A stretch of 64,000 nt of DNA, taken from NCBI GenBank assembly GCA_035532835.1, contig DATKQG010000096.1:62001-126000 (forward strand), read 5' to 3'. This document shows, piece after piece, positions 1 to 64,000 of the stretch; position 1 is the stretch's first letter, and each line of letters opens with the position of its first letter. The notes under the pieces are model-generated. The model had not been told where the DNA came from. It searched no databases and saw only the letters and a program-made list of their open reading frames with translations. This DNA comes from Candidatus Dormiibacterota bacterium. GTDB taxonomy: Bacteria; Vulcanimicrobiota; Vulcanimicrobiia; Vulcanimicrobiales; Vulcanimicrobiaceae. The position numbers and the translations under genes were made by a program.

Positions 1-1
1 C

Positions 2-178
2 GAGTCGGTTGACGAAGCCTACCGCGCTCAAGCCGCGCTCGACGTACAGCAAGAGCGCCGCGTCGCGGTGGCTCGGCTCGAACGCATCGGCGTCGGCGTC
101 GTGGACGTGCCGGCGACCGCATTAAGCGTGGCCGCCATCGACGCGTATCTGCGCGTCAAGCAACGCGGGCTATTGTAG
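2..178 (+). CDS. DUF58 family protein, C-terminal end (5' truncated)
   Basis: An open frame enters from the left edge and stops at TAG 176-178, giving about 58 residues. The end reads as the terminal part of a DUF58 protein: an AVARLERIGVGVVDVP-like strand followed by a short helix ending in RVKQRGLL. DUF58 proteins carry a vWA-like fold and usually sit beside MoxR ATPase, SpoIIM-like and RDD genes, and both of those partners occur here (170-1147 and 6830-7567). The stop overlaps the convergent SpoIIM gene by 9 bp. Function in this cluster is poorly known; a role in envelope or stress processes is only a family-level guess. Confidence 0.7.
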   Translation, partial: ESVDEAYRAQAALDVQQERRVAVARLERIGVGVVDVPATALSVAAIDAYLRVKQRGLL

Positions 179-1147
179 CTCGGCGGCGTTCGATCGTCCG
201 GCGAACGTGAAGTACGCCGCCAGCAGAATCGCGGTGACACATCCGAAGACGATGCGCGCGTCCGCCGGCAAACGAAGCGGCGAGAAAAATCCTTCGATGG
301 TACCGGCGACCACGAGCATCGATGCGACCCCGGCAAACAGGACGCCGGCTCGTGCGGCGTTCGCGCGGATCGCATCGCGCCGCCGCAAGCGGCCCGGCGC
401 GATGATGCCCGCCGCGATCAAGAGGCCGGCGGCGCCGGCGATTTGAATGGCGGTGAGTTCGATCGCTCCGTGCGGCGCGACGGTCGCCCAAAAATCGTAG
501 CCGAATCCCGCGTTTGCGAACATGGCGCCCAAACCGCCCACCATCAAGCCGTTCGTCGCGATAATGTAGACGGTTAAGATGCCGAGCGTGACGCTTCCGG
601 CAAAGGCGAGGACGGCGACTTTGACGTTATTGGTGATGATCTCCGAAGCTGCGAGCGGAGAATTACCGGTGTCGAAGTTGAAATTCGAGTTATGGAGGCT
701 CTTGCGAATCTCCGGCGGGATCATGCCTTTGGGTAGAAGCGCGTAGGCATCCGCCGGGTGCGAGCCGATTACGGCGTAGGCGACGACCGCGCAGACGACG
801 GTCAATGCAGCGCAGAGAACGATCGGGACGATCGAGCGCCGGAACTCACGCGGGAACGTATGGGTGTAAAAACGCGCGATGCGCGCGGAGCCGGCCTGCG
901 TGTTTGCCCCGTAGATCACCGCATGCGCTCGCGCAACCAAACGGTTGAGATACGCCAGCAGCCGCGGGTCGTAACCGCGCCCCTGGGCGTACGCCAAATC
1001 GCCCGCGAGCGACCGGTAGCGCCCGCCGAGCTCGGCAACCTCGCCGGGCGCGAGCCCGCGAATGCCGCGGCGACCCACGCGAGCGAGCATCTCGTCGAGA
1101 TGCCGCCAATCGCTCTCGCGCCGCTCCACGAACAGCTGTTGCGTCAT
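170..1147 (-). CDS. SpoIIM-like (stage II sporulation protein M family) membrane protein
   Basis: This 325-residue protein starts MTQQLFVERRESDW, the usual N-terminus of the SpoIIM family found in MoxR-DUF58-RDD clusters. A soluble helical region (1-100) is followed by hydrophobic segments near 107-130, 175-205, 212-250, 265-285 and 298-320. The conserved stretch NNVKVAVLAFAGSVTLG lies in the middle. The name comes from a Bacillus engulfment protein, but cluster members occur widely in non-sporulating bacteria and nothing here suggests sporulation. It overlaps the convergent DUF58 gene by 9 bp. The RDD gene that normally accompanies it lies 5.7 kb away, beyond an inserted block. Confidence 0.85.
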   Translation of the reverse strand: MTQQLFVERRESDWRHLDEMLARVGRRGIRGLAPGEVAELGGRYRSLAGDLAYAQGRGYDPRLLAYLNRLVARAHAVIYGANTQAGSARIARFYTHTFPREFRRSIVPIVLCAALTVVCAVVAYAVIGSHPADAYALLPKGMIPPEIRKSLHNSNFNFDTGNSPLAASEIITNNVKVAVLAFAGSVTLGILTVYIIATNGLMVGGLGAMFANAGFGYDFWATVAPHGAIELTAIQIAGAAGLLIAAGIIAPGRLRRRDAIRANAARAGVLFAGVASMLVVAGTIEGFFSPLRLPADARIVFGCVTAILLAAYFTFAGRSNAAELQ

Positions 1148-1246
1148 GAGGCCGCATTAGCTGCTACGGACGTGGGGTCTTGCCCACAGGCGCGGATTCG
1201 CGCGAGGCCTCCATTCGGACGGCGGTTCAACGGGGCCGCTTCCGCG

Positions 1247-1320
1247 GAGCGTCCCATACGCAACGCCCACCCCGACCGCAAGCGCCGGCTGGAGGCGCGT
1301 GGGACGCTAGCGGGACGCTC
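1247..1320. promoter_or_regulatory. Repeated GGGACGCT boxes upstream of the lipoprotein gene
   Basis: GGGACGCT occurs twice in direct orientation at 1301-1308 and 1312-1319, one helical turn (11 bp) apart. The inverted form GAGCGTCCC is at 1247-1255 and pairs with 1312-1320. The boxes end 76 bp before the lipoprotein start. Direct repeats with 11-bp period are typical binding sites of SARP regulators, and a SARP-type gene follows at 3953. The link to that regulator is inference. A hairpin formed by the inverted copies is the alternative reading. Confidence 0.35.
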
Positions 1321-1396
1321 ACACTTCATCATGGTTCTGCAGAGGCACTCTAATGGAGACCTAGTGTTCGACTTTTTTTGCAGAGGAGCAGTGATC

Positions 1397-3316
1397 ATGA
1401 AAAGGAAGTTTTCGATAATGCGGGGCGTCGCGCCCCTGATTGCGCTTGCGTCGCTGGCGCTACTCGCCGCCTGCGGACCTCCACCCGGAGCATCGGTCAC
1501 GCCCGCACCGGTACCGGTAGTGTACACCTTGTACGTCGCCGAGGCGGGCCTCAACCAGGTCGTGGCCCTCAACTTGAAGACCGGGGCGGCCATCGCCACA
1601 ATCCCCGTGGGCAAAAGCCCAGAGAAATTGAGCTACGATGGAGTAAGGTACCTTTGGGCGGCAAACAGCGGCTCAGGAACCGTTTCGAAAATTGACACGA
1701 CGACGAATACGGTTGTTTCAACCGTGACCGTCGGGTCGAGACCGGTTTCCCTGGTTGCGCAGTACGGGCGTAATGTATACGTTGCCAATGAAGGCAGCAA
1801 CAGCATCTCGGTCATCTACCCACAGACGAACGCGGTTATTACGACGGTCGCAACCGGCGGAACGCCGTTTCAAGTTGCCGACTCCAACTCGTACATCGCC
1901 ATCGCCGAAACCAATAAAACCGTAGAATTCCTCGACGCTTCCAACCGTGGGCTCAACGGAAAAATGACTATGGCGACTGCAGTTCAAGGCGTTTTGGCGG
2001 GCGGAGGAAGCGGCCAGACGGCGATCCTAACTGCGGACGGCATTCTTCATACTTATCACACCGGAACTAGCGGAGCGCCGCCTTGGACTGCTTATGACAC
2101 GGCCAATCTGCCTGATGCCTCAGGCCCGGTGTCGGACAATGCGTGGGGCTATTGGCTTGTGTCCGGCCAGACCACGGGTAAGCTGCAGATCATCGACAGT
2201 ACGATGAGCGCGCCGAATACGGCCTCGTCGCTCAGTACGTATACGGTTGGTAAGGCTCCGGAGTTTGCCGCGTACAGCCTAATGACGGGAAGCGCCTACG
2301 TGCCCAATGCGGGAAGCGATTCCATTTCAGTGGTAGCCCTTGCTTTGGGGGGAAAAGGGACCGTTACGACGTGGCAGCTGCCGTCGGGGGCAATGCCCAA
2401 CGATGTTACCATCGTGGTCCCGAGCTCAACACCTGCTCCCAGCCCGACGCCTGCGCCGACGGCTACGCCGACGATTGCACCGACCGCCGCGCCGACGATT
2501 GCACCGACTGCCACGCCGATGCCGGCGACGCATTTGTATGTGGCAAATGGCAGCGGCGGCAACGTGCTCGAGTACACGGCACCGTTCAGTTCTTCCAGTG
2601 CGCCGAACGTCAACGTGAAGATCGGCGGCAACGTCTGGGGCGTCGCCTCGGACAGCAAGTACGTCGCCGTGGAGGACAGCACCGGGTACATCTATATCTT
2701 CAACGCGCCGCTTACTTCCGGGTCTTCGCCGGTCGCCCAGTTCCAGCAGTTCCAAGGCGGTGTTGGTGGCGCCCAACTGCTCTTCGATTCGAACGGCAAC
2801 CTCTACACCGGTACGCAAGGCAGCATGGTGTTTGAGTACTCGCCGCCGTTCAGCAACGCAAGCACGCCGGCGAAGACGATCAACGGCGACAACAGTTCGT
2901 TCTCGCTTGCGACGGATTACCTCGGCAATCTCTACGTAGGCAACCTGGGCGTGAACCAGATCGACGTGTTCGCGTCACCGTATACGAGTGCGCCGACCAG
3001 CGTGACCGCTCCGGGAACCTATGGGCTCGCATCGTACGCGACCTATCTGTTCGATGCGGATGCAATGAACGGCGCGGTCGATGTCTATAGCTTGCCGATG
3101 AATGCGAGCAGCACTCCTGCGTACACAATCGCCGACACCGACCCGCATGCACTCGCCGTGGACGCAACGGGTACGCTATACGTGGGCGACCAGCACGGCG
3201 GCAGCGGTACGGGCTCGGTTGACGCGTACGCGCAGCCGCTGAGCGCCTCGAGTAGGGCGGCGTACTCCATTACCAGCGGTTTGGTAGAACCGGTGGAACT
3301 CTGGTTCGGGCCATAA
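1397..3316 (+). CDS. Lipoprotein with two beta-propeller halves and a Pro/Thr-rich linker
   Basis: The chosen ATG at 1397 has an AGAGGAG ribosome-binding site 8 nt upstream; an open frame continues far upstream but would lose the signal peptide. The 639-residue product starts with a lipoprotein signal (lipobox LLAAC). Residues about 35-340 hold YVTN-type propeller repeats (LYVAEAG, VYVANEG, AYVPNAGS). A linker of repeated APTATPTIAPT units covers about 345-375. The C-terminal half has NHL/SMP-30-like blades (LYVANGSGGNVLEY, LYVGNLGVNQIDVF, LYVGDQHGG). No enzyme motif is visible; a surface-binding or scaffold role is a guess. Together with the next two genes it splits the SpoIIM and RDD genes. 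Confidence 0.85.
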   Translation: MKRKFSIMRGVAPLIALASLALLAACGPPPGASVTPAPVPVVYTLYVAEAGLNQVVALNLKTGAAIATIPVGKSPEKLSYDGVRYLWAANSGSGTVSKIDTTTNTVVSTVTVGSRPVSLVAQYGRNVYVANEGSNSISVIYPQTNAVITTVATGGTPFQVADSNSYIAIAETNKTVEFLDASNRGLNGKMTMATAVQGVLAGGGSGQTAILTADGILHTYHTGTSGAPPWTAYDTANLPDASGPVSDNAWGYWLVSGQTTGKLQIIDSTMSAPNTASSLSTYTVGKAPEFAAYSLMTGSAYVPNAGSDSISVVALALGGKGTVTTWQLPSGAMPNDVTIVVPSSTPAPSPTPAPTATPTIAPTAAPTIAPTATPMPATHLYVANGSGGNVLEYTAPFSSSSAPNVNVKIGGNVWGVASDSKYVAVEDSTGYIYIFNAPLTSGSSPVAQFQQFQGGVGGAQLLFDSNGNLYTGTQGSMVFEYSPPFSNASTPAKTINGDNSSFSLATDYLGNLYVGNLGVNQIDVFASPYTSAPTSVTAPGTYGLASYATYLFDADAMNGAVDVYSLPMNASSTPAYTIADTDPHALAVDATGTLYVGDQHGGSGTGSVDAYAQPLSASSRAAYSITSGLVEPVELWFGP

Positions 3317-3345
3317 CGCCATCGGCACGACGCAGCCCATAACCT

Positions 3346-3401
3346 GTGTTCGCCGCGGCGAACACTCGCGACGCCCCGCAACCTCTGCTGCGGGGCGTCG
3401 C
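3346..3401 (+). terminator. Back-to-back hairpins after the lipoprotein gene
   Basis: Positions 3346-3365 are a perfect 20-bp palindrome (GTGTTCGCCG and its complement). Positions 3368-3380 and 3389-3401 form a perfect 13-bp GC-rich stem with an 8-nt loop. No T-run follows, so this is either a factor-dependent or atypical terminator, or an mRNA-stabilising 3' end. It lies between the lipoprotein stop (3316) and the next start (3435). Confidence 0.6.
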
Positions 3402-3434
3402 ACCCCACCTACGGTTTAGAGATCGGAGATAGGA

Positions 3435-3797
3435 ATGCGCAAGTTGATTTCAGCTCTCACATTTTTGGCGTTGAGCACGCTGCTCTTTCCTGCGAGTGCG
3501 CTCGCAGGCGGACCGCCGCTCGGGAGCTACGCCTGCTACAACTACGGTTTCAACATGCAGGCATTTTACAACGGCGTCACAGTCGTACTCAAACCCGGAT
3601 CGCGCTATACGACGGCCGGAGCAGCGTTCACCGGTATCTATCGGTACGTCCCTGCGGGGAAGCGGATCGTCTACGTCACCGGAAAGCTGCGCGGACTGCG
3701 CAGTTGGCTCCGCCAAGACGGCAGCAAGGGTACGATCCTCATCGACTTCCACGACGGTACCGCGACGAATACGGCCGTGTGCGGCAGGATCCATTGA
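3435..3797 (+). CDS. Small secreted protein of unknown function
   Basis: The 120-residue product starts MRKLISALTFLALSTLLF and has a clear Sec signal peptide ending near ALA-GG (about residue 24). The mature part is about 95 residues, rich in Gly, Tyr and Thr, with two cysteines (YACYNYG and AVCGRIH) that could form one disulfide. GGAGATAGGA lies just before the ATG. I do not recognise the family. It follows the lipoprotein gene by 118 bp, across two hairpins, so it may have its own transcript. Shadow frames overlap it, but only this frame carries a signal peptide and a ribosome-binding site. Confidence 0.6.
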   Translation: MRKLISALTFLALSTLLFPASALAGGPPLGSYACYNYGFNMQAFYNGVTVVLKPGSRYTTAGAAFTGIYRYVPAGKRIVYVTGKLRGLRSWLRQDGSKGTILIDFHDGTATNTAVCGRIH

Positions 3798-3952
3798 GCG
3801 GCGTATCCGACGTCGTCACATTCGGCGCACCGAGTACGGGTAGGCCGCCATCGCGCCGCACGCCGAGCCGTAAGGGGACTGCAGAATAATATCCTAGTTT
3901 CTTTTCCTCTAGGCGAGGACTATCGTCCGAGACCAAGCAACGTTTCGGCTGG

Positions 3953-6766
3953 ATGGAGACGACGCTCAGATTGCTGGGGCATCCGGCGCTCGAGCACGAC
4001 GGTACGGCGGCGAGAGTCGGCATACGGCCGAAGGCTTTGGCCTTGCTCGGCTTGCTCGCCGCTCACCATCGCCGGCCGGTTTCGCGGGACTGGCTTGCAC
4101 GAACCTTATGGCCCGACGACGCACCGCCGATCGGCGCGGCCAATCTGCGGCGGCACATGCATTTACTGCACAAAGCACTTGGTGCCGACGTCCTCCGGCT
4201 CACCCGGACCACCGTCCAATGGAACCTGCAGTGCGGCGTTTTCGTGGACTCGATTCACTTCGACGGCTGCCTTAGCGCTAACCCCACCGAAGCATTGGCT
4301 GTCTATGGGGGAGATTTCTGCGAGGGCGTCGCGGACGAGTCCTTGGAACCAATCCGGGAGCGGTATCGAACGGCGTATGAAAGCCTTTTGCGTTCGCAGA
4401 TCGAGCTGCTCGATTCGGTCGGCGCCTCGCCTGGGACGCTTCTGCCGTGGTTGGAGCGGTTAGTCGCGCTCGGCCCCTTCGACGAGGGCGCCGCGCGCCG
4501 CTTGATGGAGGCCCTGGTCGCTTTAGGCGATCGAAGCGCGGCGATTCGTGAGTACAACGCATTGACCAACCGGCTGCGTGCCGAGATCGGTACGACGCCG
4601 GAACCGGCCAGCGTCCGGCTCTTCGAATCGCTGCTCACCACGAGCCAAACGTCACTCGTTCCAAACAATCTGCCTCAGCAGCGCCTGTCGTTCGTGGGGC
4701 GGCACCGCGAGCTCTCGCAGCTAGGGATGCAGCTAACGCCCGGGCGCATCGTCTCGATCGTGGGGCCGGCCGGTTCTGGGAAGTCGAGCCTCGCGGTACG
4801 CCATGCGCAATCGCAACTCGCTCGCTTTCCGGGCGGCGTATGGCTGGCAGACCTCACGCATGTTCGTGACGAGCGCGATGCCTGGGAACGCGTGAGAGCG
4901 GCTGCCGCAATCGAGTCCGGACCGGACCTGCGAGAAAGGGTCGTACGAGCCCTGAAGGCACGCGAAGCGCTCGTGATTCTCGACCGTTGTGAGGGTTCGC
5001 TCGATACCGCGCGCCCGCTCGCGCGGCGATTGGCGACTGCCGGTATCGCCGTCCTAACCACCACGCGGCGAAAGCTCGATGCCGAAGGCGAAGCCGTTCT
5101 CCCGTTGTTGTCTTTTGACGTTCCGGCGGCCGATGTGCCGGCGGCTTCGCTGATCGCCTATCCCGCATATCGCCTTTTTCTGGAGCGCGCGGCTGCGGCA
5201 GCACCGTTCTTCGAAATCAGCGCCGTCAACGCCGCAGTCATACTCGAGTTGCTGCACCGGGTTGACGGGTTGCCGCTCGGGATCGAAATCGTTGCTGCCC
5301 GAACCGCCGTGCTTCCCCCTGAGACGATCCTGCGGCAATTGCGTGCATCTCGCATTCCCGAACGGCTCGACGCTGCAATAGCGTGGAGCTACGATTTGCT
5401 CGGGAGCGATCGGCGCGAGATGTTTCTGCGATTGTCTATCTTCCGAAGGACGTTTACGGCGGAGGCGGCCGAGTTCGTTTGCGGCGCTCCGATAGAATCC
5501 GCTCTTTGTGATTTGGCGGACGCCTCTCTGCTCAGCGTGACATCCGATGCGCAGGGCATCCGTTATCGCTTGCTGGATACGATTCGCGCGTTCGCGGAAT
5601 CGCGCCAAACGGATCGCGAGCCTCTGCGAGAGATGCACTCGCGCTATTATGCCGGGCTCGCGGCGCGGTATCGCCCGGAATTCCGGTCGCCGCGTGAAGT
5701 TGAGTTTTTCCAACGCGCCGACGCAGACCGGGAGAATTTCGACGCCGCCCTTCGATGGGCAAGGACTAGCGATCCCGGCTTAGCCGCGAAACTCGCGCAA
5801 GCGCTTTGCCCGTATTACATATTCCGTTGGAATTTTGCGGAGTTGGAGGCGTTGGCCCGCGGCTTATTGAGCGAAGAAGAGGATCGTCTCCCGCTCTCCA
5901 CCAGCGCGGGCCTCCATTTGGTTACGGGCCTTATTGCCAAAGCGCAAACCGATCGGGAGCAGGCTGAACCCCACTTGCGGAAGGCGCTGAATGGATTTCG
6001 AGCATCGGGCGATAGTTCGGGTGAGCTGGAGGCGCTCAACGCCATCGCAATCGTCGCGTTTAATCATGGCGACCCCACTGCTTTGCAACTGTTCGAAGAA
6101 CTTTTGTCCCTGCAGCGGCGGCACGGCGACGATTACGGCGCGACTCACACCATCTTCAACATCGCCGCATCGTTGACGCACGGAGAGCAGTTGGAACGAG
6201 CGCTCGCGCTGCAGCTCGAGGGCCTGTCCATGTTTAAGCGGATGAAGTTCACTCGCGGAATCGGCTATGCCAATCGAGCGCTTTCGCTTAGTTATGCGAA
6301 CTTGAAACGTTTGGACGAGTCGGTTGCGGCCGCCCGGGCGGCGGTAGACATTTTTGAATCGCTCGGCGACCGCGTGTGGCTGGCCGATGCATTGAATACT
6401 CTATCGTCGCAATTATGCGAGTGCGGGAAATACGGCGAGGCGCTCCAGTTTTGCGTTCGGGCACTTACGCTGCTCTCACCTGAGGCTTATGCGATATTCG
6501 TTCGAGACGCGCTGTTGGCCGGATTCCAGGCGTTGACTGGGCTTGGCCGCTTCCGAGAAGGTGTTTTGGCCTTCAGCATGGCCGAACGTCTCAGCGAGTT
6601 GGACGATCTTGTGATGTCGTCTTCGTATAGCGAGTTCTTGCGAGCGATCGTTGAAACGGCGAAAAAGGCGGTGGGCCCGGCGACCTTCAACGCGCTTTGC
6701 GGCGAAGCGGCGTCGATGGAATACGCCGAATTAGTCGATCTCATCAAGCGGGTCGAGGTGGCCTAG
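3953..6766 (+). CDS. AfsR/SARP-type transcriptional regulator (wHTH-BTAD-NB-ARC-TPR)
   Basis: 937 residues. Residues 1-95 resemble an OmpR-like winged helix (RPKALALLGLLAAHH, then WLARTLWP). Residues about 100-225 form a helical bacterial transcriptional activation domain ending in LRAEIGTTPEPASVRLFESL. An NB-ARC-like ATPase follows, with Walker A GPAGSGKSS from residue 271, VILDRCEG as a Walker B-like strand, and GLPLGIEIVAAR as the GxP motif. The C-terminal 350 residues are TPR-like helical repeats (GELEALNAIAIVAFNHGD). Such proteins activate nearby genes by binding direct repeats; the boxes at 1301-1319 are a possible target. The ATG has no convincing ribosome-binding site. It precedes the RDD gene by 63 bp on the same strand. 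Confidence 0.85.
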   Translation: METTLRLLGHPALEHDGTAARVGIRPKALALLGLLAAHHRRPVSRDWLARTLWPDDAPPIGAANLRRHMHLLHKALGADVLRLTRTTVQWNLQCGVFVDSIHFDGCLSANPTEALAVYGGDFCEGVADESLEPIRERYRTAYESLLRSQIELLDSVGASPGTLLPWLERLVALGPFDEGAARRLMEALVALGDRSAAIREYNALTNRLRAEIGTTPEPASVRLFESLLTTSQTSLVPNNLPQQRLSFVGRHRELSQLGMQLTPGRIVSIVGPAGSGKSSLAVRHAQSQLARFPGGVWLADLTHVRDERDAWERVRAAAAIESGPDLRERVVRALKAREALVILDRCEGSLDTARPLARRLATAGIAVLTTTRRKLDAEGEAVLPLLSFDVPAADVPAASLIAYPAYRLFLERAAAAAPFFEISAVNAAVILELLHRVDGLPLGIEIVAARTAVLPPETILRQLRASRIPERLDAAIAWSYDLLGSDRREMFLRLSIFRRTFTAEAAEFVCGAPIESALCDLADASLLSVTSDAQGIRYRLLDTIRAFAESRQTDREPLREMHSRYYAGLAARYRPEFRSPREVEFFQRADADRENFDAALRWARTSDPGLAAKLAQALCPYYIFRWNFAELEALARGLLSEEEDRLPLSTSAGLHLVTGLIAKAQTDREQAEPHLRKALNGFRASGDSSGELEALNAIAIVAFNHGDPTALQLFEELLSLQRRHGDDYGATHTIFNIAASLTHGEQLERALALQLEGLSMFKRMKFTRGIGYANRALSLSYANLKRLDESVAAARAAVDIFESLGDRVWLADALNTLSSQLCECGKYGEALQFCVRALTLLSPEAYAIFVRDALLAGFQALTGLGRFREGVLAFSMAERLSELDDLVMSSSYSEFLRAIVETAKKAVGPATFNALCGEAASMEYAELVDLIKRVEVA

Positions 6767-6829
6767 CGAATCTGCGCCGATGCGTTGGTAGCGCGGAACT
6801 GGTGTCGGGATGTCGAACGTCATGCGTCG

Positions 6830-7567
6830 ATGGATCGAATGTTCGACGTTCGCACGCCGGAGAGCGTCACGTTTTCCTACGAATTGGCTGGATTAGGCAG
6901 CCGCGCTCTGGCCGTTTTGCTCGACCTGTTGGTGCAGATCGCCTTGGTGTCGCTGCTTTTCTGGGGACTGATCTTCGCCGCGGGACATATCCACGTCGCG
7001 CCTGTGCACCACACCACGCCGGAGGGCGAACGTTTCGCTCGCAACATTGCGGTAGGATTCCTCATCTTCGTCGTCTTTGTCATCTTCTTCGGATACTTCA
7101 TCGTGCTGGAGGTGGTGTGGAACGGGCAGACGATCGGCAAGAAGGCGCTCGGCATTCGCGTCGTGCGCGACGGCGGCTATCCGCTCGATTGGGGCGCCTC
7201 GCTCGTACGAAACCTGGTCCGGGTCGGAGAGATGCTGTTCGGCTCGTACGCTCTCTCGGCGATCTGTGCGCTGGTTTCCCCGCAGAATAAGCGCATCGGC
7301 GATATCGCCGCGGGGACGATCGTGGTGCGCGTGGGCAAGCAGGCCACGCTCCCGCACTTCGAACCGACGAATCAGGCGGTGTATGCCGCCACCGGCTACG
7401 TCAGCGGCGAAGAGCGGGCGTTGATCCATCGCTTCATCGAGCGCCGCGATACGCTGCAGAGCGATCGCCGGCGGGATTTAGCCGCGCGTTTAGCCGGCCG
7501 CGTTCGCGACCGCGTGCCGGCCGATTTGCAGCGACTCGACGACGAAGCGCTGCTCGAACGCCTCTAG
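6830..7567 (+). CDS. RDD family membrane protein
   Basis: The 245-residue product begins MDRMFDVRTPESVTFSYELAG, the normal start of this family, followed by the RDD hallmark GSRALAVLLDLLVQ. Transmembrane segments lie near 25-47 and 73-97. GQTIGKKALGIRVVRDGG and NKRIGDIAAGTIVVRVG are the conserved RDD features. A soluble C-terminal tail of about 80 residues contains charged helices. A TTG 45 nt upstream (6785) is possible but adds non-conserved residues. RDD proteins are often encoded with SpoIIM-like and DUF58 genes. Its biochemical role is unknown; some RDD proteins act in ion transport. Confidence 0.85.
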   Translation: MDRMFDVRTPESVTFSYELAGLGSRALAVLLDLLVQIALVSLLFWGLIFAAGHIHVAPVHHTTPEGERFARNIAVGFLIFVVFVIFFGYFIVLEVVWNGQTIGKKALGIRVVRDGGYPLDWGASLVRNLVRVGEMLFGSYALSAICALVSPQNKRIGDIAAGTIVVRVGKQATLPHFEPTNQAVYAATGYVSGEERALIHRFIERRDTLQSDRRRDLAARLAGRVRDRVPADLQRLDDEALLERL

Positions 7568-7571
7568 GCTC

Positions 7572-8570
7572 CTAGCTTTCGCGCTTGCGGAATTTGGTGA
7601 TGAGATCGCGCGCGAAACGCATCGCCTCGCCCTTGGTGCGCTCGTAACTCTTGAGCGCGTCGGCTTTGCTCATGTGCTTGCCGTGCTCCAGGAAGAACGT
7701 AACGCCTTCGCCGACGACGATGGTGCCCGCATAGGCGATCGCGCCTTTGATCGCCACGCCCGCTACCGGAACGAATCCGGCGAGCTCGCGCGCGAGCGTG
7801 CGCCATCCGAAGCCGCCGCCGATGACCGGCAACAATTGCCACATACGTTGAACGTCCGGGTCGCGCCCGTAGGCCGCTTCGATATGCAGCAAGAGCATCA
7901 TCTGAATGCCGGTGATGGCGACCATGTCGCCCGCCGATGCGAACGCGCCGAGCACGAGCCCTACGACGGGAATGTGATCGACCAGCGCGCTCGCCAGCGC
8001 GACCTTGAGCGCGTTGTTCGCAGCATCGCGGGTGAGCTTCGCCGCAACGGTTTCGCGTAGGACCGGCAGCCTGCGCCCGACCGCGATCTCGACGCCCTTC
8101 GACGCGTCGACCAGATGCACGAAGAAGCGCCCGTGCAGAGCCTCTTTGGAAATCGCGTGAACGACGTACTCGGCATGAATGCCGGGTGCCGGGTGGGTGC
8201 CCGGCCCGCTCGGTTCGGCCTGTTCGTCGACCGTGAGTGCGAAGATGGGTACGCGCAGGGTTGCGAGCCCGTCGAAAATCGCGCCGTTCAAGTCGCCCGG
8301 CCGCCCGAGAAAAACCACCGCGCGCACGTCGCGCGGGTCGGTGACCAGCGGCGCGCTCGCGGCGATCGTTTCAAGGCAAGCGGCCGCATCGAGCGGCACG
8401 GAATCGTCATCGTGCCCGCTCAATAGCAGCACGCGTAGTTGCGCCACCAGCGAGGGATCGCCGCAGAGAAGATAGCGAAATGGTTTGCGGACGTTGGCGT
8501 GGACGGTTTTTACGTCGATGCCGTTGCGTACGAGTTTGAAAAGGTCGCGGGCGCCGAGTGCCGATGCCAT
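7572..8570 (-). CDS. DUF697 protein with a degenerate GTPase-like N-terminal domain
   Basis: 332 residues. The C-terminal half (about 180-310) is a DUF697/YcjF-like membrane-associated domain: ALASALVDHIPVVGLVLGAF, GDMVAITGIQMMLLLHIEAAYG and FVPVAGVAIKGAIAYAGTIV. The N-terminal half has the strand order of a G domain (FRYLLCGDPSLVAQLRVLL, AVVFLGRPGDLNGAIFDGL, VPIFALTVDE), but the P-loop position lacks the GKS/T and no NKxD is seen. It looks like a pseudo-GTPase, which is inference. Family relatives are inner-membrane proteins of unclear function. It converges on the RDD gene with 4 bp between, and is encoded with the M48 protease on the same strand (18-bp gap). Confidence 0.65.
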   Translation of the reverse strand: MASALGARDLFKLVRNGIDVKTVHANVRKPFRYLLCGDPSLVAQLRVLLLSGHDDDSVPLDAAACLETIAASAPLVTDPRDVRAVVFLGRPGDLNGAIFDGLATLRVPIFALTVDEQAEPSGPGTHPAPGIHAEYVVHAISKEALHGRFFVHLVDASKGVEIAVGRRLPVLRETVAAKLTRDAANNALKVALASALVDHIPVVGLVLGAFASAGDMVAITGIQMMLLLHIEAAYGRDPDVQRMWQLLPVIGGGFGWRTLARELAGFVPVAGVAIKGAIAYAGTIVVGEGVTFFLEHGKHMSKADALKSYERTKGEAMRFARDLITKFRKRES

Positions 8571-8588
8571 GTGGGGCCTTCCTAACGC

Positions 8589-10613
8589 TTATGAATCCGG
8601 ATGCATCTCTTTCTGCGGATCGTCGGTGTAATCCAGATAGATGAGTCCGGTAAAGATTTCTAGCGGCCACGCATGCATGCCGTGAGCGTCCGCAACGTCG
8701 ACGATCGAGGAGTGGGTGCTCTTGGCTTCGTTGAGGAGCGATTGCGGGGTGCTCTTGATGTCGGCGGCGAGAATGGTTGCGACCGTTACGTCGCCCGGGC
8801 TCACGCCGTCCCGGAGCATGGTCGTATAGTCTATACCGTTCAACCCGAAGCGTTGTTGCAGCGCGTACTGAAGTGTTGAATACCGCTGCGGCGAGGTTCC
8901 TAAACCTAGCAGGGTGATCCGGGTGGAGAGCTGTCGGGTGCGCGCCATGTTAAAGAGCTGGTCCGCCTGCGAAGCGGCGGTGGCGGCGGCGTTCACCCCG
9001 GCCAGCGCTCTCTGCATGATCGGAACCAAGCCGTTATAATCCGTCGGCGTGACGTCGCCGGTAAAATCGGTATTATGCAGAGCCTCCTGGAACTGCTTGA
9101 GGAAGGCGTCGACGTCCCCCGCGGCTTGGTCGAGCATCGTGAGCGACGCACGCGACGCATCGACCGCTCGCAGCATCTCGCCGTCGGCCGCATCGAGATC
9201 GTCGATCATGTCCGGATACGACGGGAATATCTCCAGCGAGTCCGTCGGAATCGGGTTCGCGTTGAGCGGCGCTTGCATCTCGGCCAGAATGTCGGCGTTC
9301 TCTTTGAGCAGCCCGCCTTGTTTGTTGCGTTCTAGCGAGCCGACGCCGCCGATGGTCGTCCCGGCGTCGCTGAGAGCGCTATTGAGCGATCGGCCGATCG
9401 CGTTGAGATTCTTCAAGACCGCTTCGGTGCGCGAACCGGGCCGAACGTTGAGTCCGCTCAGGTTCGGCGCTTCGTACTGGAGCGCGTTCAAACGCGTCTT
9501 GACCGCGGAGAGCTGATCGCGTCCTTGATCGCGCCGGGCTTGAATTTGTACGGCGGCCGACGATTGCGTGGCCTGCGCCTGTTGCATGGACGCTCGCAAG
9601 CCTTGCAGATTGGGGCGGGTCAGCGAGACGCGCTGCACTTCCATCTGGCGAAGCGCCGCAATGCGCAGGCTCGCCTGCGCGCGCGCGGCGGCCGAACCGT
9701 TTTGCGAGGCCTGATCCAGCGTCTGTTCGCTCTTGCTGGTAAGCCCCAGCGCCAAATCGTCTTGGCCGAGGTCCAAGAGCGCTTCGCTATTATTCGGATC
9801 GGTTTTGAGGATTTGCGCGAGTTTGATCGACGAGTAGTCGTAACGCGCGCGCTCTTCATCGCTCGCCGCTTGAACGAGGCGTTGCTCTTCGGTGACGACC
9901 TTAGGATCGAGTTCCGGATAGCCCATGAGATGGGCGATACGCGGGCCGGGATCGGGATGGTCCTGCAGATATTTGGTGACGATGTCGGCCTTCTGATCCT
10001 GGAGGACCTTGAGGTGCTGCATCATCGTGATCATGGCGTCCGGATCGTAGCCCGCGCGCGACATCAATTGCAGCCCGTAACGATCGGCCTGCAGTTCGTC
10101 CTCGCGCTGCATCTTGGCGATGCCGCCTGCCTCGATCAAATTTCCGAATTGATAGATCAGCGGCGACATAAACGACGCGATCCCCAACAGCAGGTTCAGC
10201 GCTTGCGCCTTCGCTTGTAACGTGACCGTATGGCGGCGCTCGATGTGCCCGGTTTCATGCCCGATCACGCCCGCCAACTCGTCGTCGGATTGCACGAAAT
10301 CGAGCAAACCTTCATCGACGTACACGTATCCGCCCTCGGTGGAGAACGCGTTGACGTCGGTGCTCTTGATAATCTTGATCGAGTAAGGCAAGTCTTTGCG
10401 CGCGACTTGTCTCCAGAGCCGGTCCGAGACTTTCTGAACGTATGCGTTGAGCAGCGGATCGGTTTCGATGACGCTGCTGGTGACGATTTGCTCGTCCTGC
10501 TCGCGCCCCATCATGATCTCGGCCTGGGTCGAAAGCGCAAGGGCAGGCAAGGGCATACTGCTCGCGAGCAGCGCGAGCACGGTGAAAAGCGGAACGACAC
10601 GGCGCATCATCAT
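8589..10613 (-). CDS. Secreted M48 family metalloprotease (BepA/YfgC-like)
   Basis: 674 residues with an N-terminal signal peptide (VVPLFTVLALLASSMPLPALA). The zinc site is HETGH at residues 119-123, with the third ligand expected in EDELQAD (171-177), the usual M48 arrangement. The peptidase domain covers about 30-240 and is followed by a TPR-like helical region (SSIKLAQILKTDPNNSEALLDLGQ). The last 350 residues form a long Gln/Ala-rich helical extension I do not recognise. BepA-type enzymes do quality control of outer-membrane proteins in the periplasm. Three ATG codons start the frame; the third is equally plausible. It is divergent from minC, with 188 bp between. Confidence 0.85.
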   Translation of the reverse strand: MMMRRVVPLFTVLALLASSMPLPALALSTQAEIMMGREQDEQIVTSSVIETDPLLNAYVQKVSDRLWRQVARKDLPYSIKIIKSTDVNAFSTEGGYVYVDEGLLDFVQSDDELAGVIGHETGHIERRHTVTLQAKAQALNLLLGIASFMSPLIYQFGNLIEAGGIAKMQREDELQADRYGLQLMSRAGYDPDAMITMMQHLKVLQDQKADIVTKYLQDHPDPGPRIAHLMGYPELDPKVVTEEQRLVQAASDEERARYDYSSIKLAQILKTDPNNSEALLDLGQDDLALGLTSKSEQTLDQASQNGSAAARAQASLRIAALRQMEVQRVSLTRPNLQGLRASMQQAQATQSSAAVQIQARRDQGRDQLSAVKTRLNALQYEAPNLSGLNVRPGSRTEAVLKNLNAIGRSLNSALSDAGTTIGGVGSLERNKQGGLLKENADILAEMQAPLNANPIPTDSLEIFPSYPDMIDDLDAADGEMLRAVDASRASLTMLDQAAGDVDAFLKQFQEALHNTDFTGDVTPTDYNGLVPIMQRALAGVNAAATAASQADQLFNMARTRQLSTRITLLGLGTSPQRYSTLQYALQQRFGLNGIDYTTMLRDGVSPGDVTVATILAADIKSTPQSLLNEAKSTHSSIVDVADAHGMHAWPLEIFTGLIYLDYTDDPQKEMHPDS

Positions 10614-10801
10614 ACGAACGTTATCCTTATTACTACATCTTCCGGCCGAAGTTACCAGGCCCCGTTCCCCCTACAACGCCCAGGTGGCTCCAGACGTTAC
10701 GCGGGGAGTCTGTGTATTGGATGTGGATAATGAAAAGAACTTGCGAGTTGCATGTGGAGGCCGGAGGGGATGCCCGGCGCGCCCTTTGAAATCGGGACCC
10801 G

Positions 10802-11668
10802 ATGACGTTGATTCGCGGACGTGGGATGGGGATCGAACTCGCTTTGGGCGAGCGCTCGCTCGATGAAGCTCTTCCCGAACTTGAGGCACGCCTGCTCGAA
10901 CGGCCGGGTTTCTACCGCGGCAGCGCCGCAACGGCCGCCTTCGGCGCCAGCTTGCCCGAGGCGTCGCATCTAGCCGAACTCCGGCGCATCCTTGAAGCCG
11001 GCGGGATTACCCTGAGCGGCGTGAGCGGCGCCCCGGCCCTCGAGCCGGTCGCAACCGCGCACGGCCTGGCATTCGCCCTCGAGGCCGCACCCGGCCAGGA
11101 GCTCGCAAGGCGCCGCGCCCTGCGCCCCAAACGGGAGACGAAGCTCTCGGACGCCGCCCGGTCGCTCGTCGCCGATTTTGCCGGAGCCCGAGCCGACATC
11201 GCCAAGCGCCGTAGCCGCGGCGAGGAGAGCGTTCCACGCGTCGACCTGCGCGCGGCCTCGGCGAAGGACCGAGCCAAGGAGCCGCCCGCCCTTCATCCGG
11301 TCGAGGCACCGCCCGGCACGCTCTTTCACACGGGCACGCTGCGCGGCGGGCAGGCCCTTCACCACGTCGGCAATATCGTCGTGGTGGGCGACGTGAATCC
11401 GGGCGCCGAGCTGGTCGCAACCGGCAGCATCTTGGTTTTCGGAAGGCTCGCGGGGGTCGCCCACGCCGGGGCCCAGGGCGACGCGCAGGCGCGCGTGTAC
11501 GCGCTGCAGCTAAGCGCGACGCAACTGCGGATCGCGACGGTTATCGCCGCCGACGAAGGCCAACGCGAGGGCGCCGCGCAACCCGAGGCGGCATTCGTTC
11601 GCGATGGCCGCATCGCCGTGGCGCCGTACGAAAAACTCGAGCAATTGACCGCGACCCTGGGGAGTTAG
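10802..11668 (+). CDS. minC: Septum site-determining protein MinC
   Basis: 288 residues. The N-terminal domain (1-100) starts MTLIRGRGMGIELALGE, as MinC does, and would contact FtsZ. A charged linker covers about 115-170. The C-terminal beta-helix domain carries the diagnostic GTLRGGQALHHVGNIVVVGD, then NPGAELVATGSILVFGRLAGVAHAG (a MinD-binding surface) and ATQLRIA. An in-frame ATG at 10826 would delete the first conserved strand, so 10802 is preferred. It is followed 6 nt later by minD. MinC blocks Z-ring formation away from midcell. The linker is longer and more Arg/Ala-rich than usual. Confidence 0.95.
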   Translation: MTLIRGRGMGIELALGERSLDEALPELEARLLERPGFYRGSAATAAFGASLPEASHLAELRRILEAGGITLSGVSGAPALEPVATAHGLAFALEAAPGQELARRRALRPKRETKLSDAARSLVADFAGARADIAKRRSRGEESVPRVDLRAASAKDRAKEPPALHPVEAPPGTLFHTGTLRGGQALHHVGNIVVVGDVNPGAELVATGSILVFGRLAGVAHAGAQGDAQARVYALQLSATQLRIATVIAADEGQREGAAQPEAAFVRDGRIAVAPYEKLEQLTATLGS

Positions 11669-11674
11669 GTAGGC

Positions 11675-12466
11675 ATGAGCGCACGCAAGATCGTCATCAC
11701 GTCCGGAAAGGGCGGCGTCGGTAAAACGACGACCACGGCAAACCTCGGGGCCACGTTGGCGAAGCGCGGCCATCGCGTCATTTTGATCGACGCGGATATC
11801 GGTCTGCGTAACCTCGATCTCGTGCTCGGCCTCGAGAAGCGCATCGTGTTCGACTTGGTTGAGGTCGCCGAGGGACGCTGCCAATTGCGGCAAGCGCTCA
11901 TCAAAGACAAGCGCTTCGAATCGCTCTCCATCTTGCCGGCCGCGCAAACGCGCGACAAAGATGCCGTTTCGGAGCAGCAGTTTGCGGATATCGTCGATCA
12001 GGCCGCTCAAGTCGCGGACTTCGTCCTGATCGATTGCCCGGCCGGGATCGAAGCCGGCTTTCGCAACGCCGTCGCAGGCGCGCAAGAAGCGATCGTGGTC
12101 ACCACGCCCGAGGTGAGCGCCATTCGGGATGCGGACCGCGTCGTCGGTAAGCTTACCGAACGCGGCATGCCGATGCGGCTGATCGTGAATCGGCTACGCC
12201 CGGAGATGGTACGCACCGGCGATATGCTCTCGGTCGAGGACGTCCGCGAAATTCTCTCGATCGACTTGCTTGGTATCGTGCCCGACGACGAAGAAATCAT
12301 CGACACGACCAATCGCGGCGAGCCGATCGTGCTTGACGAAACCAATCGGCTGCGGACCATCTACGACAAGATCGCTCGCAGGCTCGAGGGCGAAACCATC
12401 GCGTTCACGAGTTTCGATCAACAGGGTTTTCTCGGACGCCTCTTCGGCGCACTAAAGGCGGGGTAA
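11675..12466 (+). CDS. minD: Septum site-determining ATPase MinD, first copy
   Basis: 263 residues. The deviant Walker A motif SGKGGVGKTT is at residues 10-19, switch I/II elements DADIGLRNLD and DCPAGIE follow, and VNRLRPEMV precedes the C-terminal region. It ends in an amphipathic membrane-targeting helix (QGFLGRLFGALKAG). MinD binds the membrane as an ATP dimer, recruits MinC and is displaced by MinE. The gene lies between minC and a second minD in a tightly spaced operon. Compared with the second copy it lacks the 20-residue N-terminal extension and keeps the standard length, so it is probably the canonical copy. Confidence 0.93.
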   Translation: MSARKIVITSGKGGVGKTTTTANLGATLAKRGHRVILIDADIGLRNLDLVLGLEKRIVFDLVEVAEGRCQLRQALIKDKRFESLSILPAAQTRDKDAVSEQQFADIVDQAAQVADFVLIDCPAGIEAGFRNAVAGAQEAIVVTTPEVSAIRDADRVVGKLTERGMPMRLIVNRLRPEMVRTGDMLSVEDVREILSIDLLGIVPDDEEIIDTTNRGEPIVLDETNRLRTIYDKIARRLEGETIAFTSFDQQGFLGRLFGALKAG

Positions 12467-12469
12467 GGT

Positions 12470-13342
12470 ATGCACGTGCTCAAGCAACCTCACGATGACG
12501 GCAGCGAGCCGAATCCGGACGCGCGGGCCGGTGACATTCCGGCAAAACTCGGCCGGGCGATCGTCATCACCTCGGGTAAGGGCGGCGTCGGAAAAACAAC
12601 CACCACCGCGAATCTCGGTACCGCGCTCGCGGCGCGCGGCGCGCGGGTTGCGTTGGTCGATGCCGACGTCGGTTTGCGTAACCTCGATATCGTACTCGGG
12701 CTCGAGAGCCGGGTGAAGTACCACGTGCTCGACGTGCTCGACGAACAGGTCACGCTCGATGAAGCGCTCGTTCGCGATAAGCATAACGAGACGCTATTTC
12801 TGCTTGCGGCGGCCCAATCGCGCGAGAAGGACGAAGTCGATACGCAAAAAATGCGGGACATGATTCACGCGCTACGCGAACGCTTCGATTACGTGTTGAT
12901 CGATTGTCCGGCGGGCATCGAGCTGGGTTTCAAAAACGCGGTGGCCGGAGCGCAGGAAGCGATCGTCGTCTGCACGCCCGAAGTCTCGGCCGTTCGCGAC
13001 GTCGATCGTGTCGTCGGGCTGCTCGGCAACGCCTTCAGGCCACAGCTCATCGTCAACAGGCTGCGCCCCGCCATGGTCAAGAAGGGCAAGATGCTCTCGG
13101 TTGAGGACGTGAATGCGATCTTGCGCTTACCGCTGCTCGGCGTCATCGCGGACGAACCGGAAATTATCATCACGACCAACAAAGGCGAACCGTTAGCGCG
13201 CAGCCGGGATGGTGCGACCGCTTCCGCCTACCACGCCATTGCCGCGCGCATCGCCGGCGAAGACGTCCCCGCGCCGGCGCCCGAAGAAGCCAAAGAGAGT
13301 TTCTTCGGTAAGCTCGGCTCGATCTTCGGAGGAAAGCGCTGA
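12470..13342 (+). CDS. MinD paralogue, second copy
   Basis: 290 residues starting 3 nt after the first minD stop. It keeps the full ATPase signature (SGKGGVGKTT at about 34-43, DADVGLRNLDIVLGLE, DCPAGIE) and a C-terminal amphipathic helix (ESFFGKLGSIFGGKR), so it should bind ATP and membrane. It differs from the first copy by an N-terminal extension of about 25 residues (MHVLKQPHDDGSEPNPDA) and an acidic Pro/Ala linker before the membrane helix (PAPAPEEAKE). Its stop shares a base with the minE start, suggesting translational coupling. Whether it interacts with MinE, replaces the first copy or targets another protein cannot be told from sequence. Confidence 0.9.
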   Translation: MHVLKQPHDDGSEPNPDARAGDIPAKLGRAIVITSGKGGVGKTTTTANLGTALAARGARVALVDADVGLRNLDIVLGLESRVKYHVLDVLDEQVTLDEALVRDKHNETLFLLAAAQSREKDEVDTQKMRDMIHALRERFDYVLIDCPAGIELGFKNAVAGAQEAIVVCTPEVSAVRDVDRVVGLLGNAFRPQLIVNRLRPAMVKKGKMLSVEDVNAILRLPLLGVIADEPEIIITTNKGEPLARSRDGATASAYHAIAARIAGEDVPAPAPEEAKESFFGKLGSIFGGKR

Positions 13343-13788
13343 TGATCGACTTCTTCAAAAAACTCTTCGGGCAATCCGACTCCAGCTCGACCGCGAAAGA
13401 GCGGCTGCGCTTAGTGCTCATGACCGACCATCTCGCGCTCGCGCCGGAGATCATCGAGCAGATGAAGCGCGATCTGATCGACGTGATCTCACGCTACGTC
13501 GAAGTCGATCGCGATAAGGTCGAAGTAAACTTCGAACGCGAGGATCGGGCGCTCGCGATGCTCGCCAACATTCCGATCGTTGCCGTCAATCGCCCCAAGG
13601 GCGGCGACGGGCACGCGGCGCCCGCACCGCAACCGGCCGAGGCTGCAGTTGCGGCCGCTCCGTCGACCGCCTCGCAGAGCATCGCGGACGAAGCGCCGGC
13701 TACCGCTGCTCCCGGTGCGCCCCCAAAACGGCGCCGTCGCAAAAAATCGCAGAACACCGCATCGCAGAAACCGGCGACGGCACACTAG
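13342..13788 (+). CDS. minE: Cell division topological specificity factor MinE
   Basis: 148 residues. The N-terminal membrane helix (MIDFFKKLFG), the anti-MinCD region with RLRLVLMTDHLALAPEIIEQM, and the topological specificity domain (DLIDVISRYVEVDRDKVEVNFE) are all recognisable within the first 80 residues. After that comes a tail of about 65 residues, rich in Ala and Pro and ending in a basic stretch (PPKRRRRKKSQ), absent from ordinary MinE of about 85-90 residues. The start ATG overlaps the upstream stop by one base. The TAG stop is the first base triplet of the long inverted repeat that follows. Confidence 0.92.
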   Translation: MIDFFKKLFGQSDSSSTAKERLRLVLMTDHLALAPEIIEQMKRDLIDVISRYVEVDRDKVEVNFEREDRALAMLANIPIVAVNRPKGGDGHAAPAPQPAEAAVAAAPSTASQSIADEAPATAAPGAPPKRRRRKKSQNTASQKPATAH

Positions 13789-13972
13789 CGGTCTGCTAGA
13801 GCGGGGCAGCAGCCAGGCTAGTTGCGGGGCGTGCAGTTTTTTCGACCTGGCCTGGAGGGCCATTTCAAAACTTCGTTTTGTCGAAAAAATGCTCGAGCTA
13901 GAAAATTTCACGGATGAAATTTTTTGGCATCCCCGCAACTAGCCTGGCTGCTGACCCGGTCTAGCAGACCGC
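13788..13972. repeat. 185-bp multi-hairpin element with 46-bp terminal arms (element 1)
   Basis: Arms 13788-13834 and 13927-13972 are complementary over perfect blocks of 13 and 23 bp, with only 2-3 mismatched positions and a one-base bulge. Between them are nested hairpins: 13833-13846 with 13880-13892 (a TTTTTTCGAC / GTCGAAAAAA stem), 13848-13862, 13866-13880 (CAAAAC-TTC-GTTTTG) and 13902-13923 (9-bp stem, CGGA loop). It fills nearly all of the minE-alkB gap. No ORF or transposase is present. It may be a palindromic repeat (MITE- or REP-like), a strong terminator, or a structured RNA. The core CGAAAAAATGCTC recurs in the element at 31586-31760. Confidence 0.75.
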
Positions 13973-13988
13973 GAAACGCGAGCAACAC

Positions 13989-14654
13989 ATGCAACGAGGT
14001 TTATTTAGCGAAGCGCCGTCGAGTGCCGTGCCGATCTTGCCCGACGACGGCGAAGCGTCGTACTATCGCGCGTTCTTGCCTGCGACGCAAGCGGACGAGC
14101 TGTTCGCGCATCTCGAACGCGAGGTGCCGTGGAGGCAGGAGCGCATTCGTATGTACGGCGTCGAGCGCCTTATGCCGCGCTTGACGGCATGGTACGGCGA
14201 TGCGGTTGCGCAGTACACGTATTCGGGGTTGAAGAACGATCCGTTGCCGTGGCTGCCGGCACTTGCCGATCTGCGCGATCGGTTGGAGCGAGCGACCGGC
14301 GCGCGATTCAATAGCGCGCTGCTGAACCTCTATCGGGACGGCAGCGATTCGGTTTCGTGGCACGCCGACGACGAGCCGGAGTTGGGAGCGCGGCCGACGA
14401 TCGCTTCGGTGAGCTTGGGAGCCGAGCGCGTCTTCGAATTGTCGCACGTCGCGGACGGGAGGCGGGTCAAGTGCCTGCTGGAACACGGGAGCCTGCTCGT
14501 GATGTCGGGAGATTCGCAGCGATGTTGGCGGCACCGTATCGCCAAGGTGCGAGCTATCGAGCATTCCCGCATCAACCTGACGTTTCGGGAAGTGGCCGCG
14601 CGGCCGAACGCAGAAGAGCGGGCCAAGACCGATGGCCGTTCTGACGCTCGGTAG
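13989..14654 (+). CDS. alkB: AlkB-like 2-oxoglutarate/Fe(II) dioxygenase (DNA alkylation repair)
   Basis: 221 residues resembling the ALKBH2/3-like bacterial AlkB group. The iron ligands are visible as the HxD in SWHADDEPELG and the later His in RCWRHRIAKV. The 2-oxoglutarate-binding arginine pattern is RINLTFR. A YTYSGLKNDPLPWLP segment matches the nucleotide-recognition region. The enzyme oxidatively removes methyl groups from 1-methyladenine and 3-methylcytosine. The ATG lies 17 bp after the hairpin element and its 3' end overlaps the start of rodA by 23 bp. No Ada-type regulator is nearby. Confidence 0.88.
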   Translation: MQRGLFSEAPSSAVPILPDDGEASYYRAFLPATQADELFAHLEREVPWRQERIRMYGVERLMPRLTAWYGDAVAQYTYSGLKNDPLPWLPALADLRDRLERATGARFNSALLNLYRDGSDSVSWHADDEPELGARPTIASVSLGAERVFELSHVADGRRVKCLLEHGSLLVMSGDSQRCWRHRIAKVRAIEHSRINLTFREVAARPNAEERAKTDGRSDAR

Positions 14655-15765
14655 CGGAGCCAAACGCTACTTTAGGAATTTCAACTGGTCGCTCGCAAGC
14701 GCGTGCGTGCTGATTTCCGTTATCGGCATCATGTGTATTCAGTCGGCCGACGTGCACAATCCCGACGCCGCGGGCGAGTTTCGCAAGCAGATACTCTATC
14801 TCGTTCTGGGCACGCCGTTGATGATCGGCTTTTCGCTCATCGACTACCGCAACTGGCAGCGTTGGGCACCCGCGCTCTACGGCCTCAACCTCGTCCTCCT
14901 GCTGTTCATCCTGCGCGGTGGCCACAGCGCGCTCGGCGCCCAACGGTGGATATCGCTGGGCCCGCTCGGGACGTTCCAGCCTTCGGAGCCGGCCAAGCTG
15001 GTGCTGGCGATCGCGATTGCGGCGGTGCTCTGTCGCGGGAGTTACGAGCGCTTGCAAGACATCTGGAAGCCGTTGGTCGTGGTTGCAATCCCGGCATTGC
15101 TCATCGTCAAGCAACCGGATCTTGGAACGTCGCTCGTCATCCTGGCCATGCTCACCGCCCAACTCTTCTTCGGTTTACCCAAGCTGGGTGATTTCGCAAT
15201 CTACATGATGGGCGTCTTCGTCGTGGCCGCGACGGCGGTCGGCACCAACGTCGTTCTCAAACCGTTCCAAAAGGCGCGCCTCTTCGTTTTTCTCAATCCG
15301 AAAGCCGACCCGCAAGGAGCCGGCTACAATCTCAATCAATCGAAAATCGCCGTCGGCAACGGCGAGTGGTTGGGACGCGGCTTGCATCACGGGACGCAAA
15401 CGCAACTCAATTTCGTACCCGAACATTCGCGGGATTTCATTTTCACCGTCTTGGCGGAGGAGTTCGGTTTCGTCGGTGCGGCGGTACTGCTGGTTCTTTA
15501 TGCCATGATTTTATTCGGGGGCGTTCGCGCCATGTTCGCTGCGCGCGATCGATTCGGATTTCTGCTGGCGAGCGGCTTGGTTGCGATGCTGACGTTTCAT
15601 ATCGTGGTCAATATCGGCATGACCATCGGCATCATGCCGATTACCGGCATCCCGCTGCCCTTTATGTCGTACGGCGGTTCGGCCATTCTCACCAATTTTG
15701 CCGCGGTCGGCGTTTTGTTGAACATCTACTCGCAGAAAGACCGCGGCGTTCTCGGCAACGCCTAA
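14632..15765 (+). CDS. rodA: Rod shape-determining peptidoglycan glycosyltransferase RodA
   Basis: 377 residues of SEDS type with about 10 membrane segments. Diagnostic motifs are WISLGPLGTFQPSEPAKL, the large periplasmic loop with FLNPKADPQGAGYNLNQSK, FVPEHSRDFIFTVLAEEFGF, and GIPLPFMSYGGS near the C-terminus. RodA polymerises lipid II with a class B PBP during elongation. The start lies inside the 3' end of alkB, an unusual coupling of repair and wall synthesis genes that probably reflects gene packing only. No mreBCD or PBP2 gene lies in the window. It converges on a methyltransferase gene (4-bp overlap). Confidence 0.93.
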   Translation: MAVLTLGSGAKRYFRNFNWSLASACVLISVIGIMCIQSADVHNPDAAGEFRKQILYLVLGTPLMIGFSLIDYRNWQRWAPALYGLNLVLLLFILRGGHSALGAQRWISLGPLGTFQPSEPAKLVLAIAIAAVLCRGSYERLQDIWKPLVVVAIPALLIVKQPDLGTSLVILAMLTAQLFFGLPKLGDFAIYMMGVFVVAATAVGTNVVLKPFQKARLFVFLNPKADPQGAGYNLNQSKIAVGNGEWLGRGLHHGTQTQLNFVPEHSRDFIFTVLAEEFGFVGAAVLLVLYAMILFGGVRAMFAARDRFGFLLASGLVAMLTFHIVVNIGMTIGIMPITGIPLPFMSYGGSAILTNFAAVGVLLNIYSQKDRGVLGNA

Positions 15766-16400
15766 CTTTCGCCGGCGCCTCGAAGGCGAAAGACGGCTCC
15801 GAACGGATGGCGGGCGAGCTCTTCGCATCCAAACGGTCGTAACGCTTCTTCGTGCACGGGCGTGTGGTAGATCAGATGTACGCGGTCGTCCTTGGCGCGC
15901 GAGTGCACGATCGCTCCGATGCATTGCGCGAGGGCGATCTCATCGAACGGGTTGTAGAGAAAGACGACCAGATCGCCCGGCGGATAATTCCAGAGCCGCG
16001 CGTCGGCGCGAACCACCCGCAGATCGCGGCACCGCTGCGTTATGCCGTGCGCTCGCGAGAGATTCTCCTTTGCGATCTGATGCAATCCGGGAGAGACTTC
16101 GATCCCGACGATTTGCTTGAACGGCGAAATGCTGGCCAGCAAGAGCGCGCGTCCCATACCCGCGCCGACATCGATGAAGGTGGAAGCGCGCACCACCTCG
16201 CCGGGTAGGGCCGACGCGAGCGCGTGAAAGTCCGCGACCGGGATCGCCTCGTAGTGGGTCGCGTGTGCGTGCGCGTCGCCGACGAATTCCGGATCCAGAT
16301 CGTCGAGAAAAAGGATCGCTTGCGTCGTTACGCCGTGCTCGCGATCGAACCGGCGACCGGCCGAACGTTCACCGTTGCTCACCGACGCGGTATTCGTCAC
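15762..16400 (-). CDS. Class I SAM-dependent methyltransferase
   Basis: About 212 residues from the GTG at 16400; a GTG at 16415 is also possible. An open frame continues to 16562, but that part is Arg-rich and would overlap the divergent gene, so it is excluded. The SAM-binding motif I is TFIDVGAGMGRALLLAS, motif II region IVGIEVSPGLHQIAKEN, and a post-II NPPY-like element is VVFLYNPFDE. The order of strands fits small-molecule or protein methyltransferases; the substrate is not predictable. It is divergent from the Imm26-like gene with 23 bp between. Confidence 0.75.
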   Translation of the reverse strand: MTNTASVSNGERSAGRRFDREHGVTTQAILFLDDLDPEFVGDAHAHATHYEAIPVADFHALASALPGEVVRASTFIDVGAGMGRALLLASISPFKQIVGIEVSPGLHQIAKENLSRAHGITQRCRDLRVVRADARLWNYPPGDLVVFLYNPFDEIALAQCIGAIVHSRAKDDRVHLIYHTPVHEEALRPFGCEELARHPFGAVFRLRGAGES

Positions 16401-16423
16401 CGCGAGTGCGAACACCGCGGGGA

Positions 16424-17581
16424 ATGAAACGGCCGTACCGTCCGGGCGATTGGTTTGCGATCCCGCTCGGCGATGGCCGGTACGCGGTGGGCATCGTCGC
16501 TCGAGGAACGCGCAAAGCCATCGCCGGCTACGTCTTCGGCGAATGCTTCGAGGGCGTGCCATCGCAGCATCAGGTAGCGGAGCTCGACGCGAGCCGAGCG
16601 CTCTGGAGCGGGTCGTTCAGCGATCGCGCCATGGTGGAAGATCGTTGGCCGGTTATCGGCGGGCATGCAGCGTTCGCTTCGAGCGACTGGCCGCTCGAAC
16701 CGGCGTATCGGCGCGTGCTCTCGCCTCTGGTGCTGGAACGGTTGGTCGCGACCGGAGCGCTCCCGAGCCATCGGCGGGTAGTGCGCGATCTGTACGCGGC
16801 GGTCGATGCGGCCGCGCTCGAACGACTTCCGGACGATACGCAATTGCAGTGGCGTAGCCCGCCATCGTCGCAATCGCTCGAAGCGGTTGCCGCGTGGATT
16901 GCAACCCGCCCGCATGCGAGCATTCGACTCTACGGCGACGCGCTCGCGAGCCTTGCCGAGTTCGCGCGTATGCCGCACGTGAGAACGCTGATCGTGGGCG
17001 AAGGCGATCTGCCGGCGACGCTCCCGGTGTTCTCCGACGTTCGACGGTTGGAACTGGAGCAGATGCTCCCGGCGGCCCGGCTCGTGCGAGCGTTCCCGCG
17101 CGCGATCGCGCTGCGCGTGGCGGCGGGAGATTCCGCAATCGATATGGGCCCTTTGGAAACGTTAGACGAGCTGCGTGTGCTGGATTGCAGTGGCGGCGTA
17201 GTCGAAGGATTGGAGTCGCTCGCGCGCATGCCTCAACTGGCGGCGTTACGGCTTTCGCGCACGCGTGGCTTGCCGAGCGTGGACGTCTTCGCGGAGACGC
17301 GCATTCGCGCGTTGTCCTTGGAGCACGACGTGCGGCTTACGAGCTTGGTACCGCTCGCGCGCATGAGCGAGCTCGAGCAATTGGAGCTGCGGGGCCTGTG
17401 GCAGTTCAACGTCGCCGATATGCGCTGGCTCGCGGCGTGCCGCACCCTGCGGCGAACGACGATCGATATCGGCGGGCGGCGAAAAAATGTCGAAATATAT
17501 CGGCGCGCCGTTTGGGCGGCGGCGTGGCCCTTCGCGTGGATCGCTAAGGAGAGTTGCGAGACGTACGGCTCAACTCGTTAG
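16424..17581 (+). CDS. Imm26-like domain protein with leucine-rich C-terminal region
   Basis: 385 residues from ATG 16424. The N-terminal 130 residues match the Imm26 pattern (RPGDWFAIPLGDGRYAVGIV, then GYVFGECFEG). This family was defined as immunity proteins of polymorphic toxin systems. The rest has irregular leucine-rich repeats (VRTLIVGEGDLPATLPVF, LRVLDCSGGVVEGLESLAR, LEQLELRGLW), a likely binding surface. No toxin gene is adjacent, so it may be an orphan immunity-like or sensor protein. Its 3' end overlaps the convergent PilZ gene by 38 bp. An upstream extension of the frame is Arg-rich shadow. Confidence 0.6.
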   Translation: MKRPYRPGDWFAIPLGDGRYAVGIVARGTRKAIAGYVFGECFEGVPSQHQVAELDASRALWSGSFSDRAMVEDRWPVIGGHAAFASSDWPLEPAYRRVLSPLVLERLVATGALPSHRRVVRDLYAAVDAAALERLPDDTQLQWRSPPSSQSLEAVAAWIATRPHASIRLYGDALASLAEFARMPHVRTLIVGEGDLPATLPVFSDVRRLELEQMLPAARLVRAFPRAIALRVAAGDSAIDMGPLETLDELRVLDCSGGVVEGLESLARMPQLAALRLSRTRGLPSVDVFAETRIRALSLEHDVRLTSLVPLARMSELEQLELRGLWQFNVADMRWLAACRTLRRTTIDIGGRRKNVEIYRRAVWAAAWPFAWIAKESCETYGSTR

Positions 17582-18305
17582 CCCGAATGAAGCGTAAGAT
17601 TTCGTCGATCGCCGCGGCGCTGGGATTTCGGAACGAGAGGCTGTGCACGTAGCGTCCGCGCGAGTTGCGGATGCCGGGCAAGGGCGACGCCAGCAAGGAG
17701 AGCGGCATAAACGGTACCGCCGTGCGAAGTTCATCGTTGGGGAGCGAGATATTTACGTTGATGTTCCATTCGCGGCGCAAAATCTGATCCGTGATGATGC
17801 GCATACCGCCCGTGCTCAAATCCAGCGCCAGCGCTTCGTAGGTAACGCCCGGTTGTTCGGGCACCGTGTAGCGAACGGGGAAACTCGCGACCGTGCGCAC
17901 GCAGGAGCGCTGTTCGAGCAAGCGCTTCGCAGGCGGTGGCGGGCCCACGGATACGTGCGCGCCTTTGAGCGCGCGTAACCGCTCCTCGCTAATGAAACGC
18001 GAGAGTTCCTCGCGTTCGGTCTCGCCGGCCATCTCGAAGGCGATGCCGTAGTGGTAGGTGTGGTCGTGCTTCGTGTGCCGGGTTTTCTTGATTGTGCCCA
18101 TCAGCACGAGGTCGGTCAGGCCGGGGCGCGGGAGGTTGAGACGCACCGGAAGGCGCGTTTGTATCTGGACCGCGGCATCGATCCGGCACCCGCCTCCGGA
18201 GATATTAACCAGCGTAGCCGGCAGCGTTTCGCGAACGCCCGCCACCCGGACGTGGATGGTGGCGTGCACGGGCTGACGGTGGTAGGCGCGCTCATCGAGT
18301 GACAT
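17544..18305 (-). CDS. Tandem PilZ-domain protein (c-di-GMP receptor candidate)
   Basis: 253 residues with two PilZ-like units. The first has the RxxxR-like start ERAYHRQPV and NISGGGCRID in place of the D/NxSxxG motif. The second has QRSCVRTVASFPVRY and ALDLSTGGMRI. Both therefore retain the residues usually needed to bind cyclic di-GMP. An AGGAGGGGG block lies about 50 nt before the start on this strand, but the close upstream region has no good ribosome-binding site, so the start may differ. A GGDEF-type regulator encoded at 26296-27249 could supply a partner signal. Output is unknown. Confidence 0.8.
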   Translation of the reverse strand: MSLDERAYHRQPVHATIHVRVAGVRETLPATLVNISGGGCRIDAAVQIQTRLPVRLNLPRPGLTDLVLMGTIKKTRHTKHDHTYHYGIAFEMAGETEREELSRFISEERLRALKGAHVSVGPPPPAKRLLEQRSCVRTVASFPVRYTVPEQPGVTYEALALDLSTGGMRIITDQILRREWNINVNISLPNDELRTAVPFMPLSLLASPLPGIRNSRGRYVHSLSFRNPSAAAIDEILRFIRANELSRTSRNSP

Positions 18306-18656
18306 CGTGGCGACTCCGTGCCTGTGGCACCGGCACCAACAGGGTGTGCCGACCCCCTCCTAACGATGCAGCACCCCGCTTGGATTTGTCGAGTGCCTGA
18401 GGGCCTGCGAGGGTAAAGCCTTCGAAAATGGAGGCCCTCGGACATGGCGGCAGGTGCGGGCAGCGATTGGCGTGAACTGCGACTGAGCCGGAATAAAGCC
18501 GGCTGAAAGTTTTATATTTCTAGAGGGGTTCAACGTAGCGGCGCAGCGTGCGTCGCCCGCTCGAGGACGATCCCGGGATTCCAAACCCGCTGGGTCGTCG
18601 TCGCGGATGGAGAGGTAAGGCCGCCGCACGTGGCCCCTAGATAATTTGAGGACAAT
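18306..18656 (+). other. 350-bp structured leader between the PilZ gene and rne
   Basis: No ORF is credible here. Visible hairpins on the plus strand are GAGGGCCT/AGGCCCTC (18408-18415 with 18431-18438), AGCCGG/CCGGCT around 18486-18504 followed by a T-rich tract, and GACGATCCC/GGGTCGTC around 18576-18599. RNase E genes in other bacteria have long leaders used for autoregulation, so this may be a structured 5' UTR. The second hairpin with its T-rich tail could be an attenuator. I found no match to a known riboswitch core. Confidence 0.45.
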
Positions 18657-21524
18657 TTGTCGAGCGAGATCCTAATCTCGAGCGACCCTTGGGAAAACCG
18701 GGTCGCCATACTTGAGGACGGCAACATCGCCGAACTCTACATCGAGCGCGAAGAGAAAGTCATCGGCTCGATCTACAAAGGCAAGGTACAGAACGTTCTG
18801 CCCGGGATGGGCGCGGCGTTCGTGGATATCGGCCTTGGCCGAAACGCCTTTCTCTACGTCGACGACATCAACAAGCAGCCGCTAAACATCGGCGATGTCG
18901 AAATCACCCACGGCCACAGCGGCTTCACCATCAACGAGAAGGTGAAAAAGGGCGACGACGTCTTGGTGCAGATCGTCAAGGAGCCGCGCGGCCTCAAGGG
19001 CGCGCGCATCTCCACGAACATCTCCCTTCCCGGACGCTATCTCATCCTGATGCCGACCGGTAAGTACTCGGGCGTTTCGCGTAAAATCGAATCCGCCGAC
19101 GAGCGGAACCGGCTCAAAGCCGTGATGAAGCGGATTCGTCCCGAAGGCATGGCGACCGTCGTCCGAACCGCCGCCGCGAACGTGAGCGAAGCCGAGCTGA
19201 TCGCCGATCTAGGCGTCCTGATCCGGATGTGGCACGGCATTCTCGAAACCTTCAAGCGCGCGAGTTCTCCATCGCTCTTGCACCGCGATATGAATCTCGT
19301 CTTCAAAGCCGCCCGCGATTTCATCACGGCGGACGTCGATAAGGTCCTGATCGATAACGAAGCCGAGTACCGTAAGGTGCGCGAGTTTCTGCAGCTCCTG
19401 GGCCCGCAGTACCTCGATCGCATCGAGTACTACAACTCGGGGCGCAATCTGTTCGACGACTACAAGATCAGCGAAGAGCTGCAAAAGCTCATGAAGCCGA
19501 AGATCAATCTCCCTTCGGGCGGATCGATCGTGATCGAAACCACCGAAGCGTTGACGGTGATCGACGTGAATTCGGGTAAATTCACCGGCGGCCGTAATCT
19601 CGACGATACCATCGTCAAAACCAATCTCGAAGCCGCAACCGAAGTGGCGCGACAAGTACGTCTGCGCGATATCGGCGGCATCATCGTCGTCGACTTTATC
19701 GATATGTCGTCCGAAGCCGCGCGCAGTAAGGTAATCCGCGCGCTCGAAGACGGTTTGCGCCGCGATCGCACGCGCGCGACGATTCAATCTTTTTCGAATC
19801 TCGGCTTGCTCGAATTTACGCGCAAGCGCATCGGTAAGGACCTAGGCGCACAACTACGCGGCACGTGCCCGACCTGCACGGGTCTGGGTACGGTCATGTC
19901 CGCGCAGACGATGGCGATCGAAACGTTCCGTCGCATTCGCGACGAGGCTCGCTCGGCGAAGGGGGCCGTCGTCGCCTATGCCGCGCCGTCGGTTGCTTCG
20001 CAGATGGAATTTTGGTACGACGACGAGTGCGTCGCGCTCGCTCACGATCTCGGCAGCGAGATCCACGTGCGCGTCGACCCGCTCTTGCATCCCGAAAAAT
20101 CACGCGTCGAAAGCATGCCGGTCTTCAAAGAAGAGAGCGCGCGTTTGGTGCGCGTGGGCGACGAACACGAAGTGGAATTGCTGGCGGGGCGTCTGCCCAA
20201 CCCAACGTCTGCCGCGACGGTCGTCAACGGACATTTGGTCGAAGTGGAAAACGCCGCGAACAATGCGGGAAACACGGCACGCATTCGCATTCTCGACGTG
20301 GACGACTCCGAAGATTACGTCTTAGCCGAGATGATCACCGCCGGCGTTCCGGCAAGCGATGCGGCGAAGAAGAAACGCCGCCGCGGTGGAAAGCGCAAGG
20401 GCGTCTTCACCGCCGCCGAGGAGACCCAGCAGCTCCGCGAACTCGCCGAAGAGGCGGCTTCCGCGCAGCAGGCCCGTCCGCCGATCGGCATTACCACGAT
20501 TACCGAGGAAGAGGAAGCCGAAGACAAGGCTTTGGGCGCAGAAGTGCGCGGCGAGCGCCAGCCCGACGCCATCATCATCGGTGAGGACGAGGGAGAGCTC
20601 GCTCGTACGGACGGCAAGCGCCGTCGCCGTCGTCGTCGCCGCGGTGGGCGCGGACGCAATGGCGCGGTCGATACGGTCGCAACGAACGGAACGCCGCAAG
20701 CCGCCGCGTCCGAACTCGACGAAGAAGAAGAGGAAGAAGCGCCGCGGCAGGTGGCTGCCGCCGAACCCGCCGGTGCGCCGGCAGAAGGCGACGGAGCCAA
20801 TCGTAAGCGCCGGCGCCGCCGCCGCGGCCGCGGCCGTGGCCGTGGACCCGGAGCCGAAGGCCAGCAGCCGTCGGATCGTCAGATGCCCGGCCTCGAGCCG
20901 CTCACCGGAGCGCTGCCTTCGAGCTCGTCGGTTCCCGACCGGCACATCTTCCGCGTCGGTAAGGACGGCAAGGCCCAACCCACCGGGACGACGGCTCCGC
21001 GCGAACCTTCGCGCGCCATCGCACCGGTTCGGCGCTCCGCTCCTCCGGCGGTCGAGCCGCCACCCCCGAGCTTGCGCATGCCCGACGAACAACCGCAGCT
21101 GACCAAGCCCGCGCGGCGCGGCCGCGGCGGAGCCGGCGGCCGTATCGCGGGCAAGCTTGAGAGCACGCCGATCGCGGCGCTGCCCCCGGCGCAGCCTGCG
21201 TCCTCGACCCGACGTCCCCGCAAGCCGGTGGCCGCGGTCGCGGCGCCGGTAGCCGAGCCCAAGGCGAAGACTCCGGCGAAGGCTCCGGCCAAAGCCGCCA
21301 AGGCAACGCCGGCAAAGGAACCCGCCAAGCGGGCCGCAACCCCGCGCGCCAAGAAAGCCGAGGCGGCCAAGCCCGCAGCGGCGGCAGCGGAGCCGAAAAA
21401 ACGCGTCGCCGCACCCCGCGCGAAAAAAGCGGAACCGGCCGCAGCGAAGGCTCCCGCAGTCAAGAAGACCTCGACCCGTAAAAAGGCCTCTTCGGCGGCA
21501 CCGGCTAGGAAAAAGAAGTCCTAG
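18657..21524 (+). CDS. rne: Rne/Rng family ribonuclease E/G with long basic tail
   Basis: 955 residues from TTG 18657, preceded by GAGGA with a 4-nt gap. The S1 domain lies at about 35-120 (GSIYKGKVQNVLPGMGAAFVD). The catalytic magnesium-binding region includes VIDVNSGKF and IIVVDFIDM, and the zinc-link is CPTC. Residues about 550-780 contain arginine blocks (KRRRRRRRRGGRGRNG and NRKRRRRRRGRGRGRG) separated by acidic stretches. The last 110 residues are Ala/Lys/Pro-rich repeats like histone H1. The core enzyme cleaves single-stranded RNA and drives mRNA decay and rRNA processing. The tail likely binds RNA, DNA or degradosome partners. Confidence 0.93.
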   Translation: MSSEILISSDPWENRVAILEDGNIAELYIEREEKVIGSIYKGKVQNVLPGMGAAFVDIGLGRNAFLYVDDINKQPLNIGDVEITHGHSGFTINEKVKKGDDVLVQIVKEPRGLKGARISTNISLPGRYLILMPTGKYSGVSRKIESADERNRLKAVMKRIRPEGMATVVRTAAANVSEAELIADLGVLIRMWHGILETFKRASSPSLLHRDMNLVFKAARDFITADVDKVLIDNEAEYRKVREFLQLLGPQYLDRIEYYNSGRNLFDDYKISEELQKLMKPKINLPSGGSIVIETTEALTVIDVNSGKFTGGRNLDDTIVKTNLEAATEVARQVRLRDIGGIIVVDFIDMSSEAARSKVIRALEDGLRRDRTRATIQSFSNLGLLEFTRKRIGKDLGAQLRGTCPTCTGLGTVMSAQTMAIETFRRIRDEARSAKGAVVAYAAPSVASQMEFWYDDECVALAHDLGSEIHVRVDPLLHPEKSRVESMPVFKEESARLVRVGDEHEVELLAGRLPNPTSAATVVNGHLVEVENAANNAGNTARIRILDVDDSEDYVLAEMITAGVPASDAAKKKRRRGGKRKGVFTAAEETQQLRELAEEAASAQQARPPIGITTITEEEEAEDKALGAEVRGERQPDAIIIGEDEGELARTDGKRRRRRRRRGGRGRNGAVDTVATNGTPQAAASELDEEEEEEAPRQVAAAEPAGAPAEGDGANRKRRRRRRGRGRGRGPGAEGQQPSDRQMPGLEPLTGALPSSSSVPDRHIFRVGKDGKAQPTGTTAPREPSRAIAPVRRSAPPAVEPPPPSLRMPDEQPQLTKPARRGRGGAGGRIAGKLESTPIAALPPAQPASSTRRPRKPVAAVAAPVAEPKAKTPAKAPAKAAKATPAKEPAKRAATPRAKKAEAAKPAAAAAEPKKRVAAPRAKKAEPAAAKAPAVKKTSTRKKASSAAPARKKKS

Positions 21525-21532
21525 CCGGAGCC

Positions 21533-22222
21533 ATGCCGATGGCCGGCTGGGCCCTCTTCGTCGACTACGACGGAACGATCACCAACCTCGACACCTCCGA
21601 CGTTCTGGTCTGCGCAAGCGCGGGACCGGAGCGTTGGAACGATCTCGAGGCGGCGCTACGCGACGGCAGCATGTCGCTGCGCGAAGTGCTCGCGGAGCAG
21701 TTCGCGCACGTTCGTCTCTCGCTGGATGACGCCGACGCGTTGTTGGCCGAACGGACCGTGCTCGACCCGACCTTTGCGCCGTTCGTGCGCGCATGCGAAG
21801 CGAGGAGCTGTAGCGTCACCGTGCTCTCGTCGGGCATTGCTCCGCTCATTCGCCGCGCGCTCGCGCGCGCCGAGCTCTCGCACGTTGCGGTCTACGCCAA
21901 CGAAGTCGATGCCGATCCGCGGGGTTGGCGGCTGCGATTCCGCGATGACTCCGATAACGGCCACGATAAAGCTGCCGCGGTACGCGCGGCAAAGGAACGA
22001 GGCGCCTCCACGATGTTCATCGGCGACGGACACTCGGATTTCGAAGCGGCGCTCGTCGCCGACCGGCGCTTTGCCAAAAAAGGGCTCGCGCTGGAAGCGT
22101 ACCTTCGAGAGCGCGGCGTAGCGTTCACGCACTTCGAACGATTCTCGCAGATCCAGGGATCGCTCTTCGCGACCCCCGGATCCGGAGAATCATTCCCCGT
22201 TGGCCGCGGAGAGCTTGGCTAA
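21533..22222 (+). CDS. HAD-superfamily phosphatase (MtnX/SerB-like)
   Basis: 229 residues. The first HAD motif is FVDYDGTITN, motif II is VTVLSSGIAPLI, and motif III/IV is DNGHDKAAAV plus FIGDGHSDFEAA. The cap between motifs is small and helical, as in HAD-IB phosphatases such as phosphoserine phosphatase and MtnX of methionine salvage. Without salvage or serine genes nearby the substrate is open. It follows rne by 8 bp and is probably cotranscribed. The 3' end overlaps the convergent S41 peptidase gene by 33 bp. An alternative start is the internal ATG two codons later. Confidence 0.75.
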   Translation: MPMAGWALFVDYDGTITNLDTSDVLVCASAGPERWNDLEAALRDGSMSLREVLAEQFAHVRLSLDDADALLAERTVLDPTFAPFVRACEARSCSVTVLSSGIAPLIRRALARAELSHVAVYANEVDADPRGWRLRFRDDSDNGHDKAAAVRAAKERGASTMFIGDGHSDFEAALVADRRFAKKGLALEAYLRERGVAFTHFERFSQIQGSLFATPGSGESFPVGRGELG

Positions 22223-23548
22223 CTGACCGTCCACGAATTGCATCGCGCGACGTAGCTGCGCGTCCTTCGCCGGGTCGCCGAAACGCGCACCTTTGTTCTC
22301 GGGCAGCACGATGTCGGGCGTGATGCCCAGGTGATTGATGTTGCGATTATGCGGCGTGAGGTATCGCGCCGTGGTGATTTTCACCGCCGAACGGTCCGGC
22401 AGCGGAAAGATCGTTTGCACGACGCCTTTGCCGAAGGTCTTCGTACCGATGATCGTCCCGACGTCGCTATCTTGAATGGCGCCGGAGGTAATCTCCGATG
22501 CCGACGCGGTGTATTGATTGACGAGCACCGCCAACGGCATCGGCGGAATCGCCGTGGCATCGGCCTCGAGCGTGGTAATGCTCGAAGCTCGCGATTCGAC
22601 CGAAACGATCGGCCCGCTCGGGATGAATTTCGAACTCACCGCTACGGCCGCGTCGAGGTAGCCGCCGCCGTTGTCGCGCAGATCCATGATGATCGCTCGC
22701 GCGCCCTCCTGCTGCAGCCGGTCGAGCGCCGTCGTCAACTCGGCTCCGGTATCTTTGCCGAAGACCGTGACCGCGACGTACCCGATCTTGCCGGGAAGCA
22801 TCTTCGGATAGACGCTGAGTTGGTGGATTTTCGCGCGCGTCAGCGTGATCGGCGCAAGCATTTTACCATCGCGCTCGATGGTGATCGAGACGGTCGTGCC
22901 GGCCTTACCGCGCAGGTGCGCGCTTGCGGTATTCAGCGACATTCCTTTGGTCGAAACGCCGTTGATCGCGGTGATTAAATCGTCTTGCTGCACGCCTGCT
23001 TTGTCGGCCGGTGCGTCGGGGACGACGTTACTGACCGCGATATACTTCGTCTTCGAATCGGTCTGAATCACGATGCCCGTGCCGCCGAAATCGGAGCCGT
23101 CGAGCCCCTGGTTCAGCGCCGCATACTCTTTGGGTGTGAGAAAGACGGTCCAACGGTCGTGAACCGACTTCATCATGCCGTCGATCGCACCATACGTTAG
23201 AGCATGCGCCCCGATCTTTGCACCGCCGAGCTTCGCCGCCGCATCGATCTGATGATCGATTGCATGGAGGTTGGCGTTCCCGGTCGGGCCCGCGAGCAGC
23301 GGCGGCAAGGTTTTCTTGATGCCGGCCTTCTTCAGTTGCGCCTGCAACGCGGTGTGGACGCCGTCCAAAACGTTTTGCGGGTCGACCTTTTTATAGAAGT
23401 CGGTGGTGAGGTGGCCGTAGCTGGTGGCGATTTCACTCGTATCGGTTGCGGTAAGGGTGCCGGATGCGGCCACGCTCGACATCGCCGAGAGCTGCACCAT
23501 CATGGCACCCAAGATGCCGACGAGAGCCAAAGAGAAGAGACGTTTCAT
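22190..23548 (-). CDS. S41 family carboxy-terminal processing peptidase, distal copy
   Basis: 452 residues with a signal peptide (KRLFSLALVGILGAMMVQL). A PDZ domain covers about 150-230 (GTGIVIQTDSKTKYIAVSNV, then APADKAGVQQDDLITAINGV). The catalytic serine is in TASASEI and the lysine in TFGKGVVQ, matching CtpA. Periplasmic S41 proteases trim C-termini and in many bacteria control peptidoglycan hydrolases. The gene is the last of a minus-strand series ftsE-ftsX-kinase-regulator-envC-S41-S41, 8 bp after the other S41 gene. It has a long helical N-terminal part (40-140) not seen in the first copy. Confidence 0.9.
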   Translation of the reverse strand: MKRLFSLALVGILGAMMVQLSAMSSVAASGTLTATDTSEIATSYGHLTTDFYKKVDPQNVLDGVHTALQAQLKKAGIKKTLPPLLAGPTGNANLHAIDHQIDAAAKLGGAKIGAHALTYGAIDGMMKSVHDRWTVFLTPKEYAALNQGLDGSDFGGTGIVIQTDSKTKYIAVSNVVPDAPADKAGVQQDDLITAINGVSTKGMSLNTASAHLRGKAGTTVSITIERDGKMLAPITLTRAKIHQLSVYPKMLPGKIGYVAVTVFGKDTGAELTTALDRLQQEGARAIIMDLRDNGGGYLDAAVAVSSKFIPSGPIVSVESRASSITTLEADATAIPPMPLAVLVNQYTASASEITSGAIQDSDVGTIIGTKTFGKGVVQTIFPLPDRSAVKITTARYLTPHNRNINHLGITPDIVLPENKGARFGDPAKDAQLRRAMQFVDGQLAKLSAANGE

Positions 23549-23556
23549 GATGCCTG

Positions 23557-24987
23557 CTAACGAATCAGTTTGCGCAATCGTGCCTTCGCGACGGCAAGTT
23601 GCTTGTCGCGAGGCGTATCGATCAGCATTGGGTCGGGATTCTGAGGAACGACGATATCCGGCATGATCCCCTTATGCTGGATATCGCGGCCGAGCGGCGT
23701 GACGTATCTCGCCGTCGTAATCTTGAGCGCGCCGTTGTTCGGCATATCGTAAATCGTCTGCACGACACCCTTCCCGAACGTTTTGGTGCCGATCAGGGTG
23801 GCGAGGTGATAATCTTGCAGGGCGCCCGCGGTAATCTCCGACGCGCTGGCGGTGTAACCGTTGACGAGAATGACCAGCGGTGAGAGGCCGCCGATCGCAT
23901 CGCCGTCGGCCTCCTCCGTGATCTTGCTGCCGTCGCGCTTGATGGTCGAGACGATCGTGCCCTGCGGGATGAAGTAGCTCGATATCCGCACCGCAGCCTC
24001 GAGCAATCCGCCGCCGTTGTCGCGCAGATCGAGAATGTATCCCTTCGCGCCCTTGGCCTTGCCGTTCAACAGCGCGGTGCGGATCTCGTCGGCCGAAGTT
24101 TGCCCGAAGTCGGAGAGGCGAATGTAGTCGATGTTGCCTTCCATCTTCGCGTGCACGGTCGGAACCCGAATGATTTCGCGGACGATCGCGTAGCTATGCT
24201 CCGGGCTCGGAGTCGCTTTGCTCTTGGGAACGACGAACGCGTGCGTGGTGAGATGAACGACGGTGCCCTGTTGGCCGCGAATCATCTGCTCGACCTTATC
24301 GAGCGAAAGCCCGCGAATGCTGTGGCCATCGATGCTGTCGACGATCTCGCCGGGTTTCATGCCCGCTCGCGCGGCCGGCAGGCCTTCGATCGGCATCACG
24401 ACGACCTGGAGATCCTTGAGTTGTTCGATATACACGCCGATGCCGCCGAAGTTGCCGCCCGAGAGCGATTCGGTTAAGCTCTGAATCTCCTTGGGCGAGA
24501 GATAGACGGTGTACGGATCTTTCACCGAGCCCATGATGCCGCGCAGCGCGGCTTCCTGCAGATCGGCGCGGCCTTGCGGCCCGAGCGCGCCGGCGTAATG
24601 CGCGTCGGCGTAACGCAACACGGCGGCGAGTTGCGCGGAATCTTGCGAAAGGTTGCCCGATGCGTCCTCGTGCGGGAGCGTCGGATTCGCGACGTGCTTG
24701 CTCTTCAAATAGGCTTCGATCCATTTCGACTCGCCGTTGACCGGCGTCTGCGCGGCGATCGGTTTGTAGAAACGATTCTGGAGCTTCTGCGCGGCGAGTT
24801 CGACCAGCGACGTTCCGTCGGAGGCGGCCAAGGTGGGCGCATCGCGATGCTCTTGAAAGTTCGTCATGCTGACGTGACTCTCGGAGAGCGCCACGGCGCT
24901 CGCGCGGTCGCGTAAATAGACCGCCCCGACGGCGGCAATAAGAACCACGATAAGCGCTCCCACGAGCGCGCGAAACGTTCCGGTCAT
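23557..24987 (-). CDS. S41 family carboxy-terminal processing peptidase, proximal copy
   Basis: 476 residues with one N-terminal membrane or signal segment (FRALVGALIVVLIAAVGAVY). The PDZ domain spans about 180-260 (GGIGVYIEQLKDLQVVVMPI, AARAGMKPGEIVDSIDG). The Ser-Lys dyad is in TASASEITAGALQD and TFGKGVVQ. It lies 103 bp downstream of the EnvC-like gene. In Firmicutes and others ctpA commonly follows ftsEX-pcsB/envC, and Ctp proteases regulate cell-wall hydrolases, so a role in controlling division hydrolases is a good inference. The two S41 products share the catalytic core but differ in the N-terminal region. Confidence 0.9.
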   Translation of the reverse strand: MTGTFRALVGALIVVLIAAVGAVYLRDRASAVALSESHVSMTNFQEHRDAPTLAASDGTSLVELAAQKLQNRFYKPIAAQTPVNGESKWIEAYLKSKHVANPTLPHEDASGNLSQDSAQLAAVLRYADAHYAGALGPQGRADLQEAALRGIMGSVKDPYTVYLSPKEIQSLTESLSGGNFGGIGVYIEQLKDLQVVVMPIEGLPAARAGMKPGEIVDSIDGHSIRGLSLDKVEQMIRGQQGTVVHLTTHAFVVPKSKATPSPEHSYAIVREIIRVPTVHAKMEGNIDYIRLSDFGQTSADEIRTALLNGKAKGAKGYILDLRDNGGGLLEAAVRISSYFIPQGTIVSTIKRDGSKITEEADGDAIGGLSPLVILVNGYTASASEITAGALQDYHLATLIGTKTFGKGVVQTIYDMPNNGALKITTARYVTPLGRDIQHKGIMPDIVVPQNPDPMLIDTPRDKQLAVAKARLRKLIR

Positions 24988-25090
24988 AATCCTCTCGTAT
25001 GTACCCGCATAGGGCTACCGGGAGTTGCTCTTCGCCACCATACTCCAAAACTCTTAACGAGCGGTGGGAAGCTTTTGGATGGGACGCCGG

Positions 25091-26296
25091 CTAGTGGAGG
25101 CGGGGGGCGGGGTCGACCGGCTTGCCGTTGATGCGAATCTCAAAATGAACGTGGGGGCCGGTTGCTAGCCCGGTCATGCCGACCGCGCCGATCGCCTGCC
25201 CGCGCTGCACGTGCTGGCCCACCGAAACGTAGATCGCCGACATGTGCCCGTAGCCGGTCGAAACGTGGCCGCCGTGGTCGATGAGCACGAAATTGCCGTA
25301 ACCGCCGTACCACTGCGCGAGAATCACGGTGCCGGCCGCCGCCGCGACGATCGTGGTACCCGTCGGTGCCGCGATATCGAGGCCGGTGTGGAAGTCGGGC
25401 GCGCCTCCGAAGGGGTTGGAGCGCCACCCGAAGGGCGAGGTGATGGTGCCGTTAACGGGCCACGAGAACGATCGCGGTGCCCCTTCGTTGGGCGGCGGTA
25501 TCGCACCGGCGATCCCGGCGGCGCGTCTTTGGGCTTCGCGTTGTGCCTCGAGTTCTCGCTGCCGCTCCTGGATGAGAGCTTCGAGCTGCGCCTCTTGCGC
25601 GGCGGAGAGGTCTTCAAGCTGCGCGACCTCGGTCGCCTTGCGGTTGCGCTGCTGGTCCGCAAGCGCGACCAAGTTGCGACGCTCGTCGGCCAGCGCTCCG
25701 AGTTGCGTGCGAGCCTGCCGTTGCGCCTGTTCCTCGGATGCCAGCGCAACCTGGCTCCGCTCGAGATCCGCCTGAGCGGACGCCACTTTCGCTTCGGTTT
25801 TCGCTCGCTCGGACACCGTACGTTCGTTGGCGGCGATCAGCAGCCGCAAATCTTCCCATCGCTCGACGAATTCGGTAAAGCTGCGCGCCGACAACAAAAC
25901 GGCGGCATAGCTCATGTCACCGTTTTCGTAGATGTCGACCAAGCGCTTCTTGAGAAGGCCGTCTTGCAAGCGCAACGAGCGTTGCGCCGCGTCGAGCTGG
26001 GTCGTATTCCAAGCTAGGCGGCGTTCGGTCGATCGCTGCTGCTCGGCGAGCGAGCCCAGATGCTGATTGACGTTCGAAATCGCACCGTTGGTCTCGCTGA
26101 GCTGTGCCTGAAGTTGGCTTTCGGTCAATGCCGCGGCGTGCAACTCCACCCGTTTGAGGTGGAGCTTCGCTTCAAGCTTGTGGGCGCGACGGCTCTGAGC
26201 ATCGATCCGCTGTTGCAGCGTCGTTCCGGCGCTCACCGTGCCGGGGAGCAGCAGCGCGAATACGAACAGCAACGAAACCAGTGATTTGAACGGCAC
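25091..26296 (-). CDS. envC: EnvC/PcsB-like M23 peptidase with coiled coil
   Basis: 401 residues starting at a GTG that shares its first base with the upstream stop. A signal peptide (SLVSLLFVFALLLPGTVSA) is followed by a long coiled coil (about 25-255, rich in Gln, Arg, Ala and Glu). The LytM domain carries HTGLD (zinc ligands) and HVHFE, so unlike E. coli EnvC the zinc site appears intact and the protein could itself cut peptidoglycan. FtsEX normally recruits and activates this protein through the coiled coil, and ftsE-ftsX lie upstream on the same strand. The symbol reflects role by context; PcsB- or RipC-like naming would fit equally. Confidence 0.88.
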   Translation of the reverse strand: MPFKSLVSLLFVFALLLPGTVSAGTTLQQRIDAQSRRAHKLEAKLHLKRVELHAAALTESQLQAQLSETNGAISNVNQHLGSLAEQQRSTERRLAWNTTQLDAAQRSLRLQDGLLKKRLVDIYENGDMSYAAVLLSARSFTEFVERWEDLRLLIAANERTVSERAKTEAKVASAQADLERSQVALASEEQAQRQARTQLGALADERRNLVALADQQRNRKATEVAQLEDLSAAQEAQLEALIQERQRELEAQREAQRRAAGIAGAIPPPNEGAPRSFSWPVNGTITSPFGWRSNPFGGAPDFHTGLDIAAPTGTTIVAAAAGTVILAQWYGGYGNFVLIDHGGHVSTGYGHMSAIYVSVGQHVQRGQAIGAVGMTGLATGPHVHFEIRINGKPVDPAPRLH

Positions 26297-27249
26297 TAGC
26301 GGCGCTTATCCTTTACGAAAACCGATCCGGTGAGAGACTTGGCGTAGCGCTTGAGCTCCGCGGCCATCTCGCCGATTTGCGCGTAGTTGGTGATTTGCCC
26401 GAGATCGTTAGCCACGATCGCGATCGAGAGCGACATAATGGGAGATCGATTGAGGGTACCACGACGATCTCGCGTTTCGATATACCCCGCTCGCAGGTCC
26501 TTGGCGGAGTAGAGGGCGCGAATGGCGAGATCGAACTCGGCGATGATCTCCCGGGCCACCTCTTCCGCGCGATCGGGGGCGGTCGCGAGGATAAAATCGT
26601 CGCCGCCGATGTGGCCGACGAAATCGTCGGGAGTTCCGCGGCGATGCACCACGTCCAGCGTCACCCGCGCGACCACTTGAATGGCCTCGTCCCCATGCGT
26701 GAATCCATAGACGTCGTTGAAGGCCTTGAAATTATCCAAGTCCAGATACAACACGGTGAACGGCTCGGCATCCCCGATGCGCCGACGAAGCTCGCCTTCG
26801 ATCGCGAGATTACCCGGTAACCGCGTCAGCGGAGAGAGCGACGAATCGACTTCGACGCGTCGGATTTTCGCGCGAACGCGCGCTAGGAGTTCTTGCGGTC
26901 CGAACGGTTTGGTCATGTAATCGTCCGCGCCGGCTTCGAATCCGCGCAGCTTATCTTCGGTTTCGCCCTTCGCGGTGAGGATGATGATCGGGACGTTCGC
27001 GATGGCGAGATTGTGATGTTTTCGAATGCGCCGCGCAACCTCGTAGCCGTCCATGAGCGGCATCATGAGATCGAGCAACACGACATCCGGCACGTCGTCT
27101 TCGATTTTCTCCAACGCGTCGCGCCCGTCGATGGCGCTGGTAACGAGAAACCCCGCTAGCTCTAAGTTCGTCGCGATAATTTTGCGCAGGTTGCGGTCGT
27201 CGTCGACGACCAGCACTTTATGCGCGCCGAGATCGTTCGCGGCGTTCAT
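26296..27249 (-). CDS. Response regulator with GGDEF-like output domain
   Basis: 317 residues. The receiver domain (10-130) has the acidic pocket VVDDD, phospho-acceptor Asp60 (VVLLDLMMP) and Lys in TKPFG. The output domain (about 138-310) is a diguanylate cyclase fold with LYLDLDNFKAFNDVYG and HGDEA. The active-site loop is GGDDF (215-219) rather than GGDEF/GGEEF, preceded by GHI. The change removes the usual glutamate, so cyclase activity is uncertain. The stop overlaps the EnvC start by one base and the start overlaps the histidine kinase by 4 bp, so it is coupled to both. Confidence 0.88.
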   Translation of the reverse strand: MNAANDLGAHKVLVVDDDRNLRKIIATNLELAGFLVTSAIDGRDALEKIEDDVPDVVLLDLMMPLMDGYEVARRIRKHHNLAIANVPIIILTAKGETEDKLRGFEAGADDYMTKPFGPQELLARVRAKIRRVEVDSSLSPLTRLPGNLAIEGELRRRIGDAEPFTVLYLDLDNFKAFNDVYGFTHGDEAIQVVARVTLDVVHRRGTPDDFVGHIGGDDFILATAPDRAEEVAREIIAEFDLAIRALYSAKDLRAGYIETRDRRGTLNRSPIMSLSIAIVANDLGQITNYAQIGEMAAELKRYAKSLTGSVFVKDKRR

Positions 27250-28280
27250 TCGCGCACCGGCAGCGTGATGGTAACCAGGGTGCCGCTACCGAGCGTGCTT
27301 TCGACCGAGATCGATCCTCCGTGAGCGCGGACCAAAGCGCGCACGATGAAGAGTCCTAGGCCGGCACCGCTGGTGGAAGCGGTCATCTTCGGTTCGGCTC
27401 GATAAAACCGTTCGAAGATATAGGGCAGGTGCTCGGCGTCGATGCCGATGCCGCGATCTCGCACCGAGATGGCCGTCGAGGTGCCGATCATCGAGCCGCT
27501 CACCTCGACCGGCGCGCCCTCGCGCGAAAACATCATCGCGTTGCGCAGCACGTGCACGAGGATCTCGCGCAGCAGCGCGGGATCGCCGCAGACGTCGACG
27601 CCGAGCGTCCGGCGTTCGACCGGGTGATCGGCGGCCTCCAAAGGCAGCTCCGCGAGCGCGTCTTCGAGCAGGCGATCGAGCGCGATGCGCTCGCGTCGTC
27701 GCGGCAATTGATCGGCGCTCACCCGGGCCGCGCGGAGCAGTCCATCGAGCGCTCGCGCTAAGCGATCGGCCTGCTGATCGATCGTTCGCAAGTAATCGTC
27801 GCGGTCCAGCTTCTCATCCGATGGGTTCTCGCGCAGCGTCGTTGCGAACGCTTTAATCGTCGCCAGCGGCGTTTTGAGTTCGTGAGAAAGCGTAGCGAGC
27901 AACTCGCTCTTGAGTTGCTCGATCTGTTCGAAGCGTCGTTGCGGGCCGAACGAGACCAGATGGCCTTCGCCCGTTGCGACCGCAAGCGCGCGGATTTCCA
28001 GTGCGGGCTGCGAAACCGGCACCAGCGTCACGTGCGCCGACGTGCCGTCCAGGCCGATCAGCGCCTGCGTGTTATTGAAGAGCGCGGAGAACGACGCACC
28101 TATCGCCGCTTCGGATACGATCGTCGTGATCGCCGATGCCACGTCGCTCCATGCGAGAACGAGCCCGTCGTGCGACACCAGAGCCAGCCCATCGGTGGAT
28201 AGGCGTACCAATGCATCGAACGGTATGTCGATGCGTTGCGACGATGCTACGTGCGTAGGTGTCGTCCGACCGAAATCCAC
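27246..28280 (-). CDS. Sensor histidine kinase
   Basis: About 344 residues from GTG 28280; the frame stays open to 28370, but that stretch is Arg/Cys-rich shadow of ftsX. A PAS-like sensory region (about 20-125: LSTDGLALVSHDGLVLAWSD) precedes the dimerisation helix with SHELKTPL. The catalytic domain has the N box HVLRNAMMFS, G1 box RDRGIGID, FERFYRAEPK and G2 GAGLGLFIVRALVRAHGG. No transmembrane segment is seen, so the kinase is probably cytoplasmic. It overlaps ftsX by about 34 bp and the regulator gene by 4 bp. The phosphotransfer partner should be the adjacent GGDEF regulator. Confidence 0.85.
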   Translation of the reverse strand: MDFGRTTPTHVASSQRIDIPFDALVRLSTDGLALVSHDGLVLAWSDVASAITTIVSEAAIGASFSALFNNTQALIGLDGTSAHVTLVPVSQPALEIRALAVATGEGHLVSFGPQRRFEQIEQLKSELLATLSHELKTPLATIKAFATTLRENPSDEKLDRDDYLRTIDQQADRLARALDGLLRAARVSADQLPRRRERIALDRLLEDALAELPLEAADHPVERRTLGVDVCGDPALLREILVHVLRNAMMFSREGAPVEVSGSMIGTSTAISVRDRGIGIDAEHLPYIFERFYRAEPKMTASTSGAGLGLFIVRALVRAHGGSISVESTLGSGTLVTITLPVRE

Positions 28281-29128
28281 GAAGCTACGACGCCGATGGC
28301 GCCGCCCACCAGAACGAGTTGGGCAACAAGCACCGGAAGGTCGACGCTTCCGGCATTGAGTTGCACCCACGGGAGCGCCAGCAGCAGCTTGGGCCAGAGT
28401 TCGTATTTCGAGATGGCCAGCACCACCACCGCGATCAGCGCGCCAAAGACTCCCGCAAGCAAACCTTCGCAGATAAACGGGAGGCGAATGTACATATTTG
28501 TTGCGCCGACGAGTTGCATGATCGATATTTCGCGGCGCCGGGCAAAAACCGTCAGCCGGATCGTGTTTGAAATAATGATTCCCGCGACCAGGAGAAAGAC
28601 CCCGATCACGACGATGCCGATGCGGCGCAGGACGCCTCCGAGTTGGAGCAGCCGCTCGACCACCGTTTGCGGATAGACGACGTCTTGGACGCCGTGCATC
28701 TTACGAATCGCCGCGGCGACGGCGACGGTCTCTTGCGGGTCGCGCACGCGCACGCGCAGCTTATCCGGGAGCGGGTTCTGCGTCAGCAGCGAGGTATCGA
28801 TGACGCCGTTGGTGCGGGCGCGCAGTTCGGCCAAGCCCTGCTTTTTCGATATGAATTGCACCGAACGAACCCGCGGGTCGCTAGCGATCGCATTGCGCAG
28901 CGCGTGCGTTCGCTGCGGCGTGATGTCGTACGAGAGGTACGCCGAGACTTCGATTTGGTTGAGTACTTGGTCGCCCAAGCCCGTGAGGGTGCCGCGAATG
29001 AAGAGAAACGCCCCTAGGAGCACGATCGTCATCGCGACGGTGCCGATGGCGGTAGCCTGCATGCCGGCGTTGCGCGTAAAATTGCGCAACACCTCACCCA
29101 GAAAGAACTTGACCTTGCCCCAGTCCAA
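28247..29128 (-). CDS. ftsX: Cell division ABC transporter-like permease FtsX
   Basis: 293 residues. Four membrane segments lie at about 24-48, 170-195, 222-245 and 262-285. The first periplasmic loop (about 50-165) contains the partner-binding domain (PDKLRVRVRDPQETVAV). A cytoplasmic motif REISIMQLVGATNMYIRLPF is characteristic of FtsX. With FtsE it forms a mechanotransmitter that activates a periplasmic wall hydrolase, most likely the EnvC-like protein encoded three genes downstream. It overlaps ftsE by 35 bp and the kinase gene on the other side. Confidence 0.93.
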   Translation of the reverse strand: MDWGKVKFFLGEVLRNFTRNAGMQATAIGTVAMTIVLLGAFLFIRGTLTGLGDQVLNQIEVSAYLSYDITPQRTHALRNAIASDPRVRSVQFISKKQGLAELRARTNGVIDTSLLTQNPLPDKLRVRVRDPQETVAVAAAIRKMHGVQDVVYPQTVVERLLQLGGVLRRIGIVVIGVFLLVAGIIISNTIRLTVFARRREISIMQLVGATNMYIRLPFICEGLLAGVFGALIAVVVLAISKYELWPKLLLALPWVQLNAGSVDLPVLVAQLVLVGGAIGVVASWISVGRHLRT

Positions 29129-29804
29129 GATAGTAATAGCCTCGTTCTTCGTCGGTGACGATCTTGCCGTCTTCGAGGCGCACGACGCGGCGGCGCATGC
29201 GATCGACGACGGCTTGGTTGTGGGTGGCGACGACGACGGTCGTCCCTTTGAGGTTGATGCGTAGAAGCAGTTCCATGATCTCGGTCGTATTCGATGGATC
29301 GAGATTGCCGGTCGGTTCGTCGCAGAGTAAAATTTTCGGATTGTTGACGAGTGCGCGGGCGATGGCCGCGCGTTGTTGTTCGCCGCCCGAGAGTTCGCCG
29401 GGATACATGCGGCTCTTGTGCGAGAGGCCGACGAGATCGAGCGCGCGCGGAACCTGTCGCATGATGTCGCGACTATGCGCGCCGGTCACTTGCATCGCGA
29501 ACGCGACGTTCTCCCACACCGTTTTGTCGGAGAGCAATTTGAAGTCTTGGAAGACGACGCCCAGATGCCGGCGTAGCGCCGGAACGCGCGAGCGCTTGAG
29601 CTTCTCCACGCGGATGCCGTCAACGGTGATATCACCGGAGGTCGGCGTCGATTCGTGGTAGAGCAAGCGCAGCAGGCTGGATTTTCCCGTTCCGGAGTGG
29701 CCGACGAGAAAGACAAAGTCGCCTTTGGCAATCTCCAGGCTCACATGGTCTAGGGCGCGCACTCCGTTGGGATAGGTCAGAGAGACGCCGCGCAAAGAGA
29801 TCAT
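29094..29804 (-). CDS. ftsE: Cell division ATP-binding protein FtsE
   Basis: 236 residues. The Walker A motif is GHSGTGKSS, the ABC signature LSGGEQQR, Walker B ILLCDEPTGNLD, and the H-loop VVVATHN. ISLRGVSLTYPNGVRALDHV at the start is typical of FtsE. It powers FtsX-dependent activation of peptidoglycan hydrolysis at the septum. It is the first gene of the minus-strand division series. The C-terminal tail is longer than in E. coli FtsE and contains GYYYLGLGQGQV. It is divergent from the acyl-CoA dehydrogenase gene with only 47 bp between, so the two promoters must overlap or lie close together. Confidence 0.95.
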   Translation of the reverse strand: MISLRGVSLTYPNGVRALDHVSLEIAKGDFVFLVGHSGTGKSSLLRLLYHESTPTSGDITVDGIRVEKLKRSRVPALRRHLGVVFQDFKLLSDKTVWENVAFAMQVTGAHSRDIMRQVPRALDLVGLSHKSRMYPGELSGGEQQRAAIARALVNNPKILLCDEPTGNLDPSNTTEIMELLLRINLKGTTVVVATHNQAVVDRMRRRVVRLEDGKIVTDEERGYYYLGLGQGQVLSG

Positions 29805-29851
29805 CGCTGCGGGAGGGTTTTACCTTTGGCCGCGAGCTATACCTTCGGGCT

Positions 29852-31000
29852 ATGAATTTCGATTTAACCGACGAGCAGAAAGCCATCCAGTCCCTCGCCC
29901 GCGAGTTTGCGCAAGACGAGGTAAAGCCCAAGGCCGAGGAGATGGACCGCGAAGAGCGCTTCCCGTACGACTTGGTAAAGAAGATGGCCGAGCTCGGTTT
30001 TATGGGATTGCCGTTCCCTGAAGAGTACGGCGGAGCCGGGGCCGACACGGTGAGCTATGCCCTGGCCGTCATGGAGATCGCCCGCGCCGACGCTTCGACC
30101 GGCATCACCATGGCCGCTCACGTCTCGCTGGGCGCGACGCCCTTCTATTTGTTCGGCACCAAGGAACAAAAGGAACGCTATCTGGTGCCGCTCGCACAGG
30201 GCAAGATGCTGTGGGGATTCGGCCTCACCGAGCCGAGCGCCGGCAGCGACGCCGGTAACTGCCAAACCAAAGCAACCCTAGCGGACGGTCGATGGACGAT
30301 CAACGGCACCAAAGCCTTCATCACCAATTCCGGGACGGATATCAGCGGCGGCACAACGATCACCGCGGTCACCGGAAAACGCGCCGACGGCAAGCCCGAA
30401 ATCTCCAACCTCGTCGTGCCGCAAGATGCGCCCGGATTCGCGCGCAGCAAAAAGTATCGCAAGATGGGCTGGCGCGCCTCGGATACGCGCGAGCTTTCGT
30501 TCGTCGACGCCACCATCCCCGAAGAGAACCTGCTGGGCCCGCGCGGCGAAGGCTACAAGCAGTTCCTCAAGATTCTCGACGGCGGCCGCATCTCGGTTGC
30601 TGCGCTCTCGATCGGCCTCGCGATGGGTGCCTACGACGAAGCATTGCAGTACGCTAAAGACCGCCATGCGTTCGGCAAACCGATTAGCAAATTCCAAGCG
30701 ATCCAGTTCAAGCTGGTGGACATGCTCTGCGAGATCGAGCACGCCAAGATGATGATCCTCAAAGCCGCGTGGGAGAAGGACAACGGTCGCGATTTCGTCC
30801 AGACCGCCAGCCTCGCCAAACTCTACTCCGCCGAAGTTTCGCGCCGCGTCGTCAACGAGGCCGTCCAGATTCACGGCGGCTACGGCTTCATGGACGAATA
30901 CCCGGTCTCGCGCATGTATCGCGACCAGAAGATCAACGAAATCGGCGAAGGCACGAACGAAGTGCAGCGCGTGGTCATCGCCCGCTTGATGGGCCTATAA
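29852..31000 (+). CDS. Acyl-CoA dehydrogenase (short-chain/butyryl type)
   Basis: 382 residues of standard length. The FAD-binding motif is FGLTEPSAGSDAG; the substrate-site region is KMGWRASDTRELSFVDATIP. The catalytic base is expected in the C-terminal part (EYPVSRMYRDQKINEIGEGT), in the position used by short-chain and butyryl-CoA dehydrogenases. QIHGGYGFM is the conserved adenine-pocket motif. It oxidises acyl-CoA to trans-2-enoyl-CoA, passing electrons to ETF. No other beta-oxidation gene lies beside it. It is divergent from ftsE and is followed after 32 bp by a secreted peroxiredoxin. Confidence 0.93.
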   Translation: MNFDLTDEQKAIQSLAREFAQDEVKPKAEEMDREERFPYDLVKKMAELGFMGLPFPEEYGGAGADTVSYALAVMEIARADASTGITMAAHVSLGATPFYLFGTKEQKERYLVPLAQGKMLWGFGLTEPSAGSDAGNCQTKATLADGRWTINGTKAFITNSGTDISGGTTITAVTGKRADGKPEISNLVVPQDAPGFARSKKYRKMGWRASDTRELSFVDATIPEENLLGPRGEGYKQFLKILDGGRISVAALSIGLAMGAYDEALQYAKDRHAFGKPISKFQAIQFKLVDMLCEIEHAKMMILKAAWEKDNGRDFVQTASLAKLYSAEVSRRVVNEAVQIHGGYGFMDEYPVSRMYRDQKINEIGEGTNEVQRVVIARLMGL

Positions 31001-31032
31001 CGCAAACGTTCTTCCTGTGGAGGTTGCCTTTC

Positions 31033-31581
31033 ATGAAACTCGCACGTCGTCTTTCGGCCCTGCTCGGCATCGCGCTCTTCGCGATGCCGGTGCTCGCGCT
31101 CGCCGCGCTACCCGTCGGCAGCAAAGCCCCCGATTTCACGCTGCAAGCATCCAAGGGCGGGAACGTCTTCCCGTTTTCGCTCGCCGCAGCGTTGAAGAAA
31201 GGTCCGGTCGTGCTGTATTTCTACCCCGCGGCGTTTACGACCGGGTGCACGATTGAAGCGCACGATTTCGCCGACGCAATCGGCAAATACAAAGCGCTCG
31301 GCGCAACGGTGATCGGCGTCTCGCACGACCCGATCGCGAAATTACAGAAGTTCTCGGTGAGCGTGTGCCGCAGCAAGTTCGCCGTCGCCGCCGACAGCAC
31401 GCAGTCGGTCGAAAAAGCCTACGACGCCGTGCTGAAGCTCGCACCGGCCTACGCCGATCGCACGTCGTACGTCATCGCACCCAACGGCACGATTCTCTAC
31501 ACGTACACCAACCTCAATCCCGACCAGCACGTCACGAACACGCTCGCAGCGCTGCGAGCCTGGAAGGCCAAGCAGCAGTAG
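31033..31581 (+). CDS. Secreted peroxiredoxin (AhpC/TSA, BCP-like)
   Basis: 182 residues from ATG 31033, preceded by GTGGAGG. A signal peptide (KLARRLSALLGIALFAMPVL) implies export. The fold is thioredoxin-like: KAPDFTLQASKGG, then VVLYFYPAAFTTGCTIEAHD, which places the peroxidatic Cys in the TTGCT motif with the upstream Pro-Thr pattern. A second Cys in SVCRSKF may act as resolving Cys. It reduces peroxides using a thiol donor. An open frame extends upstream through the acyl-CoA dehydrogenase gene but lacks the signal peptide there. Its stop lies 4 bp before the second long-hairpin element. Confidence 0.88.
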   Translation: MKLARRLSALLGIALFAMPVLALAALPVGSKAPDFTLQASKGGNVFPFSLAAALKKGPVVLYFYPAAFTTGCTIEAHDFADAIGKYKALGATVIGVSHDPIAKLQKFSVSVCRSKFAVAADSTQSVEKAYDAVLKLAPAYADRTSYVIAPNGTILYTYTNLNPDQHVTNTLAALRAWKAKQQ

Positions 31582-31585
31582 TAAC

Positions 31586-31760
31586 GCGGCCGGTGCGCGG
31601 TGCTGAGATCGCCTACACCATTGGGACGGGGACGCCCATTTTTTCGCATCGTGCGAAAAAATTGCTCCGTTCGTCGTCGCTCCCGCCATCCTGGCTCCGC
31701 TCCTCCCTCACAGGCCCCGTCCCAACGGCGTAGGCGCCCTCAGCACCGCACACCGGCCGC
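31586..31760. repeat. 175-bp long-inverted-repeat element (element 2)
   Basis: Arms 31586-31633 and 31713-31760 match over 48 bp with 6 mismatches. Four of the six become G-U pairs if the minus strand is transcribed, which favours an RNA read in the rmuC direction. Inside lies a perfect 11-bp hairpin, ATTTTTTCGCA/TGCGAAAAAAT (31638-31648 with 31652-31662, loop TCG), followed by a C/T-rich stretch. The core CGAAAAAATTGCTC parallels CGAAAAAATGCTC in the element at 13788-13972. It sits between the convergent peroxiredoxin and rmuC genes, so it may act as a two-way terminator. Confidence 0.75.
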
Positions 31761-31766
31761 TGATAG

Positions 31767-33080
31767 CTATTCGCCGGAGGCTTTGGTGCGGGCGTCGATG
31801 GCGGTGATGTTGCGCGGGGCGACGTCGATGGTGGCGATCTCGGGCAGATCTTCGGCTGCGAAGGCCGCGTCTTCTTTGAGCTTGCGGCCTTGCGGTAGGA
31901 GGCGGCCTTCGTAGGTTGCGACGCCTTCGTTGAATGCGCCGACCGACCGTTCGAGATGTTTGCCGATGTTGACCAGTCGCTCCGCGAAGCGCGTGGTGCG
32001 GTCGTAGAGTTCGCGTCCGATTGCGGCGATGCGTTTGGCGTTCTCTTCTTGTTTGACGGCTTGCCAGCCCATGGCGAACGAGCGTAGGAGGCTGATCAGC
32101 GAGAGCGGGCCGGCGATGAGCACGCCTTTATCGAGCGCGTATTCGATCAGCGTGGGGTTTTCGTTGAGTGCGGCGCTGAGGAAGGCTTCGCCGGGGACGA
32201 AGAGGATGACGAAATCGGCCGAGCCTTCGGCGGTGTGGTAATTGCGTTTGGAGAGGGCATCGACGTGGTCGGAGAGCGCGCGGGCTTGCTGGCGCGTGAG
32301 TTCGCGGCGCGCGGCTTCGTCGGAGGCTTCGAATGCGGCTTGAAGCGCGTCGATCGGGGTCTTGGCATCGACGAAGACGCGCCGGTTGCCCGGCAGATTG
32401 ATCGTCATGTCGGGGCGCGACGTGCCGGTTTCTAATACGACGTTCTGCTGCTCTTCGAAATCGCAGTACGAGAGCATTCCGGCTTTTTCGACGACGTTGC
32501 GTAATTGAATTTCGCCCCATTTACCGCGCGTTGCGGGGTTGCGCAGTGCGGTCACGAGCGTTGAGGTGTGGCTCGAGAGTTGGGCCGTGGTGAGCTCGAG
32601 TTTTTCGGCGCGCGAGAGGAGCGAGGCGATTTGTTCTTTGAGGCCGCCGGTATCGGCGTTACGTTTGCTTTCGATCTCGCGTACGAATGCGTCGAATTCG
32701 GTGAGCTTTTGTGCGATCGGCGCGACGAGTTCGCCGACGCGTTCGCTGGCGCGCGAGGCGGTTGTTTCGCGCAGTTCCGACTTGGTGCGTTCGAGCAGGG
32801 CTTCGATGGCGTGTTGTTGCTTTTCGGAGGTCTCGGCGAGCGTGGCTTGCAGGCCCGCGGCGAGCGCTTGGGCCGCGCTTGCGGCGCGTTCGGCATCGCT
32901 GCGGAGCTGTTCTTCGCGCTGCACGCGTTGTTGTGTTTCGTCGGCTCGCGCCAATGCGGCGGTGAGACGTTCTTGCGCGCGTACGAGCGCGCTCTGCGAG
33001 ATCGTGCGAAGCACGAGCGCGCCTATTGCGAAGCCGATACACAGGGCAACGATGGCGATTGCGATGGGGTTCTCGATCAC
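31767..33080 (-). CDS. rmuC: RmuC family protein (DNA recombination limiting)
   Basis: 437 residues from GTG 33080, whose TG overlaps the TGA of the upstream hydrolase gene. A membrane anchor (PIAIAIVALCIGFAIGALVL) is followed by a long coiled coil (about 30-190) and the RmuC nuclease-like domain (GKWGEIQLRNVVEKAGM, FVDAKTPIDALQAAFEA, FVILFVPGEAFLSAAL). RmuC was found as a factor limiting DNA inversion rates, and its domain resembles restriction-type nucleases. The open frame continues upstream to 33713 but only as a shadow of the hydrolase gene. The gene ends 6 bp from the element-2 arm. Confidence 0.9.
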   Translation of the reverse strand: MIENPIAIAIVALCIGFAIGALVLRTISQSALVRAQERLTAALARADETQQRVQREEQLRSDAERAASAAQALAAGLQATLAETSEKQQHAIEALLERTKSELRETTASRASERVGELVAPIAQKLTEFDAFVREIESKRNADTGGLKEQIASLLSRAEKLELTTAQLSSHTSTLVTALRNPATRGKWGEIQLRNVVEKAGMLSYCDFEEQQNVVLETGTSRPDMTINLPGNRRVFVDAKTPIDALQAAFEASDEAARRELTRQQARALSDHVDALSKRNYHTAEGSADFVILFVPGEAFLSAALNENPTLIEYALDKGVLIAGPLSLISLLRSFAMGWQAVKQEENAKRIAAIGRELYDRTTRFAERLVNIGKHLERSVGAFNEGVATYEGRLLPQGRKLKEDAAFAAEDLPEIATIDVAPRNITAIDARTKASGE

Positions 33081-33937
33081 GGCGTCGGCGTTCCGACGTA
33101 TTTGGTGAGGAACGCGAGCGTTCGCTTCCACGCGTCGTGCGCCGCCACGGCCACGTATGAAGCGCGCTGATCGTCGAAGAAGGCATGTCCGGCGGTGGGA
33201 TAGATGCGGATGTCGTTCGGTACGTGCAACGCGGCTTGAAAAGCGCGGACATCGGCGGCCGGGATGCTGGTGTCGCGTTCGCCGTAGCTGCCGCAGATCG
33301 GTACGTCGACAAAATCGGGTTCGATGCCGTCGACGGCGCCGTAGAACGGTGCAGCGGTCGTAAAGAATTTGCCGTTGTCGATCGCTTGTTGCAAAACGAT
33401 GTGGCCGCCCATGCAGAATCCCGTCACGCCGGTCTTGGCTTTGGGCGAGCGTTCTTTGGCCCATTCGGCCGCTGCGCGAATATCGCCGTCGTATTGTTGG
33501 CGATCGAGTTGTTGGTAGTAGGGGCGAAAGACGGCGATATCGGAGACGCCGTCGCCGCTGGGCGCTTTGAAGCGCGAGTAAAGGTCGGGCGCAATCGCAA
33601 CGAAGCCGGCTTTCGCATAGCGCCGGACGACGTCGCGAATCGAGGTGTCGACGCCCCAAATGTGCATGACGACGACGAGCGCCGGCGTTGCGGCATGCGC
33701 GTTGGCCGGCCATGCGGCATAGGCGTCGATCGTCGTATCCGGGCGCTTAAGGGAGATGGATCGCGCGACGATGCTCGGATCGTCCGGTGCCACCAGCGGC
33801 GGATGCGGGCGGCCCAGCGTCTCGGCCATGGCGGCTCCGGTCGCGGCTGCCGCCCCGGCCGCGGCCGAGATGCCCACGAATGCGCCGCGCGAAAATTCCG
33901 GCGAAGTGGACTGCGTGGGGTCGACCGGATCTTTCAT
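33077..33937 (-). CDS. Dienelactone hydrolase family protein, exported
   Basis: 286 residues from the ATG at 33937; an earlier ATG at 34009 would add 24 non-conserved residues. The N-terminus (EFSRGAFVGISAAAGAAAAT) looks like a weak Tat-type or Sec signal. The alpha/beta hydrolase core has nucleophile Cys in GFCMGGH, Asp in GERDTSIP and His in AGHAFFDD, the Cys-Asp-His triad of dienelactone hydrolase. Substrates of secreted relatives are mostly unknown. Its stop overlaps the rmuC start, so the two are probably coupled. Confidence 0.85.
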   Translation of the reverse strand: MKDPVDPTQSTSPEFSRGAFVGISAAAGAAAATGAAMAETLGRPHPPLVAPDDPSIVARSISLKRPDTTIDAYAAWPANAHAATPALVVVMHIWGVDTSIRDVVRRYAKAGFVAIAPDLYSRFKAPSGDGVSDIAVFRPYYQQLDRQQYDGDIRAAAEWAKERSPKAKTGVTGFCMGGHIVLQQAIDNGKFFTTAAPFYGAVDGIEPDFVDVPICGSYGERDTSIPAADVRAFQAALHVPNDIRIYPTAGHAFFDDQRASYVAVAAHDAWKRTLAFLTKYVGTPTP

Positions 33938-34041
33938 ACTGCCTATCTTCTTTTGTGTCGCCGTGCTCACCCGCGCTAGAGGTTGGATCGAGCCGAAACG
34001 GGGAACCAAGTCCTCAACCGATTCCTTGATGAGAGGTCCCC

Positions 34042-34881
34042 ATGCACGCGAAGTCTCCTCTGCGCATTGCGGTCGCGCTCACCATGCTCGCCTTTGGGGC
34101 CAGCGCGTGCTCGAGCCCTCCGCCGGCGACGACCGGCGCGGCGACCACGTCCGCATCCGCGACCGGCGCGCTGTACGATGCGTCGGCATTGCCGTCGGGG
34201 CCGTTAGGCCAGGAAATTCGGTTGGGCCACGACGTCATCGATAACCCGGCAAAGTATCTCAAAGCCGACGTGACCGCGAACATGACGTGCTCGTCGTGCC
34301 ATATCGCCGCCGGGACCGTGCCGCGCGGCGCGTCGCTCGCCGGCGTCTACGCTCGGTTTCCGCAATACAACAAGCGCTCGAAGCGCGTGATCGCGCTACA
34401 GGACCGGTTGGCGGAGTGCTTCCTCTACAGTATGAACGGCCGGGCCCCCGCCTACACGAGCAAAGAGATGATCGCGATGGTGGCCTACCTTGCGTACATC
34501 TCGCGCGACGTTCCCGTCGGCACGCCCAAAGCGAAGGCCGATAGTTTCGCCGTCACGGTGCCGAGCACCGCACCGGACGTTGCCGATGGCGGTAAGCTGT
34601 ACGCGCAGAAATGCGTGACGTGCCATCAAGCCAACGGCGCGGGCATTAGCGGCGCGTTCCCCCCGCTGTGGGGAGCAACGTCGTTCAACAGCGGCGCAGG
34701 CATGGCGAACCTTGCCAACATGACGGGCTTCGTCAAATACAACATGCCGCAGAACGCACCCGGAACGCTTTCGGTCAAAGAAGCCTACGACATCGCGGCG
34801 TTCGTACTCTCGCATCCCCGCCCGAAGTTCAACGGCTCGGCGCCCATGTCGTCACCGGCATTGCCGGCGAAGTTCTTCTAG
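34042..34881 (+). CDS. tsdA: Diheme cytochrome c, TsdA-like thiosulfate dehydrogenase
   Basis: 279 residues. A lipoprotein-like signal ends at Cys23 (FGASAC). Two heme sites are CSSCH (83-87) and CVTCH (191-195). The first domain has the TsdA pattern CSSCHIAAGTVPRGASLAGV, RFPQYNKRSKRVIALQDRL and ECFLYSMNGRAP; Cys126 sits where TsdA uses an unusual cysteine ligand for heme 1. TsdA joins two thiosulfates to tetrathionate, or runs in reverse. The neighbouring yeiH-type exporter gene (35889) and LysR gene fit a sulfur-related role. Its stop overlaps the convergent lysR gene by 4 bp. Confidence 0.82.
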   Translation: MHAKSPLRIAVALTMLAFGASACSSPPPATTGAATTSASATGALYDASALPSGPLGQEIRLGHDVIDNPAKYLKADVTANMTCSSCHIAAGTVPRGASLAGVYARFPQYNKRSKRVIALQDRLAECFLYSMNGRAPAYTSKEMIAMVAYLAYISRDVPVGTPKAKADSFAVTVPSTAPDVADGGKLYAQKCVTCHQANGAGISGAFPPLWGATSFNSGAGMANLANMTGFVKYNMPQNAPGTLSVKEAYDIAAFVLSHPRPKFNGSAPMSSPALPAKFF

Positions 34882-35762
34882 CGCTCCAGCGTCGCAAGAA
34901 ATGCGTTCGCGACCGGCGGTAGCGCGCGGCCGTGGGCGGTGACGACGCGGAAGTCGCGATCGAGAGCGAGGTCGTCGATGGTTAGGGCGCGCACGCTGCC
35001 CAGGGCGAGCGCGCGTTCGACCGCGAGCTCGGAGAGGATCGCAACGCCCCAGCCCGCTTCAACGGCGCAGACGATCGCTTCACCGTTCGGAAATTCGATC
35101 GCGATCGGCGGCGTAACGCCACGGCGCAGCAGCGCTTCGTAACCGTGATCGCGCGTTCCCGAGCCCGCTTCTCGGCTTACGAACGCGTACGCGGCGAGCG
35201 CTTGCGCGGTGATGCGCGTTGCATCGCTGAGCGGATGGCCGCTCGCGGGAACGATTAATACCAAACGGTCGCCGCCGAAGCGACGCACGTCGACGCCGGT
35301 CTCGTCGACGGTGCCTTCGACTAATCCGATCCCGGTTTCGCCCGCGAGCACGCGTGCGACGACCGCGCTGGTGTTGACGATTTCGACGTTCGGTGCGACG
35401 CCCGGATGTTTCGCGCAAAAAGCGCGCAAGGCGCCGGGCAGCACGTACGATCCGATCGTCAGCGTTGCGGCGACGTGCAACTCACCGCGTTCGCCCCGCG
35501 CGTACTCATGCACTTCGCGAACGAAAGCGTCGATCTGTTCCCCGATGAGCTCCGCGCGGGCCGCCACAAAGAGGCCCGCCTGGGTGAGCTGGGGCCGGCC
35601 GCGTTGCGGTTCCATCAGCCGGATCCCGAGGGATCGCTGGAGTGCGGCAAGCTGCTGGCTAACGGCCGGCTGGGTGATGCGGAGCGCGCGCGCCGCCTTC
35701 GTAAAGCTGCGCTGCTTGGCAACTTGGCGGAGCGACTCGAGCTGGCTCAACGTTATATCCAT
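34878..35762 (-). CDS. LysR family regulator, probable YeiE-type partner of yeiH
   Basis: 294 residues. The N-terminal helix-turn-helix (FTKAARALRITQPAVSQQLAALQ) and a periplasmic-binding-like effector domain (LVLIVPASGHPLSD, FPNGEAIVCAVEAGWGVAI) are clear. It is divergent from the yeiH-type gene, the same arrangement as E. coli yeiE-yeiH, and LysR regulators usually control the divergent neighbour and themselves. The effector could be a sulfur oxyanion or an amino acid; that is inference. The shared 126-bp intergenic region is AT-rich and contains half-sites ATAAGT/ACTTAT. Confidence 0.88.
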   Translation of the reverse strand: MDITLSQLESLRQVAKQRSFTKAARALRITQPAVSQQLAALQRSLGIRLMEPQRGRPQLTQAGLFVAARAELIGEQIDAFVREVHEYARGERGELHVAATLTIGSYVLPGALRAFCAKHPGVAPNVEIVNTSAVVARVLAGETGIGLVEGTVDETGVDVRRFGGDRLVLIVPASGHPLSDATRITAQALAAYAFVSREAGSGTRDHGYEALLRRGVTPPIAIEFPNGEAIVCAVEAGWGVAILSELAVERALALGSVRALTIDDLALDRDFRVVTAHGRALPPVANAFLATLER

Positions 35763-35826
35763 AAGTAATACTATAGCAAATCAATTGAAATAATACTTTG
35801 ACTTATAAACGGCGCAGATTTACGAT
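35761..35826 (+). promoter_or_regulatory. Divergent LysR/yeiH control region with a strong sigma-70 promoter
   Basis: TTGACT at 35798-35803 is followed after exactly 17 bp by TACGAT at 35821-35826, a good housekeeping promoter for the yeiH-type gene. Upstream the sequence is unusually AT-rich. It contains an inverted pair ATAAGT (35761-35766) and ACTTAT (35801-35806), which overlaps the -35 box, and a repeated TAATACT. These are reasonable LysR half-sites. Occupation of the right half would block or remodel the promoter. Confidence 0.6.
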
Positions 35827-35888
35827 AAGCGTGTCGTGAACCATGCGTGCGCTCTGCACGCCTCGCACGACGTCAAGGAGCCAGATTC

Positions 35889-36869
35889 GTGAAAATACTC
35901 CCCGGCCTCATCCTGTGCGTGGCGATCGCGCTCGTCGCGACCCTGCTCGGCTGGTGGTTTCCGCTCATCGGGGGGCCCGTTTTCGGAATTCTGATCGGCG
36001 TCGCGATCACGGCGGTGCGCGCACCTGCCGCGCCGCTCGTGCCGGGCATCGCCTTTTCGAGCAAGAAACTCTTGCAATGGTCGATCGTGCTGCTCGGCGC
36101 GCATCTCTCGCTCGCGCAGATCGAGCGCGGCGGCGCGGCGTCGCTTCCGGTTATGCTTGGAACGCTGGTGGTGACCCTGACGCTCGCGTATGTGATCGGT
36201 CGCGTGCTGGGACTCGATAGAGACCTGCGCCGTCTGCTCGGCGTAGGCACGGCGATCTGCGGCGGTTCCGCGATCGCGGCGATGGCGAGCGTGATCGAAG
36301 TCGAGCAATCGGACGTCGCGTACGCGATGGGAACGATTTTCTTCTTCAACGTGGTAGCGGTGCTGACGTTTCCGGCGCTCGGACACCTGATGCATCTCTC
36401 GCAATCGGCGTTCGGCTTATGGGCCGGGACCGCGATCAACGATACTTCGTCGGTCGTCGCCGCGGCATTCTCATACGGTCACGTCGCCGGCAACACGTCG
36501 GTGATCGTCAAGTTGACGCGTACGTTGCTGATCGTGCCGATCGTCGCGTTTTACGGATGGAAGCGCATGACGAGCGCGCGGAAAGGCGATACGCCCATCG
36601 CTTGGAGCGCGATTTTTCCGTGGTTCGTCGTGTGGTTCATCGTCGCCGCGGCGCTGAACTCGTTCGGCGCGATTCCGGCCGCGTTCGCGCAGCCTATCCA
36701 ACAGCTCGCGCTCTTCACGATCGTCGCCGCGCTCGCCGGCGTCGGACTGTTGTCCGACGTGCAGAAGATGCGCGCCGCCGGTTTGCGCCCGCTCGCACTC
36801 GGCGCGATTCTATGGGTGGCCATCGCGTGCTCGAGCCTGCTCATCGCGCACTTCGGACACATCGGTTAG
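35889..36869 (+). CDS. YeiH/UPF0324 family putative sulfate/sulfonate exporter
   Basis: 326 residues from GTG 35889 with AAGGAG 8 nt upstream, which decides the start over an upstream GTG-like extension. About ten membrane segments are present. Family motifs include GGPVFGILIGV, ICGGSAIAAM, FFFNVVAVLTFPALG and GLWAGTAINDTSSVVAAA. The family is annotated as putative sulfate or sulfite exporters from limited evidence. The divergent LysR gene and nearby tsdA make export of an oxidised sulfur product plausible. It ends 7 bp before the convergent second lysR gene. Confidence 0.85.
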   Translation: MKILPGLILCVAIALVATLLGWWFPLIGGPVFGILIGVAITAVRAPAAPLVPGIAFSSKKLLQWSIVLLGAHLSLAQIERGGAASLPVMLGTLVVTLTLAYVIGRVLGLDRDLRRLLGVGTAICGGSAIAAMASVIEVEQSDVAYAMGTIFFFNVVAVLTFPALGHLMHLSQSAFGLWAGTAINDTSSVVAAAFSYGHVAGNTSVIVKLTRTLLIVPIVAFYGWKRMTSARKGDTPIAWSAIFPWFVVWFIVAAALNSFGAIPAAFAQPIQQLALFTIVAALAGVGLLSDVQKMRAAGLRPLALGAILWVAIACSSLLIAHFGHIG

Positions 36870-36876
36870 TCGCATT

Positions 36877-37758
36877 TCACGAGCGAAACGACGTCATGAC
36901 GTGATGCCGAAACTGTTGGGTGAGTTCGGGTTGGTAGCGTGAGGGCTCCCACATGAGCCCGATGCTACGCCGGCAGATCGGCTCGCCGATGCGAATGTTC
37001 GGCGGCGCACCTTCCAGCGGGGCAAGCGCGGCGGGGATGATCGCGACGCCCAAACCCACGGCCACCAAGCCGCGCAGCGTCGCAATCTCCTCGCCTTCGA
37101 ACGCGATCTTCGGTACGAATCCCGCCTGCGCGCAGAACGCGTCGGTGAGCGTGCGCAAACCGTAGCCTTCGCGCAAACACACGAATGTATCGTCGCGCAA
37201 TTCGGCCAGATTCACGACGCGGCGTTTGGCGAAGCGATGCCCGCGCGGCACCACCAGGAACAATTCTTCCGACGCGAGTTGTACCGCCTCGATGCGTTCG
37301 CTTGCGGGCGGAACGGGCGAGACCAGCGCGAGATCGACATCGCCCGCTTCCAGTTCCGCGAGGATGATGTGCGAAGCATTCTGCAAGAGTTGAAAGCGCG
37401 CGCGGGGGTGTTGCGCCCGAAAGCTCGCGATGAGATCCGGGACGATGCGCGTTCCGAGGGCGTGAGCGAAGCCGAACGCGATCACCCCGGCGTCGCGGTC
37501 GGCTAGGTCGGTCACCTCGCGGCGCCCGGCCTCCAGGGCCGCGAGCGCGCGCTCCGCATACCCCAAGAACGCCCGTCCGTACCGATTGAGCCGGACGGAG
37601 CGGCCGCGGTGATCGAACAGGGCCACCCCGAGGTCGCGCTCCAGGCGGCCGATCGCTCGGCTCAGCGCCGGTTGGGTGATCGCCAGCTCCTCGGCGGCTT
37701 GGGTGAAATGCTCGGTTCTGGCAACCACCCGGAAGTAGGCCAGCTGCTGGAGTTCCAT
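36877..37758 (-). CDS. LysR family transcriptional regulator
   Basis: 293 residues with the helix-turn-helix EHFTQAAEELAITQPALSRA and a substrate-binding domain (IILAELEAGDVDLALVSPVP, EEIATLRGLVAVGLGVAIIP). The start MELQQLAYFRVVARTEHF is typical of the GltC/YwfM group. It is divergent from the large 2-oxoglutarate dehydrogenase gene, with 158 bp between, and GltC-like regulators often respond to carbon or nitrogen status, so that gene is the likely target. The intergenic region contains a small perfect hairpin (TGCTCG/CGAGCA, 37884-37897) that could be an operator or leader element. Confidence 0.88.
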   Translation of the reverse strand: MELQQLAYFRVVARTEHFTQAAEELAITQPALSRAIGRLERDLGVALFDHRGRSVRLNRYGRAFLGYAERALAALEAGRREVTDLADRDAGVIAFGFAHALGTRIVPDLIASFRAQHPRARFQLLQNASHIILAELEAGDVDLALVSPVPPASERIEAVQLASEELFLVVPRGHRFAKRRVVNLAELRDDTFVCLREGYGLRTLTDAFCAQAGFVPKIAFEGEEIATLRGLVAVGLGVAIIPAALAPLEGAPPNIRIGEPICRRSIGLMWEPSRYQPELTQQFRHHVMTSFRS

Positions 37759-37916
37759 ATCCGAGTATTCATTCCATCAACGACATAAATCTTTCTTCTT
37801 GCCGTCATTGGAGGGTACGATTTGTGGGAGTAAGATGGTGGTACTGAGCTAGAGCGAAATGCCTGGTTCGGATTTTTCGCGTTTGCTCGTGCGAGCAGGT
37901 CAGACGGAGTACAAGA

Positions 37917-40900
37917 GTGCCGGACACGATGGTTCACGTTACCCTCCCCGAGATGGGGGAGTCGGTCACGCAAGGCGCGATCGTGGAATGGCGCAAAAAA
38001 GTCGGCGACTTCGTGACCGAGGGCGATACGCTGGTCGATATTACGACCGACAAAGTGGACGTTGAAGTACCGGCTACGGCGACCGGCGTGATTACCAAAT
38101 TGATGGCGGCCGAGGGCGATAGCGTCGACGTCGGCGCACCCCTGGTTGAAATCGACACCAGCAAAGTCGCAAGCTCGAACGGCGCCACGCACGCGAACGG
38201 CGCAACGGTGAGCATGCCCGAACGAGTTGAGAGCGCGCCCAAGCAGGCTGCGAGCGAGCCGAAGCTGATCGATATCACGCTGCCGGAGATGGGCGAATCG
38301 GTGGCCGAGGGTTCGATCATCGAGTTCCGCAAAAAAATCGGTGAATTCGTGAGCGAAGGCGATACGATCGTCGAAGTCACCACCGATAAAGTCGACGTGG
38401 AAGTGCCCGCCCCGAGTTCGGGCGTCGTCACGCAACTCTACGCGCAGCCCGGCGACACCGTCGCCGTCGGCGCCAAGCTAGCGCAGATCGACGCGAATGC
38501 GGCGCCAAGCGGCGTCCCTGCAAAACCGAGCGTCGCCCCGGCCCCCGCTCCGGCGCAGCCTGCGGCCGCCGCGCCCGCACCGCCGGCGGCGCGCAGCGCC
38601 AACGTTGTAGCATCACCGCAGGCGCAGCGTGTCGCGCGCAAGCTCGACGTGGACCTCGCGCTCGTACGCGGAACGGGCCCGAGCGGTATGGTTCTGCGCG
38701 CGGACGTGCAAGCGCAACGCGAGAGCGCGAAACGCAAAGCATCTAGCGCCTCTCCCGCGCAGCAAATGGTGCCGCTGGCCACGGGTGCCAACGTCACGAC
38801 GCTCAAGGGCCCCGCCGCCGCGCTGATCGGCTACATGGAGCAGTCGCTCGCAATTCCAACGGCCACGAGCTTCCGCACGCTCGCGGTCGACGCGATGGAC
38901 GCGCGACGCAAGCAGCTCAACGCGGCGCTCAAGACGGCCGGTCGCAGCGAAAAGATTTCGTTCACGCACCTGGTTGCCTACGCGCTGGTGCGCGCGGCGC
39001 ACGAGATGCCGTTCATCACCTATAGTTTCCGTCGCGACGAAAAGGGCGTTCCGCAACGCGTCGAGCCCGGCATTCACCTCGGCCTTGCCGTCGATAGCGA
39101 GCGTAAGGATGGGACGCGATTCTTGGTTGTCCCGGTCATCAAGCATGCCGATGCGCTCGATTTCGCGGGCTTCTACGCCGCCTATCAAGCGTTGGTCGCG
39201 AAGGCTCGCGATAACAAACTCGGCGCCGACGATCTGCAAGGTGCCTCGTTTACGTTGACCAATCCGGGCGGCATCGGCACCGTCGCATCGGTACCGCGCC
39301 TGATGGCGGGGCAAGGCGCGATCCTTGCGACCGGCGCGATCGGCTATCCGGCGGGATTCGCCGGTGCGAACGAAGCGGCGCTGCAGCAGTTGGGCGTAGC
39401 GAAGGTCATGCAAATGACCAGCACGTACGATCATCGCGTCATTCAGGGCGCGCAGTCCGGCGAATACTTGCGCCGCGTCGACCAGTTCTTACAAGGCAAC
39501 GACGGCTTCTACGACGCGATCTTCGCATCGCTCGCGCTCGGTGCGCCGGCAGCCGTTCCGGCTGCGCGAGCAGCCCAGGCCCCCGTCGTACGGGAAGAAC
39601 CGATCGCGCAGAATGTCTCCGATGAAATGTTGCGCGCGGTTGCGGCGGGCATGGCGCTCGTCTCGGCGTATCGCACGCACGGGCATCTCGCTGCGCACCT
39701 GGATCCGCTGGGCTCGCAACCGGTCGGCGACCCCAAGCTCGATCCGGCCACCTATAGCCTTAGCCCCGCGCTGCAGAGCGCGATCCCGGCATCGGTGCTC
39801 AACGTGAAGCTCCCGGGCGCGACACTGGCGGATATTCTGCCGCGCCTGCGCGAGACGTACAGCTCGACGATTGCGTACGAGTTCGAGCACATCTCGAATA
39901 CCGAACAGCGCCGTTGGCTGCGCGAAAATATCGAATCGGGCGCATATCGCCTCGCGCTCAGCCGCGAACGTCAAGTTGAATTCCTTGCGCGGCTCACGCG
40001 GGTGGAAACGCTCGAACGCTACCTGCGCAAGACGTTCCTCGGGCAAAAAACCTTCTCGGGCGAAGGCCTCGACATGATGGTGCCGATGCTCGAAGAGGCG
40101 TTGGATATGCTCTCCGACGACGGCGTACCCAACGCGGTGATCGGCATGGCGCACCGCGGGCGCCTCAACGTCATCGCGCACGTCGTCAACGCTCCGTACG
40201 AGGAAATCGTCGGCGAGTTTGAAGCCGCGCACCAGCGCGGCGAAGTCGGCGGCGACGACGTCACCGGCGACGTGAAGTATCATCACGGCGCGACCGGCGT
40301 GTACACGAGTTCGGGCGGCAAGCAAATCATGGTAACGCTCGCGCACAACCCGAGCCATCTCGAAGCGGTCGACCCGGTGGTCGAAGGCCGCGCTCGCGCA
40401 TTGCAGACGGACCACGCGCACAATCGGCCGGCGTACGACGTCAAACGAGCCGCACCGATCCTCATTCACGGCGATTCGGCCTTTACCGGCCAAGGGATCA
40501 TCTCGGAAGTTTTCAACTTGCAGTCGCTCCACGGGTATGCGACGGGCGGTACGCTGCACATCATCGGCAACAATCAGATCGGCTTTACGACCGATTCGCG
40601 CGATTCGCGCTCGACCCGTTACGCGTCGGATCTCGCGAAAGGCTTCGACGTGCCGATCGTGCACGTCAACGCGGACGATATCGATGCGTGCATCTCGGCG
40701 GTTCATTTGGTGCTCGAGTTCCGCAAGCGGTTCGGGCGCGACGTGCTGATCGATCTGATCGGCTACCGTCGCCCCGGTCACAACGAGCAGGACGAACCGG
40801 CCTACACGCAGCCTTTGATGTACGAGAAGATCAAGGCACATCCGACGGCCCGCGAACTCTTTGCGAGCAAGTTGATCGCGCAAGGCATTATCGATGCGGA

Positions 40901-42191
40901 AGCGGCCAAGAAGATGGTCGACGATGCAACCGCGCAACTTCAGGAAGCCTACAAGGCCGTGAAGAGCGAGCGCGGCCCGGGGCTGATCGAGAAAATCGCG
41001 CAATCGGCGCCGCTCCCCACCGCCACGCTCGTGCCGATCGAAAAGCAGAAGCTCCTAGCGTGGAGCGAAGCGCTGGTCGGCGTACCGAACGGTTTTACCA
41101 TCAACAAAAAACTCGTAACGCAGTTCGACCGGCGCCGGGCGTTGATCGCGGAAAAGGGGCTCGTCGACTGGGGCATGGCCGAAGGTTTGGCCTTCGCGTC
41201 GCTGCTTGCGTCGGGCGTGCCGATTCGCATCACGGGCCAGGATACCGAGCGCGGAACGTTCAGCCATCGCCACGCGGTGTTGCACGATCCGGCGACCAAT
41301 CGTCAATTCGTGCCGCTCCAGCACCTGGCCGATGCCGCCGCGTCGTTCGAGATTCACAACAGCCCGCTCTCGGAGTATGCGTGCGTCGGCTTTGAATACG
41401 GCTACGCCGCTGCGATCCCGAAAGCGCTCGTGTTGTGGGAGGCGCAGTTCGGCGACTTCGTCAACGGCGCGCAGATCATCCTCGACCAATTCCTCGCAGC
41501 CGGGCAAGCGAAGTGGGGGCAGACGTCGCGTTTAACGCTGCTGCTGCCGCACGGTTACGAAGGGCAAGGGCCGGAGCACTCCAGCGCTCGCCTCGAACGC
41601 TTCCTCCAACTCGCCGCGGAAGGCAACCTGCGGGTCGCGTATCCGTCGAACGCGGGGAACTATTTCCATCTCTTGCGCATGCAGGCGGGTTCGCCGAATC
41701 CCGTGCCGCTGGTGGTGATGACGCCCAAATCGTTGCTGCGCCAAGAGATCGCATCGGGCAATATCGACGACATGGCAACCGGTACGTTCAAGCCGGTCAT
41801 CGACGACCCCAACGTCACGGATCGCTCGAAGATCGAGCGCATCATCCTATGCACCGGCAAAATCTATTACGATTTGGCCGGCGCACCGGCGTACGCGAAC
41901 ATGAAGAAAACCGCGATCGTGCGCATCGAGATGCTCTCGCCGATTCCGGCTACGGAAATCAACGCGCTCTTCGAGACGTATCCGAATCTCAAGCGCGTCG
42001 TATGGGTGCAAGAGGAGCCGAAGAACATGGGCGCCCGCGGCTACGTGCGGCGTCGCCTTCTCGAACGTTTCGATAAGCCGCTCGATATCGATTACGTCGG
42101 GCGCGGCTACCGCGCAAGCCCGTCGGAAGGCTACCCGGGCGCGCACGCGGTCGAACAAGAACGTATCATCGCTGCGGCGTTGACCGAGTAA
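37917..42191 (+). CDS. Single-chain E2-E1 2-oxoglutarate dehydrogenase with two lipoyl domains
   Basis: 1424 residues from GTG 37917, CGGAG at 37905-37909. Domains in order: lipoyl 1 (1-80, Lys46 in TTDKVDVE), lipoyl 2 (115-192, Lys158), Ala/Pro linker, E3-binding domain (about 231-268), E2 acyltransferase core (about 290-525), then a full SucA-like thiamine diphosphate E1 (about 570-1424: GMAHRGRLNVIAHV, HGDSAFTGQGI, IGNNQIGFTT, QDTERGTFSHRH, LPHGYEGQGPEHSSAR). Mycobacterial KGD and corynebacterial OdhA are E2-E1 fusions but lack lipoyl domains. In the E2 site the usual DHRxxDG reads DHRVIQG (His506, Gln510), as in KGD-type proteins. It converts 2-oxoglutarate to succinyl-CoA in the TCA cycle. 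No E3 gene is in the window. Confidence 0.92.
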   Translation: MPDTMVHVTLPEMGESVTQGAIVEWRKKVGDFVTEGDTLVDITTDKVDVEVPATATGVITKLMAAEGDSVDVGAPLVEIDTSKVASSNGATHANGATVSMPERVESAPKQAASEPKLIDITLPEMGESVAEGSIIEFRKKIGEFVSEGDTIVEVTTDKVDVEVPAPSSGVVTQLYAQPGDTVAVGAKLAQIDANAAPSGVPAKPSVAPAPAPAQPAAAAPAPPAARSANVVASPQAQRVARKLDVDLALVRGTGPSGMVLRADVQAQRESAKRKASSASPAQQMVPLATGANVTTLKGPAAALIGYMEQSLAIPTATSFRTLAVDAMDARRKQLNAALKTAGRSEKISFTHLVAYALVRAAHEMPFITYSFRRDEKGVPQRVEPGIHLGLAVDSERKDGTRFLVVPVIKHADALDFAGFYAAYQALVAKARDNKLGADDLQGASFTLTNPGGIGTVASVPRLMAGQGAILATGAIGYPAGFAGANEAALQQLGVAKVMQMTSTYDHRVIQGAQSGEYLRRVDQFLQGNDGFYDAIFASLALGAPAAVPAARAAQAPVVREEPIAQNVSDEMLRAVAAGMALVSAYRTHGHLAAHLDPLGSQPVGDPKLDPATYSLSPALQSAIPASVLNVKLPGATLADILPRLRETYSSTIAYEFEHISNTEQRRWLRENIESGAYRLALSRERQVEFLARLTRVETLERYLRKTFLGQKTFSGEGLDMMVPMLEEALDMLSDDGVPNAVIGMAHRGRLNVIAHVVNAPYEEIVGEFEAAHQRGEVGGDDVTGDVKYHHGATGVYTSSGGKQIMVTLAHNPSHLEAVDPVVEGRARALQTDHAHNRPAYDVKRAAPILIHGDSAFTGQGIISEVFNLQSLHGYATGGTLHIIGNNQIGFTTDSRDSRSTRYASDLAKGFDVPIVHVNADDIDACISAVHLVLEFRKRFGRDVLIDLIGYRRPGHNEQDEPAYTQPLMYEKIKAHPTARELFASKLIAQGIIDAEAAKKMVDDATAQLQEAYKAVKSERGPGLIEKIAQSAPLPTATLVPIEKQKLLAWSEALVGVPNGFTINKKLVTQFDRRRALIAEKGLVDWGMAEGLAFASLLASGVPIRITGQDTERGTFSHRHAVLHDPATNRQFVPLQHLADAAASFEIHNSPLSEYACVGFEYGYAAAIPKALVLWEAQFGDFVNGAQIILDQFLAAGQAKWGQTSRLTLLLPHGYEGQGPEHSSARLERFLQLAAEGNLRVAYPSNAGNYFHLLRMQAGSPNPVPLVVMTPKSLLRQEIASGNIDDMATGTFKPVIDDPNVTDRSKIERIILCTGKIYYDLAGAPAYANMKKTAIVRIEMLSPIPATEINALFETYPNLKRVVWVQEEPKNMGARGYVRRRLLERFDKPLDIDYVGRGYRASPSEGYPGAHAVEQERIIAAALTE

Positions 42192-42192
42192 C

Positions 42193-42576
42193 GTGGCGCG
42201 CAAACGCGAGATCGGCGAGGCGTTACTGCGGCGCGTCGATGGCGATCGCGTTGCCGACAATCTCGCCGGCGCCTACGCCGATATCGCGCCGGATTTCGTG
42301 CGCTACCTCACGGAGTTCGCTTTCGGTGAGATCTACGCGCGCGAGGGCGACCTGAAGCAGCGCGAACTGGTGGCGATCGCGTCGCTCGCGACCATGGGCG
42401 GGTGCGACGCGCAGCTGGAGACGCACGTGCACGGGGCTTTCAACGTGGGGTTGAGCCAAGACGAGATCGTCGAAGCGGTGATGACGTTGATCCCCTACAT
42501 CGGCTTTCCGAAAGCGCTCGTCGCGATGGCGATCGTCAAACGCGTGGTCGAGAAGCGCTCCCGCACGAACCTCTAA
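42193..42576 (+). CDS. Carboxymuconolactone decarboxylase-like (AhpD fold) protein
   Basis: 127 residues from a GTG one base after the dehydrogenase stop. The AhpD-like helical core has EIYAREGDLKQRELVAIASL, GGCDAQLETHVHGAFNVG and EAVMTLIPYIGFPKAL. A single conserved Cys and the downstream His match gamma-carboxymuconolactone decarboxylases rather than the CxxC of AhpD. Members act as decarboxylases or thiol-dependent peroxidase partners, so the reaction here is open. The tight junction suggests cotranscription with the dehydrogenase. Confidence 0.85.
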   Translation: MARKREIGEALLRRVDGDRVADNLAGAYADIAPDFVRYLTEFAFGEIYAREGDLKQRELVAIASLATMGGCDAQLETHVHGAFNVGLSQDEIVEAVMTLIPYIGFPKALVAMAIVKRVVEKRSRTNL

Positions 42577-42635
42577 AAACCCGAGCTACCCGTTCTGCCG
42601 AAGGAGAAGCAAGCAGCCCGAAGGTACTGGAAGGC

Positions 42636-44789
42636 ATGTATCGATCGGTCGCCGCCGCCCTTGCCCTCTGCCTGCTTTTCGCGCCCCTTCGCTCGGCTGC
42701 GCTGGAGAGCGTCGCGCACCCGCAGATGGTGCTGCAGTACCCGCCCGCGCCGAAGGACGCTACCGTCGACACCTATTTCGGCGTCAAGGTGCCCGACCCG
42801 TACCGGCCGCTCGAGAACATCGATGCCCCCGCGACGCTGGCCTGGGAGCGCGCCGAGGAGCAACTGACCCGCGGGTACCTGGATGCGATTCCGGCCCGGG
42901 CGGCGATCGCGAAGCATCTGACGCACGTGGTCGATTATGAAAAAATCGGTGCGCCCTCGCATGTGAAGAACCAGTACTTCTATTCGTACAATTCCGGCCT
43001 GCAGAATCAAAACGTTCTGTATACGATGAACGGACCGAACGGGAAGCCACGCGTGCTGATCGATCCGAACGCGCTTTCGAAAGACGGGACGGTCGCGTTG
43101 GGCGATACCTCCGTGAGTACCGATGCACGATACATCGCGTACGCGACGCAGAGCGCCGGATCGGATTGGGAGACGTGGCATGTTCGCAATATTGCGACCG
43201 GCAAGGATCTCCCCGACGTTCTGCACTGGAGCAAATTTTCGGGCGCATCGTGGATGCCCGGCAACCGTTCGTTTCTGTACGCGCGCTACGCCACACCGAA
43301 GCCGGGCAAAGAACGCACGAGCGCGCTGTACAACCAGCGCATCTATCTGCATCGCCTGGGAACCCCGCAATCCAGCGATCGGCTCTTTTACGCGCGCCCG
43401 GATCACAAGGATTGGTTCATCGGCACGACCGTTACGCTGGACGGCCGATACGCGCTGCTGAGCACCAATACCGGCACCTCGCCGAACAACCGCGTGTATT
43501 ACATCGATTTGCGAAGCGCGAAGCGCGTCGTTCGGCCGATCTTTGCAAAAGCCGATGCAAGCTACAATTATCTCGACAACGCCGGTACGCGGTTTTACTT
43601 TCAAACCGATGCGAACGCACCGCGGGGCCGCGTCGTATCGATCGATCTTCGTTCGCCGAACGTCTTGCACACCGTCATTCCGGAGCGCGCGGCGGCGCTC
43701 GCTTCGGTGGCGACCGCCGGCCATCGGTTTTTTGCAAGCTACCTGGTAGACGCGCACTCCGCGGTGCGCGTCTACAATTATGCCGGGCATTTCGTTCGCG
43801 ACGTTCCGCTGCCGGGCATCGGCTCGGCCTCCGGCTTCGACGGCTGGCCGGACGACCGGCGCGTGTACTACTCCTATGCGAGTTGGACGACACCGGGCGC
43901 CATCTACAGTTACGATATCGCGAGCGGTAAGAGCACGCTCTATCGCCGCCCCCAGATCGCCTTCGATGCGAACGAGTACCAAACCGACGAGGTGTTCTAT
44001 CGCAGCAAGGATGGAACGCGCATTCCCATGATGATCGCGCACCGCAAAGGCATTGCGCTGGACGGCTCACACCCGACGATTCTCTACGGATACGGCGGCT
44101 TCGATATTGCGATGACTCCCTATTTCTCGTCGTTCATCGCCACATGGCTGCAGATGGGCGGCATCTACGCGGTCGCCAACATCCGCGGCGGATCGGAGTA
44201 CGGCGAAGCCTGGCATCGCGCCGGGATGCTGGCGAACAAACAGAACGTCTTCGACGATTTCATCGCCGCCGCAGAGTACCTCAAAGCCAAAGGCTATACG
44301 TCCACCGCAAAGCTTGCGATCAAAGGCGAATCGAACGGCGGCCTGCTGATCGGAGCCGTCGAGACGCAGCGGCCCGATCTCGCCGGTGCCGCGCTCCCCG
44401 GCGTCGGCGTGCTCGATATGCTGCGCTACGACAAATTCACGGTCGGCAACGCGTGGATTCCGGAATACGGTTGCGCGACGTGCAGCAAGGCGCAATTCGA
44501 GACGCTCTTGCGTTACTCGCCGTTGCAAAACGTTCGCCCCGGCACGCACTACCCGCCGACGATGATCATGACGGCCGACCACGACGACCGCGTCTTCCCG
44601 GCGCATAGCTTCAAGTTTGCGGCAACGATGCAGGCCGATCAGGCTGGAGATGCTCCAATCCTCTTGCGAATCGAATCGAAGGCCGGGCACGGCGGCGGAA
44701 CGCCGATCGCCAAGAGCATCGACGAATACGCCGATATCTACGCGTTCTTAGCCAAAAATCTCCACGTCGAGATTCCGGTTGGATTCTAG
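42636..44789 (+). CDS. Secreted prolyl oligopeptidase (S9A)
   Basis: 717 residues from ATG 42636 with a signal peptide (YRSVAAALALCLLFAPLRSA). The N-terminal YPPAPKDATVDTYFGVKVPD and DPYRPLENID are typical of prolyl oligopeptidases. A seven-bladed propeller lies in the middle and the alpha/beta hydrolase domain at the end. The triad is Ser in GESNGG, Asp in ADHDDRVFP and His in KAGHGGG. NIRGGSEYGEAWHRAG is the conserved substrate-pocket region. It cleaves proline-containing peptides, probably in the periplasm. The 3' end overlaps the convergent LOG gene by 4 bp. Confidence 0.92.
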   Translation: MYRSVAAALALCLLFAPLRSAALESVAHPQMVLQYPPAPKDATVDTYFGVKVPDPYRPLENIDAPATLAWERAEEQLTRGYLDAIPARAAIAKHLTHVVDYEKIGAPSHVKNQYFYSYNSGLQNQNVLYTMNGPNGKPRVLIDPNALSKDGTVALGDTSVSTDARYIAYATQSAGSDWETWHVRNIATGKDLPDVLHWSKFSGASWMPGNRSFLYARYATPKPGKERTSALYNQRIYLHRLGTPQSSDRLFYARPDHKDWFIGTTVTLDGRYALLSTNTGTSPNNRVYYIDLRSAKRVVRPIFAKADASYNYLDNAGTRFYFQTDANAPRGRVVSIDLRSPNVLHTVIPERAAALASVATAGHRFFASYLVDAHSAVRVYNYAGHFVRDVPLPGIGSASGFDGWPDDRRVYYSYASWTTPGAIYSYDIASGKSTLYRRPQIAFDANEYQTDEVFYRSKDGTRIPMMIAHRKGIALDGSHPTILYGYGGFDIAMTPYFSSFIATWLQMGGIYAVANIRGGSEYGEAWHRAGMLANKQNVFDDFIAAAEYLKAKGYTSTAKLAIKGESNGGLLIGAVETQRPDLAGAALPGVGVLDMLRYDKFTVGNAWIPEYGCATCSKAQFETLLRYSPLQNVRPGTHYPPTMIMTADHDDRVFPAHSFKFAATMQADQAGDAPILLRIESKAGHGGGTPIAKSIDEYADIYAFLAKNLHVEIPVGF

Positions 44790-45319
44790 GCGAACTGCTC
44801 GAGAAGCTCGCCGATCGTCGGCTTGGCGACGAACAGTTTGCGCGTGGGATCGGCAAGGAAGCCCCGTTCCAACATGCTATCGAACAGGGCCAGGAGATCG
44901 TCGTAGAAGCCGTCGACGTTGAGTAAACCGATCGGCTTGTCGTGGATGCCGAGTTGTCGCCACGTAAGGATCTCGCAGAACTCGTCCATCGTGCCGACGC
45001 CGCCCGGCAAGGCGATGAAGCCGTCGCTCAGATCGGCCATGAGCGCCTTGCGTTCGTGCATGCTGCCGACCACGTGCAGTTGCGTGACGCCGGTGTGCGC
45101 GATCTCCGCGCGTTCGAGCGCTTCGGGGATGACGCCGATCACTTCGCCGCCCTCGGCAAGCGCGGCGTCCGCGAGCGTGCCCATGAGCCCGACGCGTCCG
45201 CCTCCGTAGACGATGCCGTATCCGGCGCGCACGATCGCTTGCGCGACCTCGCGGACAACCGGGTCGAAGGCGCGGTCGTGGCCGGAGCGCGCGCCGCAGA
45301 AGAGGCAAAGTCGGGGCAT
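44786..45319 (-). CDS. LOG family protein (cytokinin riboside 5'-monophosphate phosphoribohydrolase type)
   Basis: 177 residues from ATG 45319; the open frame extends far upstream but only as shadow. The family signature is present: CLFCGARSGHD at the start, YGGGRVGLMG, and ALPGGVGTMDEFCEILTW with the PGGxGTxxE motif. LOG proteins hydrolyse nucleoside 5'-monophosphates to free base and ribose phosphate; some are annotated, wrongly, as lysine decarboxylases. It is divergent from the SUI1-type gene with 57 bp between. Confidence 0.9.
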   Translation of the reverse strand: MPRLCLFCGARSGHDRAFDPVVREVAQAIVRAGYGIVYGGGRVGLMGTLADAALAEGGEVIGVIPEALERAEIAHTGVTQLHVVGSMHERKALMADLSDGFIALPGGVGTMDEFCEILTWRQLGIHDKPIGLLNVDGFYDDLLALFDSMLERGFLADPTRKLFVAKPTIGELLEQFA

Positions 45320-45376
45320 ACCGCGCAGCGCTTTAGGCAAGCGGAATATACGCGCCTGCCGGAGCAAACAGCGGGG

Positions 45377-45718
45377 ATGCCTAGCGACGATCGGCGGCTC
45401 GTGTACTCCAGCGAATCCGGCTTTCTCGCCGAGCCGAAGCCCGGCCGGCAAAAGGCCCCCGGCCAAGCTGCCAAACCGAGCCTGCCCCAAGACGGCGTGA
45501 TCCGGATCGCACGCGAGCGACGGCGCGCGAGCACGGTGAGTCTCGTGCACGGCTTGAACGAACGCGAGATCGCGGACGTGGCAAAGGCGCTCAAGCGCCA
45601 CTGCGGCACGGGCGGAACCACGAAGAACGGTACGATCGAGATACAAGGCGATCACCGCGAGAAGATTGCCGCGTGGTTTGCGGCCCAGGGCCGCAAGGCG
45701 AAGCTCGCGGGTGGCTAA
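45377..45718 (+). CDS. SUI1/YciH family translation factor
   Basis: 113 residues from ATG 45377. The C-terminal 75 residues match the eIF1/SUI1 fold: VIRIARERRRASTVSLVHGL, KRHCGTGGTTKNGTIEIQG and DHREKIAAWFAAQG. The N-terminal part is a basic, low-complexity arm (SGFLAEPKPGRQKAPGQ). YciH proteins can bind ribosomes and affect start selection or stress translation; their exact bacterial role is unclear. The P450 gene starts inside its last codons (8-bp overlap). Confidence 0.9.
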   Translation: MPSDDRRLVYSSESGFLAEPKPGRQKAPGQAAKPSLPQDGVIRIARERRRASTVSLVHGLNEREIADVAKALKRHCGTGGTTKNGTIEIQGDHREKIAAWFAAQGRKAKLAGG

Positions 45719-47042
45719 GGCGCTCCCCGGCCCAAGCATGTGGGCGACCACGCGCGCATTGTTGCCCACGCCGTATCGTGCGCTGCCCACCTTTCTCGCA
45801 GCCACCGCTGCGCAATACGGCCCGGTTTCGACGTTCGCGCTGCCGTGGAGACGATTCGTGTTCGTCAACGATCCGGAGGCGATCAAAGCGGTCTTCGTAA
45901 CGCAACAGCACGCGTTCGTGAAATCGGAGGGCGTGCGAACGCTGCGCATTCTGCTCGGCGAAGGCTTGCTCACCAGCGAGGACCCGTTGCATCGCAAGAT
46001 GCGTCGCATCGTGCAGCCGGCGTTTCATCACGCGCGTATCGGTGCGTACGGCGTAACGATGCTCGAGCACGCGCGCGAGTTCGTGGCCGGCCTTCACGAT
46101 GGCGAAACGTTCGACATGCACACGGCGATGAGCGAACTCACCCTCAAGATTGCGGGGAGTACGCTGTTCGGCGCGGATACTGCGGATCAAGCGCAAGCCG
46201 TGCGCGATGCGTTGCACGAAACGATGGACGTCTTTCCCGGAGCGATCGGCCCGATCGGCAAGCTCCGCCGGCGATTGCCGCTAGCATCGACGCGGCGCTT
46301 CGAGCGCGCCCGGGCGACATTGGATGCGATCGTCTACGGCCTGATTGCGGAACGGCGCCGGTCGGCGAGCGAACGCGGCGACGCGCTCTCGCTGCTGCTT
46401 GCAGCCGGAGAGGCCGAAGGCGCGGATCGCCCGAGCGACGAGCAGATTCGCGATGAGGTGATGACGCTATTCCTTGCCGGCCACGAGACCACGGCGAATG
46501 CGTTGACGTGGACGTGGTATCTGTTGGCATTGCATCCCGAGGTTGTCGAGCGCTTGCGCGCCGAGAGCGCGGGCATGGATTTTAGCGCGGATCCGTTCGC
46601 GTTACTCGCAGCCTTGGAATACACCACCCGCGTGGTAAAGGAGGCGATGCGTCTCTATCCGCCGGCCTGGATTATTGGGCGCCAAGCTCTCGCCGACGTC
46701 GAGTTGCTCGGGCGCTATCCCATCCCCGGCGGAGCGACGGTGCTCATTTCACCGCTCGTGTTGCAGCGCACGCCCTCGCTCTATCCGCGCGCGTTGGAGT
46801 TCGACCCCGATCGATGGAACGATGGCGAGGGCATCCCGTTTGCGTACGTTCCGTTCGGCGGCGGCGCGCGTCGTTGCATCGGAGAAGCCTTCGCCTGGAT
46901 GGAAGCGACGCTCTTGCTCGCGTATATCGCGCGCAGCTTCACCTTCGCGCGGACGCCGGGCCCGGATATCCGGATCGACCCGCTGGTTACGCTCCGCCCC
47001 AAGGGCCCCATGCTCGTGCAGGCGACGAAGCAAACCGCCTAG
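45711..47042 (+). CDS. Cytochrome P450
   Basis: 443 residues from GTG 45711. The I-helix motif is LFLAGHETTANALTWTW, the ExxR pair is in KEAMRLYPP, and the heme-binding loop is PFGGGARRCIGEAF with the Cys ligand. The N-terminus is soluble (ALPGPSMWATTRALLPTPYR), as in bacterial P450s. Closest general resemblance is to the CYP1xx/CYP4-like fatty acid or terpene hydroxylases; the substrate is unknown and no ferredoxin partner is adjacent. It starts inside the SUI1 gene and is followed 12 bp later by an amino-acid permease. Confidence 0.9.
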   Translation: MAKALPGPSMWATTRALLPTPYRALPTFLAATAAQYGPVSTFALPWRRFVFVNDPEAIKAVFVTQQHAFVKSEGVRTLRILLGEGLLTSEDPLHRKMRRIVQPAFHHARIGAYGVTMLEHAREFVAGLHDGETFDMHTAMSELTLKIAGSTLFGADTADQAQAVRDALHETMDVFPGAIGPIGKLRRRLPLASTRRFERARATLDAIVYGLIAERRRSASERGDALSLLLAAGEAEGADRPSDEQIRDEVMTLFLAGHETTANALTWTWYLLALHPEVVERLRAESAGMDFSADPFALLAALEYTTRVVKEAMRLYPPAWIIGRQALADVELLGRYPIPGGATVLISPLVLQRTPSLYPRALEFDPDRWNDGEGIPFAYVPFGGGARRCIGEAFAWMEATLLLAYIARSFTFARTPGPDIRIDPLVTLRPKGPMLVQATKQTA

Positions 47043-47054
47043 CCGCGAGCGCGC

Positions 47055-48404
47055 GTGGAGGAGTCGAGCAATACAACGCGCGAGTCTGCGGTTGTGGCAT
47101 CGCTACTACGCAGGCTCGGCACACTCGATCTGGCGTTGATTACGATCGGAGCCGTGATCGGCTCGGGAATCTTCCGAACGCCGTCGGTTGTCGCGCAGCG
47201 GGCACACATTCCCGCCCTAATCCTCGCCTGCTGGGCGTTGGGCGGAGTTGTAGCGGTAATCGGCGCCTTCGTCTTTGCGGAACTCGCCGCCCGGCGCCCG
47301 CTCAGCGGCGGGCTCTACGCGTACCTGCGCGACGCCTATAACCCCGGCGTCGCGTTTGTTTTTGGCTGGACGCTCCTCTTCATCGGCGACACCGGCGGCA
47401 CGGCCGCAGCCGCCGTCTTATTTGCCGGATACTTCGAGCCGTTAACCGGCTTGCACGTCGCGCCGACGATCGTCGCGGTCGTAACGCTCGCGCTCGTCAC
47501 GGCGATCAACGTTCTGGGCGTGCGGCAAGGAGGGACGTGGCAGAACGTCTTGGTCGTGCTGAAGATTGGCGCGATCGGAGGATTGATCGCGGCCGGTATC
47601 TTCGCGCATCCTAGCGCCGCGTCGGCAGCACCGGTCGCGTTCCATAGCGGCGGCACGCTGCTGGGTGCGCTCGGGGTAGCGATGCTGCCCGTGCTCTTTT
47701 CCTACAACGGCTTTCAAGGTGCGAGTTTCATTACGGGCGCGACGCGCGACCCCGAGCGCACCATTCCTCGCGGACTGGTTATCGGAGTCGGAACGATCGT
47801 CGTTATCTATCTGCTCGCGAATATCGGATATCTGCACGCGCTCGGTGCCGCCGGCCTGGCCCGCACGCACACGCCCGCCAGCGATGTGATGCAGGCCGCA
47901 ATCGGACCGGTAGGCGCGCGCGTTATCGCGGTCGCGATCACGCTTTCGACGCTCGGGTTCATGAGCACGCGTTTGCTTGTTGCCCCGCGCATCTATCATC
48001 AAATGGCGCAAGACGGGTTGTTTTTCAAAGCGGTCGGATGGATTAATCCGCGGACGCACGTTCCAACCGTCGCGATCGTGCTCGAAGGATTGGTTGCGGC
48101 GATCATCGCCGCCAGCGGGACGTTCGAACAAATCGTGAACTGGGTCGTCGCTCCCGAATGGGCCTTCGTTGTAATGGCCGCAGGCGCGGTGTTCGTCTTC
48201 CGGCGTCGCGATGCAGATAAACTGCCGCCGGCCACGCGCGTCCCCGGGCATCCATGGACGACCGGTTTGTTCATTATTACGCTGCTCGCAATTTTCGCGG
48301 CCGAATTGCTGACCTATCCGCGAGATACGCTCTACGGCGCTTTGGTGATGGGCGCGGGCGTTGTGTTCTTCTTTGTGTGGCGGCGCACTCGCGCCGTAAG
48401 GTAG
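47055..48404 (+). CDS. APC-superfamily amino-acid permease
   Basis: 449 residues from GTG 47055. Twelve membrane segments are expected. LALITIGAVIGSGIFRTPS is the conserved first segment with the substrate-backbone GSGIF motif, and ELAARRPLSGGLYAYLRDAY follows. The relatives are amino acid/polyamine antiporters; specificity is not predictable. From 47491 to the stop the DNA is repeated at 51821-52734, where the 5' third is missing. Its GC content matches the housekeeping genes. Confidence 0.88.
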   Translation: MEESSNTTRESAVVASLLRRLGTLDLALITIGAVIGSGIFRTPSVVAQRAHIPALILACWALGGVVAVIGAFVFAELAARRPLSGGLYAYLRDAYNPGVAFVFGWTLLFIGDTGGTAAAAVLFAGYFEPLTGLHVAPTIVAVVTLALVTAINVLGVRQGGTWQNVLVVLKIGAIGGLIAAGIFAHPSAASAAPVAFHSGGTLLGALGVAMLPVLFSYNGFQGASFITGATRDPERTIPRGLVIGVGTIVVIYLLANIGYLHALGAAGLARTHTPASDVMQAAIGPVGARVIAVAITLSTLGFMSTRLLVAPRIYHQMAQDGLFFKAVGWINPRTHVPTVAIVLEGLVAAIIAASGTFEQIVNWVVAPEWAFVVMAAGAVFVFRRRDADKLPPATRVPGHPWTTGLFIITLLAIFAAELLTYPRDTLYGALVMGAGVVFFFVWRRTRAVR

Positions 48405-48407
48405 CTT
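47491..48407 (+). repeat. 917-bp direct repeat, copy 1 (3' two thirds of the permease gene)
   Basis: Matches 51821-52737 without gaps (offset 4330). I counted about 20 differences in the first 250 bp and fewer later, and about 14 changed residues in roughly 300. The match stops 3 bp past the permease stop codon. It flanks a 3.4-kb segment with the BNR protein gene and could recombine to delete or amplify it. Confidence 0.9.
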
Positions 48408-48599
48408 GCCGGGCTCAGAACAACTGGCCATGCCGGAAGGCGCCGCCGGCGAGGGCGACCGGTCTGTACATGGTCAAAACATTGGCACAGCACATCGCGT
48501 TCGAATCGGATGCCCGGGGGCGGACCGCGATTGACCGTTACGATTTCGATTGCACGCCGCGCTGGTTAGAGACAGGATTCTCCGAATCGCGCGGTCATA

Positions 48600-51500
48600 A
48601 TGGTCGGGATGAAGCGCTTTCTTACCGGCGTTCTTGCCGTTATCGTGGTCGCTGCTCCGCTGGCCATTCGCGCCGCCGCAACAGCTCCGACCAAAGAGCA
48701 ATTGATCTCCAAGCTGTCGTGGCGCAGCATCGGTCCGGCGATCGGAGGACGCGTCGTCGCGGTCGCGGGCGTTCCAAATGAGCCCAACCTGTTCTACATG
48801 GGCGGCGTCGAAGGCGGCGTTTGGAAGAGCACCGATTACGGCCTGACGTGGGATAATATTACCGACGGCAAGATTCCGGGAATCGCTGATCCAATCGGCG
48901 CGCTCGCGGTGGCGCCTTCAAATGCGAAGGTCATCTACGCGGGCACCGGCGAGGCGGACATCCGCAGCGATTTCGACACGGGCGACGGTATCTACAAGAC
49001 GACCGACGCCGGTAAGACTTGGCACTACGCCGGGTTACGCAACACGCATATGACGACCAAACTGGTCGTCGACCCGCACAATCCCAACGTCGTGTACGCT
49101 GCGTCGATGGGCCACGTGTTCGTGCCCAACACCGACCGCGGCGTTTTCAAGACGACCGACGGCGGCAAGAGTTGGCACAAGATTCTGTACGTCGACGCGA
49201 AAACCGGCGGCGTGGACCTGGTGATGGACCCGCACAACGCGAACGTGTTGTACGCCGCGATGTGGCAGGCACAGCGCGTGCCGTGGAAGCTGACCAGCGG
49301 CGGCCCCGGCAGCGGCTTGTATAAAACGACCGACGCCGGTGCGCATTGGACCAAGATCTCGACCAATCCCGGATTCGCCAAAGACCTGCTCGGAAAGATC
49401 GGCGTGTCGGTCGCGGCGAGCAACCCGCGCATCGTGTACGCGATCGTGCAGGCCAAGGACGGCGGCGTGTTCCGCTCGCAGAACGGCGGGGCGACTTGGA
49501 AGCTGGTCAACAACGAGATGAAGCTGCGCCAGCGCGCCTTCTACTATACGGCGATTTTCGCCGACCCGACCAATGCGAACGTCGCGTACGCGCCGCAAGT
49601 CGACAGCGTCTACAAGACGACCGACGGCGGTAAGACGTGGAAAGTGATCCCCTCGATCCCGCATGGCGATCACCACATCATCTGGGTCAATCCGCTCCAT
49701 CCCAAGATCATGCTCGAGGGCAACGACGGCGGCGCGACGGTGTCGACGAACGGCGGCAAGACATGGAGCACCGTGTGGAATCAGAAGACCGGGCAATTCT
49801 ATAAAGTTGCGCTCGACGACCAGTTCCCGTTTCATGTCTACGGCGCGCAGCAGGACGAAGGGGCCTTCGAGGCCCCGAGCGCGATGCCGGGCGGCGCGAT
49901 TCCGCTTTCGGCATGGCAGTCGGTCGCGCTCGGCGAGAGCACGTGGGTCGCGCCCGAACCGGGTCATCCCGACGTGACGTACGGGGCGGGCTACAACAGC
50001 TCACTCGTGCGCCTGAACAATCACACCGGTGAAGAAAAGAACGTGAGCCCGTGGCCGCGCTACATGGCCGGCTCGCCCGCGGCAGAAACCAAGTACCGTT
50101 TCGGGTGGACGCACCCGATCTTTTTCTCTCCCGCCGATCCCAAAGAGTTGCTCGTCGGCTCGCAAGTCGTCTTCTCGAGTATGGATCAGGGACAGACGTG
50201 GAAGGTCATCAGCCCCGATCTCACTCGCAACGACAAGAGCACCGAGGGGCCGACCGGCGGTCCGATTTTCCTGGATCAAACCGGCGCGGAAACCTTCCCC
50301 GACGTCGCGTCGCTCGCGGTCTCGCCGCTCAACAAGGACGTGATCTGGGCCGGATCGGCCGACGGCCTGGTGCACGTGACGACCGATCACGGCGGCAGTT
50401 GGAAACTCGTCACGCCGCCTGCGCTTCCGCAATGGGCGCAGATCAGCTCGATCGAACCGTCGCACACCGCGGAGGGCACGGCATATCTGTCGGCATCGCG
50501 TTACATGTGGGACGATTTCCACCCGTACGTGTATAAGACGACCGACTACGGTGCGCACTGGACGACGATCTCGGCGAATCTGCCGAACGATCAATATGTG
50601 TTCGCCGTGCGCCAGGATCCGCGCGAGCCGCGCCTGCTCTTCGTGGGTACGCGCAGCACGGTCTACGCGAGCTTCGACGACGGCGGCCGCTGGACGCCGC
50701 TTACGCTCAATCTTCCCGGCGTGCAGGTTCGCGATCTCGCGATCGATGCGCGTGAGGGCGAACTGGTGGCGGCCACGCATGGCCGTTCGTTCTGGATTCT
50801 CGACAATCTGGCGCTGCTCGAACAGATTGCGCGCGGCGATCAGCCCGGCGCGGATGCCGCCTATCTCTACGCACCGGAGAACGCGTGGCTAACCCACGCG
50901 TACGGTGGCGGCGGATACGGAAGCAACGATCCGACCGCGGGCGCGAATCCCAAGTACGGAACGACGGTATTCTTCGACATACCCAAGGGTTATAACGGCC
51001 GCACGCCGGCGACGCTCACGTTCGAGGATGCGTCGGGCGCGACGATTCGCAATTTCACGCTGCATCTAGCGAACAAGCACGAGAAGAAGCTGACCAGAGC
51101 GCAGCGGGCGCTGATGGACAGCACGGCGTTGCGTGCGCACGACATCGCCGAAGCGACCGCAGTCAAGCCGGGAATGAATACGTTCCAGTGGGATATGAAG
51201 TACCCGCCGGCCTACGACGTTCCGGGATTCCGTAACGCCGAAACCGACGACTTCCCCGACGTCGGCGACGGACCGACGATTCTGCCCGGCAAATATCAGG
51301 TGACGCTGCACTACGGCGGCAAGTCGTACACGCAGCCGTTCACCGTGACGCTCGATCCGCGTCTGCATCCGGCCGACGGCGATCTGGAAGCGCGCTTTGC
51401 GCTGGAAACCAAGATCCACGATTCGATCGACCAACTCGATCGAGCGATCGACGCGGCGATGAACGCTCGTGCGGGACTGCCGGCAGCGCGTCGGGCCCAA

Positions 51501-51719
51501 GTCAACGCGGAGATCGCGGAACTGGTCATGCTTCGCATGAATTCGAGCGAAGCCGACGTGCTGTATGCCGACAAAATCCGCGCCCAGCTCGGCTTCTTGC
51601 TCAATTCACTCGAAAATGCGTATCAGAAGCCGACGGCGGCGGAGTACGCAACCTTCGATGACTTACGTAAGATCGCCACGATGGGTGAAGACCGGCTCAA
51701 GGCACTGACGGCGCGATAA
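48600..51719 (+). CDS. Secreted BNR/VPS10 (sortilin)-like repeat protein
   Basis: 1039 residues, with a signal peptide (KRFLTGVLAVIVVAAPLAIR); the start may be the ATG at 48609. At least nine BNR-like Asp-box repeats are seen (GVWKSTDYGLTW, GIYKTTDAGKTWHY, GVFKTTDGGKSW, VYKTTDGGKTW, ATVSTNGGKTW and others), forming one or two large propellers. A C-terminal beta-sandwich (FFDIPKGYNGRTPATLTFED and PILPGKYQVTLHYGG-like) and an alpha-helical tail follow. Such proteins are common in Acidobacteria-like and related genomes and are labelled glycosyl hydrolase or sortilin-like; no catalytic site is obvious. The stop codon lies in a hairpin loop. Confidence 0.85.
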   Translation: MVGMKRFLTGVLAVIVVAAPLAIRAAATAPTKEQLISKLSWRSIGPAIGGRVVAVAGVPNEPNLFYMGGVEGGVWKSTDYGLTWDNITDGKIPGIADPIGALAVAPSNAKVIYAGTGEADIRSDFDTGDGIYKTTDAGKTWHYAGLRNTHMTTKLVVDPHNPNVVYAASMGHVFVPNTDRGVFKTTDGGKSWHKILYVDAKTGGVDLVMDPHNANVLYAAMWQAQRVPWKLTSGGPGSGLYKTTDAGAHWTKISTNPGFAKDLLGKIGVSVAASNPRIVYAIVQAKDGGVFRSQNGGATWKLVNNEMKLRQRAFYYTAIFADPTNANVAYAPQVDSVYKTTDGGKTWKVIPSIPHGDHHIIWVNPLHPKIMLEGNDGGATVSTNGGKTWSTVWNQKTGQFYKVALDDQFPFHVYGAQQDEGAFEAPSAMPGGAIPLSAWQSVALGESTWVAPEPGHPDVTYGAGYNSSLVRLNNHTGEEKNVSPWPRYMAGSPAAETKYRFGWTHPIFFSPADPKELLVGSQVVFSSMDQGQTWKVISPDLTRNDKSTEGPTGGPIFLDQTGAETFPDVASLAVSPLNKDVIWAGSADGLVHVTTDHGGSWKLVTPPALPQWAQISSIEPSHTAEGTAYLSASRYMWDDFHPYVYKTTDYGAHWTTISANLPNDQYVFAVRQDPREPRLLFVGTRSTVYASFDDGGRWTPLTLNLPGVQVRDLAIDAREGELVAATHGRSFWILDNLALLEQIARGDQPGADAAYLYAPENAWLTHAYGGGGYGSNDPTAGANPKYGTTVFFDIPKGYNGRTPATLTFEDASGATIRNFTLHLANKHEKKLTRAQRALMDSTALRAHDIAEATAVKPGMNTFQWDMKYPPAYDVPGFRNAETDDFPDVGDGPTILPGKYQVTLHYGGKSYTQPFTVTLDPRLHPADGDLEARFALETKIHDSIDQLDRAIDAAMNARAGLPAARRAQVNAEIAELVMLRMNSSEADVLYADKIRAQLGFLLNSLENAYQKPTAAEYATFDDLRKIATMGEDRLKALTAR

Positions 51720-51737
51720 GCGGCGTCAGTGCCTTGA
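51697..51737 (+). terminator. Hairpin enclosing the stop codon of the BNR gene
   Basis: A perfect 14-bp stem (51697-51710 with 51724-51737) closes a 13-nt loop that contains the TAA stop at 51717-51719. There is no T-run. It may end transcription with Rho or protect the 3' end of the mRNA. Confidence 0.65.
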
Positions 51738-51820
51738 TACCTCGCCTTGACGACGTTCGGTCTCCATTGATTTGTCGCTGGACCGTCGGCTCAAGAACAG
51801 CCGGATAAAAGCTACCGCCG

Positions 51821-52734
51821 CGTTCGTCACGGCGATCAACGTTCTGGGCGTGCGGCAAGGGGGGACGTGGCAGAATGTATTGGTGGTGCTGAAGATCGGT
51901 GCCATCGGCGGGTTGATCGCGGCCGGTATCTTCGCGCATCCTAACGCCGCGTCGGCCGCACCGGTCGCGTTTCATAGCGGCGGCACGCTGCTGGGCGCGC
52001 TCGGGGTTGGGATGCTTCCCGTGCTCTTTTCCTACAACGGCTTTCAAGGCGCGAGTTTTATTACCGGCGAGACGCGCGACCCCGAGCGCACCATTCCTCG
52101 CGGGCTGGTTATCGGAGTCGGAACGATCGTCGTCATCTATCTGCTCGCGAATATCGGATATCTGCACGCGCTCGGTGCCGCCGGCCTGGCCGCCACGCAC
52201 ACGCCGGCCAGCGATGTGATGCAGGCCGCAATCGGACCGGTAGGCGCGCGCGTTATCGCGGTCGCGATCACGCTTTCGACCCTCGGGTTCATGAGCACGC
52301 GTTTGCTCGTTGCTCCGCGCATCTATCATCAAATGGCGCGAGACGGGTTGTTTTTCAAAGCCGTCGGATGGATTAATCCGCGGACGCACGTCCCAACCGT
52401 TGCGATCGTATTGGAAGGATTGGTTGCGGCGATCATCGCCGCAAGCGGGACGTTCGAACAAATCGTGAACTGGGTCGTCGCTCCCGAATGGGCCTTCGTG
52501 GTAATGGCCGCAGGCGCGGTGTTCGCCCTCCGGCGTCGCGACGCAGATAAATCGCCCCCGACCGCGCGCGTCCCCGGGCATCCATGGACGACTGGCCTGT
52601 TCATTCTCACGCTCCTCGCAATTTTCGCGGCCGAATTGCTGACCTATCCGCGGGATACGCTCTACGGCGCTTTGGTGATGGGAGCGGGCGTCGTGTTCTT
52701 CTTTCTGTGGCGACGCGCTCGCGCCGTAAGGTAG
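51821..52734 (+). pseudogene. 5'-truncated copy of the APC permease gene
   Basis: The reading frame is intact from TAINVLGVRQGG to the stop, but about 145 N-terminal residues are missing, including the first four membrane segments with the GSGIF substrate motif. A TTG at 51772 could start translation with a few unrelated residues, but transport activity is unlikely. Substitutions against the full copy are conservative, so the duplication is fairly recent or kept similar by gene conversion. Confidence 0.82.
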
Positions 52735-52737
52735 CTT
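51821..52737 (+). repeat. 917-bp direct repeat, copy 2
   Basis: Gap-free near copy of 47491-48407. Sequence upstream of 51821 has no resemblance to the start of the permease gene, so the duplication is truncated at its 5' end. Confidence 0.9.
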
Positions 52738-52768
52738 CCGCCATCGCCTTCTGGGGATTCCTAGCAAG

Positions 52769-52897
52769 ATGCCGACGTTGCCGTACTTGCTGGCCAGTTT
52801 CGACCGTGAGTTGGGTGTCTCCCCGGACTCATTGAGTGGAGGAGGGTCTTCCTGTGATTGTGCCGGAACCTTCGATGGCTTGGCGAACAGTGGGTGA
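52769..52897 (+). CDS. Possible 42-residue leader ORF before the ATPase gene
   Basis: ATG 52769 to TGA 52895-52897 encodes MPTLPYLLASFDRELGVSPD and continues to a Gly/Ser/Cys-rich end (GGGSSCDC). It stops 2 nt before the ATPase start and has no clear ribosome-binding site. It may be a leader peptide, a decayed gene end or chance. I do not recognise it. Confidence 0.25.
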   Translation: MPTLPYLLASFDRELGVSPDSLSGGGSSCDCAGTFDGLANSG

Positions 52898-52899
52898 CG

Positions 52900-53919
52900 A
52901 TGGCACGTGCGGACTTGCTTCTGAATCTCGTTGACGCGGCGAATCGCAATGATACGCTTATGATCAAGCACGCCGTTGAGGCCATGGCAGCCGAAGAGCG
53001 CGCCAAGAACCATCACGTGCTAGCTGATCAACTCTCTGCGCGGATTGAGCGCGAAAAGTCGGCTCCAAATGTGCAGCGATTAGCAGCAGCGTTAATGACA
53101 GACCTCTGGTATGAGCGTTCGCCACGGATACGGATACAGGATCTGATCCTCGCATCCGATGTTTACTCGACCGTATCACAACTGGTTGAGGAACAGCATC
53201 GGACGGAGCTTCTTCGTTCGCATGGCCTGGAACCGCGCAATAGAATACTACTAAATGGGCCGCCTGGTAATGGAAAGACGACTCTTGCCGAAGCGATCGC
53301 GGAGTCTCTTGTTGTTCCGTTGATCGTTCCTCGATACGAGTCTATTGTCGGGAGTTTGCTCGGAGAAACCAGCCAGCGGCTAAGGCAACTTTTTGACTAC
53401 GTTGCTACCCGCCGTTGCGTGCTGTTCTTGGACGAATTCGATACGGTGGCGAAGGAGCGTGCTGACCAGCACGAGACGGGTGAGATAAAGCGCGTAGTAA
53501 GCTCGCTGCTGTTGCAGATCGATCAATTACCATCGCATGTGGTTGTCGTCGCGGCAACAAACCATCCGGAGCTATTGGACCGCGCCGTTTGGCGCCGATT
53601 TCAGGTTCGGCTTGCGATGCCCCCACCAATCGCCGCACAGGTGCGAGAGTGGTTCGCGCTGTTTACCCGGCGCTACGGTATCGATCTACAGAAGAGCGCT
53701 TCGGCGCTCGATGGAAAATTCGCCGGCCGCAGTTTTTCCGACCTTGAGGAGTTTGCGTTAGACGTGCTGCGTCAGATCGTCCTCGCCGGGCCCGACGGCG
53801 ACCTGCGCGCGATAATTAGCCAGCAGCTTAGGAGGCAGGTTGCTCAAACTCGGGCTGCGGCACAGCGGAGGCCCACTTTGAACCGCTCCAACAGCTTGGC
53901 GAAGAAAAAGAGGAAGTAG
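52900..53919 (+). CDS. AAA+ ATPase paired with a subtilase
   Basis: 339 residues from ATG 52900. A helical N-terminal part (1-95: ARADLLLNLVDAANRNDT, then HHVLADQLSARIERE) precedes a classical AAA domain: Walker A GPPGNGKTT at 120-128, Walker B CVLFLDEFD (Asp178-Glu179), sensor 1 VVAATNHPELL and an arginine-finger-like WRRFQ. The order resembles SpoVK/CDC48-type ATPases. It precedes the S8 protease gene by 13 bp on the same strand, so ATP-driven control or substrate delivery to the protease is likely. GC is lower than in the housekeeping genes and codons such as ATA, AGA and TTA are common. Confidence 0.85.
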   Translation: MARADLLLNLVDAANRNDTLMIKHAVEAMAAEERAKNHHVLADQLSARIEREKSAPNVQRLAAALMTDLWYERSPRIRIQDLILASDVYSTVSQLVEEQHRTELLRSHGLEPRNRILLNGPPGNGKTTLAEAIAESLVVPLIVPRYESIVGSLLGETSQRLRQLFDYVATRRCVLFLDEFDTVAKERADQHETGEIKRVVSSLLLQIDQLPSHVVVVAATNHPELLDRAVWRRFQVRLAMPPPIAAQVREWFALFTRRYGIDLQKSASALDGKFAGRSFSDLEEFALDVLRQIVLAGPDGDLRAIISQQLRRQVAQTRAAAQRRPTLNRSNSLAKKKRK

Positions 53920-53932
53920 GGTCAGATAATAT

Positions 53933-56527
53933 ATGGACGGTGAGGGTGCTGGCCAATATCCACTGATTGTTTTCCCGACGAGGCAGCGAGGCGCTAGTCA
54001 AGATAGATTTGGCCGTCCTCCGCGTCTCACGTTCCCGACTCATGGACGACAGATCGCTCGCGCGGAGCCTCAATTCAAGAACCTTCAAGATCGCTTCAAT
54101 GCGGCTTTGCAGGTTGCGCCTGATGGCGTCGAATCCGACCTCGTTCTCGTCATTGAGATAGCTGGGCGTGTTGTCGACTTCGTAAATGCCACGAGATACG
54201 TTGAGGGGCTCAAGTGGATAGGCGAATGGGATACAGAAGATATCGATCCGAGCCTAGACTTCGCGACCAGTAATGAAGGACAGCGGGTGGCAGGAACGCT
54301 CTTTTTGATGTTCTCGAATCAAAGCGCGATGCGCGAGCTGCTGTCACTTTGGGATCGTTACAAAGAGAATCCGGCGGCGCAATTCCGCCGCGGGCTGAAC
54401 AAATGGCGCGACGTGTTCAAGCAGCTTCATACCATCCGCCTTTGGGACGAGCAAGATCGTGTTACTGACGAGTTGGTAAAAGATTGGCGCCTGCGGCTTG
54501 AAGGCGGCTTGAACGTGGTCCCGTTCGAGGCCGAGCTTTGGTATTCGCAAAATGAGGACAAGAGACGAAAGGCTGAGGCAGAACTTAGGGCAGCGGTAGA
54601 AGATGCCGGCGGCCGTGTGGCCGGGCATTACGTCATCTCAGAAATAGATTATCAGGTAGCCGTCGGCGAGCTTCCGTCGGATGTAGTGCGCAATATGCAG
54701 GGCGACCGTGCGGCCTCGATATTTAAGAACCCGGGAGTGATGTATCTTCGCCCAGCGGCGCAGGCGCTTGTTTCATCGGACGAGGGAGACTTCATCCCGA
54801 CGGAAGATGCGGCGACGCGGCCGCTCCCTGATAATAGTAAAGAAGCTGTGGTCGCGATCCTGGACGGGCTGCCAGTAGGGAATCATCCTTTGCTCAGTGA
54901 TCGGCTAATCATCGATGACCCCGATGGGTGGGCGGCGACAGTTGCCGCATCCGATCGTGTTCACGGGACGGCGATGGCCTCTCTCGTCGTTCATGGCGAC
55001 TTGGGTGCGAGGGAGTCGCCGCTCACGCGGCCTGTCTATATACGCCCGATTCTGATGCCTGATCCAGCCGATTGGCGGAATGATCCGCGGGTCGAATGTG
55101 TCCCGGAAGGAGTACCGTTCGCTGATATTGTGCGGCGTTCCGTAGAACGGCTGTTTGACGAGTCATTACCGGGCGTCGGCAGGATATTCGTTATCAACTT
55201 ATCCGTCGGCGATCTGTCGCGAATGTTTTTAAGAAGTATCAGCCCGTGTGCGCGACTTTTGGATTGGCTTGCATGGAAGTATAAGGTTTTGTTCCTCGTT
55301 TCTGCTGGGAACCATGTTCAGGACGTTGATCTAGATATCACGCGCGATTCCCTTGCAATACTGCCGGCGCTCGATGTGGAGAGCCAACTCATTAGGGGAC
55401 TTGAGCGACAAACGCTTGATCGCCGACTTTTGAGCCCAGCAGAGGCAGTGAACGCTTTAACAGTTGGTTCTGCGCATCGAGATTCGTCTGAGCCGCTTCC
55501 ATTGGAACGACAGGTTTTGGCGTTTCAGGACGTGCTGCCGAGTCCATTCAATGCGCATGGGTTTGGTTATCGGAGGGCCATTAAGCCTGACGTCCTTTTC
55601 GACGGCGGTCGGATTCTCTTGGAAGAAGCAAACGTTCAGGAACCTGGTAGGACCAGAGTGCGGATGGTGAGGGCGCTAAGACCGCCAGGAAATCGCGTCG
55701 CAGCACCACCGCCGCGGGGCACCGGATTAGTGGCGTCGCGAGAGAGCCATATAAGGGGAACAAGCAATGCATGCGCGTTTGCCACCAGAAATGCTGCTTT
55801 TCTTTACGAGCTGCTGAGCAATCAACGCATGGTCGAAGGAAGTGTTCCGAATGGGTATATGGCAGTTGCATTAAAGACGCTGTCTGTTCATGGTGCAGAA
55901 TGGGGAACGCTGGGAGAGCGATACATAGAGGCCCTTGCGGCTGAGCCGAGCGTGCTCCCACCGTTTGTAAAGCAGCGAGAATATGTAGCGAAATACCTTG
56001 GTAATGGCATCGCTGACTTTAGCCGCTCCGTCCTTTGTAATTCGCGCCGCATTACACTGATTGGGTATGGGAGTCTTACCGATGGGGAGGCCGACGTTTA
56101 CACGTTTCCTTTGCCGCTAGCGCTTAGTGGTCGCAGAGGGATGCGAAAGCTCGTGGTCACGCTTTCCTGGCTGTCGCAAATGAATCCGCGACATAACAAT
56201 TATCGGCGAGCCCATCTATGGTTCAATTTCCCAGCGGAAGACGCGAAACCAGGATTGGCTGTATCGTCTGCGCGAGCCGAAGTTCATAATAGGCCAGCAC
56301 AACGCGGGACGCTGCAGCACGAGATTTTCGTTGGCGATGAGGCGAGAGTGCTCAAGCCCGAGTCGTCGATTCTCATTTCCGTTAACTGTAAGGCGGATGC
56401 CGGGAGCTTCGAAGATAAGGCGCCGTATTGCTTGGCCGTGACAATGGAGGTCGGCGAAGAGCTTGACCTGCCGATTTATCAGCAGGTTGCCGAGCGCGTT
56501 CGACAGGCCGTACAGGTACAACCCTAA
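53933..56527 (+). CDS. S8 family subtilisin-like serine protease of an ATPase-protease pair
   Basis: 864 residues, no signal peptide, so probably cytoplasmic. A long N-terminal region (1-300) has no recognised motif. The protease domain has Asp311 (AILDG), His344 (VHGTAMAS), the oxyanion Asn460 (VSAGNH) and Ser611 (RGTSNACAFATRN), so the triad is complete. A 150-residue stretch separates Asn and Ser. A C-terminal region (about 700-864) is beta-rich. ATPase-subtilase pairs occur sporadically in bacteria and I cannot name a characterised relative. GC is about half (28 of 60 in one block), below the neighbours. It ends 57 bases past a run of unusual codons and is followed by a gene-free stretch. 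Confidence 0.85.
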   Translation: MDGEGAGQYPLIVFPTRQRGASQDRFGRPPRLTFPTHGRQIARAEPQFKNLQDRFNAALQVAPDGVESDLVLVIEIAGRVVDFVNATRYVEGLKWIGEWDTEDIDPSLDFATSNEGQRVAGTLFLMFSNQSAMRELLSLWDRYKENPAAQFRRGLNKWRDVFKQLHTIRLWDEQDRVTDELVKDWRLRLEGGLNVVPFEAELWYSQNEDKRRKAEAELRAAVEDAGGRVAGHYVISEIDYQVAVGELPSDVVRNMQGDRAASIFKNPGVMYLRPAAQALVSSDEGDFIPTEDAATRPLPDNSKEAVVAILDGLPVGNHPLLSDRLIIDDPDGWAATVAASDRVHGTAMASLVVHGDLGARESPLTRPVYIRPILMPDPADWRNDPRVECVPEGVPFADIVRRSVERLFDESLPGVGRIFVINLSVGDLSRMFLRSISPCARLLDWLAWKYKVLFLVSAGNHVQDVDLDITRDSLAILPALDVESQLIRGLERQTLDRRLLSPAEAVNALTVGSAHRDSSEPLPLERQVLAFQDVLPSPFNAHGFGYRRAIKPDVLFDGGRILLEEANVQEPGRTRVRMVRALRPPGNRVAAPPPRGTGLVASRESHIRGTSNACAFATRNAAFLYELLSNQRMVEGSVPNGYMAVALKTLSVHGAEWGTLGERYIEALAAEPSVLPPFVKQREYVAKYLGNGIADFSRSVLCNSRRITLIGYGSLTDGEADVYTFPLPLALSGRRGMRKLVVTLSWLSQMNPRHNNYRRAHLWFNFPAEDAKPGLAVSSARAEVHNRPAQRGTLQHEIFVGDEARVLKPESSILISVNCKADAGSFEDKAPYCLAVTMEVGEELDLPIYQQVAERVRQAVQVQP

Positions 56528-56959
56528 TGCCTATGGCTGCTTTCCGGCGGACATTCTCAGGCCACGGGGAAGCCGCTCCTAATGCCCTGTAAGGACTTGG
56601 GAATTCCGCACACGGCTGAGGGCGGATTCGCGCAAAACGCCGGCACCGGCTGGCGATTTAGAGATCGCCGAAAGGCCGCGGCAAAGCGGAAAATGCTGGC
56701 GCCGGCAGCCCATTGATGGCTTGGGTACAAATCCGCAGGAGCTATTTGACTATTAGTGGTCCGTCTAACAGAGCGGACGAAATCGGGCGGGAACGGCCGG
56801 GGCAAAAAAGCGGAAATCCCTGAAAATCGAGGGTTTTAGTAACGCTCGGGACCTGCCGGGACCCCACTTCGAGAATTCAACTCATTTGCTGCTTGCAAAC
56901 GCGGCTCTAAGCAACTTCTTCGACCTTTCAATAACAAAGATGAACCGGCTCCGTTCAGA
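56528..56959. other. Gene-free stretch after the subtilase gene
   Basis: About 430 bp with no credible ORF. It holds several short hairpins: GGCGAT/ATCGCC near 56652-56669, and GTCCGTCT-AAC-AGA(G)CGGAC at 56759-56778, which could end the subtilase transcript. A CCCT/AGGG hairpin with a TTTT tail follows near 56818-56837. No transposase, integrase or tRNA is seen. It may be an old insertion scar or hold a small RNA. Confidence 0.4.
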
Positions 56960-57275
56960 ATTACACGGCAGCACACGCGCCGTGGGTGACTGCGATCGGA
57001 ATCGCCATGGTGACGGTATAGCCGCCGTCGGTCAGCGCGCCGCGCGACCCAGAGCGGCCCGAAGTTCGTGTTCTCCGACGACGCTTCGTTATGCGCCCGC
57101 ATCGGATTCGACTCGAACTGATATTGGAAGCCTGCCGGACTAGTCGCCAAATGTCGACCCGCACCGCGTTATCGGGCAACGCCATACCGCCGTTGATATT
57201 GTTGCCGCCGTATACTGTGTCGTCGGCGTGCCGTGCCGCACAGGCGCCGACTTCTTCGCGGTAGGCGTATGAAGT
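56960..57275 (-). pseudogene. Decayed fragment of a CBM9-type outer-membrane protein gene
   Basis: Read on the minus strand, two frames join into one protein-like segment. It runs GGNNINGGMALPDNAVRVDIW, shifts frame to ATSPAGFQYQFESNPMRAHN and EASSENTNFGPLW, and shifts back to ALTDGGYTVTMAIPIAV. The order matches the CBM9-like part of the intact neighbour, where RYQTSSENSAYSPEW is followed by NGYDVTMRIPLSII. At least two frameshifts break it, and the beta-barrel half is absent. It is a paralogue remnant just downstream of the intact gene (57278-59467). Confidence 0.72.
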
Positions 57276-57277
57276 GT

Positions 57278-59467
57278 CTATTGCCCCTTCTGTGCGCCGA
57301 TATAGAGGATCCATTTGGCGAACAGGGCTGGTTCGGTGTTGAGGTTGTTGGCATTGCCGTAGACGAAATAGAATTCATTGTGGCCGCGCAAGTAATGCAG
57401 CGCGAGTGAGACGTTGTCTGCCTTGACGAAGCACCCGGGCTGGTACGGATTTCCCGTTGCGATATTGCAGGTAGATGTCGGCCAATAGATGCTTTCGTAC
57501 GTCAGCGCTTGGAACGCGTTGGGGAGATTCGGACCAACGATGCGGCGCACTCCGAGGTCGAACTGCCACGCTTTGTTCGGCTGCCAGTCGAGCGAGGGGC
57601 GCTCCAGCCATTGATCGCTCGAAACTTCGCCGGGATAGGTGGTTAGGTATCGGTCCTGGTCGGTCTCGAGTGTAAGGTGGATACGGCGGGTTACGGGCAG
57701 CGTGAGGAGATACGTCCACGCGTCGAGTTCGCCATGGTAGTACGGGCCGCCGGTGTATTGAACGTATGACGGCGTGTTCGTGTTTTCACGGTACCCGATG
57801 TTGACGCCGTTGCCGTTAAAGGGTAGGAACTCGTTCGCAACGGTGCGGATGCCCTGGGAAGTCGCATAGAACTTCACGGAGAGCAAGTTTTTCAAGTCGA
57901 ACTTGACTTGCGATTCCTCGTCCGTTTGTGCGAGCAGGCCCAGATGATTGTTGTATCGCGCGTAGTAATTCTGAACGCTGACATCGTGAAGCCAAGACGA
58001 CGGCGTGAAGTTGAAGGTGTGCTGCAGGAGGCTTTGATAACCGAAGATGTCGTTCTGTGCGACGTAGCCGTCGAGAGGATTGAATTGAGCGCCGATCCGC
58101 TGCACGCCGGCCACATAGCTGCTCGTTGCCGTTGAGTATAGCAAACCATACTCCCGGTCTTGGGCCTGCGCGCCGTCGGTGACCAGCGATCCCGATTCGA
58201 AAGCATTGTTGCCGTAGACGCCGAAGTGAGTATGTTGGTTGAGATAACCAAAATCGAGCGAGGAGGTGTCGTCGTGGAGTCCATAGGCGTCAACCGCGAC
58301 ACGCTGGGTCTCGATGCCATACATTTGCCGTGGATCCTCGTAGGAGTAGTTCGCGGTCTCAGCTTGGTCGGTACGGGCCACACCGAGCGCGTCGAATGCG
58401 GCGAACGACACGCGCCCCTGTGTGCCCTCGGCACCATAGCCTTGCGAAAACGTTGGAATCGCCGGCGTGTATAGCGTTAGAGGACACGAGACACAGATGA
58501 AATTGTAGTTGAAGACGCTCGCCAGTTGGGTGAAGAATGGCCGGACTTCAACATATTGGCGGGCGAACGCGGTCGGCGCAATCGTCTGCTGATCGGACTC
58601 CACATTCGAGTAGTCGGGGTGCAACGTCCCGACGAATGACGCGGTCGGATCGATCGGGAGGGAGAAATCCGCGCCGACACGCGAGGTGCTGCCGCCGTTT
58701 ATGCGGCTCGTCGCCTCGCCAAGACCGTACAACTGCAGACGTGCCGGGTTGCGGACGCTCGCCGATTTCGATCCGGCCGCCGCGACGCCGACGCCTTTCA
58801 CCATGCCGATGAATGTCGGATCCGACGGCGAGCTCGCGATGGACGAGTAGGCCCATACGTCGAGCGAATTCCTTGCTTGTGAGAAGCGCACGAATTGCAT
58901 GCGCCAATCGTGCGAGCCACCCGAGCGAATGATGCTCAGCGGGATGCGCATCGTGACGTCATAGCCGTTAGGGGTCGAGTGGGCGATGGCGGTCCATTCC
59001 GGTGAGTACGCGCTGTTCTCGCTTGAGGTTTGATAGCGCGTGCCGATCGGATTGGCGAAGAACGCGTACAAAAATCCCTGGGTCCCTCGCGGACTGAGAT
59101 AGACGCCGACATAATCATCGCTTAATACCGAGCTGCCGTTGGTGTGCTGGCTGGCCATGAGTACGCCCTTCTGCGTGATTTCGAACGCGACGTAGAGCGC
59201 GGTACCGTCTTGTGCTACGCGCACCGCCGCCGGCGAGGTCGCCGGGCGGTGATATGTAAAGTCGTAATCCAGATGGACCGTTGCAGCGCCGCCCCACGAC
59301 TGATTCACGTCGCCGTTTATCATCGGCGCAGGCGCGGCGGGCAGTGTGAGGGTGGGTGGTGGGTTGTTCGCGGCCGCCGGTAGAGCAGCCGCACAGAGGA
59401 GCACCGTGGACAGGAGCAATTGCGGCGTTGCGGCGACACGAAGCACGCCTCGTGCGAAGATTCTCAT
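57278..59467 (-). CDS. CBM9-like/DUF5916 outer-membrane beta-barrel protein
   Basis: 729 residues with a signal peptide (TPQLLLSTVLLCAAALPAAA). Residues about 40-230 are a family-9 carbohydrate-binding-like beta-sandwich (INGDVNQSWGGAATVHLDYD, ALYVAFEITQKG, NGYDVTMRIPLSII). Residues about 260-729 alternate short strands with Tyr/Asn-rich turns (VGADFSLPIDPTASFVGTLH, YSNVESDQQTI), as expected for a barrel of DUF5916 type. A Cys pair (FICVSCPL) is in the barrel. Function is unknown; surface binding or transport is a guess. A decayed relative lies directly downstream. Confidence 0.8.
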   Translation of the reverse strand: MRIFARGVLRVAATPQLLLSTVLLCAAALPAAANNPPPTLTLPAAPAPMINGDVNQSWGGAATVHLDYDFTYHRPATSPAAVRVAQDGTALYVAFEITQKGVLMASQHTNGSSVLSDDYVGVYLSPRGTQGFLYAFFANPIGTRYQTSSENSAYSPEWTAIAHSTPNGYDVTMRIPLSIIRSGGSHDWRMQFVRFSQARNSLDVWAYSSIASSPSDPTFIGMVKGVGVAAAGSKSASVRNPARLQLYGLGEATSRINGGSTSRVGADFSLPIDPTASFVGTLHPDYSNVESDQQTIAPTAFARQYVEVRPFFTQLASVFNYNFICVSCPLTLYTPAIPTFSQGYGAEGTQGRVSFAAFDALGVARTDQAETANYSYEDPRQMYGIETQRVAVDAYGLHDDTSSLDFGYLNQHTHFGVYGNNAFESGSLVTDGAQAQDREYGLLYSTATSSYVAGVQRIGAQFNPLDGYVAQNDIFGYQSLLQHTFNFTPSSWLHDVSVQNYYARYNNHLGLLAQTDEESQVKFDLKNLLSVKFYATSQGIRTVANEFLPFNGNGVNIGYRENTNTPSYVQYTGGPYYHGELDAWTYLLTLPVTRRIHLTLETDQDRYLTTYPGEVSSDQWLERPSLDWQPNKAWQFDLGVRRIVGPNLPNAFQALTYESIYWPTSTCNIATGNPYQPGCFVKADNVSLALHYLRGHNEFYFVYGNANNLNTEPALFAKWILYIGAQKGQ

Positions 59468-59513
59468 GAAGGCTCCTAAAATGGTGCTTAATTAGTGATG
59501 TCGGCGCGCTGTC

Positions 59514-60074
59514 TTAGCGCACGCTATCTATCCTGCGTCTGATGGTCTGATAAAAGCTGGCGCCGATGCACATCGCCGGGATGACTCCCAAAAGCCCAAT
59601 CCAGGCGCCAAGTGGTGCTTGAGAATCGGGGTTGCCTGCGAGCGCCGGAATAACGAAGCACAGAACCAGAAATAGCGCTGCACTAAACGCTACGCGCAGA
59701 CCGTCGGTCCGAACGAGTCGCGCAAGGATCGCGCCGAAAACAACTGCAGCAGTCCAGTTGACGCAAAACCATCCGAATCCAGTCTGGACTACCGTATCGA
59801 TCAGCACGACCACAAAGAACATCTCGAGTAGTACAGCGAGCGCAAGTAGTGCGACGCCAATGCGGCGAAGCGCCGACTCGTTCGATCTGGAATACGAGAG
59901 AAGCGACGGTATTGAAAGCACCGTTTGCGTCCAATACCAGCGATTTGCAGCCTTCGCCCCGCTCAAATACATGATGCGAAGGTATTCCTCATGCAGATCA
60001 CCAGCAACAATCTCGTAATCGCATTCAGGAGCGGCGGCTACGACAAGCGCTTGAGCGAGGGTAGGTGGCCTCAC
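59514..60074 (-). CDS. Membrane protein with permease-prefix-like N-terminus
   Basis: 186 residues. The N-terminal 55 residues (YEIVAGDLHEEYLRIMYLSG, then ANRWYWTQTVL) resemble the short prefix domain seen before MacB/FtsX-type permeases in Acidobacteria. Four hydrophobic segments follow (about 70-92, 100-118, 127-145, 152-172) but no permease domain. The start overlaps the PadR gene stop (4 bp), so the pair is cotranscribed, as PadR genes often are with their membrane target. It may sense or modulate another transporter; function is unknown. Confidence 0.6.
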   Translation of the reverse strand: MRPPTLAQALVVAAAPECDYEIVAGDLHEEYLRIMYLSGAKAANRWYWTQTVLSIPSLLSYSRSNESALRRIGVALLALAVLLEMFFVVVLIDTVVQTGFGWFCVNWTAAVVFGAILARLVRTDGLRVAFSAALFLVLCFVIPALAGNPDSQAPLGAWIGLLGVIPAMCIGASFYQTIRRRIDSVR

Positions 60075-60412
60075 GCGGTTGCGTCCCGTAGCGACACACC
60101 CGCATGAAGTCGTTCCAGGGTGTGTCGGGCATTTTTGAGTGCCGAAACGCCGTCAGCCTCGATCTTGAAGTGCCGTTTGGCTTTGCCGCCGCGCTCAGCG
60201 GTCGGCTCGCCGATCCAAGACGAGACCAGTCGCTTCCGTTCGAGACGCTCGAGTGTCGCGTGGACCGCGCCGATCGCGGGAGAACGTCCCGTAACACGCT
60301 CGATTTCAGCGCGAATCATCGCCCCATACGCACCGTCGCCCAAACGGAGGACGGTCAGCAGAACGACGTGCTCGAACTCGCCGAGATACTCACCTTTCGC
60401 CATAATATCCAC
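60071..60412 (-). CDS. PadR family transcriptional regulator
   Basis: 113 residues, a winged helix of PadR type: FEHVVLLTVLRLGDGAYGAM, AIGAVHATLERLERKRLVSS and the wing GEPTAERGGKAKRHFKIEA. The start may be ATG 60412 or ATG 60403; the second gives the more usual MAKGEYLGEFEH. PadR proteins are repressors that respond to small molecules and often regulate their own operon with a membrane partner, here the adjacent 186-residue protein. Three ATAATA-type copies overlap the start region. Confidence 0.85.
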   Translation of the reverse strand: MDIMAKGEYLGEFEHVVLLTVLRLGDGAYGAMIRAEIERVTGRSPAIGAVHATLERLERKRLVSSWIGEPTAERGGKAKRHFKIEADGVSALKNARHTLERLHAGVSLRDATA

Positions 60413-60427
60413 ATAATAGATAATATA
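60403..60427. promoter_or_regulatory. AT-rich ATAATA repeats at the PadR start
   Basis: ATAATA occurs at 60403, 60414 and 60421 in an otherwise GC-rich stretch, overlapping the start codon region of the padR-type gene. On the minus strand it offers TATTAT-like -10 boxes. It is a plausible promoter and self-binding site; the operator role is inference. Confidence 0.4.
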
Positions 60428-60637
60428 AGGTCCTCTGTCAAACCGTCAGCTTTTTCTCAGCCGACGGGAGGGGTGAGGAGGCTTTGGCAGGCCTCAAATC
60501 GTGCAGAGCGACCGGGATCCGTGCGGCGCCTCGAAAGTTCGATTCCCGTTGGCACTACACGTTGAAGCCCGAAGTCATGGCGATTCTGGGCTTCTTGCTA
60601 TTAGGAATGTCAGCCAAGTAAGGGGCCTGTCGATCGG

Positions 60638-62413
60638 CTATCCGGGAGAGACGTCGAGATTGGAGATACGACCTCGTTTGTCGACAGTGAATGAGCCTAT
60701 AGCGTCCACACTTTCAAAATGCACCAAGTACAGGTATGTTGTGCCTTTGACTGAGGGATGTGATCCCTTGTAAATAAAGCCTTCGATTGGTCCAAGGCCG
60801 GCAACCTGGGCGACGAACGATTTCATCACCTCATCGCTGAACTCTTTTGAAACAGCGGGCTTGAGTTGCGAGCGATCGAGATGCCCACTCATCATGAGCT
60901 GGAAGAGCTTCCGAAAGCGCATCGTGAGCGCAACGTGCTCGCCGGGGGCCGATTCGTAAGGCGCGAGCGTCGCAAACGGTGGCCGGGAATAGCTTTGACC
61001 ACAGCGACCGAGATCGAGCCCCTTTGCCGAATTGGCTCGGATAAAGGCGACGATGAGCGTGTCCGTACAGGGTGGCCTTGGGCTATCGTGCGAGCCGCCC
61101 TTGATGAGCAGCATGCGAGCATTGGGAAGATATGGAAGTGCCTCCCGCGCTGATGATACAGGCGAGGCTGGGTCGTCGCTGCCGTTGATCATGAGTATCG
61201 GCGCATCGCTGCGAACCGGGTCGACAAACCATGCGGGTACCGGCTTCACGTTCCAGATTCGGCAAGCGCGTTGCTGCGCGCGTATGCGCAAATCACCTTC
61301 GAACGAGTTTGCGCTTACACGCCTAACTGCACCCTCGGTAATGAAAGGTATGTCTTCCGCGCAGGTAACGGAAAGGTTGAGGCCATCGGCCAGAAGCCCA
61401 TCAAACAAGTGAGTCATTTGATCAATCAGGCTGCTGAGGGGAGCGTAGTCTCCGCGGTAAGCCCGCTCGATGATCACGGGAATGTACGCTGCCTTTGATG
61501 AGAAGTAGAGCGCCTGCCTGAGGCGATCAACAAACACCTCTTTCGACAACGCCACCGTCTGCATTCTGTTTGTAACGGCGTTGCGAATTTGCATATGCAA
61601 CGGCCCATGGTTAAATCTTTGAACAAGAGCGGCGAAGTGCTGTTTGAATAACGGAAAGTGCTTCGAACAAGTGACGTCCGCCTTGCAGGCCTCGATGAGT
61701 GCAGTCATCGCCACCTGGGCACCCTCCGCCATTTGAAGTGGAATAATCTCGAAATGTGGTGGCGAAACGCCATCGAGCACCATGCTCTGAACGTGCTCCG
61801 GATACTGACGGGCATATGCTAGATAGAAACGCGTCCCGTAGGAGCCACCATAAAGGACAAGCTTTGGGTAGCCCAATGCGGCGCGAAGATCATCTAGGTC
61901 TGCGGCGGCAGCTATTGTCGAGTAGTCGCTAAGATCGGCGTGGCGGGAAAGGCGATCCCTGCATTGTTTCACGAGTGAGTCGGGCCACAACTGCGCGAAA
62001 TACAACTCGGGATGCGCGCGCGGATCGAAATCGCAGTTCTGTGGTGCAGATTGGCCGGTGCCGCGATTATCGACAAGAAGTAGGTTGTATTTGTCACGCA
62101 GCTGCGTAAACGCCGACGCGCGACCGGCGTCGGCGAGTCCCTCCGCCTCGGCCGTCGATGAAACGCCAGGACCGCCTGGGTTAAACGCGACCGCGCGGTT
62201 CGTGGGATGCTCCGCTTTGATGATGATGAAGTGGAGCGTAATCGTTCGGCCGCTCGGCAGAGAACGGTTTTCGGGAACGACGAACGTTCCGCATTCGGCG
62301 GGCAGGTGCTTTCTGCCGACATGGCACGAGCGCGATTGCAGCCGCTGTGCCGATGGATCATTGTGAGACCCGGTCTGGGCTAAGAGCGCTACGGATAATA
62401 GCGTCGCGATCAT
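60638..62413 (-). CDS. TAP-like alpha/beta hydrolase with an added C-terminal domain
   Basis: 591 residues with a short signal peptide (ATLLSVALLAQ). The alpha/beta hydrolase core is like tripeptidyl aminopeptidases: AVAFNPGGPGVSS (oxyanion), LVDNRGTGQS, nucleophile in LYGGSYGTRFYLA, Asp in NGSDDPASPV and His in GGSHDSPRPPC with the conserved Cys. About 95 residues after the core (FRKLFQLMMSGHLDRSQLKP, then GTTYLYLVHFESVDA) form an extra domain like those appended to secreted serine hydrolases. The likely activity is release of peptides from N-termini or ester cleavage. Confidence 0.82.
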   Translation of the reverse strand: MIATLLSVALLAQTGSHNDPSAQRLQSRSCHVGRKHLPAECGTFVVPENRSLPSGRTITLHFIIIKAEHPTNRAVAFNPGGPGVSSTAEAEGLADAGRASAFTQLRDKYNLLLVDNRGTGQSAPQNCDFDPRAHPELYFAQLWPDSLVKQCRDRLSRHADLSDYSTIAAAADLDDLRAALGYPKLVLYGGSYGTRFYLAYARQYPEHVQSMVLDGVSPPHFEIIPLQMAEGAQVAMTALIEACKADVTCSKHFPLFKQHFAALVQRFNHGPLHMQIRNAVTNRMQTVALSKEVFVDRLRQALYFSSKAAYIPVIIERAYRGDYAPLSSLIDQMTHLFDGLLADGLNLSVTCAEDIPFITEGAVRRVSANSFEGDLRIRAQQRACRIWNVKPVPAWFVDPVRSDAPILMINGSDDPASPVSSAREALPYLPNARMLLIKGGSHDSPRPPCTDTLIVAFIRANSAKGLDLGRCGQSYSRPPFATLAPYESAPGEHVALTMRFRKLFQLMMSGHLDRSQLKPAVSKEFSDEVMKSFVAQVAGLGPIEGFIYKGSHPSVKGTTYLYLVHFESVDAIGSFTVDKRGRISNLDVSPG

Positions 62414-62557
62414 GAGGGCGTCGTACCGCGGGCCGCCGGTGGGCTCCTTTGCTACAGATCAGGCCGAGGGCCCGGCGTCACATTCGACGGCTTCAGCCGA
62501 GAACGGTCTTCACTCCTGCGAATTAGCTCGCGGGAATCTTGGCACCATCGTGCACCC

Positions 62558-63931
62558 CTAGGCCAAGACGAGTTGTTCGTCGCCGACGCCGGCGCGTAGG
62601 ACGGCTTCGTGGATCATTTGATCGGCGATCTCGCGCACGGCCCAGCGCGCTTGCGCGTCCGGCGAGAGTTTGTCGATCGGGTCGAAGTACACGAACGCCT
62701 TGCCCGGCTTGACGCTGGGAGCCGCGTAGACAGCGATGCCGTTCTCGCGATCGTAATACTCGTATGAGTGCACGTCGCGTTTTCCGCCGCCGCCCGGCGC
62801 GTCGCATACGAATGTAGGCGTATTGAATCCGGCGGTACTGCCGCGGACGAACTTCTCGATGTCGGTCGCGGTTTTTATGGTGGTCCGTAGTTCCTCGACG
62901 CCCTTTACCATGTCGTGCATGTAGACGTAGTACGCGTGCACGTTGAGATACTCCAAGCGCTTCACCAGGAGTTGCATGCGCTCGGGCGTATCGTTGACGC
63001 CACGGATAAGCACCGATTGGTTACGCGTGAAGATGCCGCGTTCGAAGAGCTTGGCCATCGCCAGTTGGGTGATCCACGTGATCTCTTCGGGAGCGTTGAA
63101 GTGCGTGTGCAGCACGACGTCTTTGCCCATGCTGCGGCCGCGCTGTACGACGGCGGTGAGCGCGTCGAGCCACTCGGGATGCGTCAGAATCTTCATCGGC
63201 ATCACGGCCGGGCCTTTGGTAGCAAAGCGCATGCGGCGCACGTGCGGGATATCCAGCAGCGCGTTACCGATCAGTTCGATGTTTTTCGGCGGTAGCTGAT
63301 AGGTGTCGCCGCCGGAGATAACGATGTCTTCGAGTTCGGGCCGCTCGGCGATATACTTGAAAGCGTCTTCCCACTGCTTGGGCGTTTTCGCGAGCGAGAC
63401 CTTATCCACGTTCTCCGTGTCGGGGCCGATCGCGTAGCTGCGGGTGCAGAAGCGGCAGTACACCGGGCAGGTGTTGAGCGGCAGAAAGAGCGCTTTATCC
63501 ACGTAGCGATGCACCAAACCGGATACCGGAGAGTCGTCTTGCTCGTGCAAGGAATCGAGCGTAAGCCGCGGATGATCGGGGAGAAGCGTCGATGCGAGCG
63601 GCACGAATTGGCGGCGAATCGGGTCGTTGACCGGATCGTTCCAGTCGATCAGTGAGATCGCGTACGGCGAGACGCGCACCGCCATCGGCGCGCGCGTAAA
63701 GCCTTCGGCAACATCGGCGAAAAATGCGGGCGAGCACACGTCTTTGATCGTATTCAGCAGTTCGGCGGGCGTTTTGACGGCGTTCTTCTGCTGCCAAAGA
63801 TGGTCGAGGAACGTCGCTTCATCCACATCGCGATATGCGGGAATATGGCGCCAGAACTCGCCCTGCTTGAGGTTTTGATACTCGAACTGTTCGGCAGTTG
63901 CGGGCGGTTTGAGGTGGGAGATCTCGCTCAT
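62558..63931 (-). CDS. KamA family radical SAM aminomutase (lysine 2,3-aminomutase-like)
   Basis: 457 residues. The radical SAM cluster motif CPVYCRFC (Cys155, Cys159, Cys162) follows the typical SPYAISLIDWNDPVNDPIRR entry. ISGGDTYQLPP and the PLP-binding Lys384 in CDAPGGGGK are present. Asp in CDAPGGGG and in MHDMVKGVEELR correspond to substrate amine-binding residues of the clostridial lysine enzyme, but the latter loop is altered, so the substrate could be lysine or a related amino acid. Product beta-lysine serves as osmolyte or in EF-P modification. No epmA or transaminase is in view. The leader lies beyond 63931. Confidence 0.85.
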   Translation of the reverse strand: MSEISHLKPPATAEQFEYQNLKQGEFWRHIPAYRDVDEATFLDHLWQQKNAVKTPAELLNTIKDVCSPAFFADVAEGFTRAPMAVRVSPYAISLIDWNDPVNDPIRRQFVPLASTLLPDHPRLTLDSLHEQDDSPVSGLVHRYVDKALFLPLNTCPVYCRFCTRSYAIGPDTENVDKVSLAKTPKQWEDAFKYIAERPELEDIVISGGDTYQLPPKNIELIGNALLDIPHVRRMRFATKGPAVMPMKILTHPEWLDALTAVVQRGRSMGKDVVLHTHFNAPEEITWITQLAMAKLFERGIFTRNQSVLIRGVNDTPERMQLLVKRLEYLNVHAYYVYMHDMVKGVEELRTTIKTATDIEKFVRGSTAGFNTPTFVCDAPGGGGKRDVHSYEYYDRENGIAVYAAPSVKPGKAFVYFDPIDKLSPDAQARWAVREIADQMIHEAVLRAGVGDEQLVLA

Positions 63932-64000
63932 CGTGATGTTCCTTGCGGGGATGGCGGTTCGCCGGGTGTTGCGTACCGGTGGTTAAAATAGCGATGGATC

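What the first reader, a model, noticed from the sequence alone, without database searches (positions are those of the whole stretch)
52900..56527. Two-gene AAA+ ATPase/S8 subtilase module of foreign composition
A cytoplasmic-looking subtilase with complete Asp311/His344/Asn460/Ser611 follows an ATPase with intact Walker motifs by 13 bp. GC is about half versus about 62% in the housekeeping block sampled, and the pair lies among a truncated duplication and a pseudogene. It fits the pattern of mobile conflict or defence systems, with ATP hydrolysis gating proteolysis. I cannot link it to a named system.
Basis: partly seen in the sequence, partly recalled or inferred. Interest (0 to 1): 0.8.

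Follow-up and report, generated by a model that had tools for sequence, protein, structure and literature searches.

The report
IetAS ATPase-protease phage-defence gene pair
The two genes are an intact, divergent copy of the already described IetAS system, in which an ATPase keeps a subtilisin-like protease in check and the pair protects bacteria against phages and stabilises mobile DNA; the copy itself is ordinary, but the searches also found phages that carry the ATPase half alone, which may be a counter-weapon.

Summary
Two intact genes, 52900-53919 (AAA+ ATPase) and 53933-56527 (S8 subtilase), lie 13 bp apart with complete catalytic motifs. The pair does have a name. PADLOC scores it as IetA (E 4.7e-136) and IetS (8.2e-272) over full length. 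It is a distant subtype: NCBIfam's narrower IteA/IteS equivalog models match well below their cut-offs. In the phylum (149 genomes) only three carry this subtype and 12 carry any IetA, so it is not universal. Relatives lie on plasmids and viral contigs, and the nearest same-phylum relative sits between pglW and pglX of a Pgl/BREX type 2 locus. Most likely IetA restrains the IetS toxin and infection releases it (shown for relatives as toxin-antitoxin; inferred here). A side finding is more interesting: six viral contigs carry a solitary IetA of this subtype, with no S8 protease anywhere on the contig, arising more than once (AU p = 1e-8 against one origin). This suggests repeated phage capture of the antitoxin as counter-defence, which is untested.

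The parts
52900..53919 (+). ietA: AAA+ ATPase, 339 aa from ATG, regulator/antitoxin half of IetAS
   Evidence: PADLOC PDLC04232 4.7e-136; Pfam AAA; start fixed by the conserved MARADLLLNLV
52900..53094 (+). IetA N-terminal segment MARADLLLNLV... (residues 1-65), kept in IetA paired with this IetS subtype and lost in four of the six solitary phage IetA
   Evidence: alignments
53257..53280 (+). Walker A GPPGNGKT (IetA 120-127)
   Evidence: invariant in 13 aligned IetA
53419..53436 (+). Walker B VLFLDE (IetA 174-179)
   Evidence: D178, E179 invariant
53593..53598 (+). Arg-Arg pair R232/R233, probable arginine finger
   Evidence: invariant; role inferred from AAA+ ATPases such as p97
53933..56527 (+). 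ietS: S8 subtilase, 864 aa, toxin/effector half of IetAS
   Evidence: PADLOC PDLC04233 8.2e-272 over residues 9-863; Pfam Peptidase_S8
54515..54760 (+). predicted beta-alpha-beta-beta-alpha-beta domain (IetS about 195-276) just before the protease, subtilase-propeptide-like
   Evidence: AlphaFold2 model pLDDT 81, pTM 0.87; best fold match is Tk-SP with its propeptide, 3afg; assignment inferred
54839..55852 (+). S8 protease domain (IetS about 303-640) with D311, H344, N460, S611
56030..56455 (+). C-terminal beta-rich domain (IetS about 700-841)
   Evidence: predicted structure
51818..52737 (+). left neighbour: 5'-truncated duplicate of the permease gene 47055-48404; not part of the system
   Evidence: 94% identity to 47488-48406
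56976..57239 (-). right neighbour: remnant of a broken gene; not part of the system
   Evidence: 74-75% DNA identity to sequence in G033 and G057

Best explanation
The pair is an IetAS system, as defined by PADLOC, of a divergent subtype, probably acquired laterally and standing alone at this locus in a Candidatus Eremiobacterota genome. IetA is a p97-type AAA+ ATPase that holds the cytoplasmic subtilase IetS inactive. When a phage (or loss of the genes) upsets IetA, IetS is released and cleaves essential proteins, so that the cell stops growing or dies before phage release. Shown here: identity of both proteins, intact catalytic residues, gene order, patchy distribution, mobile and defence neighbourhoods of relatives. 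Shown by others for relatives: the IetS-like protease SgiT is toxic and the IetA-like ATPase SgiA neutralises it. Inferred for this pair: restraint by IetA, the phage trigger, and the cleaved targets.
For: PADLOC IetA 4.7e-136 and IetS 8.2e-272, full length. D311/H344/N460/S611 and the Walker motifs are invariant in 13 pairs from several phyla. An ATP-binding gene lies directly upstream of the S8 gene in all 14 annotated plasmid loci read; in one, the Klebsiella plasmid, the S8 gene is broken into pieces. 85 plasmid records carry relatives, beside partition, mobilisation, Tn7-like or toxin-antitoxin genes. The same-phylum genome G148 has PglW-IetA-IetS-PglX and PglZ-BrxHI; G140 has PglW next to IetA and G137 has IetAS next to PglX/PglZ homologues. 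The sgiAT relative is a toxin-antitoxin pair in E. coli with the protease as toxin (PMC5006074). IetAS relates to phage resistance of strains, mechanism unknown (PMC11878078).
Against: NCBIfam's anti-phage IteA/IteS equivalog models are matched far below cut-off (229 of 510 bits; 58 of 900), so function is carried over from distant relatives. No other defence system and no integrase was seen near the window's pair (RmuC-like and TAP-like PADLOC hits are generic). The IetS tree neither joins nor separates the window and its two same-phylum relatives (p-AU 0.318), so lateral transfer rests on patchiness and composition.
Confidence: 0.75

Rival explanations
1. The pair is chiefly an addiction module that stabilises the DNA that carries it (plasmid, island), not an anti-phage system; in this chromosome it is a relic of such an element.
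For: IetAS was first described on the Agrobacterium plasmid pTiC58 as a toxin-antitoxin system, and SgiAT stabilises SGI1 (PMC5006074). 85 plasmid records carry relatives, several beside ParA/ParB, relaxase or RelE/ParE genes.
Against: Relatives sit inside Pgl/BREX type 2 loci and the family is in the defence libraries. No plasmid or island backbone was found around the window's pair. The two roles can coexist.
Confidence: 0.3
2. A housekeeping AAA+ protease for protein quality control (FtsH- or ClpXP-like), in which IetA unfolds substrates and feeds them to IetS.
For: IetA is close to p97/Cdc48 and Rix7 in solved structures and to proteasome-activating ATPases in NCBIfam.
Against: Patchy: 3 of 149 phylum genomes carry the subtype, and G000 has an FtsH-type match besides (G000:C80). 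Foreign composition. In a relative the protease is toxic without the ATPase (PMC5006074).
Confidence: 0.06
3. A secreted or surface subtilase for nutrition with an unrelated ATPase next to it.
For: Subtilases are often secreted.
Against: No signal-like hydrophobic N-terminus (sequence); the ATPase is the usual upstream partner in relatives; IetS-specific N- and C-terminal regions match PADLOC IetS over 855 positions.
Confidence: 0.01

Closest known systems
IetAS (PADLOC IetA/IetS; DefenseFinder Gao_Iet)
   Same: Gene order, AAA+ and S8 domains, full-length profile matches to PDLC04232 (451 bits) and PDLC04233 (902 bits), catalytic residues
   Different: Different subtype from the PADLOC IetS models PDLC02197-02202 (75 bits or less) and from NCBIfam's anti-phage equivalogs IteA/IteS (below cut-off)
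SgiAT of Salmonella Genomic Island 1 and IetAS of pTiC58
   Same: Same two-gene architecture, AAA ATPase antitoxin and subtilisin-like toxin (PMC5006074)
   Different: Those sit on mobile elements; this one is on a chromosome-like contig without a visible element. Their sequences were not compared directly here
Relatives on actinobacterial, Paracoccus and Shewanella plasmids
   Same: 48-55% identity in IetA, 32-35% in IetS, same order
   Different: Plasmid-borne; different host phyla
Tk-SP, PCSK9 and MycP subtilases
   Same: Predicted propeptide-like domain, S8 domain and C-terminal beta domain; best fold match 3afg, E 1.3e-16
   Different: No sequence match in the PDB; those are secreted, IetS looks cytoplasmic and has an ATPase partner

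Membership tests
IetAS (as in PADLOC) | Two-gene unit, AAA+ ATPase upstream of S8 subtilase | tested here: met
   13 bp apart, same strand; same order in relatives
IetAS (as in PADLOC) | Full-length match to IetA and IetS profiles | tested here: met
   4.7e-136 over 1-324 of 330; 8.2e-272 over 4-851 of 855
IetAS (as in PADLOC) | Intact Walker A/B and Asp-His-Asn-Ser | tested here: met
   invariant in 13 aligned pairs
IetAS (as in PADLOC) | Protease toxic, ATPase neutralises it | not testable with these tools
   shown for SgiAT only (PMC5006074)
IetAS (as in PADLOC) | Protects against phages | not testable with these tools
   literature on relatives only (PMC11878078)
IetAS (as in PADLOC) | Associated with mobile elements or defence genes | tested here: inconclusive
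   yes for relatives; none seen beside the window's own pair
NCBIfam IteA/IteS anti-phage equivalogs (NF042959, NF042956) | Score over the curated cut-off | tested here: not met
   228.9 of 510 and 58.2 of 900 bits; not filed under these narrow models
FtsH / Clp-type housekeeping AAA+ protease | Near-universal in the phylum | tested here: not met
   12 of 149 genomes have any IetA (188 bits or more); the other matches listed score 125 bits or less, in open frames mostly of 500-860 aa, as expected of FtsH and kin
Pgl/BREX type 2 | PglW, PglX, PglY, PglZ beside the pair | tested here: not met
   none beside the window's pair; present beside relatives in G148 and in part G140, G137

The most novel reading that the evidence does not exclude
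Phages have repeatedly captured the ATPase half of IetAS alone and use it as a counter-defence: a solitary phage IetA binds and restrains the host's IetS, or replaces the host IetA that the phage has upset, and so blocks the suicide response. Six viral contigs carry such an IetA of the window's own subtype among phage genes with no S8 protease on the contig, from more than one origin; two further contigs show IetA followed by a broken IetS, as expected of intermediates.
Probability: 0.35. Interest if true: 0.72.

Novelty: new member of a known kind. Interest (0 to 1): 0.36.

Why it matters
The pair itself extends IetAS, whose mechanism is still called unknown in the literature read, to a poorly studied soil phylum and gives a natural divergent test case. 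Two by-products matter more. Solitary phage IetA make a direct experiment possible: does antitoxin alone switch off IetAS immunity? And IetAS beside Pgl/BREX type 2 genes in up to three genomes of this phylum suggests that a protease module can be built into BREX, which the 2026 survey of BREX diversity does not mention in its main text under subtilisin, subtilase or S8 peptidase (PMC12839542).

Tried and rejected
A single-copy housekeeping role: rejected by distribution. A visible integrative element around the pair: no tRNA, no RNA family, no inverted repeats at its ends; a 104-bp stretch at 56775-56878 recurs in two relatives at 82-85% but no tRNA or attachment site was recognised there. 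An empty-site comparison with the congener G056 failed because its contigs end at the permease repeat. Phylogenetic proof of transfer: the test did not decide (p-AU 0.318). Structure with 3 sequences was useless (pLDDT 41.6); with 19 it was good. The first scan of viral contigs with a narrow alignment found nothing; a broader one did. The scan of genome contigs reached only the two loci already held. Rhodobacter phage AAA-ATPases (27% identity) were not counted among the six solitary IetA, their kinship being uncertain. One solitary IetA (L138) was first read in a wrong frame and corrected before the tree. The pTiC58 and Salmonella copies were not fetched; profiles were used instead.

Full report
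Observation. The window holds two intact same-strand genes, ietA at 52900-53919 (339 aa from ATG) and ietS at 53933-56527 (864 aa), 13 bp apart. Most relatives begin with a form of MARADLLLNLV, which fixes the ATG at 52900. Composition is foreign but less extreme than stated: GC 0.555 against 0.628, GC3 0.56-0.61 against 0.66-0.83, and codon-usage distance 0.24 against 0.08-0.21. The genes at 59514-60412 are equally atypical, so the odd region may be wider than the pair.

Identity. PADLOC names the proteins IetA (E 4.7e-136) and IetS (E 8.2e-272), both over full length. Pfam sees AAA and Peptidase_S8. NCBIfam's equivalogs for the anti-phage IteA/IteS match at 229 of 510 and 58 of 900 bits. So the pair is IetAS in PADLOC's sense, in a subtype far from the one on which NCBIfam's models are cut; I do not file it under those narrow models.

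Distribution. The genome has one copy. In the 149 genomes of the phylum, an IetS of this subtype is in three (G000, G138, G148), and any IetA (188 bits or more, clear of the next matches at 125 bits or less, which look like FtsH and its kin) is in twelve. The one congener held, G056 (93% complete), lacks it. The contig of G138 has a twin in the record titled Candidatus Eremiobacterota, which places the window in that phylum. Relatives lie on 85 plasmid records. In the 14 annotated plasmid loci read, an ATP-binding gene always lies directly upstream of the S8 gene; in the Klebsiella plasmid the S8 gene is in pieces. In the IetS tree the window sits on a long branch in a well-supported set of 14 rows that mixes phyla, plasmids and viral contigs; holding the three same-phylum rows together is not rejected (p-AU 0.318). 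Lateral spread thus rests on patchiness, composition and mobile carriers, not on that test.

Surroundings. To the left is a 5'-truncated copy (51818-52737) of the permease gene 47055-48404 (94% identity). To the right are a decayed gene remnant and then a block whose nearest relatives are in other genera (83-84% identity in G033), not in the congener. No integrase, tRNA or second defence system was seen near the pair; the RmuC-like and TAP-like PADLOC hits are generic. The congener's contigs end at the permease repeat, so the empty site could not be shown.

Defence context of relatives. In G148 the nearest same-phylum relative lies in the order PglW, IetA, IetS, PglX, and further on PglZ and BrxHI, on one strand. 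This is a Pgl/BREX type 2-like locus with IetAS between pglW and pglX. In G140 a PglW homologue (40%) ends about 6 bp before the open frame of an IetA whose remainder is lost to another sequence; in G137 an IetAS of another subtype has PglX and PglZ homologues on either side. In G067 an IetAS of another subtype is followed by the start of a DruE-like helicase. Neighbours of viral-contig copies include GajA-like, OLD-like, type II methyltransferase and type IV restriction matches, though this was not tested against a background.

Structure and mechanism. AlphaFold2 on 19 sequences gave a good model of IetS (pLDDT 81, pTM 0.87). Its best solved match is Tk-SP with its propeptide (3afg, E 1.3e-16), then PCSK9 and mycosin MycP1. 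The segment before the protease reads beta-alpha-beta-beta-alpha-beta, as subtilase propeptides do; so IetS probably carries its own prodomain, and a C-terminal beta domain. That is inference from a model. IetA is close to p97 and Rix7, with Walker B and Arg-Arg residues kept, so ATP hydrolysis in a ring is likely. For the relative SgiAT, the protease is toxic and the ATPase neutralises it in E. coli (PMC5006074). In Pseudomonas, IetAS goes with phage resistance and its mechanism is called unknown (PMC11878078); a review table lists ietAS among systems escaped or triggered through phage proteins (PMC10286901). I therefore take the most likely mechanism to be restraint of IetS by IetA, relieved on infection, with cleavage of essential proteins and abortive infection. 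Only the components are shown for this pair.

Side finding: solitary IetA in phages. A scan of viral contigs for IetA gave 103 loci, of which the best 80 were kept. Among those with 300 bits or more, most have IetS directly downstream. Six do not, with 9.9 kb of sequence after the gene: L118, L121, L124, L127, L138, L140. No IetS and no Peptidase_S8 match exists anywhere in their whole records (20-68 kb), while the two paired controls ring. The records are not known to be complete, so a missing part cannot be excluded. PADLOC scores them as IetA of the window's subtype, 342-507 bits, against 451 for the window itself. Neighbours that were scanned are phage genes: RecE-like exonuclease, MazG, endolysin, terminase, portal, RusA. 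L118 and L121 are full length; the other four lack the N-terminal segment. A further, all-solitary and more distant set (within L144-L153, except the paired L146) scores 154-210 bits with the session's own profile. On the tree, the solitary ones need at least two changes forced by supported branches (five in the best tree), and one single clade is rejected (p-AU 1e-8). L118 falls with the paired L116 and L120 (100/99). L115 and L122 have IetA followed by a broken IetS, as if in transition. The simplest reading is repeated loss of the toxin half with retention of the antitoxin half by phages, which would suit counter-defence; other uses, such as a replication ATPase, are not excluded. The few papers found on IetAS do not describe it as far as searched, which is weak evidence of novelty.

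Verdict. The pair is an ordinary, intact, divergent IetAS. The interest lies in the by-products.

Noticed in passing
L118:9983-10975, L121:10001-10972, L124:9992-10783, L127:9836-10855, L138:5363-6595, L140:568-1362: Solitary IetA of the window's subtype among phage genes, with no S8 protease anywhere on the contig; more than one origin. Possible antitoxin mimic or counter-defence.
   Followed up: partly
L115:8100-9619, L122:1574-2956: Viral contigs with intact IetA followed by a short, broken IetS: possible intermediates between the pair and solitary IetA.
   Followed up: partly
L012:6593-18316 and L193:6503-11981 (G148): IetAS embedded between pglW and pglX of a Pgl/BREX type 2-like locus, with PglZ and BrxHI further on.
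   Followed up: yes
L214:1-3327 (G140); L216:3269-19001 (G137): Two further phylum genomes with Pgl homologues next to IetA/IetAS, one of another IetS subtype and with PglX interrupted.
   Followed up: partly
L144-L153 (except L146): A distant family of solitary IetA-like ATPases in viral contigs, with a Walker A motif but changed residues elsewhere.
   Followed up: partly
window 56775-56878: A 104-bp non-coding stretch that recurs at 82-85% in two relatives (L072:6194-6299, L073:139-244); nature unknown, no tRNA found.
   Followed up: partly
window 47488-48406 and 51818-52737: Near-identical permease pieces flank a sortilin/BNR-repeat gene; the congener's contig covers almost exactly the stretch between them (48408-51732, 98%), so the repeat probably exists there too.
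   Followed up: partly
window 59514-60412: Two small genes with codon usage as atypical as the pair (0.23-0.26), with relatives in other genera but not seen in the congener.
   Followed up: no
L089:1-3938 (G067): IetAS of another subtype followed by the start of a DruE-like helicase (1.6e-52) in a same-family genome.
   Followed up: no
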